From positions 106,489,157 to 106,553,156 of the forward strand of contig NC_079492.1 of NCBI RefSeq assembly GCF_020520425.1: DNA of 64,000 nt. The letters run 5' to 3'. Below, in pieces: positions 1 to 64,000 of this stretch; positions within the stretch are counted from its first letter, which is position 1; every line of letters begins with the position of its first letter. The notes beneath the pieces are model-generated. The model searched no databases, was not told the DNA's origin, and saw nothing but the letters and a program-made list of their open reading frames with translations. Made by a program: the position numbers and the translations under genes. This DNA is from Spinacia oleracea (lineage: Eukaryota; Streptophyta; Magnoliopsida; Caryophyllales; Amaranthaceae).

Positions 1-926
1 GAAGGAGAAGCAACGTTTCCGTCCTTCTTCTCTTCCTTTATTTTGGGGCAATCTCGCTTGTAATGACCAATTTCATTACAATTGAAGCCTTGCGATGTGG
101 AAGGAGAAGCATTCTTTTTCATCTTGCTCTTGGAAGGCGCCAGATGCCCTCCGGGAGTAGATGAAGATGCAGCCTTGCTTTTCTTCCCCTTGCCTACTTT
201 CTTGAACTTAGTGCACCTCACATTCAAAGGGTACTGATTGAACTTAAGGATTTTCTCGAATTTCACGAGTAATTCCACAAGTTCACAGAATGTGCTCTCT
301 TTCTGATTAAAGAGATAGTGCATCTTGAAACCCTCATAATCCTTATGAAGAGAATTCAACACTAGTGCAATAGCTATCGACTCTTTGACGGAACCACCAA
401 GTCTCTCGATTGTGAAAAATAATCCAGACATCATATTCACATGAGACCGAATTGGTGTGTTTTTGTCCATCTTGACAGAGTAAATGCGCTTTTGTGCCTC
501 TAGAAGTTCGATCTCTAGGCACGACTTATGTGGGGTAATGAGCTTGAGATTGCTCATTGAATTAGCCAATTCATCAACCCTTTTGCCACCAGTTTGGCTC
601 ATGGGTTGAAAACCCGCACAACATCTATCCTCGAGGCTCCTTAGGAGAGCATGAGGCTCAAAAGTAATGAACCTCCCTCTCCAACTCTCAGGAATAGACT
701 TAAGGATGAACTCCGTGACAAGGTACTTGTGAAGTGCCCAACTTCTGTACTTTTCAGGAGTCATGCCTCGCGCATCATAGCTAGGAAGAGGTTGTTCAAT
801 GACATAGTGTATGCCATTAACTTTCAAAACTTCGACAAGTTTCTCTTTCCATTCAAGAAAATTAGTCAAGTCTAACTCGACATCCAGAATTTCAGCTGAT
901 ATGATTGTTGTTATGTTTGCGACCAT
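1..926 (-). CDS. Copia retrotransposon Gag (partial, runs off the left edge)
   Basis: Read on the minus strand from an ATG at 926-924, the frame stays open for 308 codons to the window edge. It is a Copia-type gag with a UBN2-like region (residues about 15-230), then a basic linker and a zinc knuckle near 290-303. Gag packages element RNA into virus-like particles in the cytoplasm. The knuckle reads G-x2-C-x4-H-x4-C (GFNCNEIGHYKRDC), so the first zinc ligand, normally Cys, is Gly. The rest of the polyprotein (protease, integrase, RT, RNase H) would lie beyond the window. The PBS and 5' LTR lie 2.5 kb upstream at 3495-4508. No stop or frameshift is seen in the visible part, so this element may be fairly young. 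The start is the first Met after the leader; the family assignment is confident. Confidence 0.85.
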   Translation of the reverse strand, partial: MVANITTIISAEILDVELDLTNFLEWKEKLVEVLKVNGIHYVIEQPLPSYDARGMTPEKYRSWALHKYLVTEFILKSIPESWRGRFITFEPHALLRSLEDRCCAGFQPMSQTGGKRVDELANSMSNLKLITPHKSCLEIELLEAQKRIYSVKMDKNTPIRSHVNMMSGLFFTIERLGGSVKESIAIALVLNSLHKDYEGFKMHYLFNQKESTFCELVELLVKFEKILKFNQYPLNVRCTKFKKVGKGKKSKAASSSTPGGHLAPSKSKMKKNASPSTSQGFNCNEIGHYKRDCPKIKEEKKDGNVASP

Positions 927-1505
927 TTTGATTACTACAATCGAAAAGAATTTGCAATAAATAACCATTCATAAAATTCAATAACTTTGAAATAAAAGCA
1001 AACATGCAATCATTAAAGCTATTAAAACATTTAATTCATACAAAAGCGAAAGCATGGTCCAAAATGAATGAAACGATTCCAAGACCCCAAAAGTCCAAAA
1101 TCCTTAAGCAGCTTTGGCATGTCTTAAGTATTTTAAGATTTTAGGTAAGCAAAACCTATTGCTAGTAATCTCCAAATTACTCTTGGTTAAAAAATTAATG
1201 CCATAATTTATCCCATTGCCACAACATAATGCCATTGTTGTTTGAGTTGAAACCACAATCAACGTTCTCCTTTGAGACGCCTTACCACCTAAGTCTACTA
1301 TATAGCACATCGCTTTGGCGGAAACCTACTATCTTAGATCCCTAGATTTTTGTAAGTGCTTGACTTGGAAGGCAACTTTTGAACTCAATATTACTTTGGA
1401 CCTAGTTGTTTCTATGTTGGTTCGATTATTTAGTGAACTCAATCTAATCGAGTCATATGAAACAACCTGTTCATGCAAAGCATACATACATTCATACATT
1501 CACTC

Positions 1506-1619
<114 letters not shown>

Positions 1620-2329
1620 GCATAAAGAAATGGTGATCTAGTATGGCCCAAAACATCTTGTCTTGAAGCATCCAATCTTCATCACCTCCTTGTTAGCTTG
1701 GCATCGTCTTGAATCTTCGTTCAAATGCTAACTTAAAGTTCTAAGCTTAGAAATACTTGAAAATAATAAATTACATCAAAATTTCCATGGTACGCAGACC
1801 ATATTTAAAACTTTACATTCAAAGATAGAACGGTTCCCAGACCGTATTTAACTATCCTAAATTGGCCATACTAGTCACTTGGAGTACCTGCATTACATAA
1901 AATATACATTCTATGCATTCACCCATTCGTATGCTAAAACGAATGGCCCGTGTAAATATGCAAGTATTTACGTGAATTAATTAAAATTCACGTTCACATA
2001 AACACGTCCTAAAAGATTAATCAATTTCCAAATTATTAATCATTAGACTTTATTCTAATTAAAATCGAATTTAATTAAAATAATGCGACCTACGAAAATA
2101 ATTAAAAATAATTATTTCATTTTAATTTCATTTAGTGGCTCCCACTCAAACCAATAATTATTCCGGATAATTAATTATGAAATATTAAATTAAAACTCGC
2201 TGCCCGGCCCAAGCAAATAAAATATTAAAATAAATATCCCGTTAGCCCAAATTAATGCAAATGTGCGAAGCCCAACGAAATAAACAATTTTCAACGAAAA
2301 AGTTCAATTACGTAGTTGGGCTAGGATTG

Positions 2330-2620
2330 CGCCCATCCCCATAGACCTTGCGTGTGGCCTACGAGGCGACGAGCAAGCTCGCACACCCCGCAGCCTTCGC
2401 GCGCGTGCGTGCCCGCAGCCATCGCTGCCCCTGCGCTGCGTCGTTGTGCATCGATGCGCTGGACGTCGCAGCCCCTCGCAAGCAATCGCCTGCCCCTTTC
2501 CTTGTCCAGCGCGCACGAGGCACGCAGCACGCTTGTTGCTGCCCGTGTCGCTGCGGCTCGGCCATCGCATAGCAGCCCGTATGGCTCGTTGAGCCATACG
2601 TCCACCACACTTTGTGTTCG
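2330..2620. other. GC-rich island in Copia leader
   Basis: This block has abrupt GC-rich composition (many GCGC, GCCC and CAGCC words) within AT-rich sequence. ORFs are open in several frames at once, as expected from composition rather than coding. Similar islands occur at 3880-4090, 5975-6210, 12740-12977, 15830-16195, 17520-17780 and 58850-59040, always inside LTRs or leaders of these retroelements. Confidence 0.6.
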
Positions 2621-3494
2621 TGCTTTTGGTTCGTGATACGGACCAACTTAATTAAAAAATAAATTTAATTTCACGAACTTGCATTCATATTATTTTTCAA
2701 AAAGTTACGATTTTTATTTTCGAAAAACAACGATTTTTAACGATTTAATAAACTTTAACGACAATCCAATTTCGTAAAATATTAAATCAAAGGCTAACAT
2801 TATTCAAATTTTTATGAACGAACGAATCAACATTAAAAATTTGAACTTTTAATTAATAAAATCCGAAGCTTTAAATCGTTCATTAACATTTAAATTTCAG
2901 ATTTTTAATAATTAGGTTTAAGTGCGATTAAAATTAACGAAACCATTCAAAATTTTAATCCAATAATTTTTAAAATTATCCACTGACCCATGAAATTATA
3001 TCCCTTTTCCCAATTAACCGAATTATTAAACCAAAATTAATTAAAATTCAATTAGGGATTCAAATTTTACGAATTGGGTAAAGGCAGAATTAGGGTTTAT
3101 ACTTATTGGAAAAATCTGAAATTTTTACCATACATCAAGAATATACCCAGTAACATTGTGTCAAAATTTCAAGCAATTCCGAGTAGTATCACCTTTTAAT
3201 TGAATTACTGTCCGACACTTTTAATTTTTAATGAAAAATTAACAAAAACGCCCCAAAAACGACACTTCGAGGCCTGTTTTTGCGTTTCCGTTCTCATGAG
3301 TTGATCTTAGAAAATCCTTTTCAATCAGATTAGGGTTTTAAAACTCGAAAAAACGAATATTTTTGATTTCGGACCTGATTATTACGCAATTCATCCAATA
3401 ATTCGTAAAAATTCCGAAAATTCAACAAAAAATTCAAAATTTTTGACAGATGCAAAAACAATAAAATCATGCTAATTCATGCTATGAATACATA

Positions 3495-3509
3495 AGGCTC
3501 ATGATACCA
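3495..3509 (-). other. Primer binding site (initiator Met tRNA type)
   Basis: On the minus strand the sequence is TGGTATCATGAGCCT, one base apart from the tRNA-iMet complement TGGTATCAGAGCC. It lies one base inside the LTR edge at 3511, fixing the element orientation as minus. Confidence 0.85.
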
Positions 3510-3510
3510 C

Positions 3511-4508
3511 TGTAGGGGAATACAGTTAAACATAATAACATGTGCGGAAACAATCCCCAAAGCCAGGAAGCATGTATAAAGCACAGATTAAGCAGACTTA
3601 CGTTTGAAGCGTGTTTTCCACAAATTGTCAACAAACAAGAACTTAGAACTCCAGTTGTCGTTCCTCTACTTGGTTCACCGACACGATCAGATCCTTCTTG
3701 ATTATCGTAGCTTAGACAATCGATCAAGAGTTTTTGCTTTTGGGATGAACACACTTTGGAGGCACAAAGAGAATTAGGGTTCTCTGTTTTCTCCTAGGGT
3801 TGTGTGTATGAATTGTGTTATGTTGGAAAAGGGGTTAGAAGGTTATTTATATAACCTTACTAACCGACCAAGCCATAAGGCAAGGCCGTCCAGCACTTCT
3901 TCCGCGCAAGCCCACACGCGCACAGCCAGGCGCTGGGCCTTAGGCCGCGCTGTGTGCGTTGCTGCTGCTGCCCCTTGCGTGCGCGCGCGCCCATCCAAGG
4001 CATGGGCCTTGCGCGCTGGCTCGCTGCTACGCCCATTGGGCCTTGCGCGCTTGCGCGCCTTGGCTCGTTGGGCTGGCAGCGTTGCCCCTTCCGTATCCGC
4101 GATTAAATATATTTCCGATATATTATTTATCGTTTCGTATACGACGAATCACCGTCGTACGATACGATTTATTCGTTTCGCCTAGCTTACGAATATTCGC
4201 GATACGATATACGATTCCGATGCAAGGTCGTATCGTATAATACGTTTTCCAACTAATTCACGAAAAGCTATTAAATGAATTTCCGATTCATTTAATCCGG
4301 TGATCTGTTACGTGTCATTGGTGTGACCTTGTAGGTTCAGTCAAGAGTAAGCTGTGAGTTTAATATTCATTAGAACTCACTGATCGGAAGCATTGCTCCA
4401 GCTAGCTGTTCCGATCACTTGATCTCACTGAATTAATTGTTCGCAATTAATCTGAACCTTGGTATTAGACTTAATGCACCTTGGGTGAAGGACATATTTC
4501 CTTCATCA
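3511..4508 (-). mobile_element. 5' LTR of the minus-strand Copia element
   Basis: The LTR runs TG...CA on either strand (tgtagggg at 3511, cttcatca ending at 4508), is 998 bp long and abuts the PBS. It matches the LTR at 5261-6607 in reverse complement over its whole length, apart from a MITE in the latter. It holds a GC-rich block (about 3880-4090) and a segment at about 4100-4240 dense in CGATACG/CGTATCG words, able to fold on itself. Confidence 0.85.
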
Positions 4509-5260
4509 TATTCATTTAATTTTGGTTTAGTATTAAATGATAAGTCCATGTGATTCAAAACATTCAAATGGGATGTTAAGATGGATTCTTCGACAAAGAA
4601 ACACCCATAAGTGAACTTGAATATTGAAGTCACAAAGGATCCCTAATCCAGATCATTGAAAGGTGGACGACCAATGACTAATGAAGATTAGATTGCAAGT
4701 AGATTTTTAGTTCTGTTTCTTGAACTAGATTGACTGGATGTCAGAATCTTTTGCATATATACTTATTGGATCTTGTATCGGATTGACAAGGAGAACACTT
4801 TAAGAGATTAAAGTCATTCATAAGTAGTTCTCATTAATGGTGATTAGAACCATTCCTCAGAACATGAGTGATTATGTCTGCTCGTTTGAGAATTAGTTCG
4901 CTTTGATACTAGCTAAATGTCGCACCGTAAAAGGAGGCTATAAAAGCAATTATTGGGAGTACTATGAATCAAAGTGAGTGTTCATAGATTACAAGAATGA
5001 ATTGTCCTCCTATCTTTGATAGGATATGGTGTTGTTGTGTAACAAGGCCTCTCGGAGAGTTAGATGCTGTGAAAATGCATGGCCGTGCTCAGAATGGTTA
5101 AGGCTTAACCTTCTGTAAAGGTTTAACAGTTGAGCTCTGTAATCCGAGAAACACTTCTGGACCTAATAAGGATGGCTTGGATCTTACCTTATATTAAGCA
5201 AGTAACACTATGCGACAAAGGAATGTGAATGCACACTTGTCTGAATGACAAGTGGGAGAC
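4509..5260 (+). mobile_element. 3' internal remnant of a plus-strand Copia element, with polypurine tract
   Basis: This 752-bp non-coding stretch ends in a purine tract (aagtgggagac, 5250-5260) directly followed by a TG-starting LTR. That is the standard polypurine-tract/3' LTR junction of a plus-oriented Copia element. No ORF is preserved, so it is probably the 3' untranslated part after the RNase H domain. The minus-strand element to the left appears to have inserted here, which would explain two LTRs in opposite orientation; the rest of the plus element should lie left of the window. Confidence 0.65.
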
Positions 5261-6607
5261 TGGAGGAAATATTTCCTTCACCCAAGGTGCATTAAGTCTA
5301 ATACCAAGGTTCCAATTAATTGCGAACAATTAATTTAGTAAGATCAAGTGATCGGAACAGCTAGCTGGAGCAATCCTTCCGATCAGTGAGTTCTAATTAT
5401 ATTAAGCTCACAACTTACTCTTGACTGAACCTACAAGGTCACACCAATGACATGTAACAGATCACCGGATTAAATGAATCGGAAAATCATTTAATAGCTT
5501 TTCGGGAATTATCTTGGAAAACGTATTATGCGATACGACCTTGCGTCGGAATCGTATATCGTATCGCGAATATTCGTAAGCTGGGCGAAACGAATAATCG
5601 TATCGTACGACAGTGATTCGTCGTATACGATACGATAAATAATACTCCCTCCGTCCCGGAATACTCGACCCGGTTTGACCGACACAGAGTTTAAGGGACT
5701 TGAATTGACTTATTTAATTTAATAGGTAGTAGTTGATAGTGGGGTATTATTTTAATGTAGTTAGTGGGAGGTGGGTTAAGAGGTGGGGTTGGGGGAGAGT
5801 AGGGATTGAATTTTTAATTATTTGTTGTATGGAGTAGGGGGTAGGTGGGTTAATAGGGGTGGAGTGAGAAATAATATAATATTGTTAGAATATTTCCATT
5901 TTTAGAAACAGGTCAAGTATTAAGGGACGGCCCGATAACGAAAACAGGTCAAGTATTCCGGGACGGAGGGAGTAGCCGTAAGCCGCATCGGAGCTGTCGG
6001 CCCGTCGAGCCAAGCGCGCAAGCGCGCAAGGCCCAATGAGCCAGCAAGCTCGCAACGCAGCTAGCAAGCCAGCCCAGGGCGTGGCACAACGCACATCACC
6101 TGCACAACATCACATCAGCGAGCACGCAAGGCCCACGGCCCATGCTGCTCGGCTGCGCGCGCTGTGGGCTTCAGCCTGCAGTGTGGCTGGGCGCGGGTTG
6201 TTGCTTGCGTAGGGATGTATTCGGTCAAGGCCCTTTGGTCTTGGCCGGTTACATCATTAATATAATTAGGTTATTATATTTTTCCCCACATGCACACAAT
6301 CAGTTTTCCATCTAACCTAAACCTAATTACCAAATTACGTTCTTCAGTTTTTCTCTCTGAAATATTGTTCATCCCGAAAAGAAAAAATCTTGTGCGTTGT
6401 CTAAGCTACAATAATCAAGACGGATCTGAACGAGTCGGTGAACCAAATAGAGGAACGACAAGTGGAGTTCTTTGTTCGTGTTCGTTGATACAATACTCGG
6501 GAAAACACGCTTCGAATATAAGTTTGCTTAAACTGTGCTTTATACATGTTTCCTGGCTTTGGGGATGTTACGCACATGTTATGTATGTTTAACTGTATTC
6601 CCCTACA
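5261..6607 (+). mobile_element. 3' LTR of the plus-strand Copia element
   Basis: The LTR starts tggaggaaat after the polypurine tract and ends cccctaca. It is 1347 bp, of which about 330 bp is the inserted MITE; the remainder matches the 998-bp LTR at 3511-4508 in inverted orientation. The two form an approximately 1-kb inverted repeat with a 752-bp spacer. Confidence 0.85.
5645..5972. mobile_element. Stowaway-like MITE
   Basis: The terminal inverted repeats read ctccctccgtcccggaatact at the left and its near-perfect complement at the right. They are flanked by TA dinucleotides (5643-5644, 5973-5974), the target duplication of Tc1/mariner MITEs. There is no coding capacity. It interrupts the plus-strand Copia LTR and is absent from the sister LTR at 3511-4508, which dates it after the two LTRs separated. 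Confidence 0.92.
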
Positions 6608-7917
6608 CCATCATCATTTGAAAATCAACCAAATTATTTAAACTTTAAAAAATCTTCAAACAATTATTCACAAATCGAGAACAATTCAAAATTGTTGATT
6701 CACAATTTCAATTTGAAAACCATTAATAATTCGAAGTTAATAGTCAAACCATACATAGATTTCAATCATATAATAATCTAGCCACACACACGTACCATGA
6801 TTAATTAGCACCTTACACAAAGATTAATTTGATCCTGGTACGGATCACTCATAAGTTCCTAACAATTAATAAATAAAACCCTAATCAATTCCTGATTGAA
6901 CAATTAAATTAATAAAAAATAAATCTAATGGCCTTAAATTTAATTCATGAGGAATTCATGCATAATAACAGTATTATAATCAAAATTTCGAACTCGTGGT
7001 TTAAAAATATACTTTTAAAAATTACGGCATTAATTTAGAAGAGTTTAAATAGTAAAAACTGACCGTAAAAAGAGAAGGCTTTGAAACCAATTGGGGTGTG
7101 GAAGTCACGATACCAAGGTGTAGACGTCGGCGGCAAGGAGTGAACGAAGGGGGTGTTGTGGTGGTGGTATAAGGGTTTTAGGTAAGAAGGTTTAGAGCCA
7201 TAGAGGGAGAAGAAGTTTAAGAGCGGGCTTAGGAAAACTCTCAACTTTTGATGTGAATAATAATGAATGAGGGAGGGGGTATTTATAGTTGTAGGATTAG
7301 AGTTAGGGTCAGAATTGAACCCTAATAGGTAGATTTGGAGTTGATGTTTAAGTTAGTGTAGGATTCTGAATCTAGTCATAATTATTGTGGTGGTTTTTGG
7401 TTTAGAGTAAAATTGATTTTAAATAGAAATACAAAAGATAAAATCACGAAATTTTACACAGAGTCTTGAATAAGTATTTAAGATTTATCCTGAAATTTTC
7501 AGAAATTATCTCAAAGAATTCCTGTTTTAGGGAATTTTGAATGGGTAAAACTCTTAAAATCCAATTTTAAATAGAATTATCTTATTTTTCCAAAATAAAT
7601 CTGAACTATATTCTCATAAATATGTTATAATATATAACAGATTTATAAAATACGAAACATAATTTTTGGATTTATAAAATAATTTAAGTTGATTAAAACT
7701 CTTTTTCTCCAAAATTGATTCCTAATAGAATTAGGAATCTATATCTACTTTAATTAATTTAATAAAATCCGAAAATAATAAATTAAATTCAGTTTTGAAA
7801 ATAATATTCCCTCTAAGAAATTTGAATATTTTCCCTCCAAAAATTTTAATATCAAATATATATTAAAAAAAATGCATAAAATGATTAATAAAATGCCTAA
7901 AAATATGGGGTATTACA
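6608..7917 (-). mobile_element. Gypsy-type 3' LTR fragment (minus orientation)
   Basis: On the minus strand an LTR begins at 7917 with TGTAATACCCC and is preceded by a purine tract (complement of 7918-7929, AAGGGGGGTAGA), the usual 3' polypurine/LTR edge. A TATA-like ctataaata occurs on the minus strand near 7275-7290. The other LTR end is not found; the Copia LTR abuts at 6607, so the fragment is probably cut there. No convincing coding sequence is seen. Confidence 0.6.
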
Positions 7918-7979
7918 GTCTACCCCCCTTAAAAGAAGCTTTGCCCCGAAACTTAGGACAAAATACCACACTATATTCC

Positions 7980-10148
7980 TGTTGGGGGTTGTAATTTTCC
8001 CGCACGTGGCTTTTTTTCCCCCTACGGGTTTTGAGATTTTGAATTTCGAAGGAGTCGCCACCAAACAATATTTAAGAGTCCGGTTTGGAAATACCAAAGT
8101 TGACTCTTGTGGATAAGGCATTGAATCTTAGAAACCGAATGGGTGAGATTCGGGCACGGGAACGAACCGATTATTTGGCAAGCTTTAAAAGTACATTCGA
8201 ATACAAGACAAGGATTGTTTTCAAGAAATCCTATTCATGACACTAAGTCGGTTGTATCATGCATTTTAGAACATAGAAATTGCTATTTGTATGTGATAAC
8301 TTTGCTTTAAAGTTAATTGAAGGAGTCTAAGACCGATTTGTCCAAAAATTATCTTTGTTAAGCGTGATGTAACCTTTGTATGTTGTTGAATTTAGTATGT
8401 GAGGTGATGAAAGCAATAAGCACATAAGGCATCATCACAAGAAACGAATGAATTATTGAAATGCGTACAAAACCACATCACCTTAAAAAAGGTGAGTAAA
8501 GAGTGCGGAATTTAAATTGCAAAAATAAAGGTGCGATATTGAAAGTGCGTTATTGAAATGTGATATTGAAAGTGTGGTATTGAAAGTGCGATATTGAAAT
8601 TGCGGTATTGAAAGTGCGATATTGAAATGATGATATTGAAATGACATTGTTGAAATGACGATATTGAAATTGTATTATTGTACTTGAGATCCGAATGCCA
8701 AACAACTACTTAATAATAAGTGTTCCCTACACGGATTCAATTCTCTAAAAATCTCAAATTTAGATAAGTTTCTCATCATAAAGCATCTTTGATTTTGATT
8801 ATTGAAATAGAACTTGAATATTGATCTTGAATATTGAACTTGAATATTGAACTTGAATATTGAACTTGAATTTTGAATATTGGAATAAGGAGACTCGGTT
8901 CTTAGAGATTAGACCTTTAAATGTTAAAAAGGCCTCACCTTTAATATGCTCCATAATCTTGAAGTTGATTCTAGTTTAAGGAGGAATTGCTCTCACTTAA
9001 ACATCATTGAATATTGAAAATAGAACTTGTATTTGAACATAAAGAATCGCATGTTCATGTGTTCTAGTTTGGGAAAGGGTTTGCACTTTTCCAAACGTCC
9101 TTGAACTTTGAAAAGATTTGTATTTTATAAAATTGTATGGTGATTGTTGTAACGGAGAAACTTTTCAAGTATGAAAGCATCACTTTACTAATCATTTTCG
9201 AAAATAAAGCTTGAATCTTGCATATTGATATTGAAAATGTGCTTAGGAAATCATTTGGGAAGAGTTTCAAGAGTGAAATCCTCCCTCAAATATGGCACTT
9301 TTGAACATGTTTCCTAGTTAGTCATGAGTAAGAACTCAAATTACCACATCATTGAAATTGTATATTGAATTTTAGAAATGTAGAAGAGTAGAAAACATCA
9401 TAATGATTTGATTAGGGATTCGAAATTACCTATTTAGGATTAGGTTAGTTTTCCGATTAGTGCTCCCAATTGCTTAAGTATTTTGGAAATTGTAATGGAA
9501 ATTGTAGATTTGAACTTGAATTTTGTATTTGATTTTGAGAGGAAAATTGGAGATTCCGACGTTGTATTAAAAATCTGCCCTACTATTTGGTGTGGAAATG
9601 AGGGTTAATAAAGGGGATTAAGCGGTTAAACGCCAAGACCCACCAGCGCCTGGCGCTGGTGACGTGTCTTAGAATCCGCCAAAACAAGGACGATGACACC
9701 GTCCTTGGTTTGTTTTGCATGTATTGATGTACCTTCGTACGATTTGTACGAATTTGGCACATAGTGTTTGCTTGGAAGTTAAGGCTTGGGTTAATTTGCG
9801 TTTAAAAACACACATTTTTTGAATTCGGATTTCGTGTTTGGACTCGGTTTTAAGGGACGGGGCCCGGCATGCTCGGTTTTGTGGGTCGGCGCCCGATTTT
9901 GGATTGTTTAATGTCATTTTGACTGGAAAGGGCCTTGTAAAACCAATGGAAAGGTCCATTGGGTGAGATTGTGTTAAATTGAATTTTGTACCGAGTTTCG
10001 TAATGGGAACGGGCTCGGGAATCAGAGCTTGGATTTTGGAATATACTTTAGCAATTGGGCCTTCCGCATGGAGTTTCACCAACCACCTAGCAAGGATAAT
10101 AGTATCGTTATTATCCCATTGAGGGGAGACACGAATTAGGTGTCTACA
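7980..10148 (-). mobile_element. Tat/Ogre-type Gypsy 3' LTR (minus orientation)
   Basis: The 2169-bp segment begins tgttgggggttg and ends ttaggtgtctaca. On the minus strand it starts TGTAGACACCTAATTCG right after a purine tract (AAAGTGGGGGCTTC, complement of 10149-10162). Both are hallmarks of Tat/Ogre LTRs in plants (family knowledge). It lies in the internal edge of the Gypsy fragment to its left. The second LTR of this element is not recognised in the window. Confidence 0.75.
8530..8880. repeat. 15-bp minisatellites inside the Tat-type LTR
   Basis: Two blocks of short tandem units occur: about 8530-8690 with variants of gatattgaaagtgcg, and about 8820-8880 with variants of aacttgaatattg. 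The phrase attgaa is common to both blocks. Confidence 0.8.
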
Positions 10149-10838
10149 GAAGCCCCCACTTTGACTAACGTTCGGTTAGGAAAGCAAAAGTCAAAGTTTT
10201 CGAATAGGGACGGAGAACGGTCAAGATGCTCTGCAATCAAGACCATTCTTTGTACGCCGGTACCTGCACAAGACAAGTGTTAGAAAAAAGGATAGAGTCT
10301 ACCTCCGGGCGGTTTTGACGACTCCGGTTTTTTATATTTGTATTTCTTTTCCCCCTTTGACTTAGAACGGAGCTTGGCATCGAAAATTTTGAATTTTGAC
10401 TCTTGAATCTCAAATTTTGAATTTTTGAATCTTGAATTTTGAATACCCGGAGTTAATCCGTTGGGCTTTTGTACGAAGCGTTGTCTGAGGCTTGATCCGC
10501 TGGGGAATATGTCCACTGGGGAAAGAGTTTTTTATTGACTCTTAGAATTTTGAAAATTTTATTGACTTTCCCGGAGCTTGGGTCCGCTGGGAATTGAACG
10601 CTTAAATCAGCGTATTTTTCGGACTTGTATGCTTGAGATATTTATCTGTCAGTGCCGGAGAAACAGATGTATACCAGCATTTATCGAAAAGTAGTATGAT
10701 TTGACGTTTGATGCCTGGTGCAGAAACTCGTAGCAGCAAAGTACACACAATCAGTACGAATGAGCGCGCCTAGATTCTCCGTGCATGGATTAGGGCCTGC
10801 GCCTGGCGCAAGGGCCAGCGCCCAGCGTAGGGCTTGCT

Positions 10839-10845
10839 TATATAA
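10839..10845 (+). promoter_or_regulatory. Candidate TATA box on the plus strand, upstream of the PMD-like gene
   Basis: TATATAA is followed after one base by a run of about a dozen C and then a pyrimidine-rich leader-like stretch. It lies about 0.7 kb upstream of the PMD-like ORF on the same strand and opposite to the Tat-type LTR. It is the only clear TATA match in this interval; function is inferred. Confidence 0.45.
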
Positions 10846-11238
10846 GCCCCCCCCCCCCCTGTGCTCTTGCATGAGCACATTCACTTGATCCTTCTTGTTT
10901 TCTCAAAGTTTGATTGTTCTCGCCCTTTGATTTTGTAGCTTTGGTCTTGCCTCTACCTTTGTCCATGTAAGTATTTCAAGTTTTTCTTATGGAATTACCT
11001 TAGGATTGCATGTAGGATAAGTTTTTTCACTTGAAATGTTCTCGTACTTATTGATGTTGTACTTGTATGGTAGTAAGCTTCTTGTATCTTGTATGAAGAA
11101 AATTGATTGGTAGCCATTTTAACTTGAACTGTTGGAACTTTGTAGAAATTGAACTCTTGTATTTTAAATTTTGTACTTAGCACTTGTAGATAGTGATTCC
11201 ACTGGTGACCTTGGTGGGTCTTGTAGGAGAATAGGCTT

Positions 11239-11376
11239 GGATAGCCTAGGCGTTGGTGTAGAATTTGAATACCTGCTTTGGCATGGATAGCCTAGGCGTT
11301 GGTGTAGAACTCGAATACCTGCTTCGGCATGGATAGCTTAGGCGTTGGTGTAGAACTTGAATACTTCCTTGAAATA
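11239..11376. repeat. 46-bp tandem repeat, three copies
   Basis: Units start at 11239, 11285 and 11331 with ggatagc(c/t)taggcgttggtg and differ by a few substitutions; the third is diverged at its end. They lie between the candidate promoter and the PMD-like ORF. The rest of 10149-11551 is AT-rich non-coding sequence. Confidence 0.9.
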
Positions 11377-12200
11377 GAGGTCCCTGGGTAAACTTGTATG
11401 GCCACTGGGGATTTTTAGACTCTTGAATATTTGTACGGGCTAGTATAAGATATCCTCCAGACTTGGATGTTGACTTTTGTATTTTGAATACTTTAGTATG
11501 CCTAGTCACACTCGGAGGAAACTTGTCGAATGCTCGAGTAGTTAAGCGGCCATGGAGGATGCTTCGGACAATGAAGCTGCTGAGGTAGATCCACCGACCG
11601 CTGGCATGGTTCCGAGGGGAAGACATGTTTTTGAGGGTCACGGCTGGCATCCCACAGACCTCGTATTCCACCCGGGGTCTCATTTGTCTCAGCAGCCACG
11701 CACTGGTTTGGTATGCCTTGTACTCTGCTTTGAACTTGCTACTTGAACTTGTATAGGTTTGTAATGATCCACCCTTTTCCTAGACTGGTGGGGACGGGAT
11801 ACGAGCGTTTTGGTCTTTGGATGAGATTTGGACTATCCCTCCAACCATTCTTGGCGTCGAGGAGACCCGACCAATTTGGGATCAGACTGGCTTTGTTCCT
11901 TTCTGGGAGGTGACGAGAGGCTTTAGAGGGAAGGTGGGCGTCAAAGCCCGGACGCAAGCCTTGTTGGAGTGGTGGTGAGACACCACCAACAAATTTCACA
12001 TGAGCTGGGGGGAGATTACTATTATTCCCTTCGAGTTTGCCATGATTACTGGCCTTCCGTTTTCTGAGAGAGAGGTAGTTTTCGACGCTGCCTTGAAATG
12101 GCGTTCTGAGGGTGTCAGGGACTGGATCGACCCTGTTGTTGATTTGATCACATATAGTGATTCCTCCGCTTCCGTGGAGGTGATTTTGACTGGGCTTCGC

Positions 12201-12977
12201 TGTTAGGTTATGAATAATACAATAATATAATTCATGCGGAAAAACCATGAAGCCAGAATCCAAATTAATTGCCACATAGTCAATTAGCATAATTTAGGTT
12301 ACATACAATGTGATGCGTGCCTTCCCTAGCTGCTCCCAAACCGAACAGGAATAAGTCTTTAGAGCCCCAAACGTTGCCCCTCCGTAGAAAGTTCACAGCA
12401 TGTTCGGATCCGCCTTAGGTTCAACCAACTAGGATTTTACTTAAGGTTTTATGTATTCGGGTTAGGCTTGTGTTATGTTCTCCCTTGAACACAATGGGAA
12501 TAAAGAATATGATTTTCAATGTGATTGATGTGTATAATTATGAGGGCCTAGCCTCATATTTATAGGGTAGGAAATAAGGAATTTGAGTCTTACTAGGAAA
12601 AGAATTACCAACCCTACTAGGATTGAAATTCTTATTCAATTAGAATTGCAACATTAATTAAACTCTTAATTAATTGAATTCCAGTAGGAGTAGGAATACT
12701 TAATCCAAGGTTACTTGGGAATTAAGCAATCAGACCTTTCTTGGAGCCCAAGACGAAACAACCCAACGCAGCCACAACGAGCCATGTTGGTGTGCGTGCT
12801 GCCTCGGCCCAGCCACAACCGCAGCTGGCCGAAGGCCCAACGCGTTGTGGCCTTTGCCTCAGCATGCCTGCACTCCTTGCTCGCTGGCTGGGCGCGGCCC
12901 ATAAGCTGCTGCCTTGCTCGCAGCTTGGCGCGACCCATGGCGCTGCTACCTTGCTCGCAGGGCGCGGCCCATGGTGC
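12201..12977 (-). repeat. Truncated 3' LTR of the long-leader element
   Basis: This segment matches 16984-17730 closely, then diverges at about 12977 after ggcgcggcccatggtg. The U3 beginning of the LTR and its polypurine tract are missing, so a deletion removed that part together with adjacent internal sequence. Confidence 0.8.
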
Positions 12978-15900
12978 TTAAGTAATCATCATCATGATCT
13001 AACCTAGATCTTTATGAATTCCTGCCAAGTGGATTTTGTACTTCTGAATCTTTGAACTAGCCAAACAGATTCAAATTTATATCACATTGAGTAAATAAAC
13101 CTATATTCACTCTAATTCAAGTGAAATAATAAAGTCATAAAATCTTTCTTTAGCTTTGAACTCTATTGTATAGGTGTTCTAACAATAGTTCATATCCTTT
13201 GTTACTTTCAACAAGTAAGACTTTCTTGTCTTGAATTGATCTAGAAATCAATCTACTTTCAAAAGTCCATCAAAATAGAGCTTTTGAATGTTAACTTGTT
13301 GACATGGTCTAAGCAACAATGCTAAAGGTTTGTGGAACTCAAATCAAGAGATTGATTTGAACATAGTAAAGTTCTTATTGTTAAAGAGTTGTTTGTTTTA
13401 ATCAAGAACACATGACTCAATCCGTAAATGACCATTTCATTCAAATTAACAAACAAACATTGTTTTTGTTTTTCTTAAATGTGAGTCTTTCTGTGTTTGA
13501 AGCAGAAATTTAGGTATGCTGATTATGGAACAAAAAAACCATTATGTTCCAGCTTTGAAAGGACTTAAAACAAACTAGATGACCCTACAAATAATGTAGC
13601 AATGTCATGCTTCATTTCCCACTTTTAGGTCATTAGTGTATCCTAGCTTCCATCATTTGAGTTATTATAGAAGTAAAAACCTCAAGCGGTATATTATACC
13701 AAGGAATTTTGATTGCTAGGTTACTTTTTCTTTAAATATAAACTTATAGCTAGGCAACGGGAAAAATAACTTTTGTTGCTATTTAGCAACATTTCAGAAT
13801 TCGTTGCCAAACTTTGTTTCTAAAAGGCTCTTAATTTTGTAGTGTAGGTAGAAACGGAATTGTAAGTTTCTTTCACTTGTTCCTTGTTTTCCTATTTCTT
13901 GTAACCTTTCTTATAGTCTTAAGAATTGACTTCTCTAGTGTTGACTTTTATACTTTGTTAGACATGTCCAATGTCACTCCAACAAAGTTCTTACCATTTA
14001 ATTTATGTTGAATATTTTTCTTCAACTAGATGATCTTACCAGAAGCTTCTAAAGTTCTCTAAGCATCGATCTATTCGAATGTCTAGGGACTAGACTCATT
14101 CGAGAATTAAATGAACAAAGATATTAGGTTGTTAACCATTGGTAAAGTTGAGCGTTTAAACTCAATGCTTGATCTCAAAACTACATTGTATTTTGAATTC
14201 ACAAGTACCAATCGGTTTGCCATTCGACTTTGATACTCGAAAACAACCATAAAATTCGCTAAAAGAAACGTACATTTTAAATTGCTCACTTTCTCTCATT
14301 TCCGTGAATCGTTCTTTGATTCACTGCCAATCGAGGAAATTTACTGTTACCTTTCTAAAAGGATTTACTGCAGTGCAAGATATTTAATTATAAACAATAA
14401 TTAAAACATACATTGAAGCATGCGAAGTCTATACATTTATCATGAGTAATAACTTGAAAATTAAAGCAATCATGCAATTTAAACAAGTCATTAGCATTTT
14501 ATACGAAATATTTAGTTCCGGCAAGTGTGAATAAAATGAATCCAAGACCCCAAAATCATAGAAAGATTAAGCACGATTTGACTTAATTCTAAAATATTTT
14601 AGGTAAGCGAATCCGTTGCTAATAGTCTAGAAACTACTCTTGGTTGATAGGTACGTCTAAGAACGTATTAGGAAAACCTATCATATTTGCCACGACATAA
14701 AAGGACTCCTTACTTATATCGTTGAGTTTTACCAAAACTAACATGTACTCACAATTATTTGTGTACCTTACCCCTTTAGAATCAACAAGTAACACCTCGC
14801 TATGGCGGAAAACTATTACTTAGATTGATGTAAAGGTTATCCAAGTAAGCGTTATTTTGGAATGGCACCTTTTAACTCAATTTTTAAAGTTTGGAACTTA
14901 AGGTTCTTACTATGTTGGTTAGATTTTAAGTGAACTAAAATCCTTAATCATTCAACATAATCAAGCCATAATCTCATGCATTATTAAGACATATTTAAAG
15001 CAATAAATAACTTAAAGCATGCATAAGATTTAAATGTGATCTAGTATGGCCCGACTTCATCTTGAAGCTTCAACTTCAAAATCTGTCTTGAAAATGGATT
15101 GGAAATTCCGTCTTGAATTTCACCATGGGAGGCGCCATTTTCTTCAAATAGGATATGCTATAATTAAAACTAATTACAACTATTTGATGGTGCACATACC
15201 ATATTTAAATAAAAACTTTGGTTCATAAGACTAATTTTACATTCAAATTAATGGTACGCAGACCATATTTTCTATCCTATTTAGGCCATACTAGTCACTT
15301 TCCATAACCTGCAAAACATTACATTTATAATATAACATTCATCCATTCATTTATCAATGAATGGCCCACATAGCAGGTTAGTAGAAAAATCATGCATCAC
15401 ATAAACATTTGCAGCAACTAATCAAAGGTTCCAACAATCTACAAATTATTCAACCTTATTAGTTTTGATCGAGTTGTTTTAACCTTAAAGGAATAAAGAC
15501 CTAATCAAGAGTTTGATGACTAAAAGCTTCCACTAAAACCAAGAATTTACATGCTTTACAAATTTTAAACACAAAATTATATTTCCTAGTCCAACCGGAA
15601 ACTTACAAAATTAATTAAAATTTAAAGCTTACATAAAATAATTTTAAACCCCTTTATATTATTTTCTGTTGATTAAAATTAATTAATTATATTTTACCAA
15701 GTTTTAAATTTTATTAAAATAGTTAGTATAAAATAATTTATAATACTTAAATTTATCAAAATTAAATTCTGAGAAAAATTAAAATTACGAAATTTAATTA
15801 AAATCGACGCTCAACCAAAAATTAAACGAACAACCCAATATGCCAAGGCAAGGCCGTAGGCCGAAGCCCACGCCTCGCCCAAGCAAGCTACACAGCAGCG

Positions 15901-16968
15901 CCCATGGGGCGCATGCACAATTACAGCGCCCATGACCTGCTTGTTGCTGGTCGAGTGATGCATCGCAGCGAGCAACACAGCAGCCAACGCTGTGCTTGAT
16001 CCTGTGCGCTAGGCAGGGGGCTAGGCGCAGCGTCACGCGAGCTCCCTTGCTCATCGTGTTGCTCGCCCTGCCTCTTGCCTTGCGCTTGACGCTCGTCGCC
16101 TTGCTTGATGCTCGTGCTTTATCGCTGCCTAGTACCGCATGGGCGACGAGCTCCGTTGCTCGTCGTTGCATGCCCGCACTATGCAACACCCCTTAAGGGT
16201 AACACTTAGCTTCCATTGCTTCGTGCGTGCAAGTTTGTGAACTATTTATAAAAGTCAAAAACTTTTATATTTAAATTTAACGACAAATTAATAATCCATA
16301 TTAATTTCACTAAATTTAGGAGAAAAATCGAAAAATTTATTATTCAAATTAATTTCCGATTACAGTTTTTTTAGGGATTAAAATCTAGGTCATAAATTTT
16401 TAAAACTTTTCAATTTTAACAAATTTTATGGTGGTTTTTATTCGTAAGATCCTAATTAAATTATCAATTAATTATGAAACTCAAAACAAATTCTAAATTA
16501 TTTGAAATTCAACGAATTAATTATAATTACAAATTAGGTTGTATAATTAATAAAATTAGACCTTAAAATTGTTAAACATATGCAGTAGGTCAATTATAGA
16601 TTCAAGATTTACATACAACATTCGCAAATATTTAATTTAACTTCATAAAAATTACAAATTTTGCATTCGAAAAACTAAAACCTCCGAAAAGTCATAGTTA
16701 GGCTTCGAATTTGGGAATTCTGAGTTCGGCATCAAATCAAAGATTTTTGTCAAAATTTTAAACGTCGTTTACATGTGAAATTCACTATAAAAACATAATA
16801 TTTCGACCATTATTGACAAAACTGCCGAAAAATCCTGCGAACATATAATCAAATAATTGCACGAATTTGCAATCAATTACATCCACAAAATTAATCACCC
16901 CTTTAATTCATTGCAAATTTATAAAATTTAATCCATATTAACTATAATTGATTATGAAATTAATTAGA
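12978..16968 (-). other. Non-coding internal region and leader of the long-leader element
   Basis: No ORF above about 60 codons has recognisable content. About 14400-16968 is the leader: it shares phrases with the leader of the Copia element at the left edge and carries a GC-rich island at 15830-16195. The part nearest the PBS (about 16795-16968) is repeated almost exactly at 58104-58265. 12978-14400 is AT-rich with no recognised match, possibly decayed coding sequence. Confidence 0.55.
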
Positions 16969-16982
16969 GGCCCGTGATACCA
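16969..16982 (-). other. Primer binding site of the long-leader element
   Basis: The minus strand reads TGGTATCACGGGCC, two changes from the initiator-Met tRNA complement, one base from the LTR edge at 16984. The sister copy at 58267-58279 has the unmutated TGGTATCAGAGCC. Confidence 0.8.
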
Positions 16983-17799
16983 CTGTTAGGTTATGAATAA
17001 TACAATAATATAATTCATGCGGAAAAACCATAAAGCCAGAATCCAAATTAATTGCCACATAGTTATTTAGCATAATTTAGTTGACATACAATGTGATGCT
17101 TGCCTTCCCTAGCTGCTCCCGAACCGAACAAGAACAAGTCTTTAGAGCCCCAAACGTTGCCCCTCCGTAGAATGTCCACAACACGTTCAGATCCGCCTTA
17201 GGTTCAACCACCTAGGATTTTACTTGAGGTTTTATGTATCCGGGTTATGCTTGTATTATGTTCTCCGATCCCTTGAACACAATGGGAATAAAGAATATGA
17301 TTTTCAATGTGATTGATGTGTATAATTATAATTATGAGGGCCTAGTCTCATATTTATAGGGTAGGAAATAAGGAATTTGAGTCTTACTAGGAATAGAATT
17401 ACCAACCCTACTAGGATTGAAATTCTTATTCAATTAGAATTGCAACATTAATTAAACTCTTAAATAATTTAATTCCAGTAGGACTAGGAATACTTAATCC
17501 AATGTTACTTGGGAATTAAGCAATCGGACCTTTCTTGGAGCCCAAGACGAAACAACCTAACGCAGCCACAACGGGCCATGTTGGTGCGCGTGCTGTCTCG
17601 GCCCAGCCACAGCCACAACTGGCCGAAGGCCCAGCGCGATGTGGCCTTTGCCTCGGCAGGCTTGCACTCCTTGCTCGTTGGCTGGGCGGCCCATGGTGTT
17701 GCTGCCTTGCTCGCAGGGCGCGGCCCATGGTGTTGCCATGCTTGCTTGTCAAGCGATGGGCCGACTCGCTTGTCGGCTTTTCGCTCGTCGAGCTTCCAA

Positions 17800-18085
17800 T
17801 TCGTTTTCGGATTCCGGACTTCATATCCTTTTCGAACAAATATTTACGTTTCCGTTAATATTTCCGATTCTGGAAATAATTTCATTTTCCGACAATAATT
17901 CTGATTCCGGTAATATTTCCGTTTCCGGCAATATTTCCGATTCCGACAATATTTCTATTTCCGATAATATTTTCTGATACGAACCATGTTTCCGTTTCCG
18001 GCAACATATACGACTTGGATAATATTTATAGTTCCGTCATGAACCATATTTCCGTTTCCGGCAATATCATCATTTCCGGAGTATT
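17800..18085. repeat. TTTCCGATTCCGG minisatellite in the LTR
   Basis: Units close to aatatttccgattccggc (about 18 bp) are repeated with variation. The corresponding block in the sister LTR is at about 59080-59385. It follows a GC-rich island in both copies. Confidence 0.8.
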
Positions 18086-18299
18086 CTTTATTTTGCCTTT
18101 TGACGATCAGCTCCCATTGGAACCGAGATCCGTCATTTTTGAATGTTCATAAATGGAGTACTTAAAGAATAATATATTCACTTAAATACTTGATTCGTTC
18201 ATGTACTATTTGTATGACCCTACGGGTTCAGTCAAGAGTAAGGTGTGGATTAATATTATTAATTCCACTTGAACTGAAGCGACCTCTAGCTAGGCATTC

Positions 18300-20840
18300 T
18301 TTAACACCCCGACTTCTAAACATCATTAATTATGTTAATTATCTTTAATAAGCAGCGGAAACCCTAATTTAGCCGGAGCGTCACTTGCCGTATCTCCCTC
18401 GTGGGAAATACAAGGCGACATAACCTTTTTACATTTACTGACTACTGTTGAGTAACAGTAATTATACTTCACTTCGATTAATCCTTTAAAAATTACATTG
18501 AAATCTAAGTAAACCTTAATAAATATTTCTAACACGTTTAAACATTAATTTGAAGATCTAACTCAAATCGTGAAATCACACTTAGAGTTTAATTAATACA
18601 TCCCTTTATTACTAATGACATAGTTATCTTTACTAAACATCGATCGTGAATTTGATGGTTGCATCCTCACTCTAAGGCATCCCATGATCTTCTTCGTACC
18701 TAAAACAAAAGCAACATCGTGAGCCGAGGCCCAGTAACATACTATCCTAACAGCGTAAACTCATTTCAATTCATTTTATTTACTTTGCAATCAGGGAGAA
18801 TAGAACATAGTAAAACATTTTCATAAATGCAATAAAACATCATTTATAACTTGATACTTTGATAGTTCCCATTATCTTTCATAAAACCTTCTTTTTACTT
18901 GGTAACTGACAAGTTAGTCTTGCGGGACGTCTCCCACCTTGCGATAGTCCTCAAGGAGCACTCTCCCTTGTTGGACATACGCCCGTACCTAAATAGTTTC
19001 TTTTTTTAGCTTGCGGTAACCCTCAAGGAGCACTCTCCCTTGTTGGGTGTCCCGCGGTACGGCGGTACGTGCACGACCTAGAAATAGTAACCCCACTAAC
19101 TGCCAGAACCGGTTACACTTTTATTTATCATGTTTCGTATCTTATTCGTAACTCATCATTCTTATAAAATCATTCATAAGCACATTTGAATATCATCATG
19201 CATAAAACACACTTTATAAATACATTTCATATCCCACAATCCAATAAAAACATATCATTATAAACACATTTCATAATCTCATAAAACACATTTCATAAGG
19301 GGATCGTGGGTGTTAGCAATAGATGTTACCTCAACCGTAGTTTATACTTCCTGTTCGATGGATCGTTCTTCCTGAACTCCGAGTCCAATTTCTTTCAAAA
19401 TATTAAATAATTGAATTAGTTATTAATATGGTAATAATTTAACTTAGAAATTTCGAATAACGAATTTTCTAAAAAAATAAAGTTAGAAATATATAAATTC
19501 ATAGTTTTAATGAAAATATAATTAAACACCAATTTTAGTAATATATATAATTTATGGAAATTTCAATCGAAGTATATATAAATTCTAAATCAATTACACA
19601 AGATTTATTTAATTATGTCCTTGATAAATTTAGTACGGTAATTTATTTTTCTTAAACTCGATAATCAAATTTATTTATTTCCTGAAAATAATAACAATTC
19701 ATTAGTAAATAATTTATATCATAAAATTTATTAAAACATGAATATTAAGGAATTGAAAATCTGAAATTCATGTTTGTCTTACCCAAAGCCCAATTGATTG
19801 GCCCAACTTAAATATGGAGGAGTAAAAGAGCAAGGGGAGCAGGGCACGAACGAAGCAGGGCACGACCAGGAGGAACACGGGGAGGAGGAAGAGAGGAGGG
19901 AGGCTGGGGGCTCAGCCTGGGCGGTGAAACCGCGCCGAGAGGCGGCGGTGATGGTGGTTTGAGGCGGCAGAAACATGCGAGGGAAGGGGGAGAGGGGCGC
20001 GAACAGGGGAGAAATCAGGGGAGGAGAGGGGTGATGGTGACCGGAGGTTTGGGCGGAGGTTCTGGGCGGACTGGGAGGCGGCGCAACAGGGAAGCGCCGG
20101 AGAGACGGTGGTGGTGGTGGTGGTGGTGTGATTGTGGTGGCTGCAGCAGGGGAACGAAAAGAGGGAGGCAGGGGAAGGGGGTTGCGAAACAGGGGAGGAG
20201 CAAGGGTGGTGTTTCTCGGTTGGTTCTGGGAGGAGGGTGAGGCGGTGATTGGTTTGGTGCGGGTGCGGGTGGCTGGGAATGATGGAGGCAGCAGGTGGTC
20301 GTGGTGGTAAACGGTGGTGGTTGATGGTGGTGGTTCGACAGAGGAGAGAAAAAGAAGTGGAATTGGTCTCTTGTTTTTGCAATTAGAAATTCTAAAATTG
20401 TTGAATTTGTAAAGGATTGAAGTGGAAGAAGCAAACTTGATTTTTGTTTTGAATGGAGACTGAAATGAGGGAAGAAGGAAGGAAGGAAATTTCCTCCTTA
20501 CTTTGTACGTGGGGAGCAAGGAAGAGAAGAAAGGAAATGGAATCTTGGTACTCCAAGGGCATTTTCGTAATTTCACATGGTTGACTAAAATTCAGAAATT
20601 CTGTTTCTATTTTCGGAAATTACTAAAAATAGAAATGTTTAATTAAAACAAAGTCTCGTGAAATATATCGTTAACGAAAAATAAATAAATTTTCGTTTAT
20701 AAATTTATCGTTTAAAATAAATCGTAAAAACGTTTAAAATAACGAAATTTTTAAATTATTTCTAATAATTAAAACGAAATTACATTAATAAAATATTATT
20801 AATTTTAATAAATCGAGTTTAAAAATTTCGGGGTATTACA
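18300..20840 (-). repeat. 3' LTR of the gag-only Gypsy element
   Basis: 2541 bp. On the minus strand it begins TGTAATACCCCG after the polypurine tract. It contains a purine-rich/GC-rich stretch (about 19800-20550) whose minus strand is open as a Pro/Ser/His-rich frame (19779-20576, 265 codons). Confidence 0.92.
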
Positions 20841-20853
20841 TTCTTACCCCCTT
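20841..20853 (-). other. Polypurine tract of the gag-only Gypsy element
   Basis: The minus strand reads CTAAGGGGGTAAGAA immediately before the 3' LTR start TGTAATACC. It primes plus-strand synthesis. Between it and the gag stop (20854-21666) there is about 0.8 kb without ORF, containing two diverged copies of a segment starting attccgccatc (about 20999 and 21114). Confidence 0.8.
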
Positions 20854-21666
20854 AGAAAAAGTTTCGTCCTCGAAACTTGAAATTTAGATTTATAAAATGT
20901 TTGTTGAAAATCAAAATCATTCGATTAAAAGTACGATATTTATTTTAAAAACCAAGATCTCACAATTTCATTCCAATTCCGACAATGTCTAGCTTTCATT
21001 CCGCCATCTTCTTTGATGACTCCGTTTCAACTCGAGACCTAGAATTGAAGAGTAAAGAATACAAAAGGGGCAAAATTATATGTTGATCTTAATCGTCATT
21101 AAGGTCAATTATATTCCGCCATCGTCTTTTGTATCTCTACTTTACTTCATAAAATAGGATCGAGGAGCAAAGAACATAAAAAGGGCAAACTTGTTAGCGT
21201 AGACTAGGCTCCCATTTTTCTTTATGAGATCCCGTTTGAAAATATTTTCTACCAAAAGTAGTAATGTTTTTAATGCAAAATTATAATTCTGAAGATAGAT
21301 ATAATGACAATAAGTATTTACCTACAATTATAATAGTCAAATAATTTTGTAAAAGTCATTTGTTATAATAATCTCGTACTCTGAGCTCAGGAGAACTTCC
21401 ATCGAAGACGACTTTCATACGTAACGATTAGTTATTACCAATACAATCATGTCAGCATAAACATAATCCATAAAGCATATCTTAAACACATAATTCTTCA
21501 ATTGAAAATTTCATACATAAGCATAACATTCATATAACTGATGATGGTAATACATCTTAGTTAGATACTCGATTAGCGCATATTACTTTCAAAATTTCCA
21601 TCATTTATTCTAAAATATTCTAGATGTTCGATCGCACGATTTCAAAAGGTCATTATGCTTCATTCT

Positions 21667-22845
21667 TCATTCCATACTAGCGAAGTCGTCATTGTCATTT
21701 GCATCATCGTCTTTTCCTTGCATTAAAAACACTCGTCCATTCGATGTTGGTCCACGTGGGGGATTACGGTTGAAATTTGTAGTGCCACCATTTCCTTTGT
21801 TTTCATCGTTTCTCCTATCACCTTGCTCTCGATGTATTTGCGGACAATCTCTAATTTGGTGATCTTTGCTACCACATTTAAAACAATCTCGCGTACCAAT
21901 TCGACATTCTTTCTCTGTATGGTTCCATCTTCCACACTTGGCGCATCCACGATTCTTGTTGAAGTTTTGGTTTCCGTTATTCCCTCCTTGATAGCCGACA
22001 TTGACATTTTGTTTCTTATTGTTCGGTTGATTTTCTTCGAAGCTTCCTTTTCGTTTTCCATATGTTTCTTCTCGAAGCTTGATAATTCTTTCGACGTTAA
22101 TTGCTCGATCGTACAACTCTTGGAAAGTGGAAATTCTAGAACTCGAAAGTCGATCACGGATCTCAATGTTTAATCCTCCTTCAAATCGATTCATCCTTTG
22201 CCTATCAGTAGTCACCAGGTCAGGGGCAAATCGAGCAAGCTCATTGAATTTCACTGCATATTCTAGAACATTTTTCTTTCCTTGACTCAATTTGATAAAT
22301 TTCGATTCCATTTGCATTTGCAGAGAGTAGGAATAAAATTGTTCCCGCATAGCTTCCGTCAGCTTTTCCCAACCAAAACCAGGCTCATTTTGGATTCCTT
22401 TAACACTTTTCCACCACAGGTTGGCTTGTCCTTTCAAGTAAAAGACGGCATAGTTGACCTTCCACTTCTCGGGGCATTGCGTTGCATCAAATAACTTCTC
22501 CATATCGCTAATCCATTCTTCAAATTCAGTAGGGTCTGGCTTGCCATCATAAGTAGGGGGTTTATGAGAAGCGAACTTCTTGAACATGTTGGAGCATTCT
22601 TCTTGCTCTGACCTTGGCTTCTGACGATTTCCTTGCAGAAGTTCCGACATTATCAATCTCATTAAGTCCATTCGATTATCACTCGTTTCTCCTGGGGTGT
22701 CACCGAAAATGGGATCCTTGCGCAATTCTTCAATTCGTTCTTGCATTCCTTCCAGCGCTAATGAAGATTTGTGATTACCATTGCCATCGTTAACATCGTT
22801 ATCGTTTCTAGTGCCGTCAATAGGAATATTTCCGCTTGAAGTCAT
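21667..22845 (-). CDS. Gypsy Gag protein with two zinc knuckles
   Basis: A complete 392-aa ORF on the minus strand from ATG at 22845-22843. A retrotransposon gag domain spans about residues 105-215 (W111, the FYLKGQANLWW block at 135-145). Two CCHC knuckles lie at 301-314 (CAKCGRWNHTEKEC) and 321-334 (CFKCGSKDHQIRDC), with all zinc ligands present. The tail is acidic. Gag forms particles and binds the element RNA. It is the only ORF between the LTRs; no protease, RT, RNase H or integrase follows, so mobility would require pol in trans. The ORF is intact, in agreement with the nearly identical LTRs, which suggests selection on gag or very recent insertion. Confidence 0.93.
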   Translation of the reverse strand: MTSSGNIPIDGTRNDNDVNDGNGNHKSSLALEGMQERIEELRKDPIFGDTPGETSDNRMDLMRLIMSELLQGNRQKPRSEQEECSNMFKKFASHKPPTYDGKPDPTEFEEWISDMEKLFDATQCPEKWKVNYAVFYLKGQANLWWKSVKGIQNEPGFGWEKLTEAMREQFYSYSLQMQMESKFIKLSQGKKNVLEYAVKFNELARFAPDLVTTDRQRMNRFEGGLNIEIRDRLSSSRISTFQELYDRAINVERIIKLREETYGKRKGSFEENQPNNKKQNVNVGYQGGNNGNQNFNKNRGCAKCGRWNHTEKECRIGTRDCFKCGSKDHQIRDCPQIHREQGDRRNDENKGNGGTTNFNRNPPRGPTSNGRVFLMQGKDDDANDNDDFASME

Positions 22846-23101
22846 CGCCGATCTGATCGCAAGGATACAACGCTTCAGATAATCTTTTCTTCTTGAAATT
22901 AGACTAAGAAATTCTGCAAATCATAACAAAGAAAACATTCCCGTTGCGTTCCCCGTCCTATCACTCACACTCATTTCATTTTAACTCAGCATGATTTTAA
23001 CTTATTCTTTTTACTTATTCCTTAAAATTCTTGCTTAAAACCTAATAAATTTTATTTCGTGTAAAACCCGTAAAGTTTAGCACTTATGGTCGCAGAACCT
23101 T

Positions 23102-23115
23102 GGCTCTGAATACCA
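23102..23115 (-). other. Primer binding site of the gag-only Gypsy element
   Basis: The minus strand reads TGGTATTCAGAGCC, the initiator-Met tRNA complement with one extra T, three bases inside the 5' LTR. Confidence 0.8.
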
Positions 23116-23118
23116 AAC

Positions 23119-25691
23119 TGTAACACCCCGACTTCTAAACATCATTAATTAGGTTAATTGTCTTTAATTAGCAGCGGAAACCCTAATTTAGTCGGAGCGT
23201 CACTTGCCGTATCTCCCTCGTGGGAAATACAAGGCGACATAACCTTTTTACATTTACTGACTACTGTTGAGTAACAGTAATTATACTTCACTTCGATTAA
23301 TCCTTTAAAAATTACATTGAAATCTAAGTAAACCTTAATAAATATTTCTAACACGTTTAAACATTAATTTGAAGATCTAACTCAAATCGTGAAATCACAC
23401 TTAGAGTTTAATTAATACATCCCTTTATTACTAATGACATAGTTATCTTTACTAAACATCGATCGTGAATTTGATGGTTGCATCCTCACTCTAAGGCATC
23501 CCATGATCTTCTTCATACCTAAAACAAAAGCAACATCGTGAGCCGAGGCCCAGTAACATACTACCCTAACAGCGTAAACTCATTTCAATTCATTTTATTT
23601 ACTTTGCAATCAGGGAGAATAGAACATAGTAAAACATTTTCATAAATGCAATAAAACATCATTTATAACTTGATACTTTGATAGTTCCCATTATCTTTCA
23701 TAAAACCTTCTTTTTACTTGGTAACTGACAAGTTAGTCTTGCGGGACGTCTCCCACCTTGCGATAGTCCTCAAGGAGCACTCTCCCTTGTTGGACATACG
23801 CCCGTACCTAAATAGTTTCTTTTTTTAGCTTGCGGTAACCCTCAAGGAGCACTCTCCCTTGTTGGGTGTCCCGCGGTACGGCGGTACGTGCACGACCTAG
23901 AAATAGTAACCCCACTAACTGCCAGAACCGGTTACACTTTTATTTATCATGTTTCGTATCTTATTCGTAACTCATCATTCTTATAAAATCATTCATAAGC
24001 ACATTTGAATATCATCATGCATAAAACACACTTTATAAATACATTTCATATCCCACAATCCAATAAAAACATATCATTATAAACACATTTCATAATCTCA
24101 TAAAACACATTTCATAAGGGGATCGTGGGTGTTAGCAATAGATGTTACCTCAACCGTAGTTTATACTTCCTGTTCGATGGATCGTTCTTCCTGAACTCCG
24201 AGTCCAATTTCTTTCAAAATATTAAATAATTGAATTAGTTATTAATATGGTAATAATTTAACTTAGAAATTTCGAATAACGAATTTTCTAAAAAAATAAA
24301 GTTAGAAATATATAAATTCATAGTTTTAATGAAAATATAATTAAACACCAATTTTAGTAATATATATAATTTATGGAAATTTCAATCGAAGTATATATAA
24401 ATTCTAAATCAATTACACAAGATTTATTTAATTATGTCCTTGATAAATTTAGTACGGTAATTTATTTTTCTTAAACTCGATAATCAAATTTATTTATTTC
24501 CTGAAAATAATAACAATTCATTAGTAAATAATTTATATCATAAAATTTATTAAAACATGAATATTAAGGAATTGAAAATCTGAAATTCATGTTTGTCTTA
24601 CCCAAAGCCCAATTGATTGGCCCAACTTAAATATGGAGGAGTAAAAGAGGTTACAATTTCAGAAACAAAGTTTCTGAAATTGAGGAGCAAGGGGAGCAGG
24701 GCACGAACGAAGCAGGGCACGACCAGGAGGAACACGGGGAGGAGGAAGAGAGGAGGGAGGCTGGGGGCTCAGCCTGGGCGGTGAAACCGCGCCGAGAGGC
24801 GGCGGTGATGGTGGTTTGAGGCGGCAGAAACATGCGAGGGAAGGGGGAGAGGGGCGCGAACAGGGGAGAAATCAGGGGAGGAGAGGGGTGATGGTGACCG
24901 GAGGTTTGGGCGGAGGTTCTGGGCGGACTGGGAGGCGGCGCAACAGGGAAGCGCCGGAGAGACGGTGGTGGTGGTGGTGGTGGTGTGATTGTGGTGGCTG
25001 CAGCAGGGGAACGAAAAGAGGGAGGCAGGGGAAGGGGGTTGCGAAACAGGGGAGGAGCAAGGGTGGTGTTTCTCGGTTGGTTCTGGGAGGAGGGTGAGGG
25101 GGTGATTGGTTTGGTGCGGGTGGCTGGGAATGATGGAGGCAGCAGGTGGTCGTGGTGGTAAACGGTGGTGGTTGATGGTGGTGGTTCGACAGAGGAGAGA
25201 AAAAGAAGTGGAATTGGTCTCTTGTTTTTGCAATTAGAAATTCTAAAATTGTTGAATTTGTAAAGGATTGAAGTGGAAGAAGCAAACTTGATTTTTGTTT
25301 TGAATGGAGACTGAAATGAGGGAAGAAGGAAGGAAGGAAATTTCCTCCTTACTTTGTACGTGGGGAGCAAGGAAGAGAAGAAAGGAAATGGAATCTTGGT
25401 ACTCCAAGGGCATTTTCGTAATTTCACACGGTTGACTAAAATTCAGAAATTCTGTTTCTATTTTCGGAAATTACTAAAAATAGAAATGTTTAATTAAAAC
25501 AAAGTCTCGTGAAATATATCGTTAACGAAAAATAAATAAATTTTCGTTTATAAATTTATCGTTTAAAATAAATCGTAAAAACGTTTAAAATAACGAAAAT
25601 TTTAAATTATTTCTAATAATTAAAACGAAATTACGTTAATAAAATATTATTAATTTTAATAAATCGAGTTTAAAAATTTCGGGGTATTACA
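23119..25691 (-). repeat. 5' LTR of the gag-only Gypsy element
   Basis: 2573 bp, near-identical to 18300-20840. It carries an extra segment of about 38 bp at 24650-24687, absent from the other LTR, built around a 13-bp perfect hairpin; and it lacks 6 bp of a GGTGCG duplication near 25115. Confidence 0.92.
24654..24682. other. Perfect hairpin present in only one LTR
   Basis: The arm caatttcagaaac (24654-24666), loop aaa, and complementary arm gtttctgaaattg (24670-24682) pair over 13 of 13 bases. The sister LTR lacks it and the adjoining bases (junction near 19811), with short gag repeats at the breakpoint. Confidence 0.85.
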
Positions 25692-26035
25692 CATTCAGTT
25701 CACTTGATCTCACTGAATTATTAATTTGTTAATTAATACTGAACCGCATTTATTAGACTTAGCATTAAATGCATACTTGGACCAAGAGCATTATTTCCTT
25801 CATTCGCATGGCTGGCATGACAGCGGAGCAGAGGGTTCGGCTCTTCCTTCTAGCCTTGGTAGGTCGAGTACTCGCCCCTGGCAAGAATAGCTGCATACTG
25901 GTGGGATTTTTGGGGTCCTTGGGCGACTTGAGGGTTGTTTCGGGCCTTAACTTGGGTGGCTTAGCATATGGCTACCTCTTGTACGAGATGAAGAACGTTT
26001 CACGGACTATACCCATGAGAGTTCGGCGAGCATAA

Positions 26036-26799
26036 CTGCCTTATGGAGAGTGCTGGAGGTATTTGGGACTCCTTGTATTTTGTACTTGTATGTTGTATGT
26101 TGTATTTCATATGCATAAGACTGACTGACGTCTCGTTTGCTCTGCCTCCCTCCCACCACCACTGAACCACCTCCCCCCACCACTGACCATGTCCCCCTCC
26201 CCCACTACTGACCTCGTCCCCATGCATCAACCAATGCCCTCCCACCACCACCGAATCACCTCCACCAACTCAACCTCCTCAAGCACAAGAACAAATCCAA
26301 ATAAACCATTTTCGCACAAACCAAGGATCGGCAAAGCAAAAACATATAAAATAAGGGTGTAATTTAACTAAATTATGCAATTACACCATATCTAGGAACA
26401 TCAACCACCAAATATGGAGAGAATTGCGTGGTGAGTGAAGAGAATTGAGTGCCTCGTCGCCGGTGAAGAAGGAGCAGAGGAGGCGTGCAGCGAGGCCGGT
26501 GAAGAAGGACGTAGAGGAGGCTGCAGCGAGGCCGGTGAAGAAGAACGACTGAAGTCTGGAGGCCAGCGAAGACTGACTGCGAAGAACGACCGGAGTTTGG
26601 AGGAGAGGAGCCGGTGGCGATGGTGGCCGGTGATAGTGGCCGGAGGGGCTGACTGCGCACGAGAGAGAAGAAGCAAAGTACGTAATACGTACGTGAGTGA
26701 GCTGAGTGACTGCGAGAGAGAAGCTAGAATGAAGATTTTAGGTCTAAAGGATGCGCTTAACAAAATGGAGGGAAGAGTTTAATGTTTTAAATTTTTTTT
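26036..26799. other. Non-coding interval, partly low-complexity
   Basis: A CCACC-rich stretch lies at about 26145-26260 and a purine-rich GAAGAAGGA-type stretch at 26430-26610. No gene is recognised; the ORFs here have biased composition only. It may be interior of the CACTA element whose end lies at 26875. Confidence 0.4.
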
Positions 26800-26875
26800 T
26801 TTAACCATCAAAGGTGGCGCTTGTTATATAAGGGCAACCTTTGATGAGCTACCTATAAGGAATTTTCCTCTAGTG
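26800..26875 (-). mobile_element. CACTA (EnSpm) transposon terminus
   Basis: The minus strand begins CACTAGAGGAAAATTCC at 26875, followed by an inverted subterminal repeat (ATCAAAGGTTGCCCTT ... AAGCGCCACCTTTGAT), a structure typical of plant CACTA ends. The partner end was not found, so only one terminus is claimed. Confidence 0.55.
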
Positions 26876-27410
26876 ATATATTATTAATAAGTCGGGTTTG
26901 GTTCCGGTCAAGATTTCGCTGAAGATCGGATCGGATCGGATCATATCAGATCTGGTTTTCGGGTTAGATCGAGTTTTTCGGGATGGATCATATTTTTCGG
27001 GTTACTTCTCTTTAGATTTGGTGGTCACTATGAATTTAGATTTTACAGTTATTTTCGGTTCAAGTTAGTTCGGTTTTGGGTGAATACCAGTTCGGATACT
27101 TCGGTTCGGATATCGGGCCATTTCAATCAAATCACTTTTCGGTCGGTTTTGGGTCTATTTTTTGGTTTTATGGTTAATTTGTGCTCGTCGTGTAAGATAA
27201 ATTTTGGTTTATCAATTTGGGTCGGTTTTTCAACAATAGCTCCAAAGGCCTCGGGAAAATCTTAATTTTATGCAAATTATCATTATTATTTACTCTTCCC
27301 CTAATGAAAGAACCTTACTTTGATATATCGTTCAAACTTTATTACGTTGTTGCCCGTTGTTAATCGTAAGTTTGTAACTGTAACTGAACTTACGCAAAGG
27401 TCAGTAATTG
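26876..27410. other. Intergenic sequence
   Basis: TTCGG-rich sequence at 26895-27240 (many ttcgggtt and ttcggttt words), then AT-rich sequence. No gene seen. Confidence 0.5.
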
Positions 27411-27439
27411 CAATCTCACTTACATGGACCTGGTCCACG

Positions 27440-27767
27440 CTATAATCAGCGTGGACCAGGGTGTTTTTGTAAATTAACATGAATCGGGTAATCGGCGTCT
27501 TCTATTATAGAAACTATAGGTTCTGTAAAGTAATTATATCTTCTGAATAATAACTATGAAAAAATAATAATTAAATAGTCATTTCGATAAGAATAATTAT
27601 TCTATCCAAAGAGTAACTATATCATATAGAAATGTAATTTTAACTGTAAAACAATTACTATAAAAATAAGAATAATTATATATTCATTCTTACAGACAAA
27701 AAGAGTATATTATAGAAACTATAGGTTATGTAAAGTAACTATATTTTCAGAATAGTAACTATGGAAA

Positions 27768-27808
<41 letters not shown>
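27440..27808. repeat. Tandem repeat unit of about 200 bp, left part, with (AAT)n
   Basis: A unit with the words atagtcatttcgataagaat and ctatccaaagagtaact starts near 27579 and runs into an (AAT)n tract (about 27768-27808). The next copies are at about 31938 and 32141 (spacing about 203 bp). The RT element therefore lies inside the AAT tract between two units. Confidence 0.8.
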
Positions 27809-27811
<3 letters not shown>

Positions 27812-28019
27812 TGGGCGATTAGGGGATTAGGGCTTTTCTCAGGGCAGCAGTGTTCATCATTCCGGCGGGTTCACGGGCGGTCTCAGGCAGGTCGGCGGCG
27901 GGTTGCAGGTGCCTCGGGTTTTTCAGGCGGGTTGCAGGTGTCTCGGGTTCATTTCAGGCGAGTTCCAGTGCAGTTTCAGTCGGCAAGCAGTGCAGTTTCA
28001 ACGGTTTTTTGTCCAGTTT

Positions 28020-28290
28020 TTTGTCCAGTTTCAGGGTAGTTTCTGTGTTCGGTTTTCAGGCGAGGTTCGTTCGGTTTTCAGGCGTGTATTGCGGCCGTTT
28101 TTGGAGCGTTTTGCCGTGGGTTTTCAGGCGGTTCCACGTGGGTTTTCAAACGTTTTCCAGGCGGTGCTTGGTGTTTCTGGTCGACGGTTTCTGGTCTTCA
28201 GGCGGTGTTTCTGGCCGACGGTTTCTGGTCGACGGTTTCTGGTCTTCAGGCGGTGTTTCTGGTCGTCGGTTTCTGGAATTCAGTATCGGG
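28020..28290 (+). repeat. Tandem repeats in the 5' region of the RT element
   Basis: Variants of ggtttctggtcgacggtttctgg and ttcaggcggtgtttctgg recur between about 28165 and 28275, with more diverged gttttcaggcg units upstream. 5' tandem repeats of this kind often act as internal promoters in LINEs; that role is inferred. Confidence 0.7.
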
Positions 28291-28671
28291 AAGTCAGTTT
28301 CATTATTTCGTGAGTTCAATTTCCGGTCGTGCGTGGGTTATTCAATTCGTGAGTACAGTCAGTTCAGGTTCGAGAGTTCTTTTCAGGCATTTTGTTTGGT
28401 TTTTCGTGCGGCGTTGTATTTGTGTGATCTGGTTCGGTGTTTGGTGGGGTCTGGTGGGAGCTTGGTGTTTGGATTATTCTGGTGGTGTTCGAATCAGCAT
28501 TGTAGCGTTGCAGCTTCGTGGTGTTGCGGGGATCGAGTCACCGTTTTGGTGCAGTTTGCAGCGTGGTTATTCTGGCGAGAGTGGTGCAGTTTGCAGGGGT
28601 TTTGTGTTCTCCATTTCCTTTGGTTTTCTTATTTATTGAGGATAACCTTTCCACGGTTGAAGTGCTTTGAT

Positions 28672-31600
28672 ATGGCGGCTTCCGTGGAGAAGTTTCATTG
28701 CCCTTTTGTGGGTCTTAGCGGGTGCCAGGATGGAGGTGGGCGTGGTTTGGTGAGGAGTTCTCTGATCACTCACTTACGGGATCGTCATTGTTGCTCTGGT
28801 GTGCGGGATGTAACCCGTCATTCCCTTACTACCAATTTGCAGGTTTTTTCTACGGCTGAGGTGACCTTTCGTCGTATGGGTATTTGGCTATGTGGAGATT
28901 GTTTCAAGACACATACTCAACGTACTAGGTGTCGACATGGCAGTGGTTCTAGTACTGTTTTTGTGGACCCACCTGATTCTGGGGATGGTATTTTTCGTTT
29001 TATTCTCTATGGTATTCAAAAACCGCAAGCTCCTGCTTCCAAGCTGTCTTCTTCTGATGCGCCTCGAGAACATCATTTTTCTTTTGATGTTTCTCTTCTA
29101 GACACTTTATTGTCTAAGCGTTTGCGCTCTGTGAAATCCATCCCTCCCAGATGTCGTTTGGGTTTTTCGCGAGTTCTAAAAGGGGCGCTTGATAAGGTGA
29201 TTTGTAGACCTGATGACATCGCTTGTTCGGTTCAGTTGCTTGTGTTACCTCTTTGTGTCCTCACGACTTTTTCACCGCGAAGTAATCGTGAGTGTTCCTC
29301 TGGTGTTCGGCGGCGACGACAGGAAGAGTGTATCACCTCTGCTATTCGTTCTTGGGGTGAGCCTGGTGGTTCCGAGCAACTAGTCATAGACACATTGGCT
29401 AGTGTGTCTCCATTGGATGTTGACGAAGACCATGATTTGGCGGAGCGTAATATTAAGCAATGCAAGAGAAAGATTTCTGATGGTCACTACACTACTGCAG
29501 TTAGGGTTCTTTCTTCCTCGGGTCTTGCCCCTTACAATGATGCTACCCTTGCAGATTTGCGAGCAAAGCACCCTTCCGTTCCGGTCCCTACCTTACCGGA
29601 TATCCCTGTTGATCATCACCTTACTGCTTCCTCCGCTGTTGTTTTGGAGCAGATTAAGGGCTTTCCGCGTGGTACTTCGTGCGGTAGGGATGGCTTGCGT
29701 GCCCAACACCTTTTGGATTGCTTGGGTGGTGCTGCTGTAGCTGTTTCTGATGAGTTGGTGGATGCTATCACTCAGGTAGTTAATCTCTTTCTTGCTGGAA
29801 AGTGTCCTGCTGAGCTTGGAGGATACATTGCTAGTGCTCCTCTTACGCCACTTGTTAAGCCTGGTGGCGGTATTCGGCCTATTGCTGTGGGCACTATTTG
29901 GAGGCGCCTTGTTTCAAAGGTCGGGGCTGCTTTGGTTGGTCCGCGTTTAGGAGCCTACTTTGGAGGTATTCAGTTTGGAGTTGGGGTTCCAGCAGGTGGT
30001 GAGGCCATTCTCCATGCTGTCAATCGGTTGGTTGAGGCTCGTGGGGCCGATGTTGGCCTCTCTATGTTATTGGTGGATTTTCAGAATGCGTTCAATTTAG
30101 TTGATCGATCGGCTTTGTTGCGTGAGGTTCGGCTTCATTGTCCTGCTCTTTCGCGTTGGGTTGAATTCTGCTACTCTTCTCCAGCACGGCTGTATTATGG
30201 GGAGCATACCTTGTGGTCTTGTCAGGGTGTGCAGCAAGGGGATCCTCTCGGCCCTTTGCTTTTTTCTTTGGTTCTACATCCATTGGTGTGTTGCATCAGA
30301 GACTCATTTGATCTATCTCTTCAGGCTTGGTACTTGGACGATGGCACTATCGTTGGTGACACTTTGGTGGTTGGACAGGTCTTGGAGTTGATTTTGGAGG
30401 AGGGTCCTCATTTAGGTCTCCATGTTAATGTTGAGAAGACGGAGGTTTTTTGGCCTTCGGAGGACCCACGCAGTCGTCTGGAGGGTGTCTTTCCTGCGGA
30501 TATTGCTCGTCCTGCGCTCGGTGTTAAGTTGCTTGGTGGCCCAGTCAGTACGGATTCTTCTTTTTGCAAGGAGTTGGTTTCGCAGCGTGTGTCGAAGACT
30601 GTTGTGTTGATGGATGCTGTAGCCAAGCTTAATGATCCCCAGTGTGAGTTGTTGCTTCTTCGTGCGTGTACTGGAGTTTCTAAACTCTACTTTGCTATGC
30701 GCACTTGTCCGCCTCATCTTTTCGAAGCGGCCCAATTATCTTTTGATGTGGCTCTGTGGGCTTCTTTAGAGCGCATCGTGACTGCTTCGGGACCTGGGTT
30801 CGGTGACTGGCAATGGCGCCTTGCCACCTTGCCTTATTCTTATGGAGGATTGGGTGTTTATTCAGCTGGTGATGTTCGGCATTATGCTTTTCTTGCATCT
30901 CGTTTGCAGTCTTCTGCTTTGCAGGATTCGCTTCTTCGGCTTTCAGGTGTTGATGGACCGGGACCGGCCTTTGATGATGCTCTTGGTCTTTTCAATAGGA
31001 CCGTGGAGTCCGACCTTATGCGTAGCCCTAGTGAGATCGCTGCCCCCACACTCATGAAGAAATTGGCAGACATATATTTCACGAAGGTTACTGCTGATGC
31101 GGAATCCGCCTACTCCTTATCTTCACGTCTTGTTGCCCTATGGAAATCGCAGCAGGGGGATCACTCCTCGGCTTGGTTGCGGGCAGTCCCCATCTCGGGT
31201 TTAGGCCAGACTATGAACGGTAAGACTTATCGTTCGGTTCTTTGCTATCGGTTGGGTATTCCGTTGTTCTCTGATTCGACGCCGTGTTCTGCTTGCTCTC
31301 GGGTTTTCGACGGGGACATTTATGGGGATCATGCCGTGTCTTGTGCTGGGATTGTGGGTATCAAACATCGACATAATGTTGTTCGTGATACCCTTTTGGA
31401 TATTTGCTATCGGTCGGGGATTTCTGCTCGCAAGGAGGTTGATGTTGGGCTGACTAGTGAGAGTGATGGAGCTCTTCGTCCTGCAGATATTTTGCTTTAC
31501 TCATGGGATGGCGGTCTAGATGTGTGTGTTGACTTGACTGGGTCTTCCCCTATGACGCAATCGGGGTTGTCAGGCTTCGTTCCGGGTCGGGTTGTGGCGG

Positions 31601-31857
31601 TTGCAGCGCAACGGAAGCAGGATAAGTATGCGGCACGTTGTAGGGCTTTGGGTTACGGTTTCTTTCCTTTTTCCTTCTCTTCTTTTGGGGAATTAGAGAA
31701 AGGGGCTGTTTCTTTGCTGAAGCGGGTCCAGACGTACTCCAGGGCTCAGGACATTGGGGCGCGGGCAGCTGCCCACATTTTCAGCAGGATCGGGTTCGCC
31801 ATAGCTAGAGGAGTGGGGGCCCAGATTGTATCTCGGCTCCCCTCCAACTTCTTGTAG
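28672..31857 (+). CDS. R2/R4-like LINE polyprotein: zinc finger, reverse transcriptase, CCHC and restriction-like nuclease motifs
   Basis: The ORF is 1061 aa from the first in-frame ATG; the frame is open further upstream but without Met. Residues 10-39 fit a C2H2-type finger (C10, C18, H34, H39), followed by CGDC. The RT core spans about 370-640: LVKPGGGIRPI, LLVDFQNAFN (Asp-containing motif A), GVQQGDPLGPLLF at 519-531, and the YLDD catalytic box at 554-557. The C-terminal part has C872-x2-C875-x11-H887-x3-C891 followed by RPAD (936-939) and a further Asp at 954, matching the CCHC plus PD-(D/E)XK arrangement of LINEs with a restriction-like endonuclease. No APE endonuclease or RNase H domain is seen. 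Such proteins nick target DNA and prime cDNA on it. No stop or frameshift. Land-plant LINEs are usually L1 or RTE with APE, so this architecture is unusual; the nuclease call rests on motifs only. Confidence 0.8.
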   Translation: MAASVEKFHCPFVGLSGCQDGGGRGLVRSSLITHLRDRHCCSGVRDVTRHSLTTNLQVFSTAEVTFRRMGIWLCGDCFKTHTQRTRCRHGSGSSTVFVDPPDSGDGIFRFILYGIQKPQAPASKLSSSDAPREHHFSFDVSLLDTLLSKRLRSVKSIPPRCRLGFSRVLKGALDKVICRPDDIACSVQLLVLPLCVLTTFSPRSNRECSSGVRRRRQEECITSAIRSWGEPGGSEQLVIDTLASVSPLDVDEDHDLAERNIKQCKRKISDGHYTTAVRVLSSSGLAPYNDATLADLRAKHPSVPVPTLPDIPVDHHLTASSAVVLEQIKGFPRGTSCGRDGLRAQHLLDCLGGAAVAVSDELVDAITQVVNLFLAGKCPAELGGYIASAPLTPLVKPGGGIRPIAVGTIWRRLVSKVGAALVGPRLGAYFGGIQFGVGVPAGGEAILHAVNRLVEARGADVGLSMLLVDFQNAFNLVDRSALLREVRLHCPALSRWVEFCYSSPARLYYGEHTLWSCQGVQQGDPLGPLLFSLVLHPLVCCIRDSFDLSLQAWYLDDGTIVGDTLVVGQVLELILEEGPHLGLHVNVEKTEVFWPSEDPRSRLEGVFPADIARPALGVKLLGGPVSTDSSFCKELVSQRVSKTVVLMDAVAKLNDPQCELLLLRACTGVSKLYFAMRTCPPHLFEAAQLSFDVALWASLERIVTASGPGFGDWQWRLATLPYSYGGLGVYSAGDVRHYAFLASRLQSSALQDSLLRLSGVDGPGPAFDDALGLFNRTVESDLMRSPSEIAAPTLMKKLADIYFTKVTADAESAYSLSSRLVALWKSQQGDHSSAWLRAVPISGLGQTMNGKTYRSVLCYRLGIPLFSDSTPCSACSRVFDGDIYGDHAVSCAGIVGIKHRHNVVRDTLLDICYRSGISARKEVDVGLTSESDGALRPADILLYSWDGGLDVCVDLTGSSPMTQSGLSGFVPGRVVAVAAQRKQDKYAARCRALGYGFFPFSFSSFGELEKGAVSLLKRVQTYSRAQDIGARAAAHIFSRIGFAIARGVGAQIVSRLPSNFL

Positions 31858-31907
31858 TTCACTTGTTCTTTGTAGCTTGTTAAGCTTGTAACGTTTTGGT
31901 GTTTTCC

Positions 31908-31910
<3 letters not shown>

Positions 31911-31938
<28 letters not shown>

Positions 31939-32489
31939 TAGTCATTTCGATAAGAATAGTAATTCTATCCAAAGAGTAACCATATCATATAGAAAAGTAA
32001 TTTTAACTGTAAATCAATTACTTTAAAAATAAGAATAATTATATATTCATTTTTGTAGACAAAAATAGTAAATTATAGAAACTATAGGTTCTATAAATTA
32101 ACTATATCTTCAAAATGGTAACTATGAAAATAATAATAATATAGTCATTTCGATAAGAATAATTATTCTATCCAAAGAGTAACTATGTCATATTGAAAAG
32201 TAACTTTAGCTGTAGAAAAATTAATATATTATAAAATAAACAATATGATATATATATGCTTTAAAGGTCATATAGTAACTTTTACTATTATATAGTTACT
32301 ATTGTATATCACATAATTACTGAAATAAAAAAGAGTAACTATATCAAAAGTAACAGTAATTACAACTCCTGAACGGTAATAAAGAAAACATTAACTACTT
32401 GGTTAGTTGTTTTAGCTACGACATTCTAATTATTTACATCTATTAAATAAACCAGGTTAAGATCAAATATCTTTTGAACTAAAAAAATA
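31911..32489. repeat. AAT tract and about 200-bp tandem units of MULE-1, right part
   Basis: (AAT)n at 31911-31938, then two copies of the unit that begins atagtcatttcgataagaat (31938, 32141). Many tagtaactat words occur. Confidence 0.8.
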
Positions 32490-32657
32490 CTAATCGACAC
32501 GTCCACGTCTCTTTTTTCCACCAGCACTTCCTCTCCTTCCTCTACCACGTCCTTGGTTTTCATTGTTGTCAGGATTTTCTTCTTCTCTTGCTTTTGTTTT
32601 CTTTGCAAAATTTATTCTTTGCACGACTTCAATTATGGGTGCATCATCTTTGTATTT
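32490..32657 (-). pseudogene. Last exon of a lost MULE gene (basic RGRGR tail)
   Basis: On the minus strand an acceptor (attgattcag) at 32658-32660 opens a 55-codon frame ending in TAG. It reads KYKDDAPIIEVVQRINFAK, an acidic stretch, then GRGRGRRG and KKRRGRV. Basic Gly/Arg tails are common at the C-terminus of Mutator-type transposases. No SWIM finger or DDE domain exon is recognisable upstream (32658-34560), so the gene is a relic. Confidence 0.5.
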
Positions 32658-32659
32658 CT

Positions 32660-34480
32660 GAATCAATAATATTTAAACTAAGTTAATGATTTAACATTTA
32701 AATATGAAAAAATAACATAGTAACTATGTAAAACATATATTTTCTATTATGCATCATATAGTAACTTTTAGAATTAACGATGGTAAGATACTCGCAGAAT
32801 TGCTTATATAGTTATTGTTATTGTTATAGTCATATAGTTACTGTCATAATAATATAGTCACTTTTATTACTAATAACATAGAGTACAAAGAAAGAACATA
32901 AAAAGAACATAAAAGAACATAATGATAACATAGTAACTATTAAAAACATATAGTTACTATTATACATGATATAGTATCTCTTAATCTAATGATAGTCATA
33001 TACGAGCAGGGTTGCAGATATAGTTATTGTTATGATCATATAGTTATTTTGATCATAACATAGTAACTTTTATTACTAATAACATAGAGGAAAACAAACA
33101 ACATAAAAATAACATTATAATATACGTAAAAAACTATACCAAACATATAGTTACTATAATACAAGATATAATACCTATAATATTATTGATGGTCATTTAG
33201 TCACAAAGTTGCAGACATAGTTGGTGTGATAATAATATATTAACAACATCACTAAAAATGTAGAATAAATATAAAAAACATGCATATAACATAATAAACT
33301 AACACAGTACCTATTTCAAACATATAATAACTATATAGAATATACAATAGCTATCGAAGAAAATAAACATATGGTAACAAATCATGATAAAATAAACATA
33401 ATACATATTTCAAACATATAGTAACTATATAAATAATATAGTAACTATTGAACAAAATAAACATATGGGAACAAATCATGATAAAATAAACATAGTACAT
33501 ATTTCAAATATATAGTAACTATATAAACTATATAGTAACTATATAAAACATATAGTGACTATTATTATAATATAGTAACTATTGTACACATATAGTAACC
33601 ATTATGATCATATAGTCACTATCTAAGAAACGGACAAAAACATAATCTAAATAACATAGTACATAATGTAATCGTATAGTAACTATTATTTATCAAAAAG
33701 TCACTATAAACTGCTCATAACATAATAACTATCTTAAATCACATAGTTACTGTTTTAAACTTATAATAACTTTCTAAAAAATATAGTGACTATTTTAAAC
33801 ACATAGTTACTGTTTTAAAGTTATAGTAACTTTCAAAAAAAATATAGTTACTTTAAAAACTACTACTAACATAAACACAACGAACATTCCAGTGACTATT
33901 AAAAACACTATTTCGCAACATAAATTAAAGGTGACTATATCATTTATATACTAACTATGTGAAACACTAACCCTAATTTCAACAAAACAACAAACATTTC
34001 AAATCACTCAACAAAATAATAACTATTGTGCACATATAGTAACTGTTATACACATATAGTAACCATTAAAAATAAAATTTTTTACGAAGATTTGTAGACG
34101 AGCGCAAATTATACGATTCGATTTCGGCAACGACGAACCTCCTTCTTGATCTACTACTTCCTCCAATTTTTCCTCATCTAATAGATCCAATTATAAGAAT
34201 TATAAGATAATTACGAAGAAAATCGAACAAAACCTAGAAATTTGGGCTAAATTTTGAAAAGCATAGAGAGAAAATGAAGAGAGAGAAAATGAAAGAGAAT
34301 GAACAGATTGTAGATCTGAAATTTTGAAAAATAAAAAAGTTTAAAACGTATATAAAGTGGGCTAGACACAAATCGCATTAAAACTCTACAAAACACATAG
34401 TAACTCTTTAAAACACATAGTTACTGTAATACGCATATAGTTACTATTTAAAATCACAAAAAAACTGTCACGTGACAGTT
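32660..34480. repeat. AT-rich region saturated with ATAGTAACTAT-type words
   Basis: The words atagtaactat, atagttactat and agtaact recur every few tens of bases on both strands throughout, without strict periodicity. No ORF. A perfect 18-bp palindrome aactgtcacgtgacagtt lies at about 34470-34487, near the right end of MULE-1. Confidence 0.8.
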
Positions 34481-34750
34481 ACATATGTTGCCCATACAAA
34501 TTACTCCGTTGCCCTGGTCCACGCTAAGTTAGCATGGACCAGGTTTATATTAGTGTAAATAAATACAGTAATTGATTTTCAATTTCCATTTTCTACCCTT
34601 ATACATTAAAAAAAAAAAGAAAAAAAAAAGAAAACATAAAAGGAACAAGAAAGACGAAGACATAGTCTGACAAATTAAGTTTCCCCTCAAAATAAAAATT
34701 AGAGTACAGAAAGAATCATAAATTTCTACGGAGTATTAGTTGAAGTTGAA

Positions 34751-37700
34751 ATGCGAGGAGAGCGATTGTTATGGAGGGCTATCATCTACAACAAACCACC
34801 TTTCTCTTCATTTTCTTCATCATCTTCTTCGATTCATTCATCACACTCAACTCAATTAGGCAGACCCAAACATCTGGGTTTTGATCTTCCTGATGTCTGG
34901 CCTTCTGCCGCCTGCTCTCCTCCTTCCACTACACCTCAGTGTAATCTCTCTTTCTCTCTCATCGTATTGATTAATAGATTTCTGGGAAGATTCAAAATGT
35001 TGTCTTAAAACTTCAAAAAATTACAATTTTAAAAAATTCATGACAAATTGTTATTTGGGTTGTTCAAATTGAGTGGCTAGCAATTTTGGGTTAGTGGGTT
35101 TACCATGAATGTTTTGATTGATCATTAATTTGTACTTGGAAACTGCTGTACATGGAATTCTGTTAAATTGTGTGTAATTTGGAACCTTTAGTCTAATGGA
35201 AAATGTTCACTCTTCAGTCCAATAGCAAGAATGTTTTGCATGACTATTTGTTAATTAATTATCTAGTACTTCTAATTTTAGAGATTTCAGGAGAAAAGAA
35301 GTTTCTGTTACACTATTGGAGTTGTGTGAATTTTAGGGTTAGCTGATTTCCTAAATCTGAGCTGAGTCCCTATTTAAACACGATGTTTGCTTTTCTTTTT
35401 CTGGTTTGCGACCTCCAAACTGTTCAAATCTGCAATGAATTGAAGTGTGAGTTACTGTTTGACATCCTTTTTGGTATGTGGTATGGCTTAAGCATTCATA
35501 GAGATGTTTGCACGAGCCGAAGATCCGTGGCGTGTTTAATTTCTCTGTTAACTTTCCAATTAATGTGTAGATTGATGGAACTCATTTGAATCATGGTTTT
35601 TGTGATATGTTTCATACTATAACTAAGTTTTTTTTTTTCATAAATTACTATTTTAGGAAGTACAAGTAGAAAGAAAACATTTCCCCTTGGCTAACATTTA
35701 CTATTGAAAGAAATATTATACATTGTATAACTATCTATCTAGGAAAATTGCGCTTACTTAGCCCACTTACTCGTTGAGGCACATACTTCACTATTTCATT
35801 CATACTAGTGTACTACTCAATGTCATAGATAACCTGAAGTTCTATGGTAGCGAGTCTATCTAACGATGAACTTTCTTCATTCTTCTAGAGGACTTAACTT
35901 TATCTCTTTACCTACCGCTCACACTTAAATCAATTGAATAGTGTTTGGTTGTTTGTTTGTTCTTCAATAAGTATGAACTTTCAATTATGCCATTTGAAGT
36001 TAGTTGATGGGCCGAGTGCTGAAATCATTAATGGGAAGTCTATTGCCGCTCTAATTAAGTCACAAGTAGCTAGCGAAATTCTAAGGATGAAGGACGCAGT
36101 TGGGAAGCAACCTGGTTTGGCTGTTGTTTTCGTAGGTGAAAGAAATGATTCTCACTCTTTTGTCCGTACCAAGATGAAAGCTTGTGATGATGTTGGAATC
36201 TCTTCATCTATGATTGAGCTGAACGCTGACTGTACAGAGGATGAAGCTTTTCATGTTGTTTCAAAACTTAACAAAGATCCATCCATTCATGGTATCATTG
36301 TGCAGCTTCCTCTTCCAAAAGTAACTTCTAGAACCATCTCAGCTTATCTGGCTCTTTGCCATAACTGTCATACTTTAATGAGAATGTTTACAGGGTAGAT
36401 TACTTGAGAGCATGGAAGTTAAGGGGATTTAACCAATTTAAATACTTGCCAACATTGTGCGACCATACAAACCAAGCTCGTAATGTCAGTTTTACTTGCT
36501 TCCTAAGTGTTGTTTTTGTACTTGGGCGGTCGGCTTGGGTGGAAATGGAAGTTCATTACCAGGGCTAAATAGTTCATGTTCATGTCTCATCAAAGAGTAC
36601 ATAGTAAATTAAGAAGAGTTTCACCATCTCATTTACCATTTTCCGATTTGTTTGCCAATATAAGTTTAATTGAATTGTTTGTGCTGGTATTTGCTCAGAC
36701 TGTTTAATTAAGCAAGTTCCCTTATCTTATTTTATTTTGTAATGTTGAGTTCTTCTTGTTAACTCTTCATTACTAGTGATTCTTTTGTGTCATTTGTTAT
36801 TTCCTGGCTTCTATTTTTGTAACGAATAACTAGTGACTGTTTTGCTCAGCATTTGGACGAGGAGAAGATTTTGAATGTTGTTAATCCTGAAAAGGACGTT
36901 GATGGTTTTCATCCCTTGAATATGGGATGCCTTGCTATGAAGGGAAGGGAACCCTTTTTTGTTCCATGCGCTGCCAAAAGTTGTATTGATTTGTTGCTGA
37001 GGTTTGGTATTGAAATTGTGGGAAAGAATGCGGTTGTGGTCGGGCGAAGCAAACTTGTTGGACTGCCTGTTTCATTGTTGTTGCAGGTACTTATTTCATA
37101 CTATGTGTATATTTTATGCATTTCTTGTTAGCAAAAGTTTATAGATAATGTTTATTTGATTTTTGTCTGGAAGAGGCACCACGCCACTGTGAGTGTTGTG
37201 CATTCATTCACCAAGAACCCACAAGAATTGACTCGTGAGGCAGATATAATCATCACAGATGTAGGTGTGCCCAACATGATTCGAGGCGATTGGTTAAAAC
37301 CAGGCACAGTTGTTATTGATGCAGGAACCAATGCAGTTAAGGTAAAACTTAGGACATCCTACATGCAACTGTAAAATAGTATATTATTTTGCTTCCATTG
37401 AAACAGTGTGGCCTTGTAGTTATTGTGAAGTACATAGTACTTACGAAGTATTAGTTTTAGTCTCTGGCTCTGCTATAAATTACGTCTGTTTATCAATTAA
37501 GGCAGCTTTATAGGTTGAGATCCATCTTGTTTAGGTAGAGGTGATAATGGGAAGGGCCAGGCTGGGCGTCAGAAAAAAGCATCCCGTTTGAGTTTCAGAC
37601 CCGGGTCAGGCCTGGTAATGGACCCAACTGCCCAAAGAAAATTTAGTTTGACATTCTCCATTGGGGTTGTCTGCATCCAATTTTTTTGCTTAACCAATCG

Positions 37701-37998
37701 GGATGGAAAATTCTGCCCAAAATCCGGTCAAGCTAGTTTGATCAGCTCTATCAGTTCAGAAGAGAGGTGGTGCTTTTCAGATTTTAGTAAGTTGGTTTGA
37801 TACACCAATGATTTCTGTATTTTGCAGGACCCAAGTAGGAAACACGGGTTCCACTTAAGTGGTGATGTATGCTTTGAAGAAGCCGTAAGGGTGGCATCTG
37901 TAATCACACCTGTTCCAGGAGGATTGGGACCTATAACAATCTCCATGCTGCTTTCCAACACCCTCGATTCTGCTAAACGCGCTTATGGATTTGTCTAA
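34751..37998 (+). CDS. FOLD: Bifunctional methylenetetrahydrofolate dehydrogenase/cyclohydrolase, mitochondrial type
   Basis: Five exons: 34751-34938, 35972-36320, 36850-37086, 37174-37341, 37828-37998; phases agree and give 370 aa. The enzyme interconverts 5,10-methylene-, 5,10-methenyl- and 10-formyl-tetrahydrofolate in one-carbon metabolism. The N-terminus is Ser-rich with Arg and few acidic residues, then LGFDLPDVW, as in mitochondrial plant FolD. The catalytic domain starts near IINGKSIA (81-88), with the QLPLP motif around 175, [10 protein letters not shown], and the NADP-binding [12 protein letters not shown]. Oddities: the active-site Tyr of Y-x3-K is Phe (F126, K130 kept), and the second FolD signature is PGGLGPIT (344-351) instead of PGGVGPMT. 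Exon 2 start and exon 4 acceptor (gtctggaag) are the weakest boundaries. No frame break, so it is probably expressed, though possibly with altered activity. Confidence 0.9.
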
Positions 37999-39363
37999 GG
38001 TTTTGGTATGTTTTCTTTGTGATTCACATACTGCACAACACCTGCTACCTTATTTTTAGATAGAAATGATTTTACTAAACACACTTGTTTTTGTTGTCGT
38101 TGATGTAGTAAGTCTTTGATTAAGTGTAGGAGTTGAATATACTCGTGTGGTTTCTTTTAAGTGGTTGTAGAGTATTAACGTCTACAGTTTAGCTTATTAA
38201 GTGGCTTGTTTAGACTATAAACATGTAGTTCTCCATGCAATGGCAAATGTTGAGCTGATGGTATAGCCCTTTCAACCGCTGTGTGGTAACTCATGGCGTA
38301 AATGTGCTTGTGCAGCTTTTAAACTGTAACGGTAGTTTCAACCACGGGCAAAGGTTATATGCCGGAATTGAAGTAGATATTTAACGAATCCCGTTCTTTC
38401 AAGATTCTGAGCTTCTGAAGAACCTAGATTATGTAGTAAACCAATACTAGACCTGAGAAAAGAATTGTTTATGCAACGACTTAACAGATGACATTTTCAA
38501 CACGGTGGATATATACGGTAATGGTTCACCAGACAGCACCGTTGAGCTGGTTTTGCATGGATGAATCTAACCATGCTAGCAGATAGCTGCCTCCTTTATT
38601 TCAGTTCTTGTAAAAGTCCTTTTTTTCATAATATGTGCAGGAACTATGATGAGCCCATAGGACTGTTTAATTTTGGTGTTAATATGATAGCTCCCATTTC
38701 CCACCTCTTTTTGTCATTTTGTTTTGTATTTTTATATTAAAGCTTCTTGTTTTCAAGGTTCTGTGGTTGACACTTGACAGTGGCGTTGGCATATCAGCCA
38801 AGACAGCATTTCCCTTTACAGCAAATGACTTTTTGGATTTATATTCTCCACTATGCCCTTTACCGAATTTTCTTATTTACGGAGTATCTCTATATTCTTG
38901 TAGCACTACCTCTGTTTTCTGGTTAATTGAAGTGATATTTGCATACCTAAAAATGATTTTAATTTTTGGCACACTAACTACAAAGGCCCAAAAAGCATAT
39001 AATCTATGGTTACATGTTGCTTCCTAGTATATCTAGGCAAAAACCAATCCTTTGGCATCTCACATTTTCGAGTTTGAATGTACTCTTCTTTGTTAGTTTC
39101 ACTTTCACAATATCAAATGCTAGTTGTCCAATTAATGGTTATGGGGTTTTTATGACTTGGGCCTAGACAGTTAGACACCTAGCCTCAACTATGTACCTAA
39201 CCTGAAGTTTTGTTAGGTTAGAAATGAGTCGAGCTGCATCGGTTTTAAGTGCATCAGAGTACTAGTTTAGGTATGGCTTGAACTTTTTCGTTTTCAAGTT
39301 ACAAGTTAAAAGTTGGACCTAGACCGAAAGCGTTGTACTCCGTAGAAGAATGCAATATTCCTT
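37999..39363. other. FolD 3' flank
   Basis: AT-rich non-coding sequence, presumably including the 3' UTR. No gene recognised; ORFs such as 38719-39027 lack coding character. Confidence 0.5.
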
Positions 39364-39650
39364 AGAGCAACTCCAATTGTGAGCTATAAGATGCTGTGGC
39401 TAAGTTTGTTACGTCAAATTTCTAGCTACAATGGATTTAAATTACAAGTTATTACATTGGTGGGCCACAATATTTTGTAGCTTCCTATAATATTTAATTT
39501 AAATAATATATTTATTTGAGCTATATTTTTTTTGAGCTACGTAGCCCAAAATAGATACAAGATTTTAACAGTTGCTTATGTTATTGTAATATCAATAGTG
39601 AGCTACTTGCTTATATGTTCAGTCCATTTTAAAACTATTAAAGTTGCTCC
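39364..39650. mobile_element. Small MITE-like repeat
   Basis: The ends agagcaactccaatt and attaaagttgctcct are imperfect inverted repeats, and the interior is AT-rich with repeated gagcta words. The flanks cttag/cctag allow a short target duplication but are not identical. Superfamily not settled. Confidence 0.45.
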
Positions 39651-40054
39651 TAGTTAATGTTACAAAACTAAAAATTATTATGACTTCCAAGTTCCCTAGT
39701 TATTATTGTAAAAAACATTATGGACGAAAGGAGGACAAATTAAAAGATTACAGGCGTAAAATCTATGGATAACTACGTCGTCACATGCTTCAAGCTCCCC
39801 AATCTAGATGCTTCAGCAGTTGGGCACACAAACAAACAACATAACCCCAACTTCTTAACTCCATTTTCCATTTTCGTATCAAACTTTATCACGTGCACAT
39901 TCTCTATCAGTTTACGTGTCGTCGTCTCTCTTTATACGGAGTAGTTTATAGTTTTATACCCTCCTCTTACTCCATTATTGACTCCTTAAAGTTATCCTTT
40001 CTCATTTCCACCAAACAAAAAACTCTCTTACTTTATTTCTCTCCTTAACCAATC

Positions 40055-41929
40055 ATGACGAATCATATCCTCCCATTCCACTTCCTCCCCTTTTTCTCTC
40101 TCCTCCTTTCCACCGCCACTTCCTCCTTCATCGGCGTCAACTTTGGCCGAGTCGCCGATAACCTCCCGCCTCCTTCCGCTGTCGCCCATTTCCTCACTTC
40201 TCAAACTACCCTCACCTCTGTCAAGCTCTTCGACTGCGATCCTCAAATCCTTCAAGCTTTCGCCAACACCGGTATCTCTCTCACTGTTAACATCCCCAAC
40301 GCCAACGTCATCCCCCTCACCGACTCCGCCGCCGCTCAATCATGGGTCGCCACCAACATCCTTCCTTACCATCCTCAAACAATTATCCGTTACATAGCTG
40401 TTGGCAACGAGGTTCATTTCTCCGGCGACAAAACGTTAATTGCAAACACCGTTAAATCAATGAAGTCTATTCATCAAGCACTTTTATCCGCTAATATAAC
40501 CGATATCAAAGTCACCACCCCACATTCTCTTGCTATCTTACCTCCATTAATGTCCCCTAGTTCTGGACACTTCCAGAAGGGCTATGATCATGTGTTCTTC
40601 GGCCCACTGTTGGAATTCCACCGCCGGACGAAATCACCCTTCATGGTTAATCCTTACCCTTACTTCGGGTTCAATGCTTCCATGATTGAATTCGCTATCT
40701 TCAAGAAAAACGACGGCGTTTTGGACAAGGCAACTGGATTGAAGTATTACAACATGTTTGATTACTTGATGGACGGTGTTTACTCTGCGATGAAGCGGTT
40801 GGGTTATGATGACGTGGATATTGCTGTTGGTGAAACCGGTTGGCCTTCGGCCGGTGATCCCACTGAACCGGCGGCTACTTTGGATAACGCGATTTCGTAT
40901 AATGGGAATTTGGTTAAGCATTTGAATTCCGGCAAAGGGACGCCGTTGATGCCGAACCGGACTTTTGATACTTATATTTTCGCTTTGTTTAATGAAAATC
41001 TTAAGCCGAGTACCAGTGAGAAGAATTACGGTTTGTTTAGACCGGATTTTAGCGCGGTTTACGACGTCGGTGTGTTGAAGTCACCTTCTCAGGTATGGGC
41101 AATTATACTTTATCTTCTCCTAGGTCGCAAACTCGCAATTATTTGATTACTGCATTATTCAGATAACCATGTTGGAATTTTGATTACATCTTTTACTGTA
41201 TATTAAAGATATTAACGAGCAGCGGTGCTAATAAACGTAAATTTATGAAACAGATGAATGGTTATTAACTCATTAAGGATAGGTGCATTGATTGTTGAAT
41301 TGAAAAGAAAACCGTCCGTTTGAGCAGATCTGCAGATGCTTGTTTACAGTAAAAGCATAACTTCATTTTTTCGAACAATTGATTGCCTTTTAAAAGTTAA
41401 AATCAGGGGTATTATTGTCAATCTAAATTATTCATCGGAAATGTTTTCCCGGGTTTCTGTAGCCGGGTCCCACTGAAACGGTAACTTACTAAATTTTCCA
41501 AAAATAATATAGGGAAAGGGACCCGCAAAAGCACCAGTAGCTCCATCACCGTCAGATTCAGATCAGAAATGGTGCGTAGCAAAAGCAGAAGCTACAGATG
41601 ATAAATTACAAGGGAATTTAGATTATGTGTGTAGTTTAGGGATAGACTGCAAGCCCATACAGGATGGTGGGCCATGTTTTGATCCAAACACCGTTAGATC
41701 TCATGCATCATACGCGATGAACGCTTACTACCACATCAACGGTCAGCAAGATTATGATTGCTACTTTGATGGTACCGGTGTTGTCACCGACAGTAACCCT
41801 AGTAAGATCTCTATTAGTCTGTATTTTTCTTCTTCTTTTTAATATGCTGGTTTTTTTTTCCAAATTCTAATTTATGTTTTTGTTCCTCCAATTACTGAAG
41901 GTTATGAAGCATGTGAGTACGTGGCATAA
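40055..41929 (+). CDS. Glucan endo-1,3-beta-glucosidase (GH17) with C-terminal X8/CBM43 domain
   Basis: Three exons: 40055-41092, 41513-41801, 41901-41929; phases agree, 451 aa. It hydrolyses beta-1,3-glucan (callose) at the cell wall or plasmodesmata. An N-terminal signal peptide (residues 1-about 23, hydrophobic core FLPFFSLLL) precedes the GH17 barrel: IGVNFG start, acid/base Glu119 in AVGNEV, nucleophile Glu260 in GETGWPSAG. The X8 module begins at KWCVAK in exon 2 and has its six Cys, the last in exon 3. The protein stops right after the module (CEYVA), without the hydrophobic GPI-signal tail many GH17-X8 proteins have. Either it is secreted and not anchored, or a further exon is missed. 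Confidence 0.92.
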
Positions 41930-42312
41930 CGGCATTGATCAAAGCTCCTGAAGTGATAAATATTTCAAAAAAGTGATAAATATTTAATTATTATTTAAAT
42001 TAAACCCCGTCAACAATAAAAAAAAGCTTAAACTTTAGGTTTGTAATGTAATGTACGAATTAATATAATTATTCTGATATGGCAGAAGTGTAAGATCAGT
42101 TAGATGAATGATACTTTCGATTTGCTGATTGTTTTCTTGGCAGAGAGTATCTCTGCAATATTTGTGTTGACATCTTGTGAATGTCTAATTTGAAATCATC
42201 CCGAACGAATTCCTTATAAATTGTTAAAATTAAAATTAATTCCCAAATTACATTGCTTTAAAAACTATTTTCTGTGTTACGGGCACGTAGGCTCATATAT
42301 GATATTTTTTTT
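41930..42312. other. Intergenic sequence between glucanase and MULE-2
   Basis: AT-rich; nothing recognised apart from the presumed 3' UTR of the glucanase and the 9-bp MULE target atttttttt at 42304-42312. Confidence 0.6.
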
Positions 42313-42372
42313 CAAAAGGTCTTGTGTGCAACAGGTGCACATTAATATTAATGTGCACCAAGTTGTCACACG

Positions 42373-43682
42373 TAGACCTGTCAAAAATGGACCCGACCCG
42401 AAAACCGACCCGAAAAAAGCGGGTCTTGAACAAGATTTTCTGACACGTAACCCGTTTTTATCCGAACCCGAACAACCCGAAAATTCCGGGTCAAAAACGG
42501 GTCGGGTCGGGTTTGACCCGTCGGGTTTAGTGTTAAAATAAAAAATATATTTTTATTTTGACAAAAAGGAAAAAAAAAAACCTAAACCTAGCTAAATCTA
42601 AAAGTATCAGGCGCCTTCCTCTAACAGACTAACTGCACTCATCTCTAAAACACTGATCCTCTCAAGATCTCTCTCTCTCATCGTCGTTGCTTGGATCTTC
42701 TTAGTTTTTGGTCACTTTGGCGCAGGAATTAGAGTTTAGGCAGAAGATTGTGAAAAGGAAGATGATAAATGTGAATATGCAGGAGTATTTGAGGTTGAGA
42801 AATGAGAAATTATCTCAATTAAATCATGTTGTTCTTGGAATGATAACCCACCAGCGTTTCTTGCCGAAGGTGAAGGAAATTGTGATACGGAGTATATAGT
42901 GAGGATGATGATGATGTATAAATAATAGGAGAGAGAATGTAAGTTTGAGGGGTTTTGCCGGTTATTTTTTTTGGAACTTTATTTCTGTCCTTTTTTTTTT
43001 ACGATAATCATCTGTAGTCTGTCATTATTTTTTTGCAACTTTTATTTAATTTTTCTATATCATAAAATTGAAGATTGTGGGGAAATGAATTTGTTTTATG
43101 GAATTAGTATGAATTTCTACTGAAAATGAATTCGCTTGAATCGATACTATTACTGGGAATTGGAAATAGAGGTGCCAAAAATGTTACTCCACTATTTTTT
43201 AGTTTTTGGGTTGGGTTTATAAACAAGGTAATACTATATGGTAAGGTCGTAAAGGGGTATTGGTAAATCTTGTTTTGGGATTTGGCCAGATTTAATCATA
43301 TAGAGATTGCATAATATTGGATTTGGTGAGACAGTAAGTCTTTAACATACGAAATTATTAATGAAGGCACCATTTTGACGAGGATTATAAAGCCTTTTTT
43401 TTGTTAGGTGGTTGTTTTTTTTTTACTTTTTTTATTTTTTTTATCACAGATGTACATATATGTTGGTTATGACTTGTTTTTTTTTTTTTTGACGGAGTTA
43501 TGACTTGTTGATATACCATATACATACAAAAAAAACATATGAAAAAATATTAGAAAAAGGCGGTATAAAAGCTCTCAACCCGTTGGGTCAACCCGAACCC
43601 GAACACTCTGGGTCTTGAACAAGCATTTGCCAACCCGAACCCGAAAGTGACCGACCCCAACCCGACCCGTTTGGCAGGTCTA
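42373..43682. mobile_element. Non-autonomous hAT element
   Basis: The 8-bp target duplication gtcacacg (42365-42372, 43683-43690) is typical of hAT. Terminal inverted repeats are tagacctgtcaaa and, at the other end, its near-complement tttggcaggtcta, followed inward by ACCCGACCCG-rich subterminal regions (42385-42535, 43575-43672). 1310 bp. It holds only a 63-codon frame (42708-42899, VTLAQELEFRQKI...) preceded by an intron-like acceptor, of unknown origin. It lies inside the left terminal repeat of MULE-2. Confidence 0.9.
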
Positions 43683-44006
43683 GTCACACGTGTGAATTAA
43701 ATGAACAAAAACGCGCGCACAAAATCACGGAAAGAAAGAAAGAAAAATCACGCAAAGAAAGAAAGAAAGAGGAGAGAGAAAACGCAGCCAGCAAAATCGC
43801 AGAAAAGGAGAGAGAAAAGGCGCAGCAAAATCGCAAAAAGAGAAGGAAGGAAGAAGGAAGAAGGACGCAGAAATTGAAATCGAAACTGAAGAAGAGGAAC
43901 GCAATCAAAATCGAGATAAAAAAACGATCGACATTGAAATCCAAACTGAAAAGAAGGAAGAAGAACGCAATCGAAATCGAGATCGAAATTGTGAAATCAA
44001 TATCTA

Positions 44007-47000
44007 ATGGAAAACCTAATTAGGAGTGTGATTCAATCCACTCAAAGAATTCAAGTTCATGTTGAACCTGATATTCAAGATGCAACAATGGAGGACGTTC
44101 TCAACAATTGCATCGAAATTAATGCTTTGGCACAGGAACGTGAAGAAGAGGAGGCAATGGAAGCTGAAGAACAACATATTATTTCTGATTATGAAGGTAT
44201 GAATAATTAATTATATGTTTGAAGTTAAAGTTATGGTTATAAATGTAAAAGTTAGGGATATTCCTGTTAAAGTTGGGTAAATGTGTTGGTTTGGCTGAAG
44301 TATTGGTGTTTGAAAAAGTTACAGATATCAAAGTTAAAGTTTAGGTATTCAGAGTAAAAGTTAAGTAAGTAAAATGTAAAGTTATAGTTATGCATAAAAC
44401 TTATAGTTTATACGTTCAAAGTTAAAGTTATAGTTATGAATGAAAAAGTTAGAGATATTCCTGTAAAAGTTATGTAAATGTGTTGGTTTGGCTGAAAAAT
44501 AGGTGTTTGAAAAAGTTATAGATATCAAAGTTAAAGTTGAGGTTTTCAGAGTAAAAGTTAAGTATTGAAATGTAAAGTTTAGAATATTTGCTTAGATTTT
44601 TAACATGATTTTAATAAAGAATTTACATGGTTTTATGCATAAAAGTTATAGTTTGATGCATAAAAGTTAGCCTTGTTTAAATAGATATAAGGCTTGTTTT
44701 AGTAAAAGTTATAGTGTTATCCATAAAAGTTAGACTTATTGTTGTAAAAGTTACAGTTTTATGCGTAAAAATTAGGCTTGTTTTAGTAAAAGTTAGCCTT
44801 GTTTTAGTAAAAGTTAAAGTTCTATGCATAGAAGTAAAACTTGTTTTAGTAAATGTTGGCCTTGTTTTAATAAAAGTTATAGTATTATATGTAAAAGTTA
44901 GGGTTTAATAATAAAAATTTCTGCTGATTTTTGGTAATTGCAATAACAGAACCGGATCAAGATATTGTTGGAACACTGATGGGATACACTGCTGAAACAG
45001 TGGAGGAACTTCTAGGTTTCTACGAAAAACATGCTAGTGAGGTTGGATTTTCCATAAGGAAAGGAAACACGAGATTCAAAGTTGGGACAAGAATCGTGCT
45101 TGAAAAGACATATGTTTGTTCAGCAGCAGGAGTAACAAACAATGGAAAGAACAAAAAGAAAAAAGTGCAAACATTTGTTCCTGTAGTGCCCAAAAAAGAG
45201 AGAAAACCAAGGCAAGTTTCGATCACGAGAACTCAATGTAGGGCTTGCTTGAGAGTGAAAATGAATTCTGAAGGCAGATATGAGGTTGTTAATCATGTGA
45301 TAATGCACAACCATGATTTAACTAGAAGTCAATGGCACTACTTGCATAGATCTGAAAGGCAAATAACGGAAGAGAAGAGGGAGGCAATTGAAACTATGCA
45401 AAAATCTGGTAATAGTTACATTTTGATAGTTAAACTTTTATGTTCTGTGTAAAAGTTATTGTTTTGATACTCATCCTTTTGTTACTGCAATCACCTTCTA
45501 AGATGAAAAAAGTTGGAAATATAAAAGTCACACTCATCTCAGTTAAAGTTAAGCTTTTTAAAGTAAAAGTTAAGTTAGAGTAGAATGAGAAATGTCTTTA
45601 ACTTTGACAACAATTTCCTTAACTTTAACCTACATAACCACAACTTTAACACAAAAATTAACTATAAGGTGTTAAAGTTAAGTGAATGACAATTAAAGTT
45701 TTAGAAGTTAAAGTTAAGCTTTTTAAAGTAAAAGTTAGGTTAGAGTAGAATGAAGACTGTCTTTAACTTTGACAACGATTTCCTTAACTTTAACCTAAAT
45801 AACAACAACTTTAACACAGAAAATTAACTATAAGGTGTTAAAGTTAAGTTATTGACAATTAAAGTTTTAAAAGTTAAAGTTAGCCTTTTTGTACTAAAAG
45901 TCAGGTCTGAAGAAGTAAAAGTTGAGTAAAGTTAAACATTTTGCCGAAACTATTATTTTATTTACATTCTTTTATGCTCAACTGACAGGTCTGTCATCCA
46001 CGGCTTCCTTTAACTACATGGCAATTGAAGCTGGAGGTGAAGAAAATTTGGGACACTCGAAGAAAGACCATCTAAATTACTGCACGAGGTTAAAAATGAA
46101 GCAAATAGAAAGAGGTGATGCACAAGCAGTAACTGACATAATGTATTTAGAGCTTGAAGGTGACCCAAACTTCTTTTTTAGATTTAGATTGGATGAAAAA
46201 GGTAAATTGAGGAGTTTGTTTTGGAGGGACTCTATGATGATGGAAGACTATGGAATTTTTGGAGATATAGTGGTTTTTGACACAACGTATAGAACAAACA
46301 GGTATAACCTAATTTGTGCTCCAATAGTTGGAATAAACAACCACTGGAACAATTGCATGTTTGATTGTGCATTCATAGGAGATGAAAAGATTGAGTCGTT
46401 TGTGTGGCTTCTACAAACTTTCAAAAAGTCAATGGGGGGAAAAAGTCCAATATCAATCTTTACAGATCAAGATGCAGCAATGAACAATGCCATCAATCAG
46501 GTAAAAATCCAAGATTTATCCTTTCAGAGTCCTTAACTTTAACTTCATATTCCTCAACTTTAAGTTCATAGTCCTTAACTTTAACTTCCAAATCTTTAAC
46601 TTTAAGTTCAGAATCCTTAACCTTAAATTTATAAATCTTAACTTTAATTTTAGAATCCTAAAGTTTAAATTTAGAATACTTAACCTTAACTTTAGGATCC
46701 TTAACTTTAACTTTAACTTTAAAATTCTTAACTTTAACTTCAATATTCTTAACTTGAACTTCAAAATTCACAACTTTTAAGATTGGGTTGTATATGCAGG
46801 TCTTTCCAGATTCAAGACACAGATTATGTGTATGGAATTTGCATCAGAATGCTATTACCAGATTTGGGGCATTGAAACGAGATCCAACTTTTAAGAAGAC
46901 ATTCAACTATTGCTTGTATAAGTGTGTCACAGTAGTTGAATTTGAAACCAATTGGAGATCAATGCTGCAACAATATGAGCTGATAGGGGAAGAGTGGTTT

Positions 47001-48795
47001 ACAAATGTATACGATTTGAGAGAAAAATGGTGCCCTGCGCTAAGCAAAGACTTCTTTTCAGCTGGGATTTTGTCTTCACAACGAAGTGAAAGCACTAATC
47101 ACGCCATCGGATTTAGAGCAAACAGAACAACAAGTTTAACTGATTTCTATAGATTGTTCAAAGGTACAATACAGCGTTGGAGAAGTACAGAAAAGCAAGC
47201 TGAATTCTCTTGTAGTAAATCGGTTCCATCCTCGGCTTTACCACTATCTGGATTGCTGAAACATGCATCAGAATTTTACACATTGTCACTATTCAGAGAC
47301 TTTGAGGAGGAATTTGGATATTCAATTGCAACAACAGCAAAATTAATTTGGAAACAAGGTAAATATCAGAATTTAAAGTGTCCATTTTTGAAAAATTTTA
47401 AAGTTAGTCTTTTTACTGTAAAAGTTATGCCTTTTTTTATTAAAAGTTTATAAACTGAAATATAAAGTTTATTAACTTTTACTTCACCAGGGCTAACTTT
47501 TATACATATTTTCATAACTTTAAGTAAAAAGTTAAAGTTAGGTTTTTTGTTTTAAAAGTTAAGATTTTGAAGTTAAAGTTTAGGCATCTGAAGTTAAAGT
47601 TTAGAATTATGAAGTTAAAGTTAAGTTTTTTGTTTTTAAAGTTATGTAACCTGAAAAATTAAGTTTCATAACTTTAAGTACACCAGGGCTAACTTTTATA
47701 TTGATTTTCCTAACTTTAAAACATGGTACTACTAATGCAGAAAATACTGAATTCTATGTTGTGTCCATTGATGAAGAACCTTGGTCTGCACAGAGAGTAA
47801 CATACATCCACGAGAGCCAAACAGTATCATGTACGTGTAAAAACTTTGAAGCTTCAGGATGGTTGTGCTACCACTACATTAGGATATTGCACCTTCATTC
47901 GGTTAACCGGATTCCAGAACAGTACATCAAAAAGAGGTGGACAAAATCTGCCAAGTCATCAGTTTGGAACAAATTAGAAAATGAAAAACCAGAAGAGGTG
48001 CAGTACACACCTTGGCGCCAAACCATGGCTAGGAAATACTACAACCTTATCTTGAAAAGCCAGTCAAATGAGGAGACAAGAACCCTTATGGAGGATGGTT
48101 ATGCCGCTAGTGTGTCTCTGGTTGATGAACTTCTAGCGTCATTAAGTGTTTCAAACACTGACGACGCTTCAACCACAGAAACAAGTGCAACAGCAGCACC
48201 TGAAACAAGTGCAACAGCAGCACCTGAAACAAATGCAACATCAGCATATGAAACAAACTCAGCACCAACAGGTAAAAGTTAATTGTTTTTTGGTTAAAGT
48301 TAAGATATTCCCTGTTAAAGTTAAGTTAGAGATGATGAAAGTCTGTCTTAACTTTAGAATAAATTTCATAACTTTAACCTACAGAACTACAACTTTAAAC
48401 CAAAAAAACTATAATGTGTGAAATAAAAACATATTGGAACTCACATTTTCTTAAAAAGGAAAATATGTAAAAGTTACAATTTTATAAGTAAAAGTTAGGG
48501 TTTTATATGTTAAAGTTTGGGTTTTATAAGTAAAAGTTATGATACAGTATGTTAAATGTTTGTAGGTACTCATGCAACAACAACAAGTGATACAAGTGTA
48601 CAACAAGAAACAAGTTCTGAACCTGCAACAAACACAGCAACTGAACCTCCTATGGTGTTGGATCCTGAACGTTGCACAACAAAAGGAAGGAACAAAAGAC
48701 CACGAGGACCATTTGTCAAAAAGAAGAAGGGAAAAACTGCAGCGCCTCCAACAGCAGACTTTGGAACAATAACTCCAAATTTGAGATTATTTTGA
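44007..48795 (+). CDS. FAR1/MULE-type transposase
   Basis: Six exons: 44007-44196, 44950-45408, 45989-46500, 46800-47358, 47741-48271, 48566-48795. All junctions are GT-AG and in phase, giving 826 aa. Order: acidic start; FAR1 DNA-binding domain about 85-190 (RFKVGTRIV, TQCRACL, MHNHDL with the zinc-binding Cys/His); MULE DDE domain with D314 (FDTTYRTN), D376 (FTDQDAAM) and E484 (SSQRSESTNH); SWIM zinc finger C604-x-C606-x9-C616-x-H618 (CTCKNFEASGWLCYH); a Thr/Ala/Glu-rich repeat tail (ETSATAAP x2); basic end (KGRNKRPRGP, VKKKKG) for nuclear import. It would cut and paste the element. All catalytic and zinc residues are present, so it may be functional. Every intron is filled with AAAGTTA-type repeats. 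It converges with the ULP1 gene. FAR1/FHY3 host factors descend from this family, but the TIR/TSD context marks this as a transposon gene. Confidence 0.93.
44197..48565. repeat. AAAGTTA-motif repeats in the transposase introns
   Basis: The intron intervals 44197-44949, 45409-45988, 46501-46799, 47359-47740 and 48272-48565 consist largely of aaagttaaagtt/taactttaactt words separated by 5-10 variable bases. The plus strand is mostly AAAGTT, but 46515-46780 is TAACTTT. In intron 2 a 166-bp unit is duplicated (starts 45541 and 45707). Confidence 0.9.
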
Positions 48796-50436
48796 TTATT
48801 TTAATGTTTCTTATCAAAAATAGAATTTAATTTTTTTATTAAAGTTAAAGTTAAGGTTTATGAAGTTAAAGTTTAACATTCTGAAGTTAAAGTTGAATAG
48901 ACTTGAGAACTTAGTAAAAGTTTGTTTTTACATTGAAAGTTTGAATATATACATTAAAATTTAGTGAAGTATAATATTTCTCTGAAGTGTATATATCTTT
49001 TAATCTGTCTTTTGTTCAAAAATGTAAAAGTTGAGATTTATATATTAAAAGTCAGGCTAGATATAGTAAAAGTTGAGGTATATTTGCTTAACTTTTTGCA
49101 TTAAATTAACAACTTCTAATATGTTACGTAACTTTTTCTAAACATCGCCAAAACCCATGTTACTTGGACTGACTTGGATATGTGTCCAAGTGTCTAACCT
49201 AGATAAATTGTGAATTTTTTTTCGGATTTAAGTTGAAAATAAAGTTTCAAAGTGCATGGATACTTAACGTACAATGAAGAATTGAAGTAATATACCAAAA
49301 ACCAATATTATACTTAAAGTTGAGAGTTTTGTACTTAAAGTTACCCTTTTTGTAATAAAAGTTAGATAAACTAATATTAAATTTTCTTAACTATTTCAAT
49401 AACAGGGCTAACTTTAATTATGATAATCTTAACTTTAAGCATAGAATCAACAACTTTAAATACATGTTTCAGAATCCTAAACTTTAACTTTAGAACCCTC
49501 AACTTTCACTCTAAACCCTCAACTTTAACTCAATTATCCTAAACTTTAACTACAGAATCCTAAACTTTAACTTTAGAACCCTCAACTTTAACTCTAAAAC
49601 CCTAACTTTAACTCTATAATCCTCAACTTTAACTCAATTATCCTAAACTTTAACTACAGAATCCTAAACTTTAACTTTAGAACCCTCAACTTTAACTTTG
49701 ACTCTAAACCCTCAACTTTAACTCAATTATTCTAAACTTTAAGCCTAAACTTTACCTTTACAACCCCCAACTTTAACTCTAAAACCCTAACTTTAACTCT
49801 ATAATCCTCAACTTTAACTTAATTATCCTAAACTTTAACTGCAGAATCCTAAACTTTAACTTTAGAACCTTCAACTTTAACTCTAAAACCCTAACTTTAA
49901 CTCTATAATCCTCAACTTTAACTCAATTATCCTCAACTTTAACTCAGAATCCTAAACTTTAACTTTGGATTCCTTAACTTTAACTTCAAATGCCTAAACT
50001 TTAACTTTAAAATCTTAAACTTTAAGTTCAGAAACCTTAATTATAACTTCAGACTCCAAAACTTCAACTTCAGATGCTTAAACTTTAACAACAGAATCCT
50101 AAACTTTAACTTAAGAATCCTCAACTTTAACTAAATTATCCTAAACTTTTACAGAAACTGAACATCACCAAAAACCAATATTATACTTAAAGTTAATCTT
50201 AACTATAACAATAACAGGGCTAACTTTAATTATAATATTCTTAACTTTAACCATAGAATCAACAACTTTAAAAATACATGTTTCTATGTTCTACTGAACA
50301 TCACCAAAAACCAAAATTATATGCCATATATACACAAAAATGGCATTATACTCTAGAGAAATATTTTTGTGAAAATGTAAAAGTTAAGATTATTGTACTT
50401 AAAGTTTTGATCAACTTTAAAACTAATATTAAAATT
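48796..50436. repeat. Repeat-filled spacer between the convergent MULE-2 genes
   Basis: No gene. At the left the plus strand carries AAAGTT words; from about 49400 it switches to CTTTAACTTT. Between 49490 and 49990 a higher-order unit of about 100 bp (recurring phrase ctcaattatcctaaacttt near 49530, 49633, 49725, 49818, 49921) is built from 19-21-bp subunits. The segment taatcttaact...aacagggctaactttaa occurs twice (about 49380-49425, 50185-50230). Confidence 0.85.
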
Positions 50437-53400
50437 TCATGCTGCAGGTTTCTTTGCCGTCCGTTTGGTAGGAGCTTGCTTCTTCTCTGGTGGTCCTACA
50501 TTTTCGGGGGCAGATGCATCTGCTACATTCCTTTTAAGATGTTTTCTTGAAGTAAAAGTCTTCAACGGTTGTTTGTTTCCCTCTGCCGCATTATCATTCA
50601 CATCTTCCACATTGTTATTCACCTCTGCCATATTACCCTCTGGTTTCTCGTTCTCATTGACATTCTCCTCTGCAATATTACCCTCTGGTTTCTTGTTCTC
50701 ATTGGCATTCTCCTCTGCTTTCTTTTCAAGTTCCTTCTCCTTTTTGGCAGCTTCTCTTTTCAACTTCTTATCGTCTGCCAATTTTTTCTTCCTCCTGGTT
50801 ACCACATGTGGATAGACATCTACTCGTTTGGAATTGAAATTAGCAAGATTATTGAGAACTTCTGCCCGTTTGTCATTCATGTCAGATAACACAAGTGTGG
50901 CACATATTTCGGCACGCAGAACAATCCTTTTACGGGGCTGTATTGTTTGAAAAAAAAAGAATAACATTATCAACATCATTTTAAATTCCAAAACAAATAA
51001 GGCTAATAAAAGTTAAGCAAATTGCAGTAAAAGTTAGGAATTTTGACTTAAAAGTTATGATTCGAAAAAATTCTAACCTCTTTCAAATCAGGACAGCTAC
51101 ATTTGATTCCTTCAAATGTCAACATACTAATCATCGTATAAATTCCACAGTCAAGGTCAGAACCTTTTGCAGTCTTCCAATCAAACTCAACCTCCTCCAT
51201 GGGGTACGTTCCAATATCACCTTCATGATTATTGCCTCTATCATCAAGGAAAGTACCCAGGAGATCACACTGAAAACAATATTAAACACATTTATTGGTT
51301 TGTAACAGAAAAAAGAAAGTTGAACCGGTAATTCAACATTCTTAAATTGACTAGAGGTAATTAATTACCAGAACTGTTGAAAAACTTTCCAACTCAATGA
51401 TTTGAGCTTCATCATACACAAGATTGTCCACGTGTTGCATCGTTTTGGTTTTCAAATTGAACACAAATAGGAAAAAGTGGCGTTCTCGAAAAAAAGGAAC
51501 AAAAACCTACAAAAACAAAACATATTGTGATGTTAATAGATACACAAAAAGTTAAACTAGTGAAAGTAAACTTTAACTTCAGAATCCTAAACTTTAACTT
51601 TGGATACCTTAACTTTAACTTCAAATGCCTAAACTTTAACTTTAAAATCTTAAACTTTAAGTTCAGATACCTTAATTATAACTTCAGAATCCAAAACTTT
51701 AATTTCAGGTCTAAACTTTAACAACAGAATGCTAAACTTTAACTTTAGAACCCTCAACTTTAACTCTAAAATCCTCAACTTTAACTCAATTATCATAAAC
51801 TTTAACTTCAGAAACCTTAACTTTAACTTTAGAATCCTAAAATTTAACTTCAGAAAAATTTAATGTTAGAAGTTAAATTTTAGGATTCTAAAGTTAAAGT
51901 TAAGGTTTCTGAAGTTAAAGTTAAGGATAATTCAGTTAAAGGTGAGAATTTTAGAACCCTCAACTTAAACTCTAAAATTCTCAACTTTAACTCAACTATG
52001 CTAAACTCTAACTTCAGAAACCTTAACTTTAACTTTAGATCCTAAACTTTAACTTCATAAAACTTGACTTTAAATTTAGAATCCTAAACTTTAACAACAG
52101 ATGCCTTAACTTTAACTTTATAATCCTTAGCTTTAACTTTAAAATCCTTAATTTAATTTTGAGGTTATGCCAAGTAATAACTGACCAGATCAACACAGGT
52201 GATGTCAAAGCCATTGTTGTGAATATCAGTCCACTCTTTCCAACAAGTTAGAAGCTGATCCGTAGCAGCCTCATTAGTTGAATCTTGCCAAAGAAGTTCC
52301 AAAATTTCCTACAAGGGAAAACAAACAAATTAGTACAACACAAACATTTCCTAAAAATACGTTAACTTTTACTAAACTACTACACAATTTAAGAAACTCA
52401 CACTTTGGCGGACACCAAAACAGAATTTTAAAGGCGGTGAGGCATGCTGCATTTCATTTGCATTTATCATTAATGCCCAACACTCAATAATAGACAAATA
52501 GATCTCTTGATCTTCAGCAAATGACAACATATCCTCTCTTTCAATCATATGTACGGTATCAAACCAGACCAAAGTTTCCCTAAAAAAAAAGTTAAGATTT
52601 ATTAAGTTAAAGTTATACCTTTTGTACTTAAAGTTAGGAAAATGTATTACCCTTCACTTGGTCAAAATTAAGTTACATTATATAAAACAATTAAAACACT
52701 TACTCTGCCTTCACTACGACAGGATCATCCAGAAGGCAATAATCAGCAACTTCTTGATACAACTCGGGCAAACGTTTCATGTTCCTCTTGTAGAAACGCA
52801 TGAAATGTCCGACAAGGAATGGTTCAGTGTTAACCTTTCCACATGGAATTCCAATTTTAGCCTTGCCATCAGTGAAAGAAGAGTGTATAATGGAATGATA
52901 ACCGACAGTAGGCTCGTAAACTTTTAATTCTTTTGGAGCAGTTTCAGCACTTGGAAGAGGTTGAACACTTGGAAGAGGTTCAACAATTGAAAGAGGTACA
53001 ACCGGCTGCTCAGATAAGCTTGGCTGTGCATCAACCTCCAAAGTTGCGCCTGTAGTAGAATAAATGATTTCTTATCATTTAATGTGAAAAGGTTAAAGTT
53101 TTTTTAGATATTTCTAAGTTTTGAACATATAGTAAACTGAAATAGAGTAAATTTGCACCTACATTGGTCTGCTGAGCTGGATCAGTGGTAGCATCAACAA
53201 TACGAGGTTCTTCACACTGTACAACAGTCTTGTTAGCAATTTCATTGACATTAATTTCATGAAGAAATCCTTGGATCTTTTTATTTGGACTATCATCTTG
53301 AGGTATAGCATTAGGTTTTCCATCACAATATATGTTCTCCAAACCTCCTGGCATAGACTGAACTGAAACTACCATCTCAGCCAATTCTTGCATCATGGCA

Positions 53401-56035
53401 TAATACCTTGGATCCAAATCATCATCTGGCAGCGATGGAGATGAACGGCGCCTCAGTGCTGATACAGCTTCAAGTTGTTTCAAATGAAAATTTGAAACAA
53501 TTTCCAAGTTCCTCTTCATTCTCAAAAACTCCGCATGCATTTCCTTCAAGATTCGGGAAAAGTTAGACTTTTTGAATTAAAAGTTAGACTTTTGAACTTA
53601 AAAGTTAGACTACTGAAACCTAAACTTTAACTTCAGAAACCATAACTTTAACTTTCGAATCCTTAACTTTAACTTTAAAATCCTAAACTTTCAAGTTCAG
53701 AATCCTTAACTTTAACTTTAGTATCCTAAACTTTAAGTTCAGAATCCTTGAAACAATTTTAGAATTCTAAACTTTAACTTTAGGATCCTTAACATTAACT
53801 TCAAAATCCTCAACTTTAACATTAAAGTCCTTAACTTTAAATACATAATCCTTAACTTTAACTTTAGAATCCCTAACTTTAACTTCAAAATCCTCAACTT
53901 TAACATCAAAGTCCTTAACTTTAAATACATAATCCATAACTTTAACTTTAGAATCTTTACCTTTAACTTTAGAATCAAATCTCAAAACTACAATAAAAAT
54001 TTTAATAAAAGAGAAATAACTATAAAAATGTTGAGAAGAAACTTACATCAGTTGCAATTGATTGAATTGCTGAATTTGACAATTGCCCATCAGGAATGAC
54101 GAACCGTATATGGTTCTCATCATCGTTCACAGCATCATGCCTACCACAAATCTTGGCAAAACCTTCTTCAAAACCCAACTTCTGACAAACAAGGTAGGTC
54201 ACAGTATTTAATAAACCACTGCCAAAGCAAGCTGAATCCTTTTCCAAAACAAGCCTTTCATGAATTTTAGTACCAGACCAATGCTTCATCAACGGAAGAC
54301 TACAACTCTCTGCAATGCCCCTAAATTGAAGGCGATGAAAATAGACAACTTGTAAAACCCATAAACAACCACCAACGTTACCCTGGCAGCCTGAAGTTTT
54401 ATGCTTCCTAATAGCTCGACAAAGTCTCTCATGGACATATCCACACCAATCAAGATTCTTTATTTCATCTACATCCTCAAGAACTTTAACTAAACCCAAA
54501 TCAGCAGTCCTATTAGCTATAGGAGCTAAGAAAACAGAGAATGCAAACATCACAAATATTCTCTTGAACATTTCTCCACCTTCCACTAATTCACCCATCT
54601 TAATCTCCAACAGACGCAATGGAATGGTTGCATTTTTTTTTAACTTTAAAGTAGTCTCTCCACTGATTTTTCAAACCTACATCCTTAATCCTAGTGCTGC
54701 TATCTACAATAGGATTGTCAGAATGTAATGGGAGAAGAAACACATCATGCACATTACATGGACTAAATATGAATTCCTTTCCAGCTTCAATTTTAAACAA
54801 CCAACTAACAGGATCAAAATGATCAATCAACCAGGGAAATAATGTTGTATCTAACTTAGAAGTTTGCGTAGGTAAAGATAACAACCAACCGAATCCAATT
54901 TCTGAAACAGCCTTAATTTGATTTGAATTGAATGTTTCTATGACAGCTAACAAAGCAGTTGGTCTACACTGGGTAGTCAAGTTTGAAGTACTGCAACCCC
55001 CATCCAAGCTGAAAAAAAGTTAAACAGGTAAAAGTTAGACTTTTAGCAGTTAAAGTTTGGTACAACTTTAATATTTAAAAGGAAAAAGTTGACTTTTAGC
55101 AGGTAAAGTTAGGAGAAAAAAGTCAAAATCCTTAACTTTATATTTAGAAATCTTGTTTGTAAGATTTGACTTTAACATCAAAATCCTCAACTTTAACTTC
55201 AAAATCCTTAACTTTAACTTCAAAATCCTCAACTTTAAGTTCAGAATCCTTAAACTTTAAATTTAGAAATCTTAACTTTAACTTTAGAATCCTAAACTTT
55301 TAATTTAGAATCCTTAACTTTAATTTCAAAATCATAAACTTTAACTTTAGGTTCCTTAACTTTAACTTTAAAATTTTTAACTTTAACTTCAAAATTCTTA
55401 ACTTTGAACTTCAAAAATCTTAACATTAACTACAAAATCCTTAACTTTAACGTCAAAATCCTCAACTGGAAGTCCAGAGTCCTTAAAACTTTAATTTCAA
55501 AATCATAAACTTTAACTTTAGGATTCTTAACTTTAACTTTAACTACAAAATTCTTAACTTTAACTACAAAAATCTCAACTTTAACTTCAGAGTCCTTAAC
55601 TTTATAAAACAACTTTAACACAGAAAAGTTCAAATTGAGAAATAAAACAAATTGTAAAACTCACATATGGACATCATTTTCAGCATCAACATGAACATTA
55701 GCATCAACCTCAGCCTTAATCCTTGCCTTCTTCCCTTTGGTTTTTATTTCAACCAACTCACTCTTAACCATTACTTTCTTCTCCATGACTCCCGGCTTCT
55801 TCTTCCCTTTGCCTGTCGGTTTAACCAAACCAGCATTAACATCCTCGTCCTCGTCCCCGTTCTCGTCCTCTTCCCAGTTCTCGTCCTCGTCCTCATCAGT
55901 ATTAACATCCTCATCATCTTCATAAACAACATCGTCATCATCGTCATCATATTCCATATTTTCTGAATCTGGATATTGAATGTCATCATCTTCTTGTAAA
56001 ATCTCCTTCACATTAACAGTTTTACTTCTCGGCAT
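50437..56035 (-). pseudogene. ULP1-like (C48) cysteine protease gene of MULE-2, one frameshift
   Basis: Minus-strand exons: 56035-55665, 55008-54047, 53543-53159, 53049-52704, 52579-52402, 52308-52186, 51506-51369, 51269-51078, 50937-50437; phases agree, about 1064 aa if one extra A is discounted. ULP1 proteases process SUMO or remove it from proteins. The N-terminus has a very acidic run (DDDDDD) and Lys-rich patches; exon 2 holds a conserved block (FIFSPCNVHDVFLLPL, then EIKMGELVEGGEMFKR). The C48 domain spans exons 7-8: His about 798 (ERHFFLFVFNL), Asp about 815 (QHVDN), Cys about 875 (SDLDCGIYTM). The usual oxyanion Gln is not evident (TAKGSDLDCG). The tail is Lys/Glu-rich with ENVNENEKPEG-type repeats. 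The only break is in a run of 9 A (plus-strand T9, 54633-54641), easily a sequencing error; otherwise intact. Exon 3's donor (g/gtgcaa) was chosen by phase. Confidence 0.82.
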
Positions 56036-56660
56036 GATTCAATGATGTCAAAAATCACTGCAAAAGTTAAACTCCCATTAGATGAAAAATTTGTAAATAT
56101 AAAAGTAATAGATTTAACTGTTAAAGTTAAGATATTAATAGAAAAGTTAAGTCTTAAATGATTGAAAACTGTCTTAACTTTTATGCCAATTTCCATAACT
56201 TTAGTATATAAAACTATAACTTTAACACAACAAAGTACAACAGTGAAATAAAACAGACTGAAAGACTCAATTTAGTTGTAGAAAGGTAAAAACGTGAAAG
56301 TTAGACTACTACCAATTAAAGTTAAGTTATTCACAGTTAAAGTTAACTCAATTATCCTAAACTTTAAGTCAATTATCCTAAACTTTAACTACAGAATCCT
56401 CAAATTTACCATTAGAACCCTCAACTTTAACATTAGAACTCTCAACTTTAACTCTAAACCCTCAACTTTAACTCAATTATCCTAAACTTTAACTACAGAA
56501 TCCTAAACTTTAACTTTAGAACCCTCAACTTTAACTCTAAAACCCTAACTTTATCTCTATAATCCTCAACTTTAACTCAATTATCCTAAACTTTAACATC
56601 AGAAACCTTGCAACTTTGATACAGATTCAATGATTCACGTGCTTGCAACTTTAAATACAA
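51515..56660. repeat. CTTTAACTTT-motif repeats in the ULP1 gene introns and 5' region
   Basis: Intron blocks at 51540-52150, 53555-53985, 55020-55620 and the upstream block 56290-56600 are filled with ctttaacttta words on the plus strand, that is AAAGTTAAAG in the sense of the gene. An internal inversion occurs at about 51860-51940. The segment at 56090-56235 shares phrases with 45555-45660 and 48300-48400 (ctgtctt aactttt...aatttccataacttt). Confidence 0.88.
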
Positions 56661-57238
56661 AAGTTCTTCACTATTAGGTGAATAACCTTAACTTATTAAC
56701 AGATTTATAAACTTTAACATTTATATAACAGAAATTAAAGCACAAAATTGAAATCGCAGCAAAGGAACAAAATCGCAGCAAAAACAAACGATCGTTGAAG
56801 AAAAACCTAAATCAAAACACACAAATACAAATTCGAAACAACACAAACAAAATGCGACATAATTGGAAGAATAATTCAAGTAGAACAACTAAAATAATTA
56901 AACCTAATTATCAAAATAAGAAAAATCAAAGAAAATAGGTAGAAAACTAACCTGGATGAACTGTCGAGGTAAATGTAGCAAAATCGCGAAGAAATTGCAG
57001 AAGAAATCGCAAGAAGTTGCGGTTCAAATGCAGAAGAGAGAAATCGCGAAGAAATCGCAACAGAAATCGCAGAAGAGGGAGAGAGGAGAGAGAAAAGAGA
57101 GAACTGGGAAGATGAATGAAGATCAACTGACTTACGTTTCACTTGTTTCACTTCACACGTGCGAATTATTTTGAGTTGCCTAATATGGGCTTGGTGTACA
57201 ATAATTTATTGTACACCCATTTTAAACAAGATTTTGTG

Positions 57239-58050
57239 ATTTTTTTTACAAGAGTACTCCCCGACAATTGGAAAACTTGTAGTGCGATGTCGACTTTCCG
57301 CCAAGAAACACCAAAATAACACAAAAATTGCAAACAAACCAACAAAAAAAAACACAAACAAGTTCAGTGTTTTTCTAATAAAAAATGAAACGAAACGAAA
57401 TTGATTTAGCTTTCTGGTACAGATAAATAAGGGATAAAGATAAGGTGAAAAGAATAGTCTTATGATAGTTTGTAAGTCCGGTACCAAAAAATAGATCTTA
57501 TAAAACAATGACTTTTCCAGTTTTATGTTTCTTACATGGTAGATACAACTACATTTTAGTTTATGATTCAATTTAGATCATATGAATTTCAAAATCAAAA
57601 ACTAAAAATTAGCAGACGAATTCTGAAGATCTTTAGATACCGTTTATCTTATTTTTAATTATTTCAGAAAAGCTAAATTAAACAGAAATCATACTCAAGA
57701 AACTAAAGGATATCTTGAGCATGAGGAGCTTTTCTCTTGATTTCTATTGCAATTATTCCAAACGGAATAACCTGTCAACAGGTTCCTTACAAATTTTGTT
57801 AAACCGAAACTCCCTTTTAGATCAGTTTAGACGCAAAAAAAAAAATGAAAATAAACCACTTGGTTCATTTCCTCTTTTAATATGTTCGATAATATTACTA
57901 TTTGAGATATTTTACGCTAATCAATTACTTAGGATTTTATATTTTTATTATCTTTTACTATATTTTAAAGAAAATATAAAAAAATATGTACATAAGTCTA
58001 CAACCATAAACCAGTATCATATTTAATATTTCGGATTTTTTTAATAAATA
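57239..58050. other. Interval without recognised gene
   Basis: AT-rich; the 103-codon frame at 57715-58026 shows no known motif. A hairpin at 58051-58067 closes the interval. Confidence 0.5.
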
Positions 58051-58067
58051 CCCGTGCATCGCACGGG
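58051..58067 (+). other. GC hairpin resembling a Helitron 3' end
   Basis: cccgtgc-atc-gcacggg pairs over 7 bp with a 3-base loop in AT-rich sequence, followed 9 bases later by ctat. Helitron 3' ends have such a hairpin followed by CTRR; here the last base differs (CTAT), so this is only suggestive. No 5' end was identified. Confidence 0.3.
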
Positions 58068-58103
58068 CATCAAAACTATTTTACTATAAAATTATAAGAT
58101 TCC

Positions 58104-59706
58104 GACCATTATTGACAAAACTGCCGAAAAATCCTGCGAACATATAATTAAATAATCGCACGAATTTGCAATTAATTACATACATGAAATTAATCACCCC
58201 TTTAATTCATTGCAAATTTATAAAATTTATCCACGTTAACTATAATTGATTATGGAATTAATTAGAGGCTCTGATACCACTGTTAGGTTATAACAAATAT
58301 AAATAATATATTTCATGCGGAAAAACCATGAAGCCAGGAATCCAAATTAATTGCCACATAGTCAATTAGGATAATTTAGGTTACATACAATGTGATGCGT
58401 GCCTTCCCTAGCTGCTCCTGAACCGAACAAGAACAAGTTTTAGGACTCCAAATGTCGCCCCTCCGTAGATAGTCCACAGCATGTACGGATCCGCCTTATA
58501 TTCAACCAACTAGGATATTCTCTAAGGTATTATGTTTATTCGGAAAGCTTAACTATTCATTTAGGAAAATTATTAAATTCTTACTTGAACTTAATCTATG
58601 TGAATACTTATTGAATTGTTGTATATAAATTGTGATTAAGAACCACATATTTATAGGGTGGAAATAACGGACCTGGATTTCTAATAGGATTCAAATAACT
58701 AAATCCATTAGGATTCTAGTTAAATTAATCCATTAGAATTTAATGTTTAATCAAACACCTAAGTGTTTCAGATTTAACAAAAACATTCAATTCGAGTAGA
58801 ATTAGGAAAACGATACTAAAAGCAATACTAAACGACCAAGGACTCGGTCGTACATAGCCTTGCAGCCACGCAGCCCACAAGGGGGGCTGGTGCACGGCTC
58901 GGCCCAAGACTGGGCGCTGGCAGCACGCGGCCCATCGTTGGGCGCTGCTCGCTGGGCCTGCCTTGCTGCTCGCTTGCGCGCGCGGGCTTTGCTAGGCGTT
59001 GGGCCTGGCTTCATGTTGGGCCTTGCGTCTAGCAAGCTCGTCCGACGATCGTTTCGTACGTCGCGCTTCTGCTTCGTTTTCCGATTCCGGAATTTATTTC
59101 CGATTCGAACAATATTTAATATTTCTGTTTCCGGAATTTATTTCCGATTCGAACAAATATTTAATATTTCCGATTCCAGAATTTATTTCCGATTCCGGTA
59201 ATATTTCCGTTTCCGGCAATATTTCCGATTCCGGCAATATTTCCGATTCCGGCAATATTTCTATTTCCGATAATATTTTCCGATACGTACCATGTTTCCG
59301 TTTCCGGCAACATCTATGACTTGGATAATATTTATATTTCCGTTATGATCCATATTTTCGTTTCCGGCAATATCATCGTTTCCGGAGTATTCATATTTTT
59401 CCTTTTGACGATTTCAGCTCCCACTGGAACCGAGATCCGTCGTTTCCGAATATTCATAAATAGAGTATTTAATTCACTTAAATACTTGATCCGTTCACGT
59501 ACTATTTGTGTGACCCTACGAGTTCAGTCAAGAGTAAGCCGTGGATTAATATTATTAATTCCACTTGAACTGAAGCGGCCTCTAGCTAGGCATACAACTC
59601 ACTTGATCTCACCGAATTATTCACTTGTATAATTAATTAATACTGAACCGCATTTATTAGACTTAGCATTGAATGCATACTTGGACGAAGGGCATTATTT
59701 CCTTCA
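58104..59706 (-). mobile_element. Truncated long-leader element: leader piece, PBS and 5' LTR
   Basis: 58104-58266 repeats the leader of the element at 12201-25802 (about 16795-16968). The PBS at 58267-58279 is the exact complement of the initiator-Met tRNA end (minus strand TGGTATCAGAGCC). The LTR is 58281-59706, 1426 bp, TG...CA, with a GC-rich island (58850-59040) and a TTTCCGATTCCGG minisatellite (59080-59385). The rest of the element to the left is missing. Confidence 0.85.
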
Positions 59707-60489
59707 AAGTATTACCATTATTAGTTGTTTGGTATATCCTAGGAAATGAATCACTTACCTATGTTTCCCTTACTTGATGTTTGGCATGTAATAAGGAAAT
59801 AAATATCTTACATAATGTATGGATGCATGGTGCATCTATATATACCAAATATCCCCTATATAAAAATCATTATGACATAACAAAAAACAACAATCTGCAG
59901 CAACAATCTGCTAGCAATCTGTAAAAAAAAAAAAACAATCTGCAATTTGCAATCTCATTAGCAATCTGCTAAGAAAACAACACCAGTGAAAATACCAAAC
60001 ATACTCCATAAATTTATAGAGGACACCACCTCATTAGGAATCTACTAAGAAAACAACAATCTGCAGCAACAATATAACAATTCAATGAAGAAGCAGAAGG
60101 ACTAAACTCCAAGAAACAGTAGCAACAACAATTAAACTCCAAGTTTACAAAATTACTTAAATAAATCAAAGTATAAATGCGAAAACTACTACACTTCATG
60201 AATCGGAATCAAGCATGTCTTCTATTTTTTCTTGAGAATATCTAGAACATAATGTTTCTTCAAGTTGGACAGGGCTTGATAAAATATACGAAGCTTGTGT
60301 TCTTCGGCCATGAGAATAGTTGCAACTTCCAAAGCTTCAGAAGGAGAAAATCCATCTAACTTCATAACTTCTTCCCAACACCTTGTTCACTTTATCATCC
60401 ATCTTTTGCTCTCTTTCTTCAGCTTTAGACCATGCATTTGCCATAGTTCCAAGATTTGCATTAATGTCCTCAAAGATTTTCCCAAAACT
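59707..60489 (-). mobile_element. 3' end region of a PIF/Harbinger element
   Basis: tttggtatatcctaggaaatgaatcac and tgatgtttggcatgtaataagg at 59725-59810 look like Harbinger/Tourist terminal sequence (GTTTGG near the end). AT-rich 3' UTR-like sequence with caacaatctgca repeats follows (59885-60075). The extreme terminus is not defined. Confidence 0.4.
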
Positions 60490-61501
60490 TTAAGAAGTAC
60501 TATGTAGAGAAGCAACTAACTCATCAACATTTTCTACTTTCTGTCCCTTTCCTTTCCCCTTCAAATCTTTCAACTTTGTTTTCTTCGATGTGGCATTATC
60601 AAACTCTTTCTTCATTGGACGCTTTAGGGATTGAGTTGTAGGTTGAGTTGAATGAGTTGAATGAGTAGAATGAGTGGAATGAGTGGTAAAATTCACATCA
60701 TCTTCATCACTATCGATTGTCATAGTATTATTTGCAATCTCAATATCCATGCTATCAATAGCTCCAACAAATGACTCACTAAGGTCTCCGGTTGCTTTAT
60801 CTTTGACATAAATTTCAGAAAGTGTTTCATAATGAGGAAAAGGTACACCATATAACCCCTTTGCTTTTTGTGAGACTACAATTAAAACAAGAGCATCTTA
60901 GAATCAATGAAAACTAACAAGAAAATATAATCTATCTGAGCTCTCGCAGCAGAGGCTGTAAAAGGGAAGACAAAAGGCACCAGAAACAATGAAGAGTGCA
61001 CTATCATATATGTCTGATCTAATGAATGCAAAGAGATATCATATGGAGTTCATCACTGTCAGATTAGTTCATAGTTTGCTGATTTCAGAATGTTATCATA
61101 AGTCTACCATATAACTGAATATATATATATATAGCATAAGAAAAGGAAAGTAAGTTTACCTTCCCCCATTCATCGAACACAACTTTCTCTGTCTGCAACA
61201 TTTTCCTTTCTGCATCCCACCCAAAACTAGAAAGAGACAACATCTCCGCCACAACAGAGTATTTCTCCGAACAATGCTTAATCCTTGACTCAATGTGCGG
61301 ATCAACTCTCAAGCCACAATTAGGTAGGACACTTTTGATCATTTCTTCCAACTTATTCATATACCCACTCTTGAAACCAGTTTCACCTTTCCATCTAGGA
61401 TCACAAGATAACTCGTGTAGGTACTTTATTAGCACATTATCTTCCTCATATGTCCAGAATCTCTTTTTTTTACCTCTACCTCTGCTTCCCTCTTGCTCCA
61501 T
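60490..61501 (-). pseudogene. Harbinger Myb/SANT-like DNA-binding protein (ORF2), frameshifted
   Basis: Exon 1 (61501-61160) reads a Myb/SANT-like domain: FWTYEEDNVLIKYLHEL, GYMNKLEEMI, then LSSFGWDAERKMLQTEKVVFDEW. Exon 2 (60875-60490) continues as KGLYGVPFPHYETLSEIYVKDKATG and ends in a Lys-rich tail (STHSTHSTHST repeat, LKGKGKG). Splice sites fit, but the frame needs one more A in the run of five after TCTCAC at the start of exon 2 (near 60865-60869), so the product is broken unless this is a sequencing error. In PIF/Harbinger elements this protein escorts the nuclease to the nucleus and the element ends. It precedes no other gene on its strand and lies 3' of the nuclease. Confidence 0.75.
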
Positions 61502-61721
61502 TCTATGTCAATAAAACATCAAAGAAAACCATGTACGTCACTGACCATTCCGGAAGAAAAGAAAACAGCTAAAGATGTAACATCAAGCCTATAGCAACAT
61601 GCAAAAAAATAAATAGTGATCAAATAACAATCTAGTTTCATTGTTTAGTGACATATGCTCGACCCAGCACAAAGGTCTGTAAAAGATGGAACATGGTGAT
61701 CAAATAAATTAATTTTTTGCC

Positions 61722-61737
61722 GGGGGGGGGGGGGGGG
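61722..61737 (+). repeat. Homopolymer of 16 G
   Basis: An uninterrupted G16 run in AT-rich sequence between the two Harbinger ORFs; prone to length errors. The surrounding 61502-62234 shows no gene. Confidence 0.95.
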
Positions 61738-62234
61738 TGAGGAGCATAATGGCTTTTGTCAAGATATGCAATAGCTCGTGTAAACAAGTCCAAATGCTCT
61801 CAAAAACAACTACTAGGATGTCTATGAGGGACAGGAACCATGACTAACAATTCTTTGCATTATCATCATCAGAATCGTAGTTCCAATATTAACCTTCAGC
61901 ACCGATGGAACTATAGACAGCAACAGACTTGTTGACAACTCTTACCATGGCAAAAAAATGACTGAATACTGTTGTGGTTATAGTTACTTCTAACTTGAGC
62001 CACAATTCAAACTGTAAAATATTCGCATCAAAAGTAAAGTCCATACACTTACTATCAGTTTCTTTGTTTTGTCTACATATTTGGAAACTTGATACTTGAT
62101 TCAGTTTCAGATAGTCTACCATATAACTGAATATATATTTGCATTAATACATTATTGTTTTTAGGTAAAGCTCACACAAAAGAAATAAAGAACAGCAAGG
62201 AGCCAAGAGCTTTTTGCTTAGATTTTATGCCTAG

Positions 62235-64000
62235 CTATTGACCATCTCTAAATCTTGCCCTCCAACCATTAAACATGCCTTGTGCTAACTTGTTTCTAAA
62301 ATTGGTCCATTTATCTGTAGCTTCAACACTTGTTATAAATTCTAGTTCATCATCGGAATCATCATCAGAGTCATCTTCACTCAACTCACCTTCCTCCATA
62401 TCATCTGTAGGCATGACTCTCCTAATTAAGTTATGAAGTAAACAACAAGCCATAACGATACGGCCTTGGGTGCGAATGGGAAAAAATAAGGGACTCCTAA
62501 GTATGCTCCATCTTCCTTTAAGTAAAGAAAAACACCTCTCTACCACATTTCTTGCTCTAGCATGTTTCATATTAAAATATTCTTCAGCACTTTCAGGTCG
62601 TCTGCCCTCCCATTCTTTGAGGTGATATCTTTGCCTCCTGTATGGAGCAAGAAAGCCCTAACAGTTGGTATATCCCGCATCAACCAAATAGTAATGGAAA
62701 ATTTGTAATTATTAATCCAACATTTGCCCGGTTTTCTTTAATTAAGCCTACCTATGCGATATTTCTAAATAATCCAACCTTTATGACCCAACTACTATTA
62801 TTAAGCCTGGATGACCGGTTACCTGCTACAAAGTCAAGGAAAATTTGTAATTATTAATCCAACCTTTGCCCGATTTTCTTTAATTAAGCCTACCTATGCG
62901 ATATTTCTAAATAATCCAACCTTTATGACCCAACTACTATTATTAAGCCTGGATGAGCGGTTACCTGCTACGTACAAAGTCAACGTTAAAAACGTTGACA
63001 ACCTAAAGTTGGTTTTCCTGCTAAAATATTGGACACGTCATTATCACTTGCCACCTAAACAAGGATTTTTTTTTTCAAAAAACCCTTTACCCTTCTCTAC
63101 TCTGTACCGTGTTTCAATTCCTCTCTCCTCCATTACTGCTGCTTCAACCACAATTGTTCTGGTTCATGACATCATCAGCGATTTTCTTGTGGAAATAGGT
63201 GATTTCATCCACGCGCATTCAAATTTCGTCTCCAAAATCGTACAATTGAAGGTGAACTTACGAACCTTAGCGTTTTTGTTCCTTTTTTGGTAAATTTTGA
63301 ATTTTGGGCTTCCTTGATGGTCAGTTCGTAAAAACCCGAACTGTTGAAATAATATAGTTTTTTTTTATGTTGTGGGATGTTGGTTATTGTGGTCTTGTTG
63401 AAAATTTAGAAAGAAAAAAAACCTTGAATTTGAAGAAGATCCAGAGCCAACAGGCAATTGCGTTACCCCAACCATAGCAATTGCTGATTATTTTTGATGA
63501 ACTTCGAATGGAGAGGTATGAGGGATCGACAATGGTGGAGAAGAGGTAGAAGAGAAATAATGGAGAGGAGTTCAGAGATGAAGCAGAAAATCGCAGAGGA
63601 GAGAGGAACGAAAATTAAAATAGCAAGTAAAGAAAATAAGGGGAAAAAAAATAATTATAACTGTTATATGCCACGTAAGGGTGAATACCGCCTATAGCAG
63701 GTTAGTAACTTGTTAGGCTTAATAATAGTAGTTGGGTCATAAAGGTTGGATTATTTAGAAATATCGCATAGGTAGGCTTAATTAAAGAAAATCGGGCAAA
63801 GGTTGGATTAATAATTACAAATTTTCCAATAGTAATTACCTTAATAATAATCAAAATAAGATGATTACTTCTTTCTCCACCAAAATATATAATTTCTACT
63901 TACCACGAGGTACCTTAAAACCATTTGTCCTAGAGGGAGCATTGCGAAGGACTCGTACATCATGGGCGGAGCCTTCCCAGCCCGGGAGTACATAAATAAA
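62235..64000 (-). pseudogene. PIF/Harbinger DDE nuclease (ORF1), 5' partial, stop codon and MULE insertion
   Basis: Minus strand: exon 64000-63904 (runs off the right edge), intron 63903-63840, second exon 63839-63828 plus 62686-62235, split by a 1.1-kb insertion. Motifs in order: [31 protein letters not shown] (second catalytic Asp), GFLAPYRRQRYHL, NVVERCFSLLKGRW (catalytic Glu), ACCLLHNLIR, then an acidic tail (EDDSDDDSDDE). An in-frame TAG at 62660-62658 lies between VDAGYTNC and GFLAPY. Phases agree across the intron and the insertion. The protein would cut and transfer the element; this copy is dead. Confidence 0.85.
62696..63827. mobile_element. Small Mutator-like element (MULE-3) inside the Harbinger nuclease
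   Basis: The 9-bp target duplication aatagtaat occurs at 62687-62695 and 63828-63836. Terminal inverted repeats of about 125 bp start ggaaaatttgtaattatt. The left TIR is present twice in tandem (62696-about 62830 and about 62836-62980), the right once (63700-63827, inverted). The interior (62985-63690) has no transposase; 63110-63250 has unbiased codon-like composition followed by a possible donor (aag/gtgaac) and could be captured host sequence. Confidence 0.88.

Follow-up and report, generated by a model that had tools for sequence, protein, structure and literature searches.

The window, by which we mean the whole 64-kb stretch of DNA analysed, contains a 4.1-kb LINE (27807-31908) embedded in an (AAT)n tract. 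Very probably, this LINE belongs to a recently active, autonomous family that carries a restriction-like endonuclease (RLE) and uses target-primed reverse transcription to insert into AAT microsatellites. The data support an intact, young and multi-copy family, and the copies examined sit in AAT microsatellites, which bears out the Dong-like association with the repeat that had been noticed in a sequence-only reading of the window. The features of the element and its surroundings are as follows:

27503..32253, + strand: host tandem repeat of about 205 bp, interrupted by the LINE; its uninterrupted junctions 27531-27600 and 32096-32165 represent empty sites
27768..27806, + strand: left part of the target microsatellite, (AAT)13; eight fetched sister junctions have 0 to 22 consecutive AAT units there
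27807..28671, + strand: 5' untranslated leader, A-poor; ORF frame stop-free from 27823
28672..31857, + strand: single ORF of 1061 aa with reverse transcriptase (RT) and putative RLE motifs; ATG at 28672, stop at 31855-31857
28699..28938, + strand: N-terminal zinc-finger patterns, by pattern match alone
29857..30453, + strand: reverse transcriptase core, residues 396-594 (Pfam RVT_1, 3.4e-12), with YLDD at 554-557
31285..31344, + strand: CCHC knuckle C872-x2-C-x11-H-x3-C891, compared with spacings from PMC12857005 and PMC5678591
31369..31629, + strand: putative RLE residues RHN 900-902, E922, RPAD 936-939, D954 and K982-x2-K985-Y986, present in 26/26 and 13/13 aligned rows
31858..31908, + strand: short 3' UTR, whose end point differs among copies
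31909..31938, + strand: right part of the target, AT(AAT)9A, with the join register found in 47/52 copies

AAT tracts at the insertion sites

The (AAT)13 run at 27768-27806 and the (AAT)9 run at 31911-31937 are the sole runs of at least five AAT units on either strand of the window, and the insertion lies between them, within an (AAT)n tract as the sequence-only reading had described. From 43 protein matches and 41 DNA matches we fetched 30 loci each, which left 52 distinct copies after removal of eight duplicate loci. All 30 ORF-complete copies fetched have AAT on both sides, with at least three units upstream of the ORF in 29; the left flank of the other copy, L002, has two units, apparently in the same repeat where L021 sits behind (AAT)18. 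On the right, every one of the 52 copies enters at least three AAT units. The right-hand join reads [T/C]AT(AAT)n in 47 of them, L003 and L038 keep this register ahead of a repeat that is interrupted, and the register is broken in L009, L026 and L028. Variant 3' ends may have been inherited, in which case they do not represent independent events.

Among 5'-truncated copies, 9 of 12 breaks lie within 25 nt of at least three AAT units, whereas such proximity occurs at 0.13% of positions in the window and at 0.59% of those in the distal flanks; left-side AAT is absent at the remaining three breaks (L037, L057 and L060). This count omits the L050 boundary at 7, which is a sequence edge, and that of L045 at 630, an internal rearrangement; the breaks in L007, L010, L011, L012, L013 and L038 also fall outside it. 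Copies were in addition found head to tail inside one another's AAT tracts.

The host repeat offers a view of sites lacking the LINE. With 40 of 477 candidates scored, it gave 111 matches in 39 arrays, joined by 71 uninterrupted junctions (33-98 bp) and one of 4204 bp, which is the window's LINE. The window's own two sister junctions carry (AAT)3 and (AAT)4. Five of the eight joins fetched have 4-22 consecutive AAT units (13 in L071, behind an interrupted start), while L073, L074 and L075 have 0-2 units, with no AAT run at L074 and L075.

Could the AAT be no more than a 3' tail that the element copies from its RNA, with arbitrary insertion sites? The 3' AAT in 52/52 copies and the three truncated breaks devoid of left AAT would fit such a tail, which might also come from read-through RNA, and TAA repeats also terminate the I element, which belongs to another clade (PMC3747384). 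However, the left flanks and the sister junctions refute a mere tail as a full account, and we consider this explanation highly improbable. AAT is the target and not just a tail: it pre-exists at most of the insertion sites examined, because the left flanks, the nine truncated breaks and the host-repeat sister junctions carry it. The tabulation of both flanks proposed in the sequence-only reading therefore speaks against AAT only as a tail, although tail-derived AAT may contribute to the right-hand tract.

Within the leader, the motif GCGATTAGG lies near the start, and in 20 of the 30 ORF-complete copies it follows the AAT tract at a distance of 4-47 nt; 48-bp tandem repeats occupy 28173-28276. 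A second subfamily is 75% identical and has a different 3' UTR, and it too enters at least three AAT units in 8/8 loci with a visible 3' end. Its 3' UTR folds better than shuffled sequences (z -3.2, one sequence), and the 3' UTR of the window's LINE shows no better folding than its shuffles (z 0.04).

The encoded protein

The 1061-aa ORF, correctly placed in the sequence-only reading, has no stop in 37 of 43 scored genomic copies. Its frame stays open upstream as far as 27823 (1344 codons), and the open frame ranges from 1073 to 1344 aa among the 43 scored copies; since this length differs between copies, we use the 1061-aa start as the common one. Median dN/dS between copies is low, at 0.18 (45 pairs) and 0.21 (120 pairs), which suggests selection on the protein; these values leave out four copies with stops. 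For the closest copies (L001 versus L002-L006), dN/dS is 0.19-1.34, i.e., not low, as is expected soon after insertion, and gives no evidence of selection.

Every motif named in the sequence-only reading is present: a zinc-finger pattern, an RT with YLDD, the CCHC knuckle (872-891) and RPAD..D (936-954). By pattern match, the N-terminus contains C10-x7-C18-x15-H34-x4-H39 (residues 10-39) and C-x2-C-x9-C-x-H (residues 74-89); neither pattern has a Pfam match in the N-terminus. Judged from its profile matches, the RT can be classed as non-LTR type: in the PDB, R2-named chains lead (2.6e-7), followed by retron/group II and LINE-1 chains.

C-terminal to the RT, the string C-x2-C-x11-H-x3-C-x8-RHN-x19-E-x13-RPAD-x14-D-x27-KxxKY is found in 26/26 and 13/13 rows, and its KxxKY part (K982-QD-K985-Y986 in the window ORF) in 26/26, 13/13 and 12/12 rows of overlapping alignments. 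For LINE RLEs, PMC5678591 gives the leading lysine of KX2KY as the catalytic residue. The strict published RLE pattern fails on the window ORF because of x11 (not x7-8), x8 (not x9-10) and RPAD (not RPD), so the CCHC-RHD/N-E-R/KPD-D/E string is present under relaxed spacing alone; none of 200,000 protein shuffles matches this relaxed form. Searches with the C-terminal sequence returned nothing or chance matches in the PDB and nothing credible in Pfam, and the full-length AlphaFold2 model, with a pLDDT of 35, is unusable for judging a PD-(D/E)XK fold. The protein motifs thus support assignment of the LINE to the RLE type, and the RLE layout claimed in the sequence-only reading stands at the level of motifs, with altered spacings.

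These motifs bear directly on a further alternative, in which an APE-type plant LINE (L1 or RTE) has been misread as RLE. Plant L1 and RTE elements have an APE endonuclease and insert by target-primed reverse transcription; they are not known to have a repeat target. They share the plant host with the AAT family, and two reviews list them as the only LINEs of flowering plants (PMC9033089, PMC3747384), the latter giving their tails as (A)n or (TTG)n. Nor do topology tests reject placement inside plant L1 (AU p 0.09-0.51). By contrast, the family has a single ORF in which Pfam finds no APE/exonuclease domain, whether over its full length (E<=1) or within residues 1-276 and 645-1061 (E<=10), and the RLE motif, KxxKY included, follows the RT. 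Four LINE RTs taken from the host genome moreover group without the family. We reject an APE-type LINE on the lack of an APE domain in Pfam together with the RLE motif, and regard this reading as extremely unlikely.

Relationship to known LINE clades

The RT shares about 21% identity with R2 and a similar level with L1. In the best RT tree, built without R4/Dong, CRE or RTE sequences, the family falls outside R2+L1 (aLRT 90, bootstrap 74). The four same-genome LINE RTs, fetched from among 150 listed RVT_1 places, cluster without it (aLRT 98, bootstrap 96), and weakly with human L1 (65/62). The AU test rejects neither a grouping with R2 (p 0.22-0.28) nor any other topology tried. Of the phylogeny proposed in the sequence-only reading, the part with R2 and L1 thus puts the family apart from both in the best tree, but without rejecting the competing topologies. 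The family probably branches off deep among LINEs. Outside the host genome, searches for relatives returned nothing usable from viral contigs, one weak, unusable RT match each from plasmids and phages, and one unusable 20-residue match in a bacterial assembly from prokaryote genomes.

The sequence-only reading had called the element R2/R4-like, and membership of the R4/Dong clade or of R2 proper, with TAA/AAT targeting kept by descent, is one way to account for its target. Dong, from Bombyx mori, is an RLE-type element of the R4 clade. It is likewise flanked by TAA/AAT repeats (PMC3774820), and in the AAT family one ORF carries the zinc-finger patterns, the RT and the RLE motif. R2 shares this layout, including the CCHC knuckle and an RLE with KX2KY (PMC5678591), and two R2-named chains are the best PDB sequence matches. 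Against such descent, the host here is a plant, and the identity values and best tree given above do not single out R2. While a Bombyx R2 RT piece matches L1 at 1.7e-11, the comparable piece of the family RT matches Bombyx R2 only at 0.0014; in the profile comparison, Bombyx R2 (0.001) comes scarcely closer to the RT than LINE-1 does (0.002). The spacing x11 and RPAD instead of RPD also differ from R2. As for R2 by target, the 52 examined copies enter AAT tracts, not the 28S rDNA site. Dong has a 5' HDV-like ribozyme (PMC3774820), whereas Rfam, whose models can overlook divergent ribozymes, calls none in the window's LINE or in six of the fetched loci. All in all, membership of R4/Dong or R2 appears unlikely, and the sequence-only claim of R2/R4-like descent is not upheld by the RT.

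A CRE-clade origin deserves more weight, although we still lean against it. This clade (SLACS, CRE1/2, MoTeR, FoTeR) consists of RLE LINEs that are site-specific or telomere-associated, with 5' tandem repeats in FoTeR/MoTeR and RHD/RHN-E-RAD-type motifs there that resemble the RLE string of the AAT family (PMC12857005), and the RT of the AAT family sits deep in the best tree. CRE is also the label that automated annotation gives to the commonest LINE class of spinach: an MGEScan-nonLTR survey lists 642 CRE among 1020 full-length LINEs, totalling 2,981,624 bp with a mean of 4.6 kb (PMC6337768). If the host is spinach, the AAT family was probably counted there as "CRE" without being described; that the surveyed copies and the AAT family are the same is something we infer. 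In addition, the CCHC spacing of x11 exceeds the x6-8 given for FoTeR/MoTeR-type elements in PMC12857005. The targets of CRE-clade elements are telomeres or spliced-leader exons, as opposed to AAT repeats.

Two other groups of LINEs deserve comparison, Togen from fish and HERO from animals. Both are also RLE LINEs, some of them with microsatellite targets, (TG)n in the case of Togen (PMC4640811), and their repeats differ from AAT.

Proposed insertion mechanism and implications

Returning to the preferred reading of an RLE LINE that integrates into AAT microsatellites, the 5' truncation and variable 3' ends among copies are expected under target-primed reverse transcription. In the pathway that we propose, the N-terminal zinc fingers or the RLE would read the AAT repeat, and the RLE would nick the ATT strand at a fixed point of the repeat unit, ATTAT^T. 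The nicked 3' end would then prime reverse transcription from near the 3' end of the RNA, and the second strand would be cut inside the same AAT tract, so that AAT would remain on both sides. Each insertion would consequently keep a landing site for the next, which would explain the head-to-tail copies in one another's AAT tracts.

We see about an even chance that flowering plants hold an unrecognised, deep-branching clade of RLE LINEs in which AAT targeting has been kept across subfamilies, with a fixed-register cut, regenerated landing pads, co-expansion of microsatellite and LINE, and head-to-tail arrays. A plant LINE of the RLE type that targets a simple repeat would fill a gap in the distribution of LINEs, and in the AAT family the choice of target can be read from many sites. 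Since AAT tracts are easily synthesised, the register and specificity of the enzyme are directly testable, and a site-specific plant reverse transcriptase could serve gene insertion. For the host genome, the AAT LINE would explain in concrete terms how AAT microsatellites are maintained and how arrays of nested LINEs come about.

Element, copies and neighbourhood

As the sequence-only reading had described, the window holds a LINE with a single open reading frame (ORF) lodged between two AAT tracts, and we find many near-identical copies of it in the assembly. The two tracts are the only (AAT)≥5 runs in the 64 kb, one on each side of the ORF.

Element and bordering tracts in the window
27768-27806, left (AAT)13 tract
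28672-31857, + strand, ORF of 1061 aa
31911-31937, right (AAT)9 tract

Pfam recognises RVT_1 at residues 396-594 of the ORF (E 3.4e-12) and no other domain. In a PDB profile search with the ORF, the nearest sequences were two R2-named chains (E 2.6e-7 and 3.3e-7), followed by a third chain (8e-5), retron and group II reverse transcriptases (RTs; 6e-4 to 1.6e-3), 8gh6, which we take to be Bombyx R2 (0.001), and LINE-1 ORF2-named chains (0.002-0.003). The leader, i.e., the 5' untranslated stretch, is A-poor over window 27823-28671, lacks a stop in the ORF frame and contains 48-bp internal tandem repeats; among 29 copies its length ranges from 6 to 986 nt.

Searching the 894-Mb assembly (242 contigs) with the protein gave at least 43 copies, each a full-length match at 95-100% identity (43 scored out of 3056 first-look candidates), and 37 of these 43 contain no stop. 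At the DNA level the element 3' end, with 40 of 1148 candidates scored, matched at least 41 places, one of them 83% identical and the other 40 at 98-100%; both copy numbers are lower bounds. A second subfamily, with an unlike 3' UTR and a protein 75% identical to that of the window (two copies aligned), occupies a minimum of 150 places (150 scored out of 1707 candidates). Median dN/dS between copies was 0.18 (45 pairs) and 0.21 (120 pairs), the pairs not being mutually independent, and the window copy compared with its five closest in this set gave 0.19-1.34 at dS of 0.004-0.031. This pattern fits an element that amplified under selection until recently.

Elsewhere in the window, near-identical (99-100%) direct repeats at 19000 or earlier to 20840 and at 23819-25691 enclose a Ty3-type gag ORF (21670-22920, minus strand); the region of about 19000-25691 resembles an LTR retrotransposon of recent origin that may be non-autonomous. 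A glycosyl hydrolase family 17 (beta-1,3-glucanase-like) open frame lies at 40049-41143 (Pfam 3.3e-78), and MULE-type transposase pieces at 45919-48279 (MULE domain 9.3e-19, SWIM finger) are surrounded by AACTTTAAC-type 21-bp minisatellites at about 44-56 kb.

AAT at flanks, truncation breaks and empty sites

We compared flanks at 60 loci, 30 from each of the protein and DNA searches, which after removal of 8 duplicates left 52 distinct copies. On the right all 52 lead into (AAT)≥3, the longest tract reaching 106 units, and (AAT)≥3 precedes the ORF in 29 of the 30 ORF-complete copies. The leader motif GCGATTAGG stands 4-47 nt behind the left tract in 20 of the latter; where it is missing there, the left edge was judged by eye, since the exact leader start is undefined. 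One copy (L007) has lost its leader, the junction lying 6 nt ahead of its ATG. The remaining ORF-complete copy, L002, has two AAT units on the left and looks to be in the same repeat as L021, which sits there behind (AAT)18. Beyond the tracts, sequence is mostly unlike between copies, with shared repeats or further copies in places. The tracts of L002, L005, L021 and L041 adjoin CTGATCTGGTCTGATCTG-type repeats, and several copies appear to have entered this one repeat family. Counted over both strands, the whole assembly contains 61,380 overlapping (AAT)8 registers, so that AAT tracts are abundant yet form a tiny share of it.

If AAT were merely a tail, 5'-truncated copies would be expected to begin in arbitrary sequence. 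Of 12 truncation breaks counted in loci L031-L060, nine have (AAT)≥3 within 25 nt on their left (L034, L035 twice, L039, L046, L049, L050 twice, L054) and three do not (L037, L057, L060); among random positions, 0.13% of those within the window and 0.59% of those in distal flanks lie this close to such a run.

The window copy splits a ~205-bp tandem repeat, whose uninterrupted junctions are empty sites. The 160 bp adjoining the element match at least 111 times in 39 arrays (40 of 477 candidates scored); neighbouring matches are 33-98 bp apart in 71 pairs, and the single pair 4204 bp apart is the window element. The window's own two sister junctions carry (AAT)3 and (AAT)4. Eight sister junctions fetched from elsewhere have 4-5 units (L068, L069, L070), 13 after an interrupted start (L071), 22 (L072), two short AAT pairs (L073), one unit (L075) or none (L074). 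The insertion site is therefore an AAT microsatellite of variable length that is absent from some monomers. The repeat is dispersed (window 27503-32253 and the 39 arrays), with 0 to 22 consecutive AAT units at fetched junctions, and a second insertion, L051, lies in the same kind of repeat. Flanks, truncation breaks and AAT-bearing empty sites all bear out the AAT target proposed from the sequence.

In the second subfamily, the 3' end runs into (AAT)≥3 in all eight loci showing it (L007, L010, L011, L012, L038, L050, L062, L063), so association with AAT seems to predate the divergence of the two subfamilies. Its 3' UTR has a predicted hairpin at L062:3299-3345, better than shuffles (z -3.2, single sequence).

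Junction register and probable insertion scheme

The junction reads [T/C]AT(AAT)n in 47 of the 52 copies. L003 and L038 keep this register ahead of an interrupted repeat, L028 is out of register, and L009 and L026 have poly(A) between element and tract, as if polyadenylated RNA had been the template. The element 3' end itself varies, with a main end and six shorter ones: CGTTTTAT, CGTTTTATAT, CGTTAT, CGTTTTGGTAT, GTGTTTTAT and, in L019, GCTTAT. Because such variants can be inherited, independent insertions are fewer than copies. We infer a scheme in which the ATT strand would be nicked in one register and reverse transcription would then start at varying sites close to the RNA 3' end, which would account for both the constant register and the variable end; as AAT is present on the left, the second strand would have to be opened inside the tract too.

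Several copies are arranged head to tail within each other's tracts. The 3' end of another copy lies directly upstream of L006, L009, L012, L018 and L030, a further copy follows L007, L011, L013, L035 and L038, and L012 includes 30 bp left over from the second subfamily, with AAT on either side. Each insertion thus keeps the target available for the next.

Endonuclease motif and clade

The motif published for SLACS and CRE1/2 is C-x1-3-C-x7-8-H-x3-4-C-x9-10-RHD/N-x19-33-E-x9-21-R/KPD-x12-14-D/E (PMC12857005); LINEs with a restriction-like endonuclease (RLE) in general have the knuckle CX2-3CX7-8HX4C and, in the second helix, a KX2KY motif whose first K is catalytic (PMC5678591). The window protein has C872-x2-C-x11-H-x3-C-x8-RHN-x19-E922-x13-RPAD939-x14-D954-x27-K982-x2-K985-Y986. 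Because three details deviate, it has no match to the strict pattern; a relaxed one matches once, and in none of 200,000 shuffles. The complete string occurs in 26/26 and 13/13 rows of two alignments and in 10/12 of a C-terminal one, with KxxKY in 12/12, some rows being common to several alignments; of the two exceptions, one begins too late and in the other the E is missing. An AlphaFold2 prediction from 13 sequences reached a mean pLDDT of 35, and PDB sequence searches with the C-terminus returned nothing credible. By motif, the proposed RLE type is retained as a putative assignment.

The R2/R4 clade put forward with it was too specific. Our RT tree (230 columns; four family members, three R2, one LINE-1, four LINE RTs of the same genome and a bacterial outgroup, 13 sequences in all) places the family outside R2+L1 (aLRT 90, bootstrap 74); the four spinach LINE RTs cluster at 98/96 and join LINE-1 weakly (65/62). 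AU tests under two models rejected no alternative topology (p 0.09-0.51). A Bombyx R2 RT piece matches LINE-1 at 1.7e-11; for a comparable family piece the values are 0.0014 against Bombyx R2 and about 0.02-0.05 against LINE-1. On these sequence comparisons, the R2 label is not supported. An MGEScan-nonLTR survey of spinach lists 642 of 1020 full-length LINEs as CRE (2,981,624 bp) and 22 as R2, and its main text contains neither "endonuclease" nor "microsatellite" (PMC6337768); we think that the AAT-targeting family was counted among those 642.

Two reviews assign plant LINEs to L1 and RTE, with L1 making up nearly all of those in flowering plants (PMC9033089, PMC3747384). In a literature search mostly outside subscription journals we recognised no account of an RLE LINE from plants that targets microsatellites, which is weak evidence of absence. 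Similar proteins are present, unannotated, in other angiosperm genomes. Like Dong, some HERO families and Togen, the family, an RLE LINE by motif, belongs to a known kind that targets microsatellites; what is new is the combination of a plant host, a divergent RT, a changed spacing of the knuckle and AAT as the conserved target.
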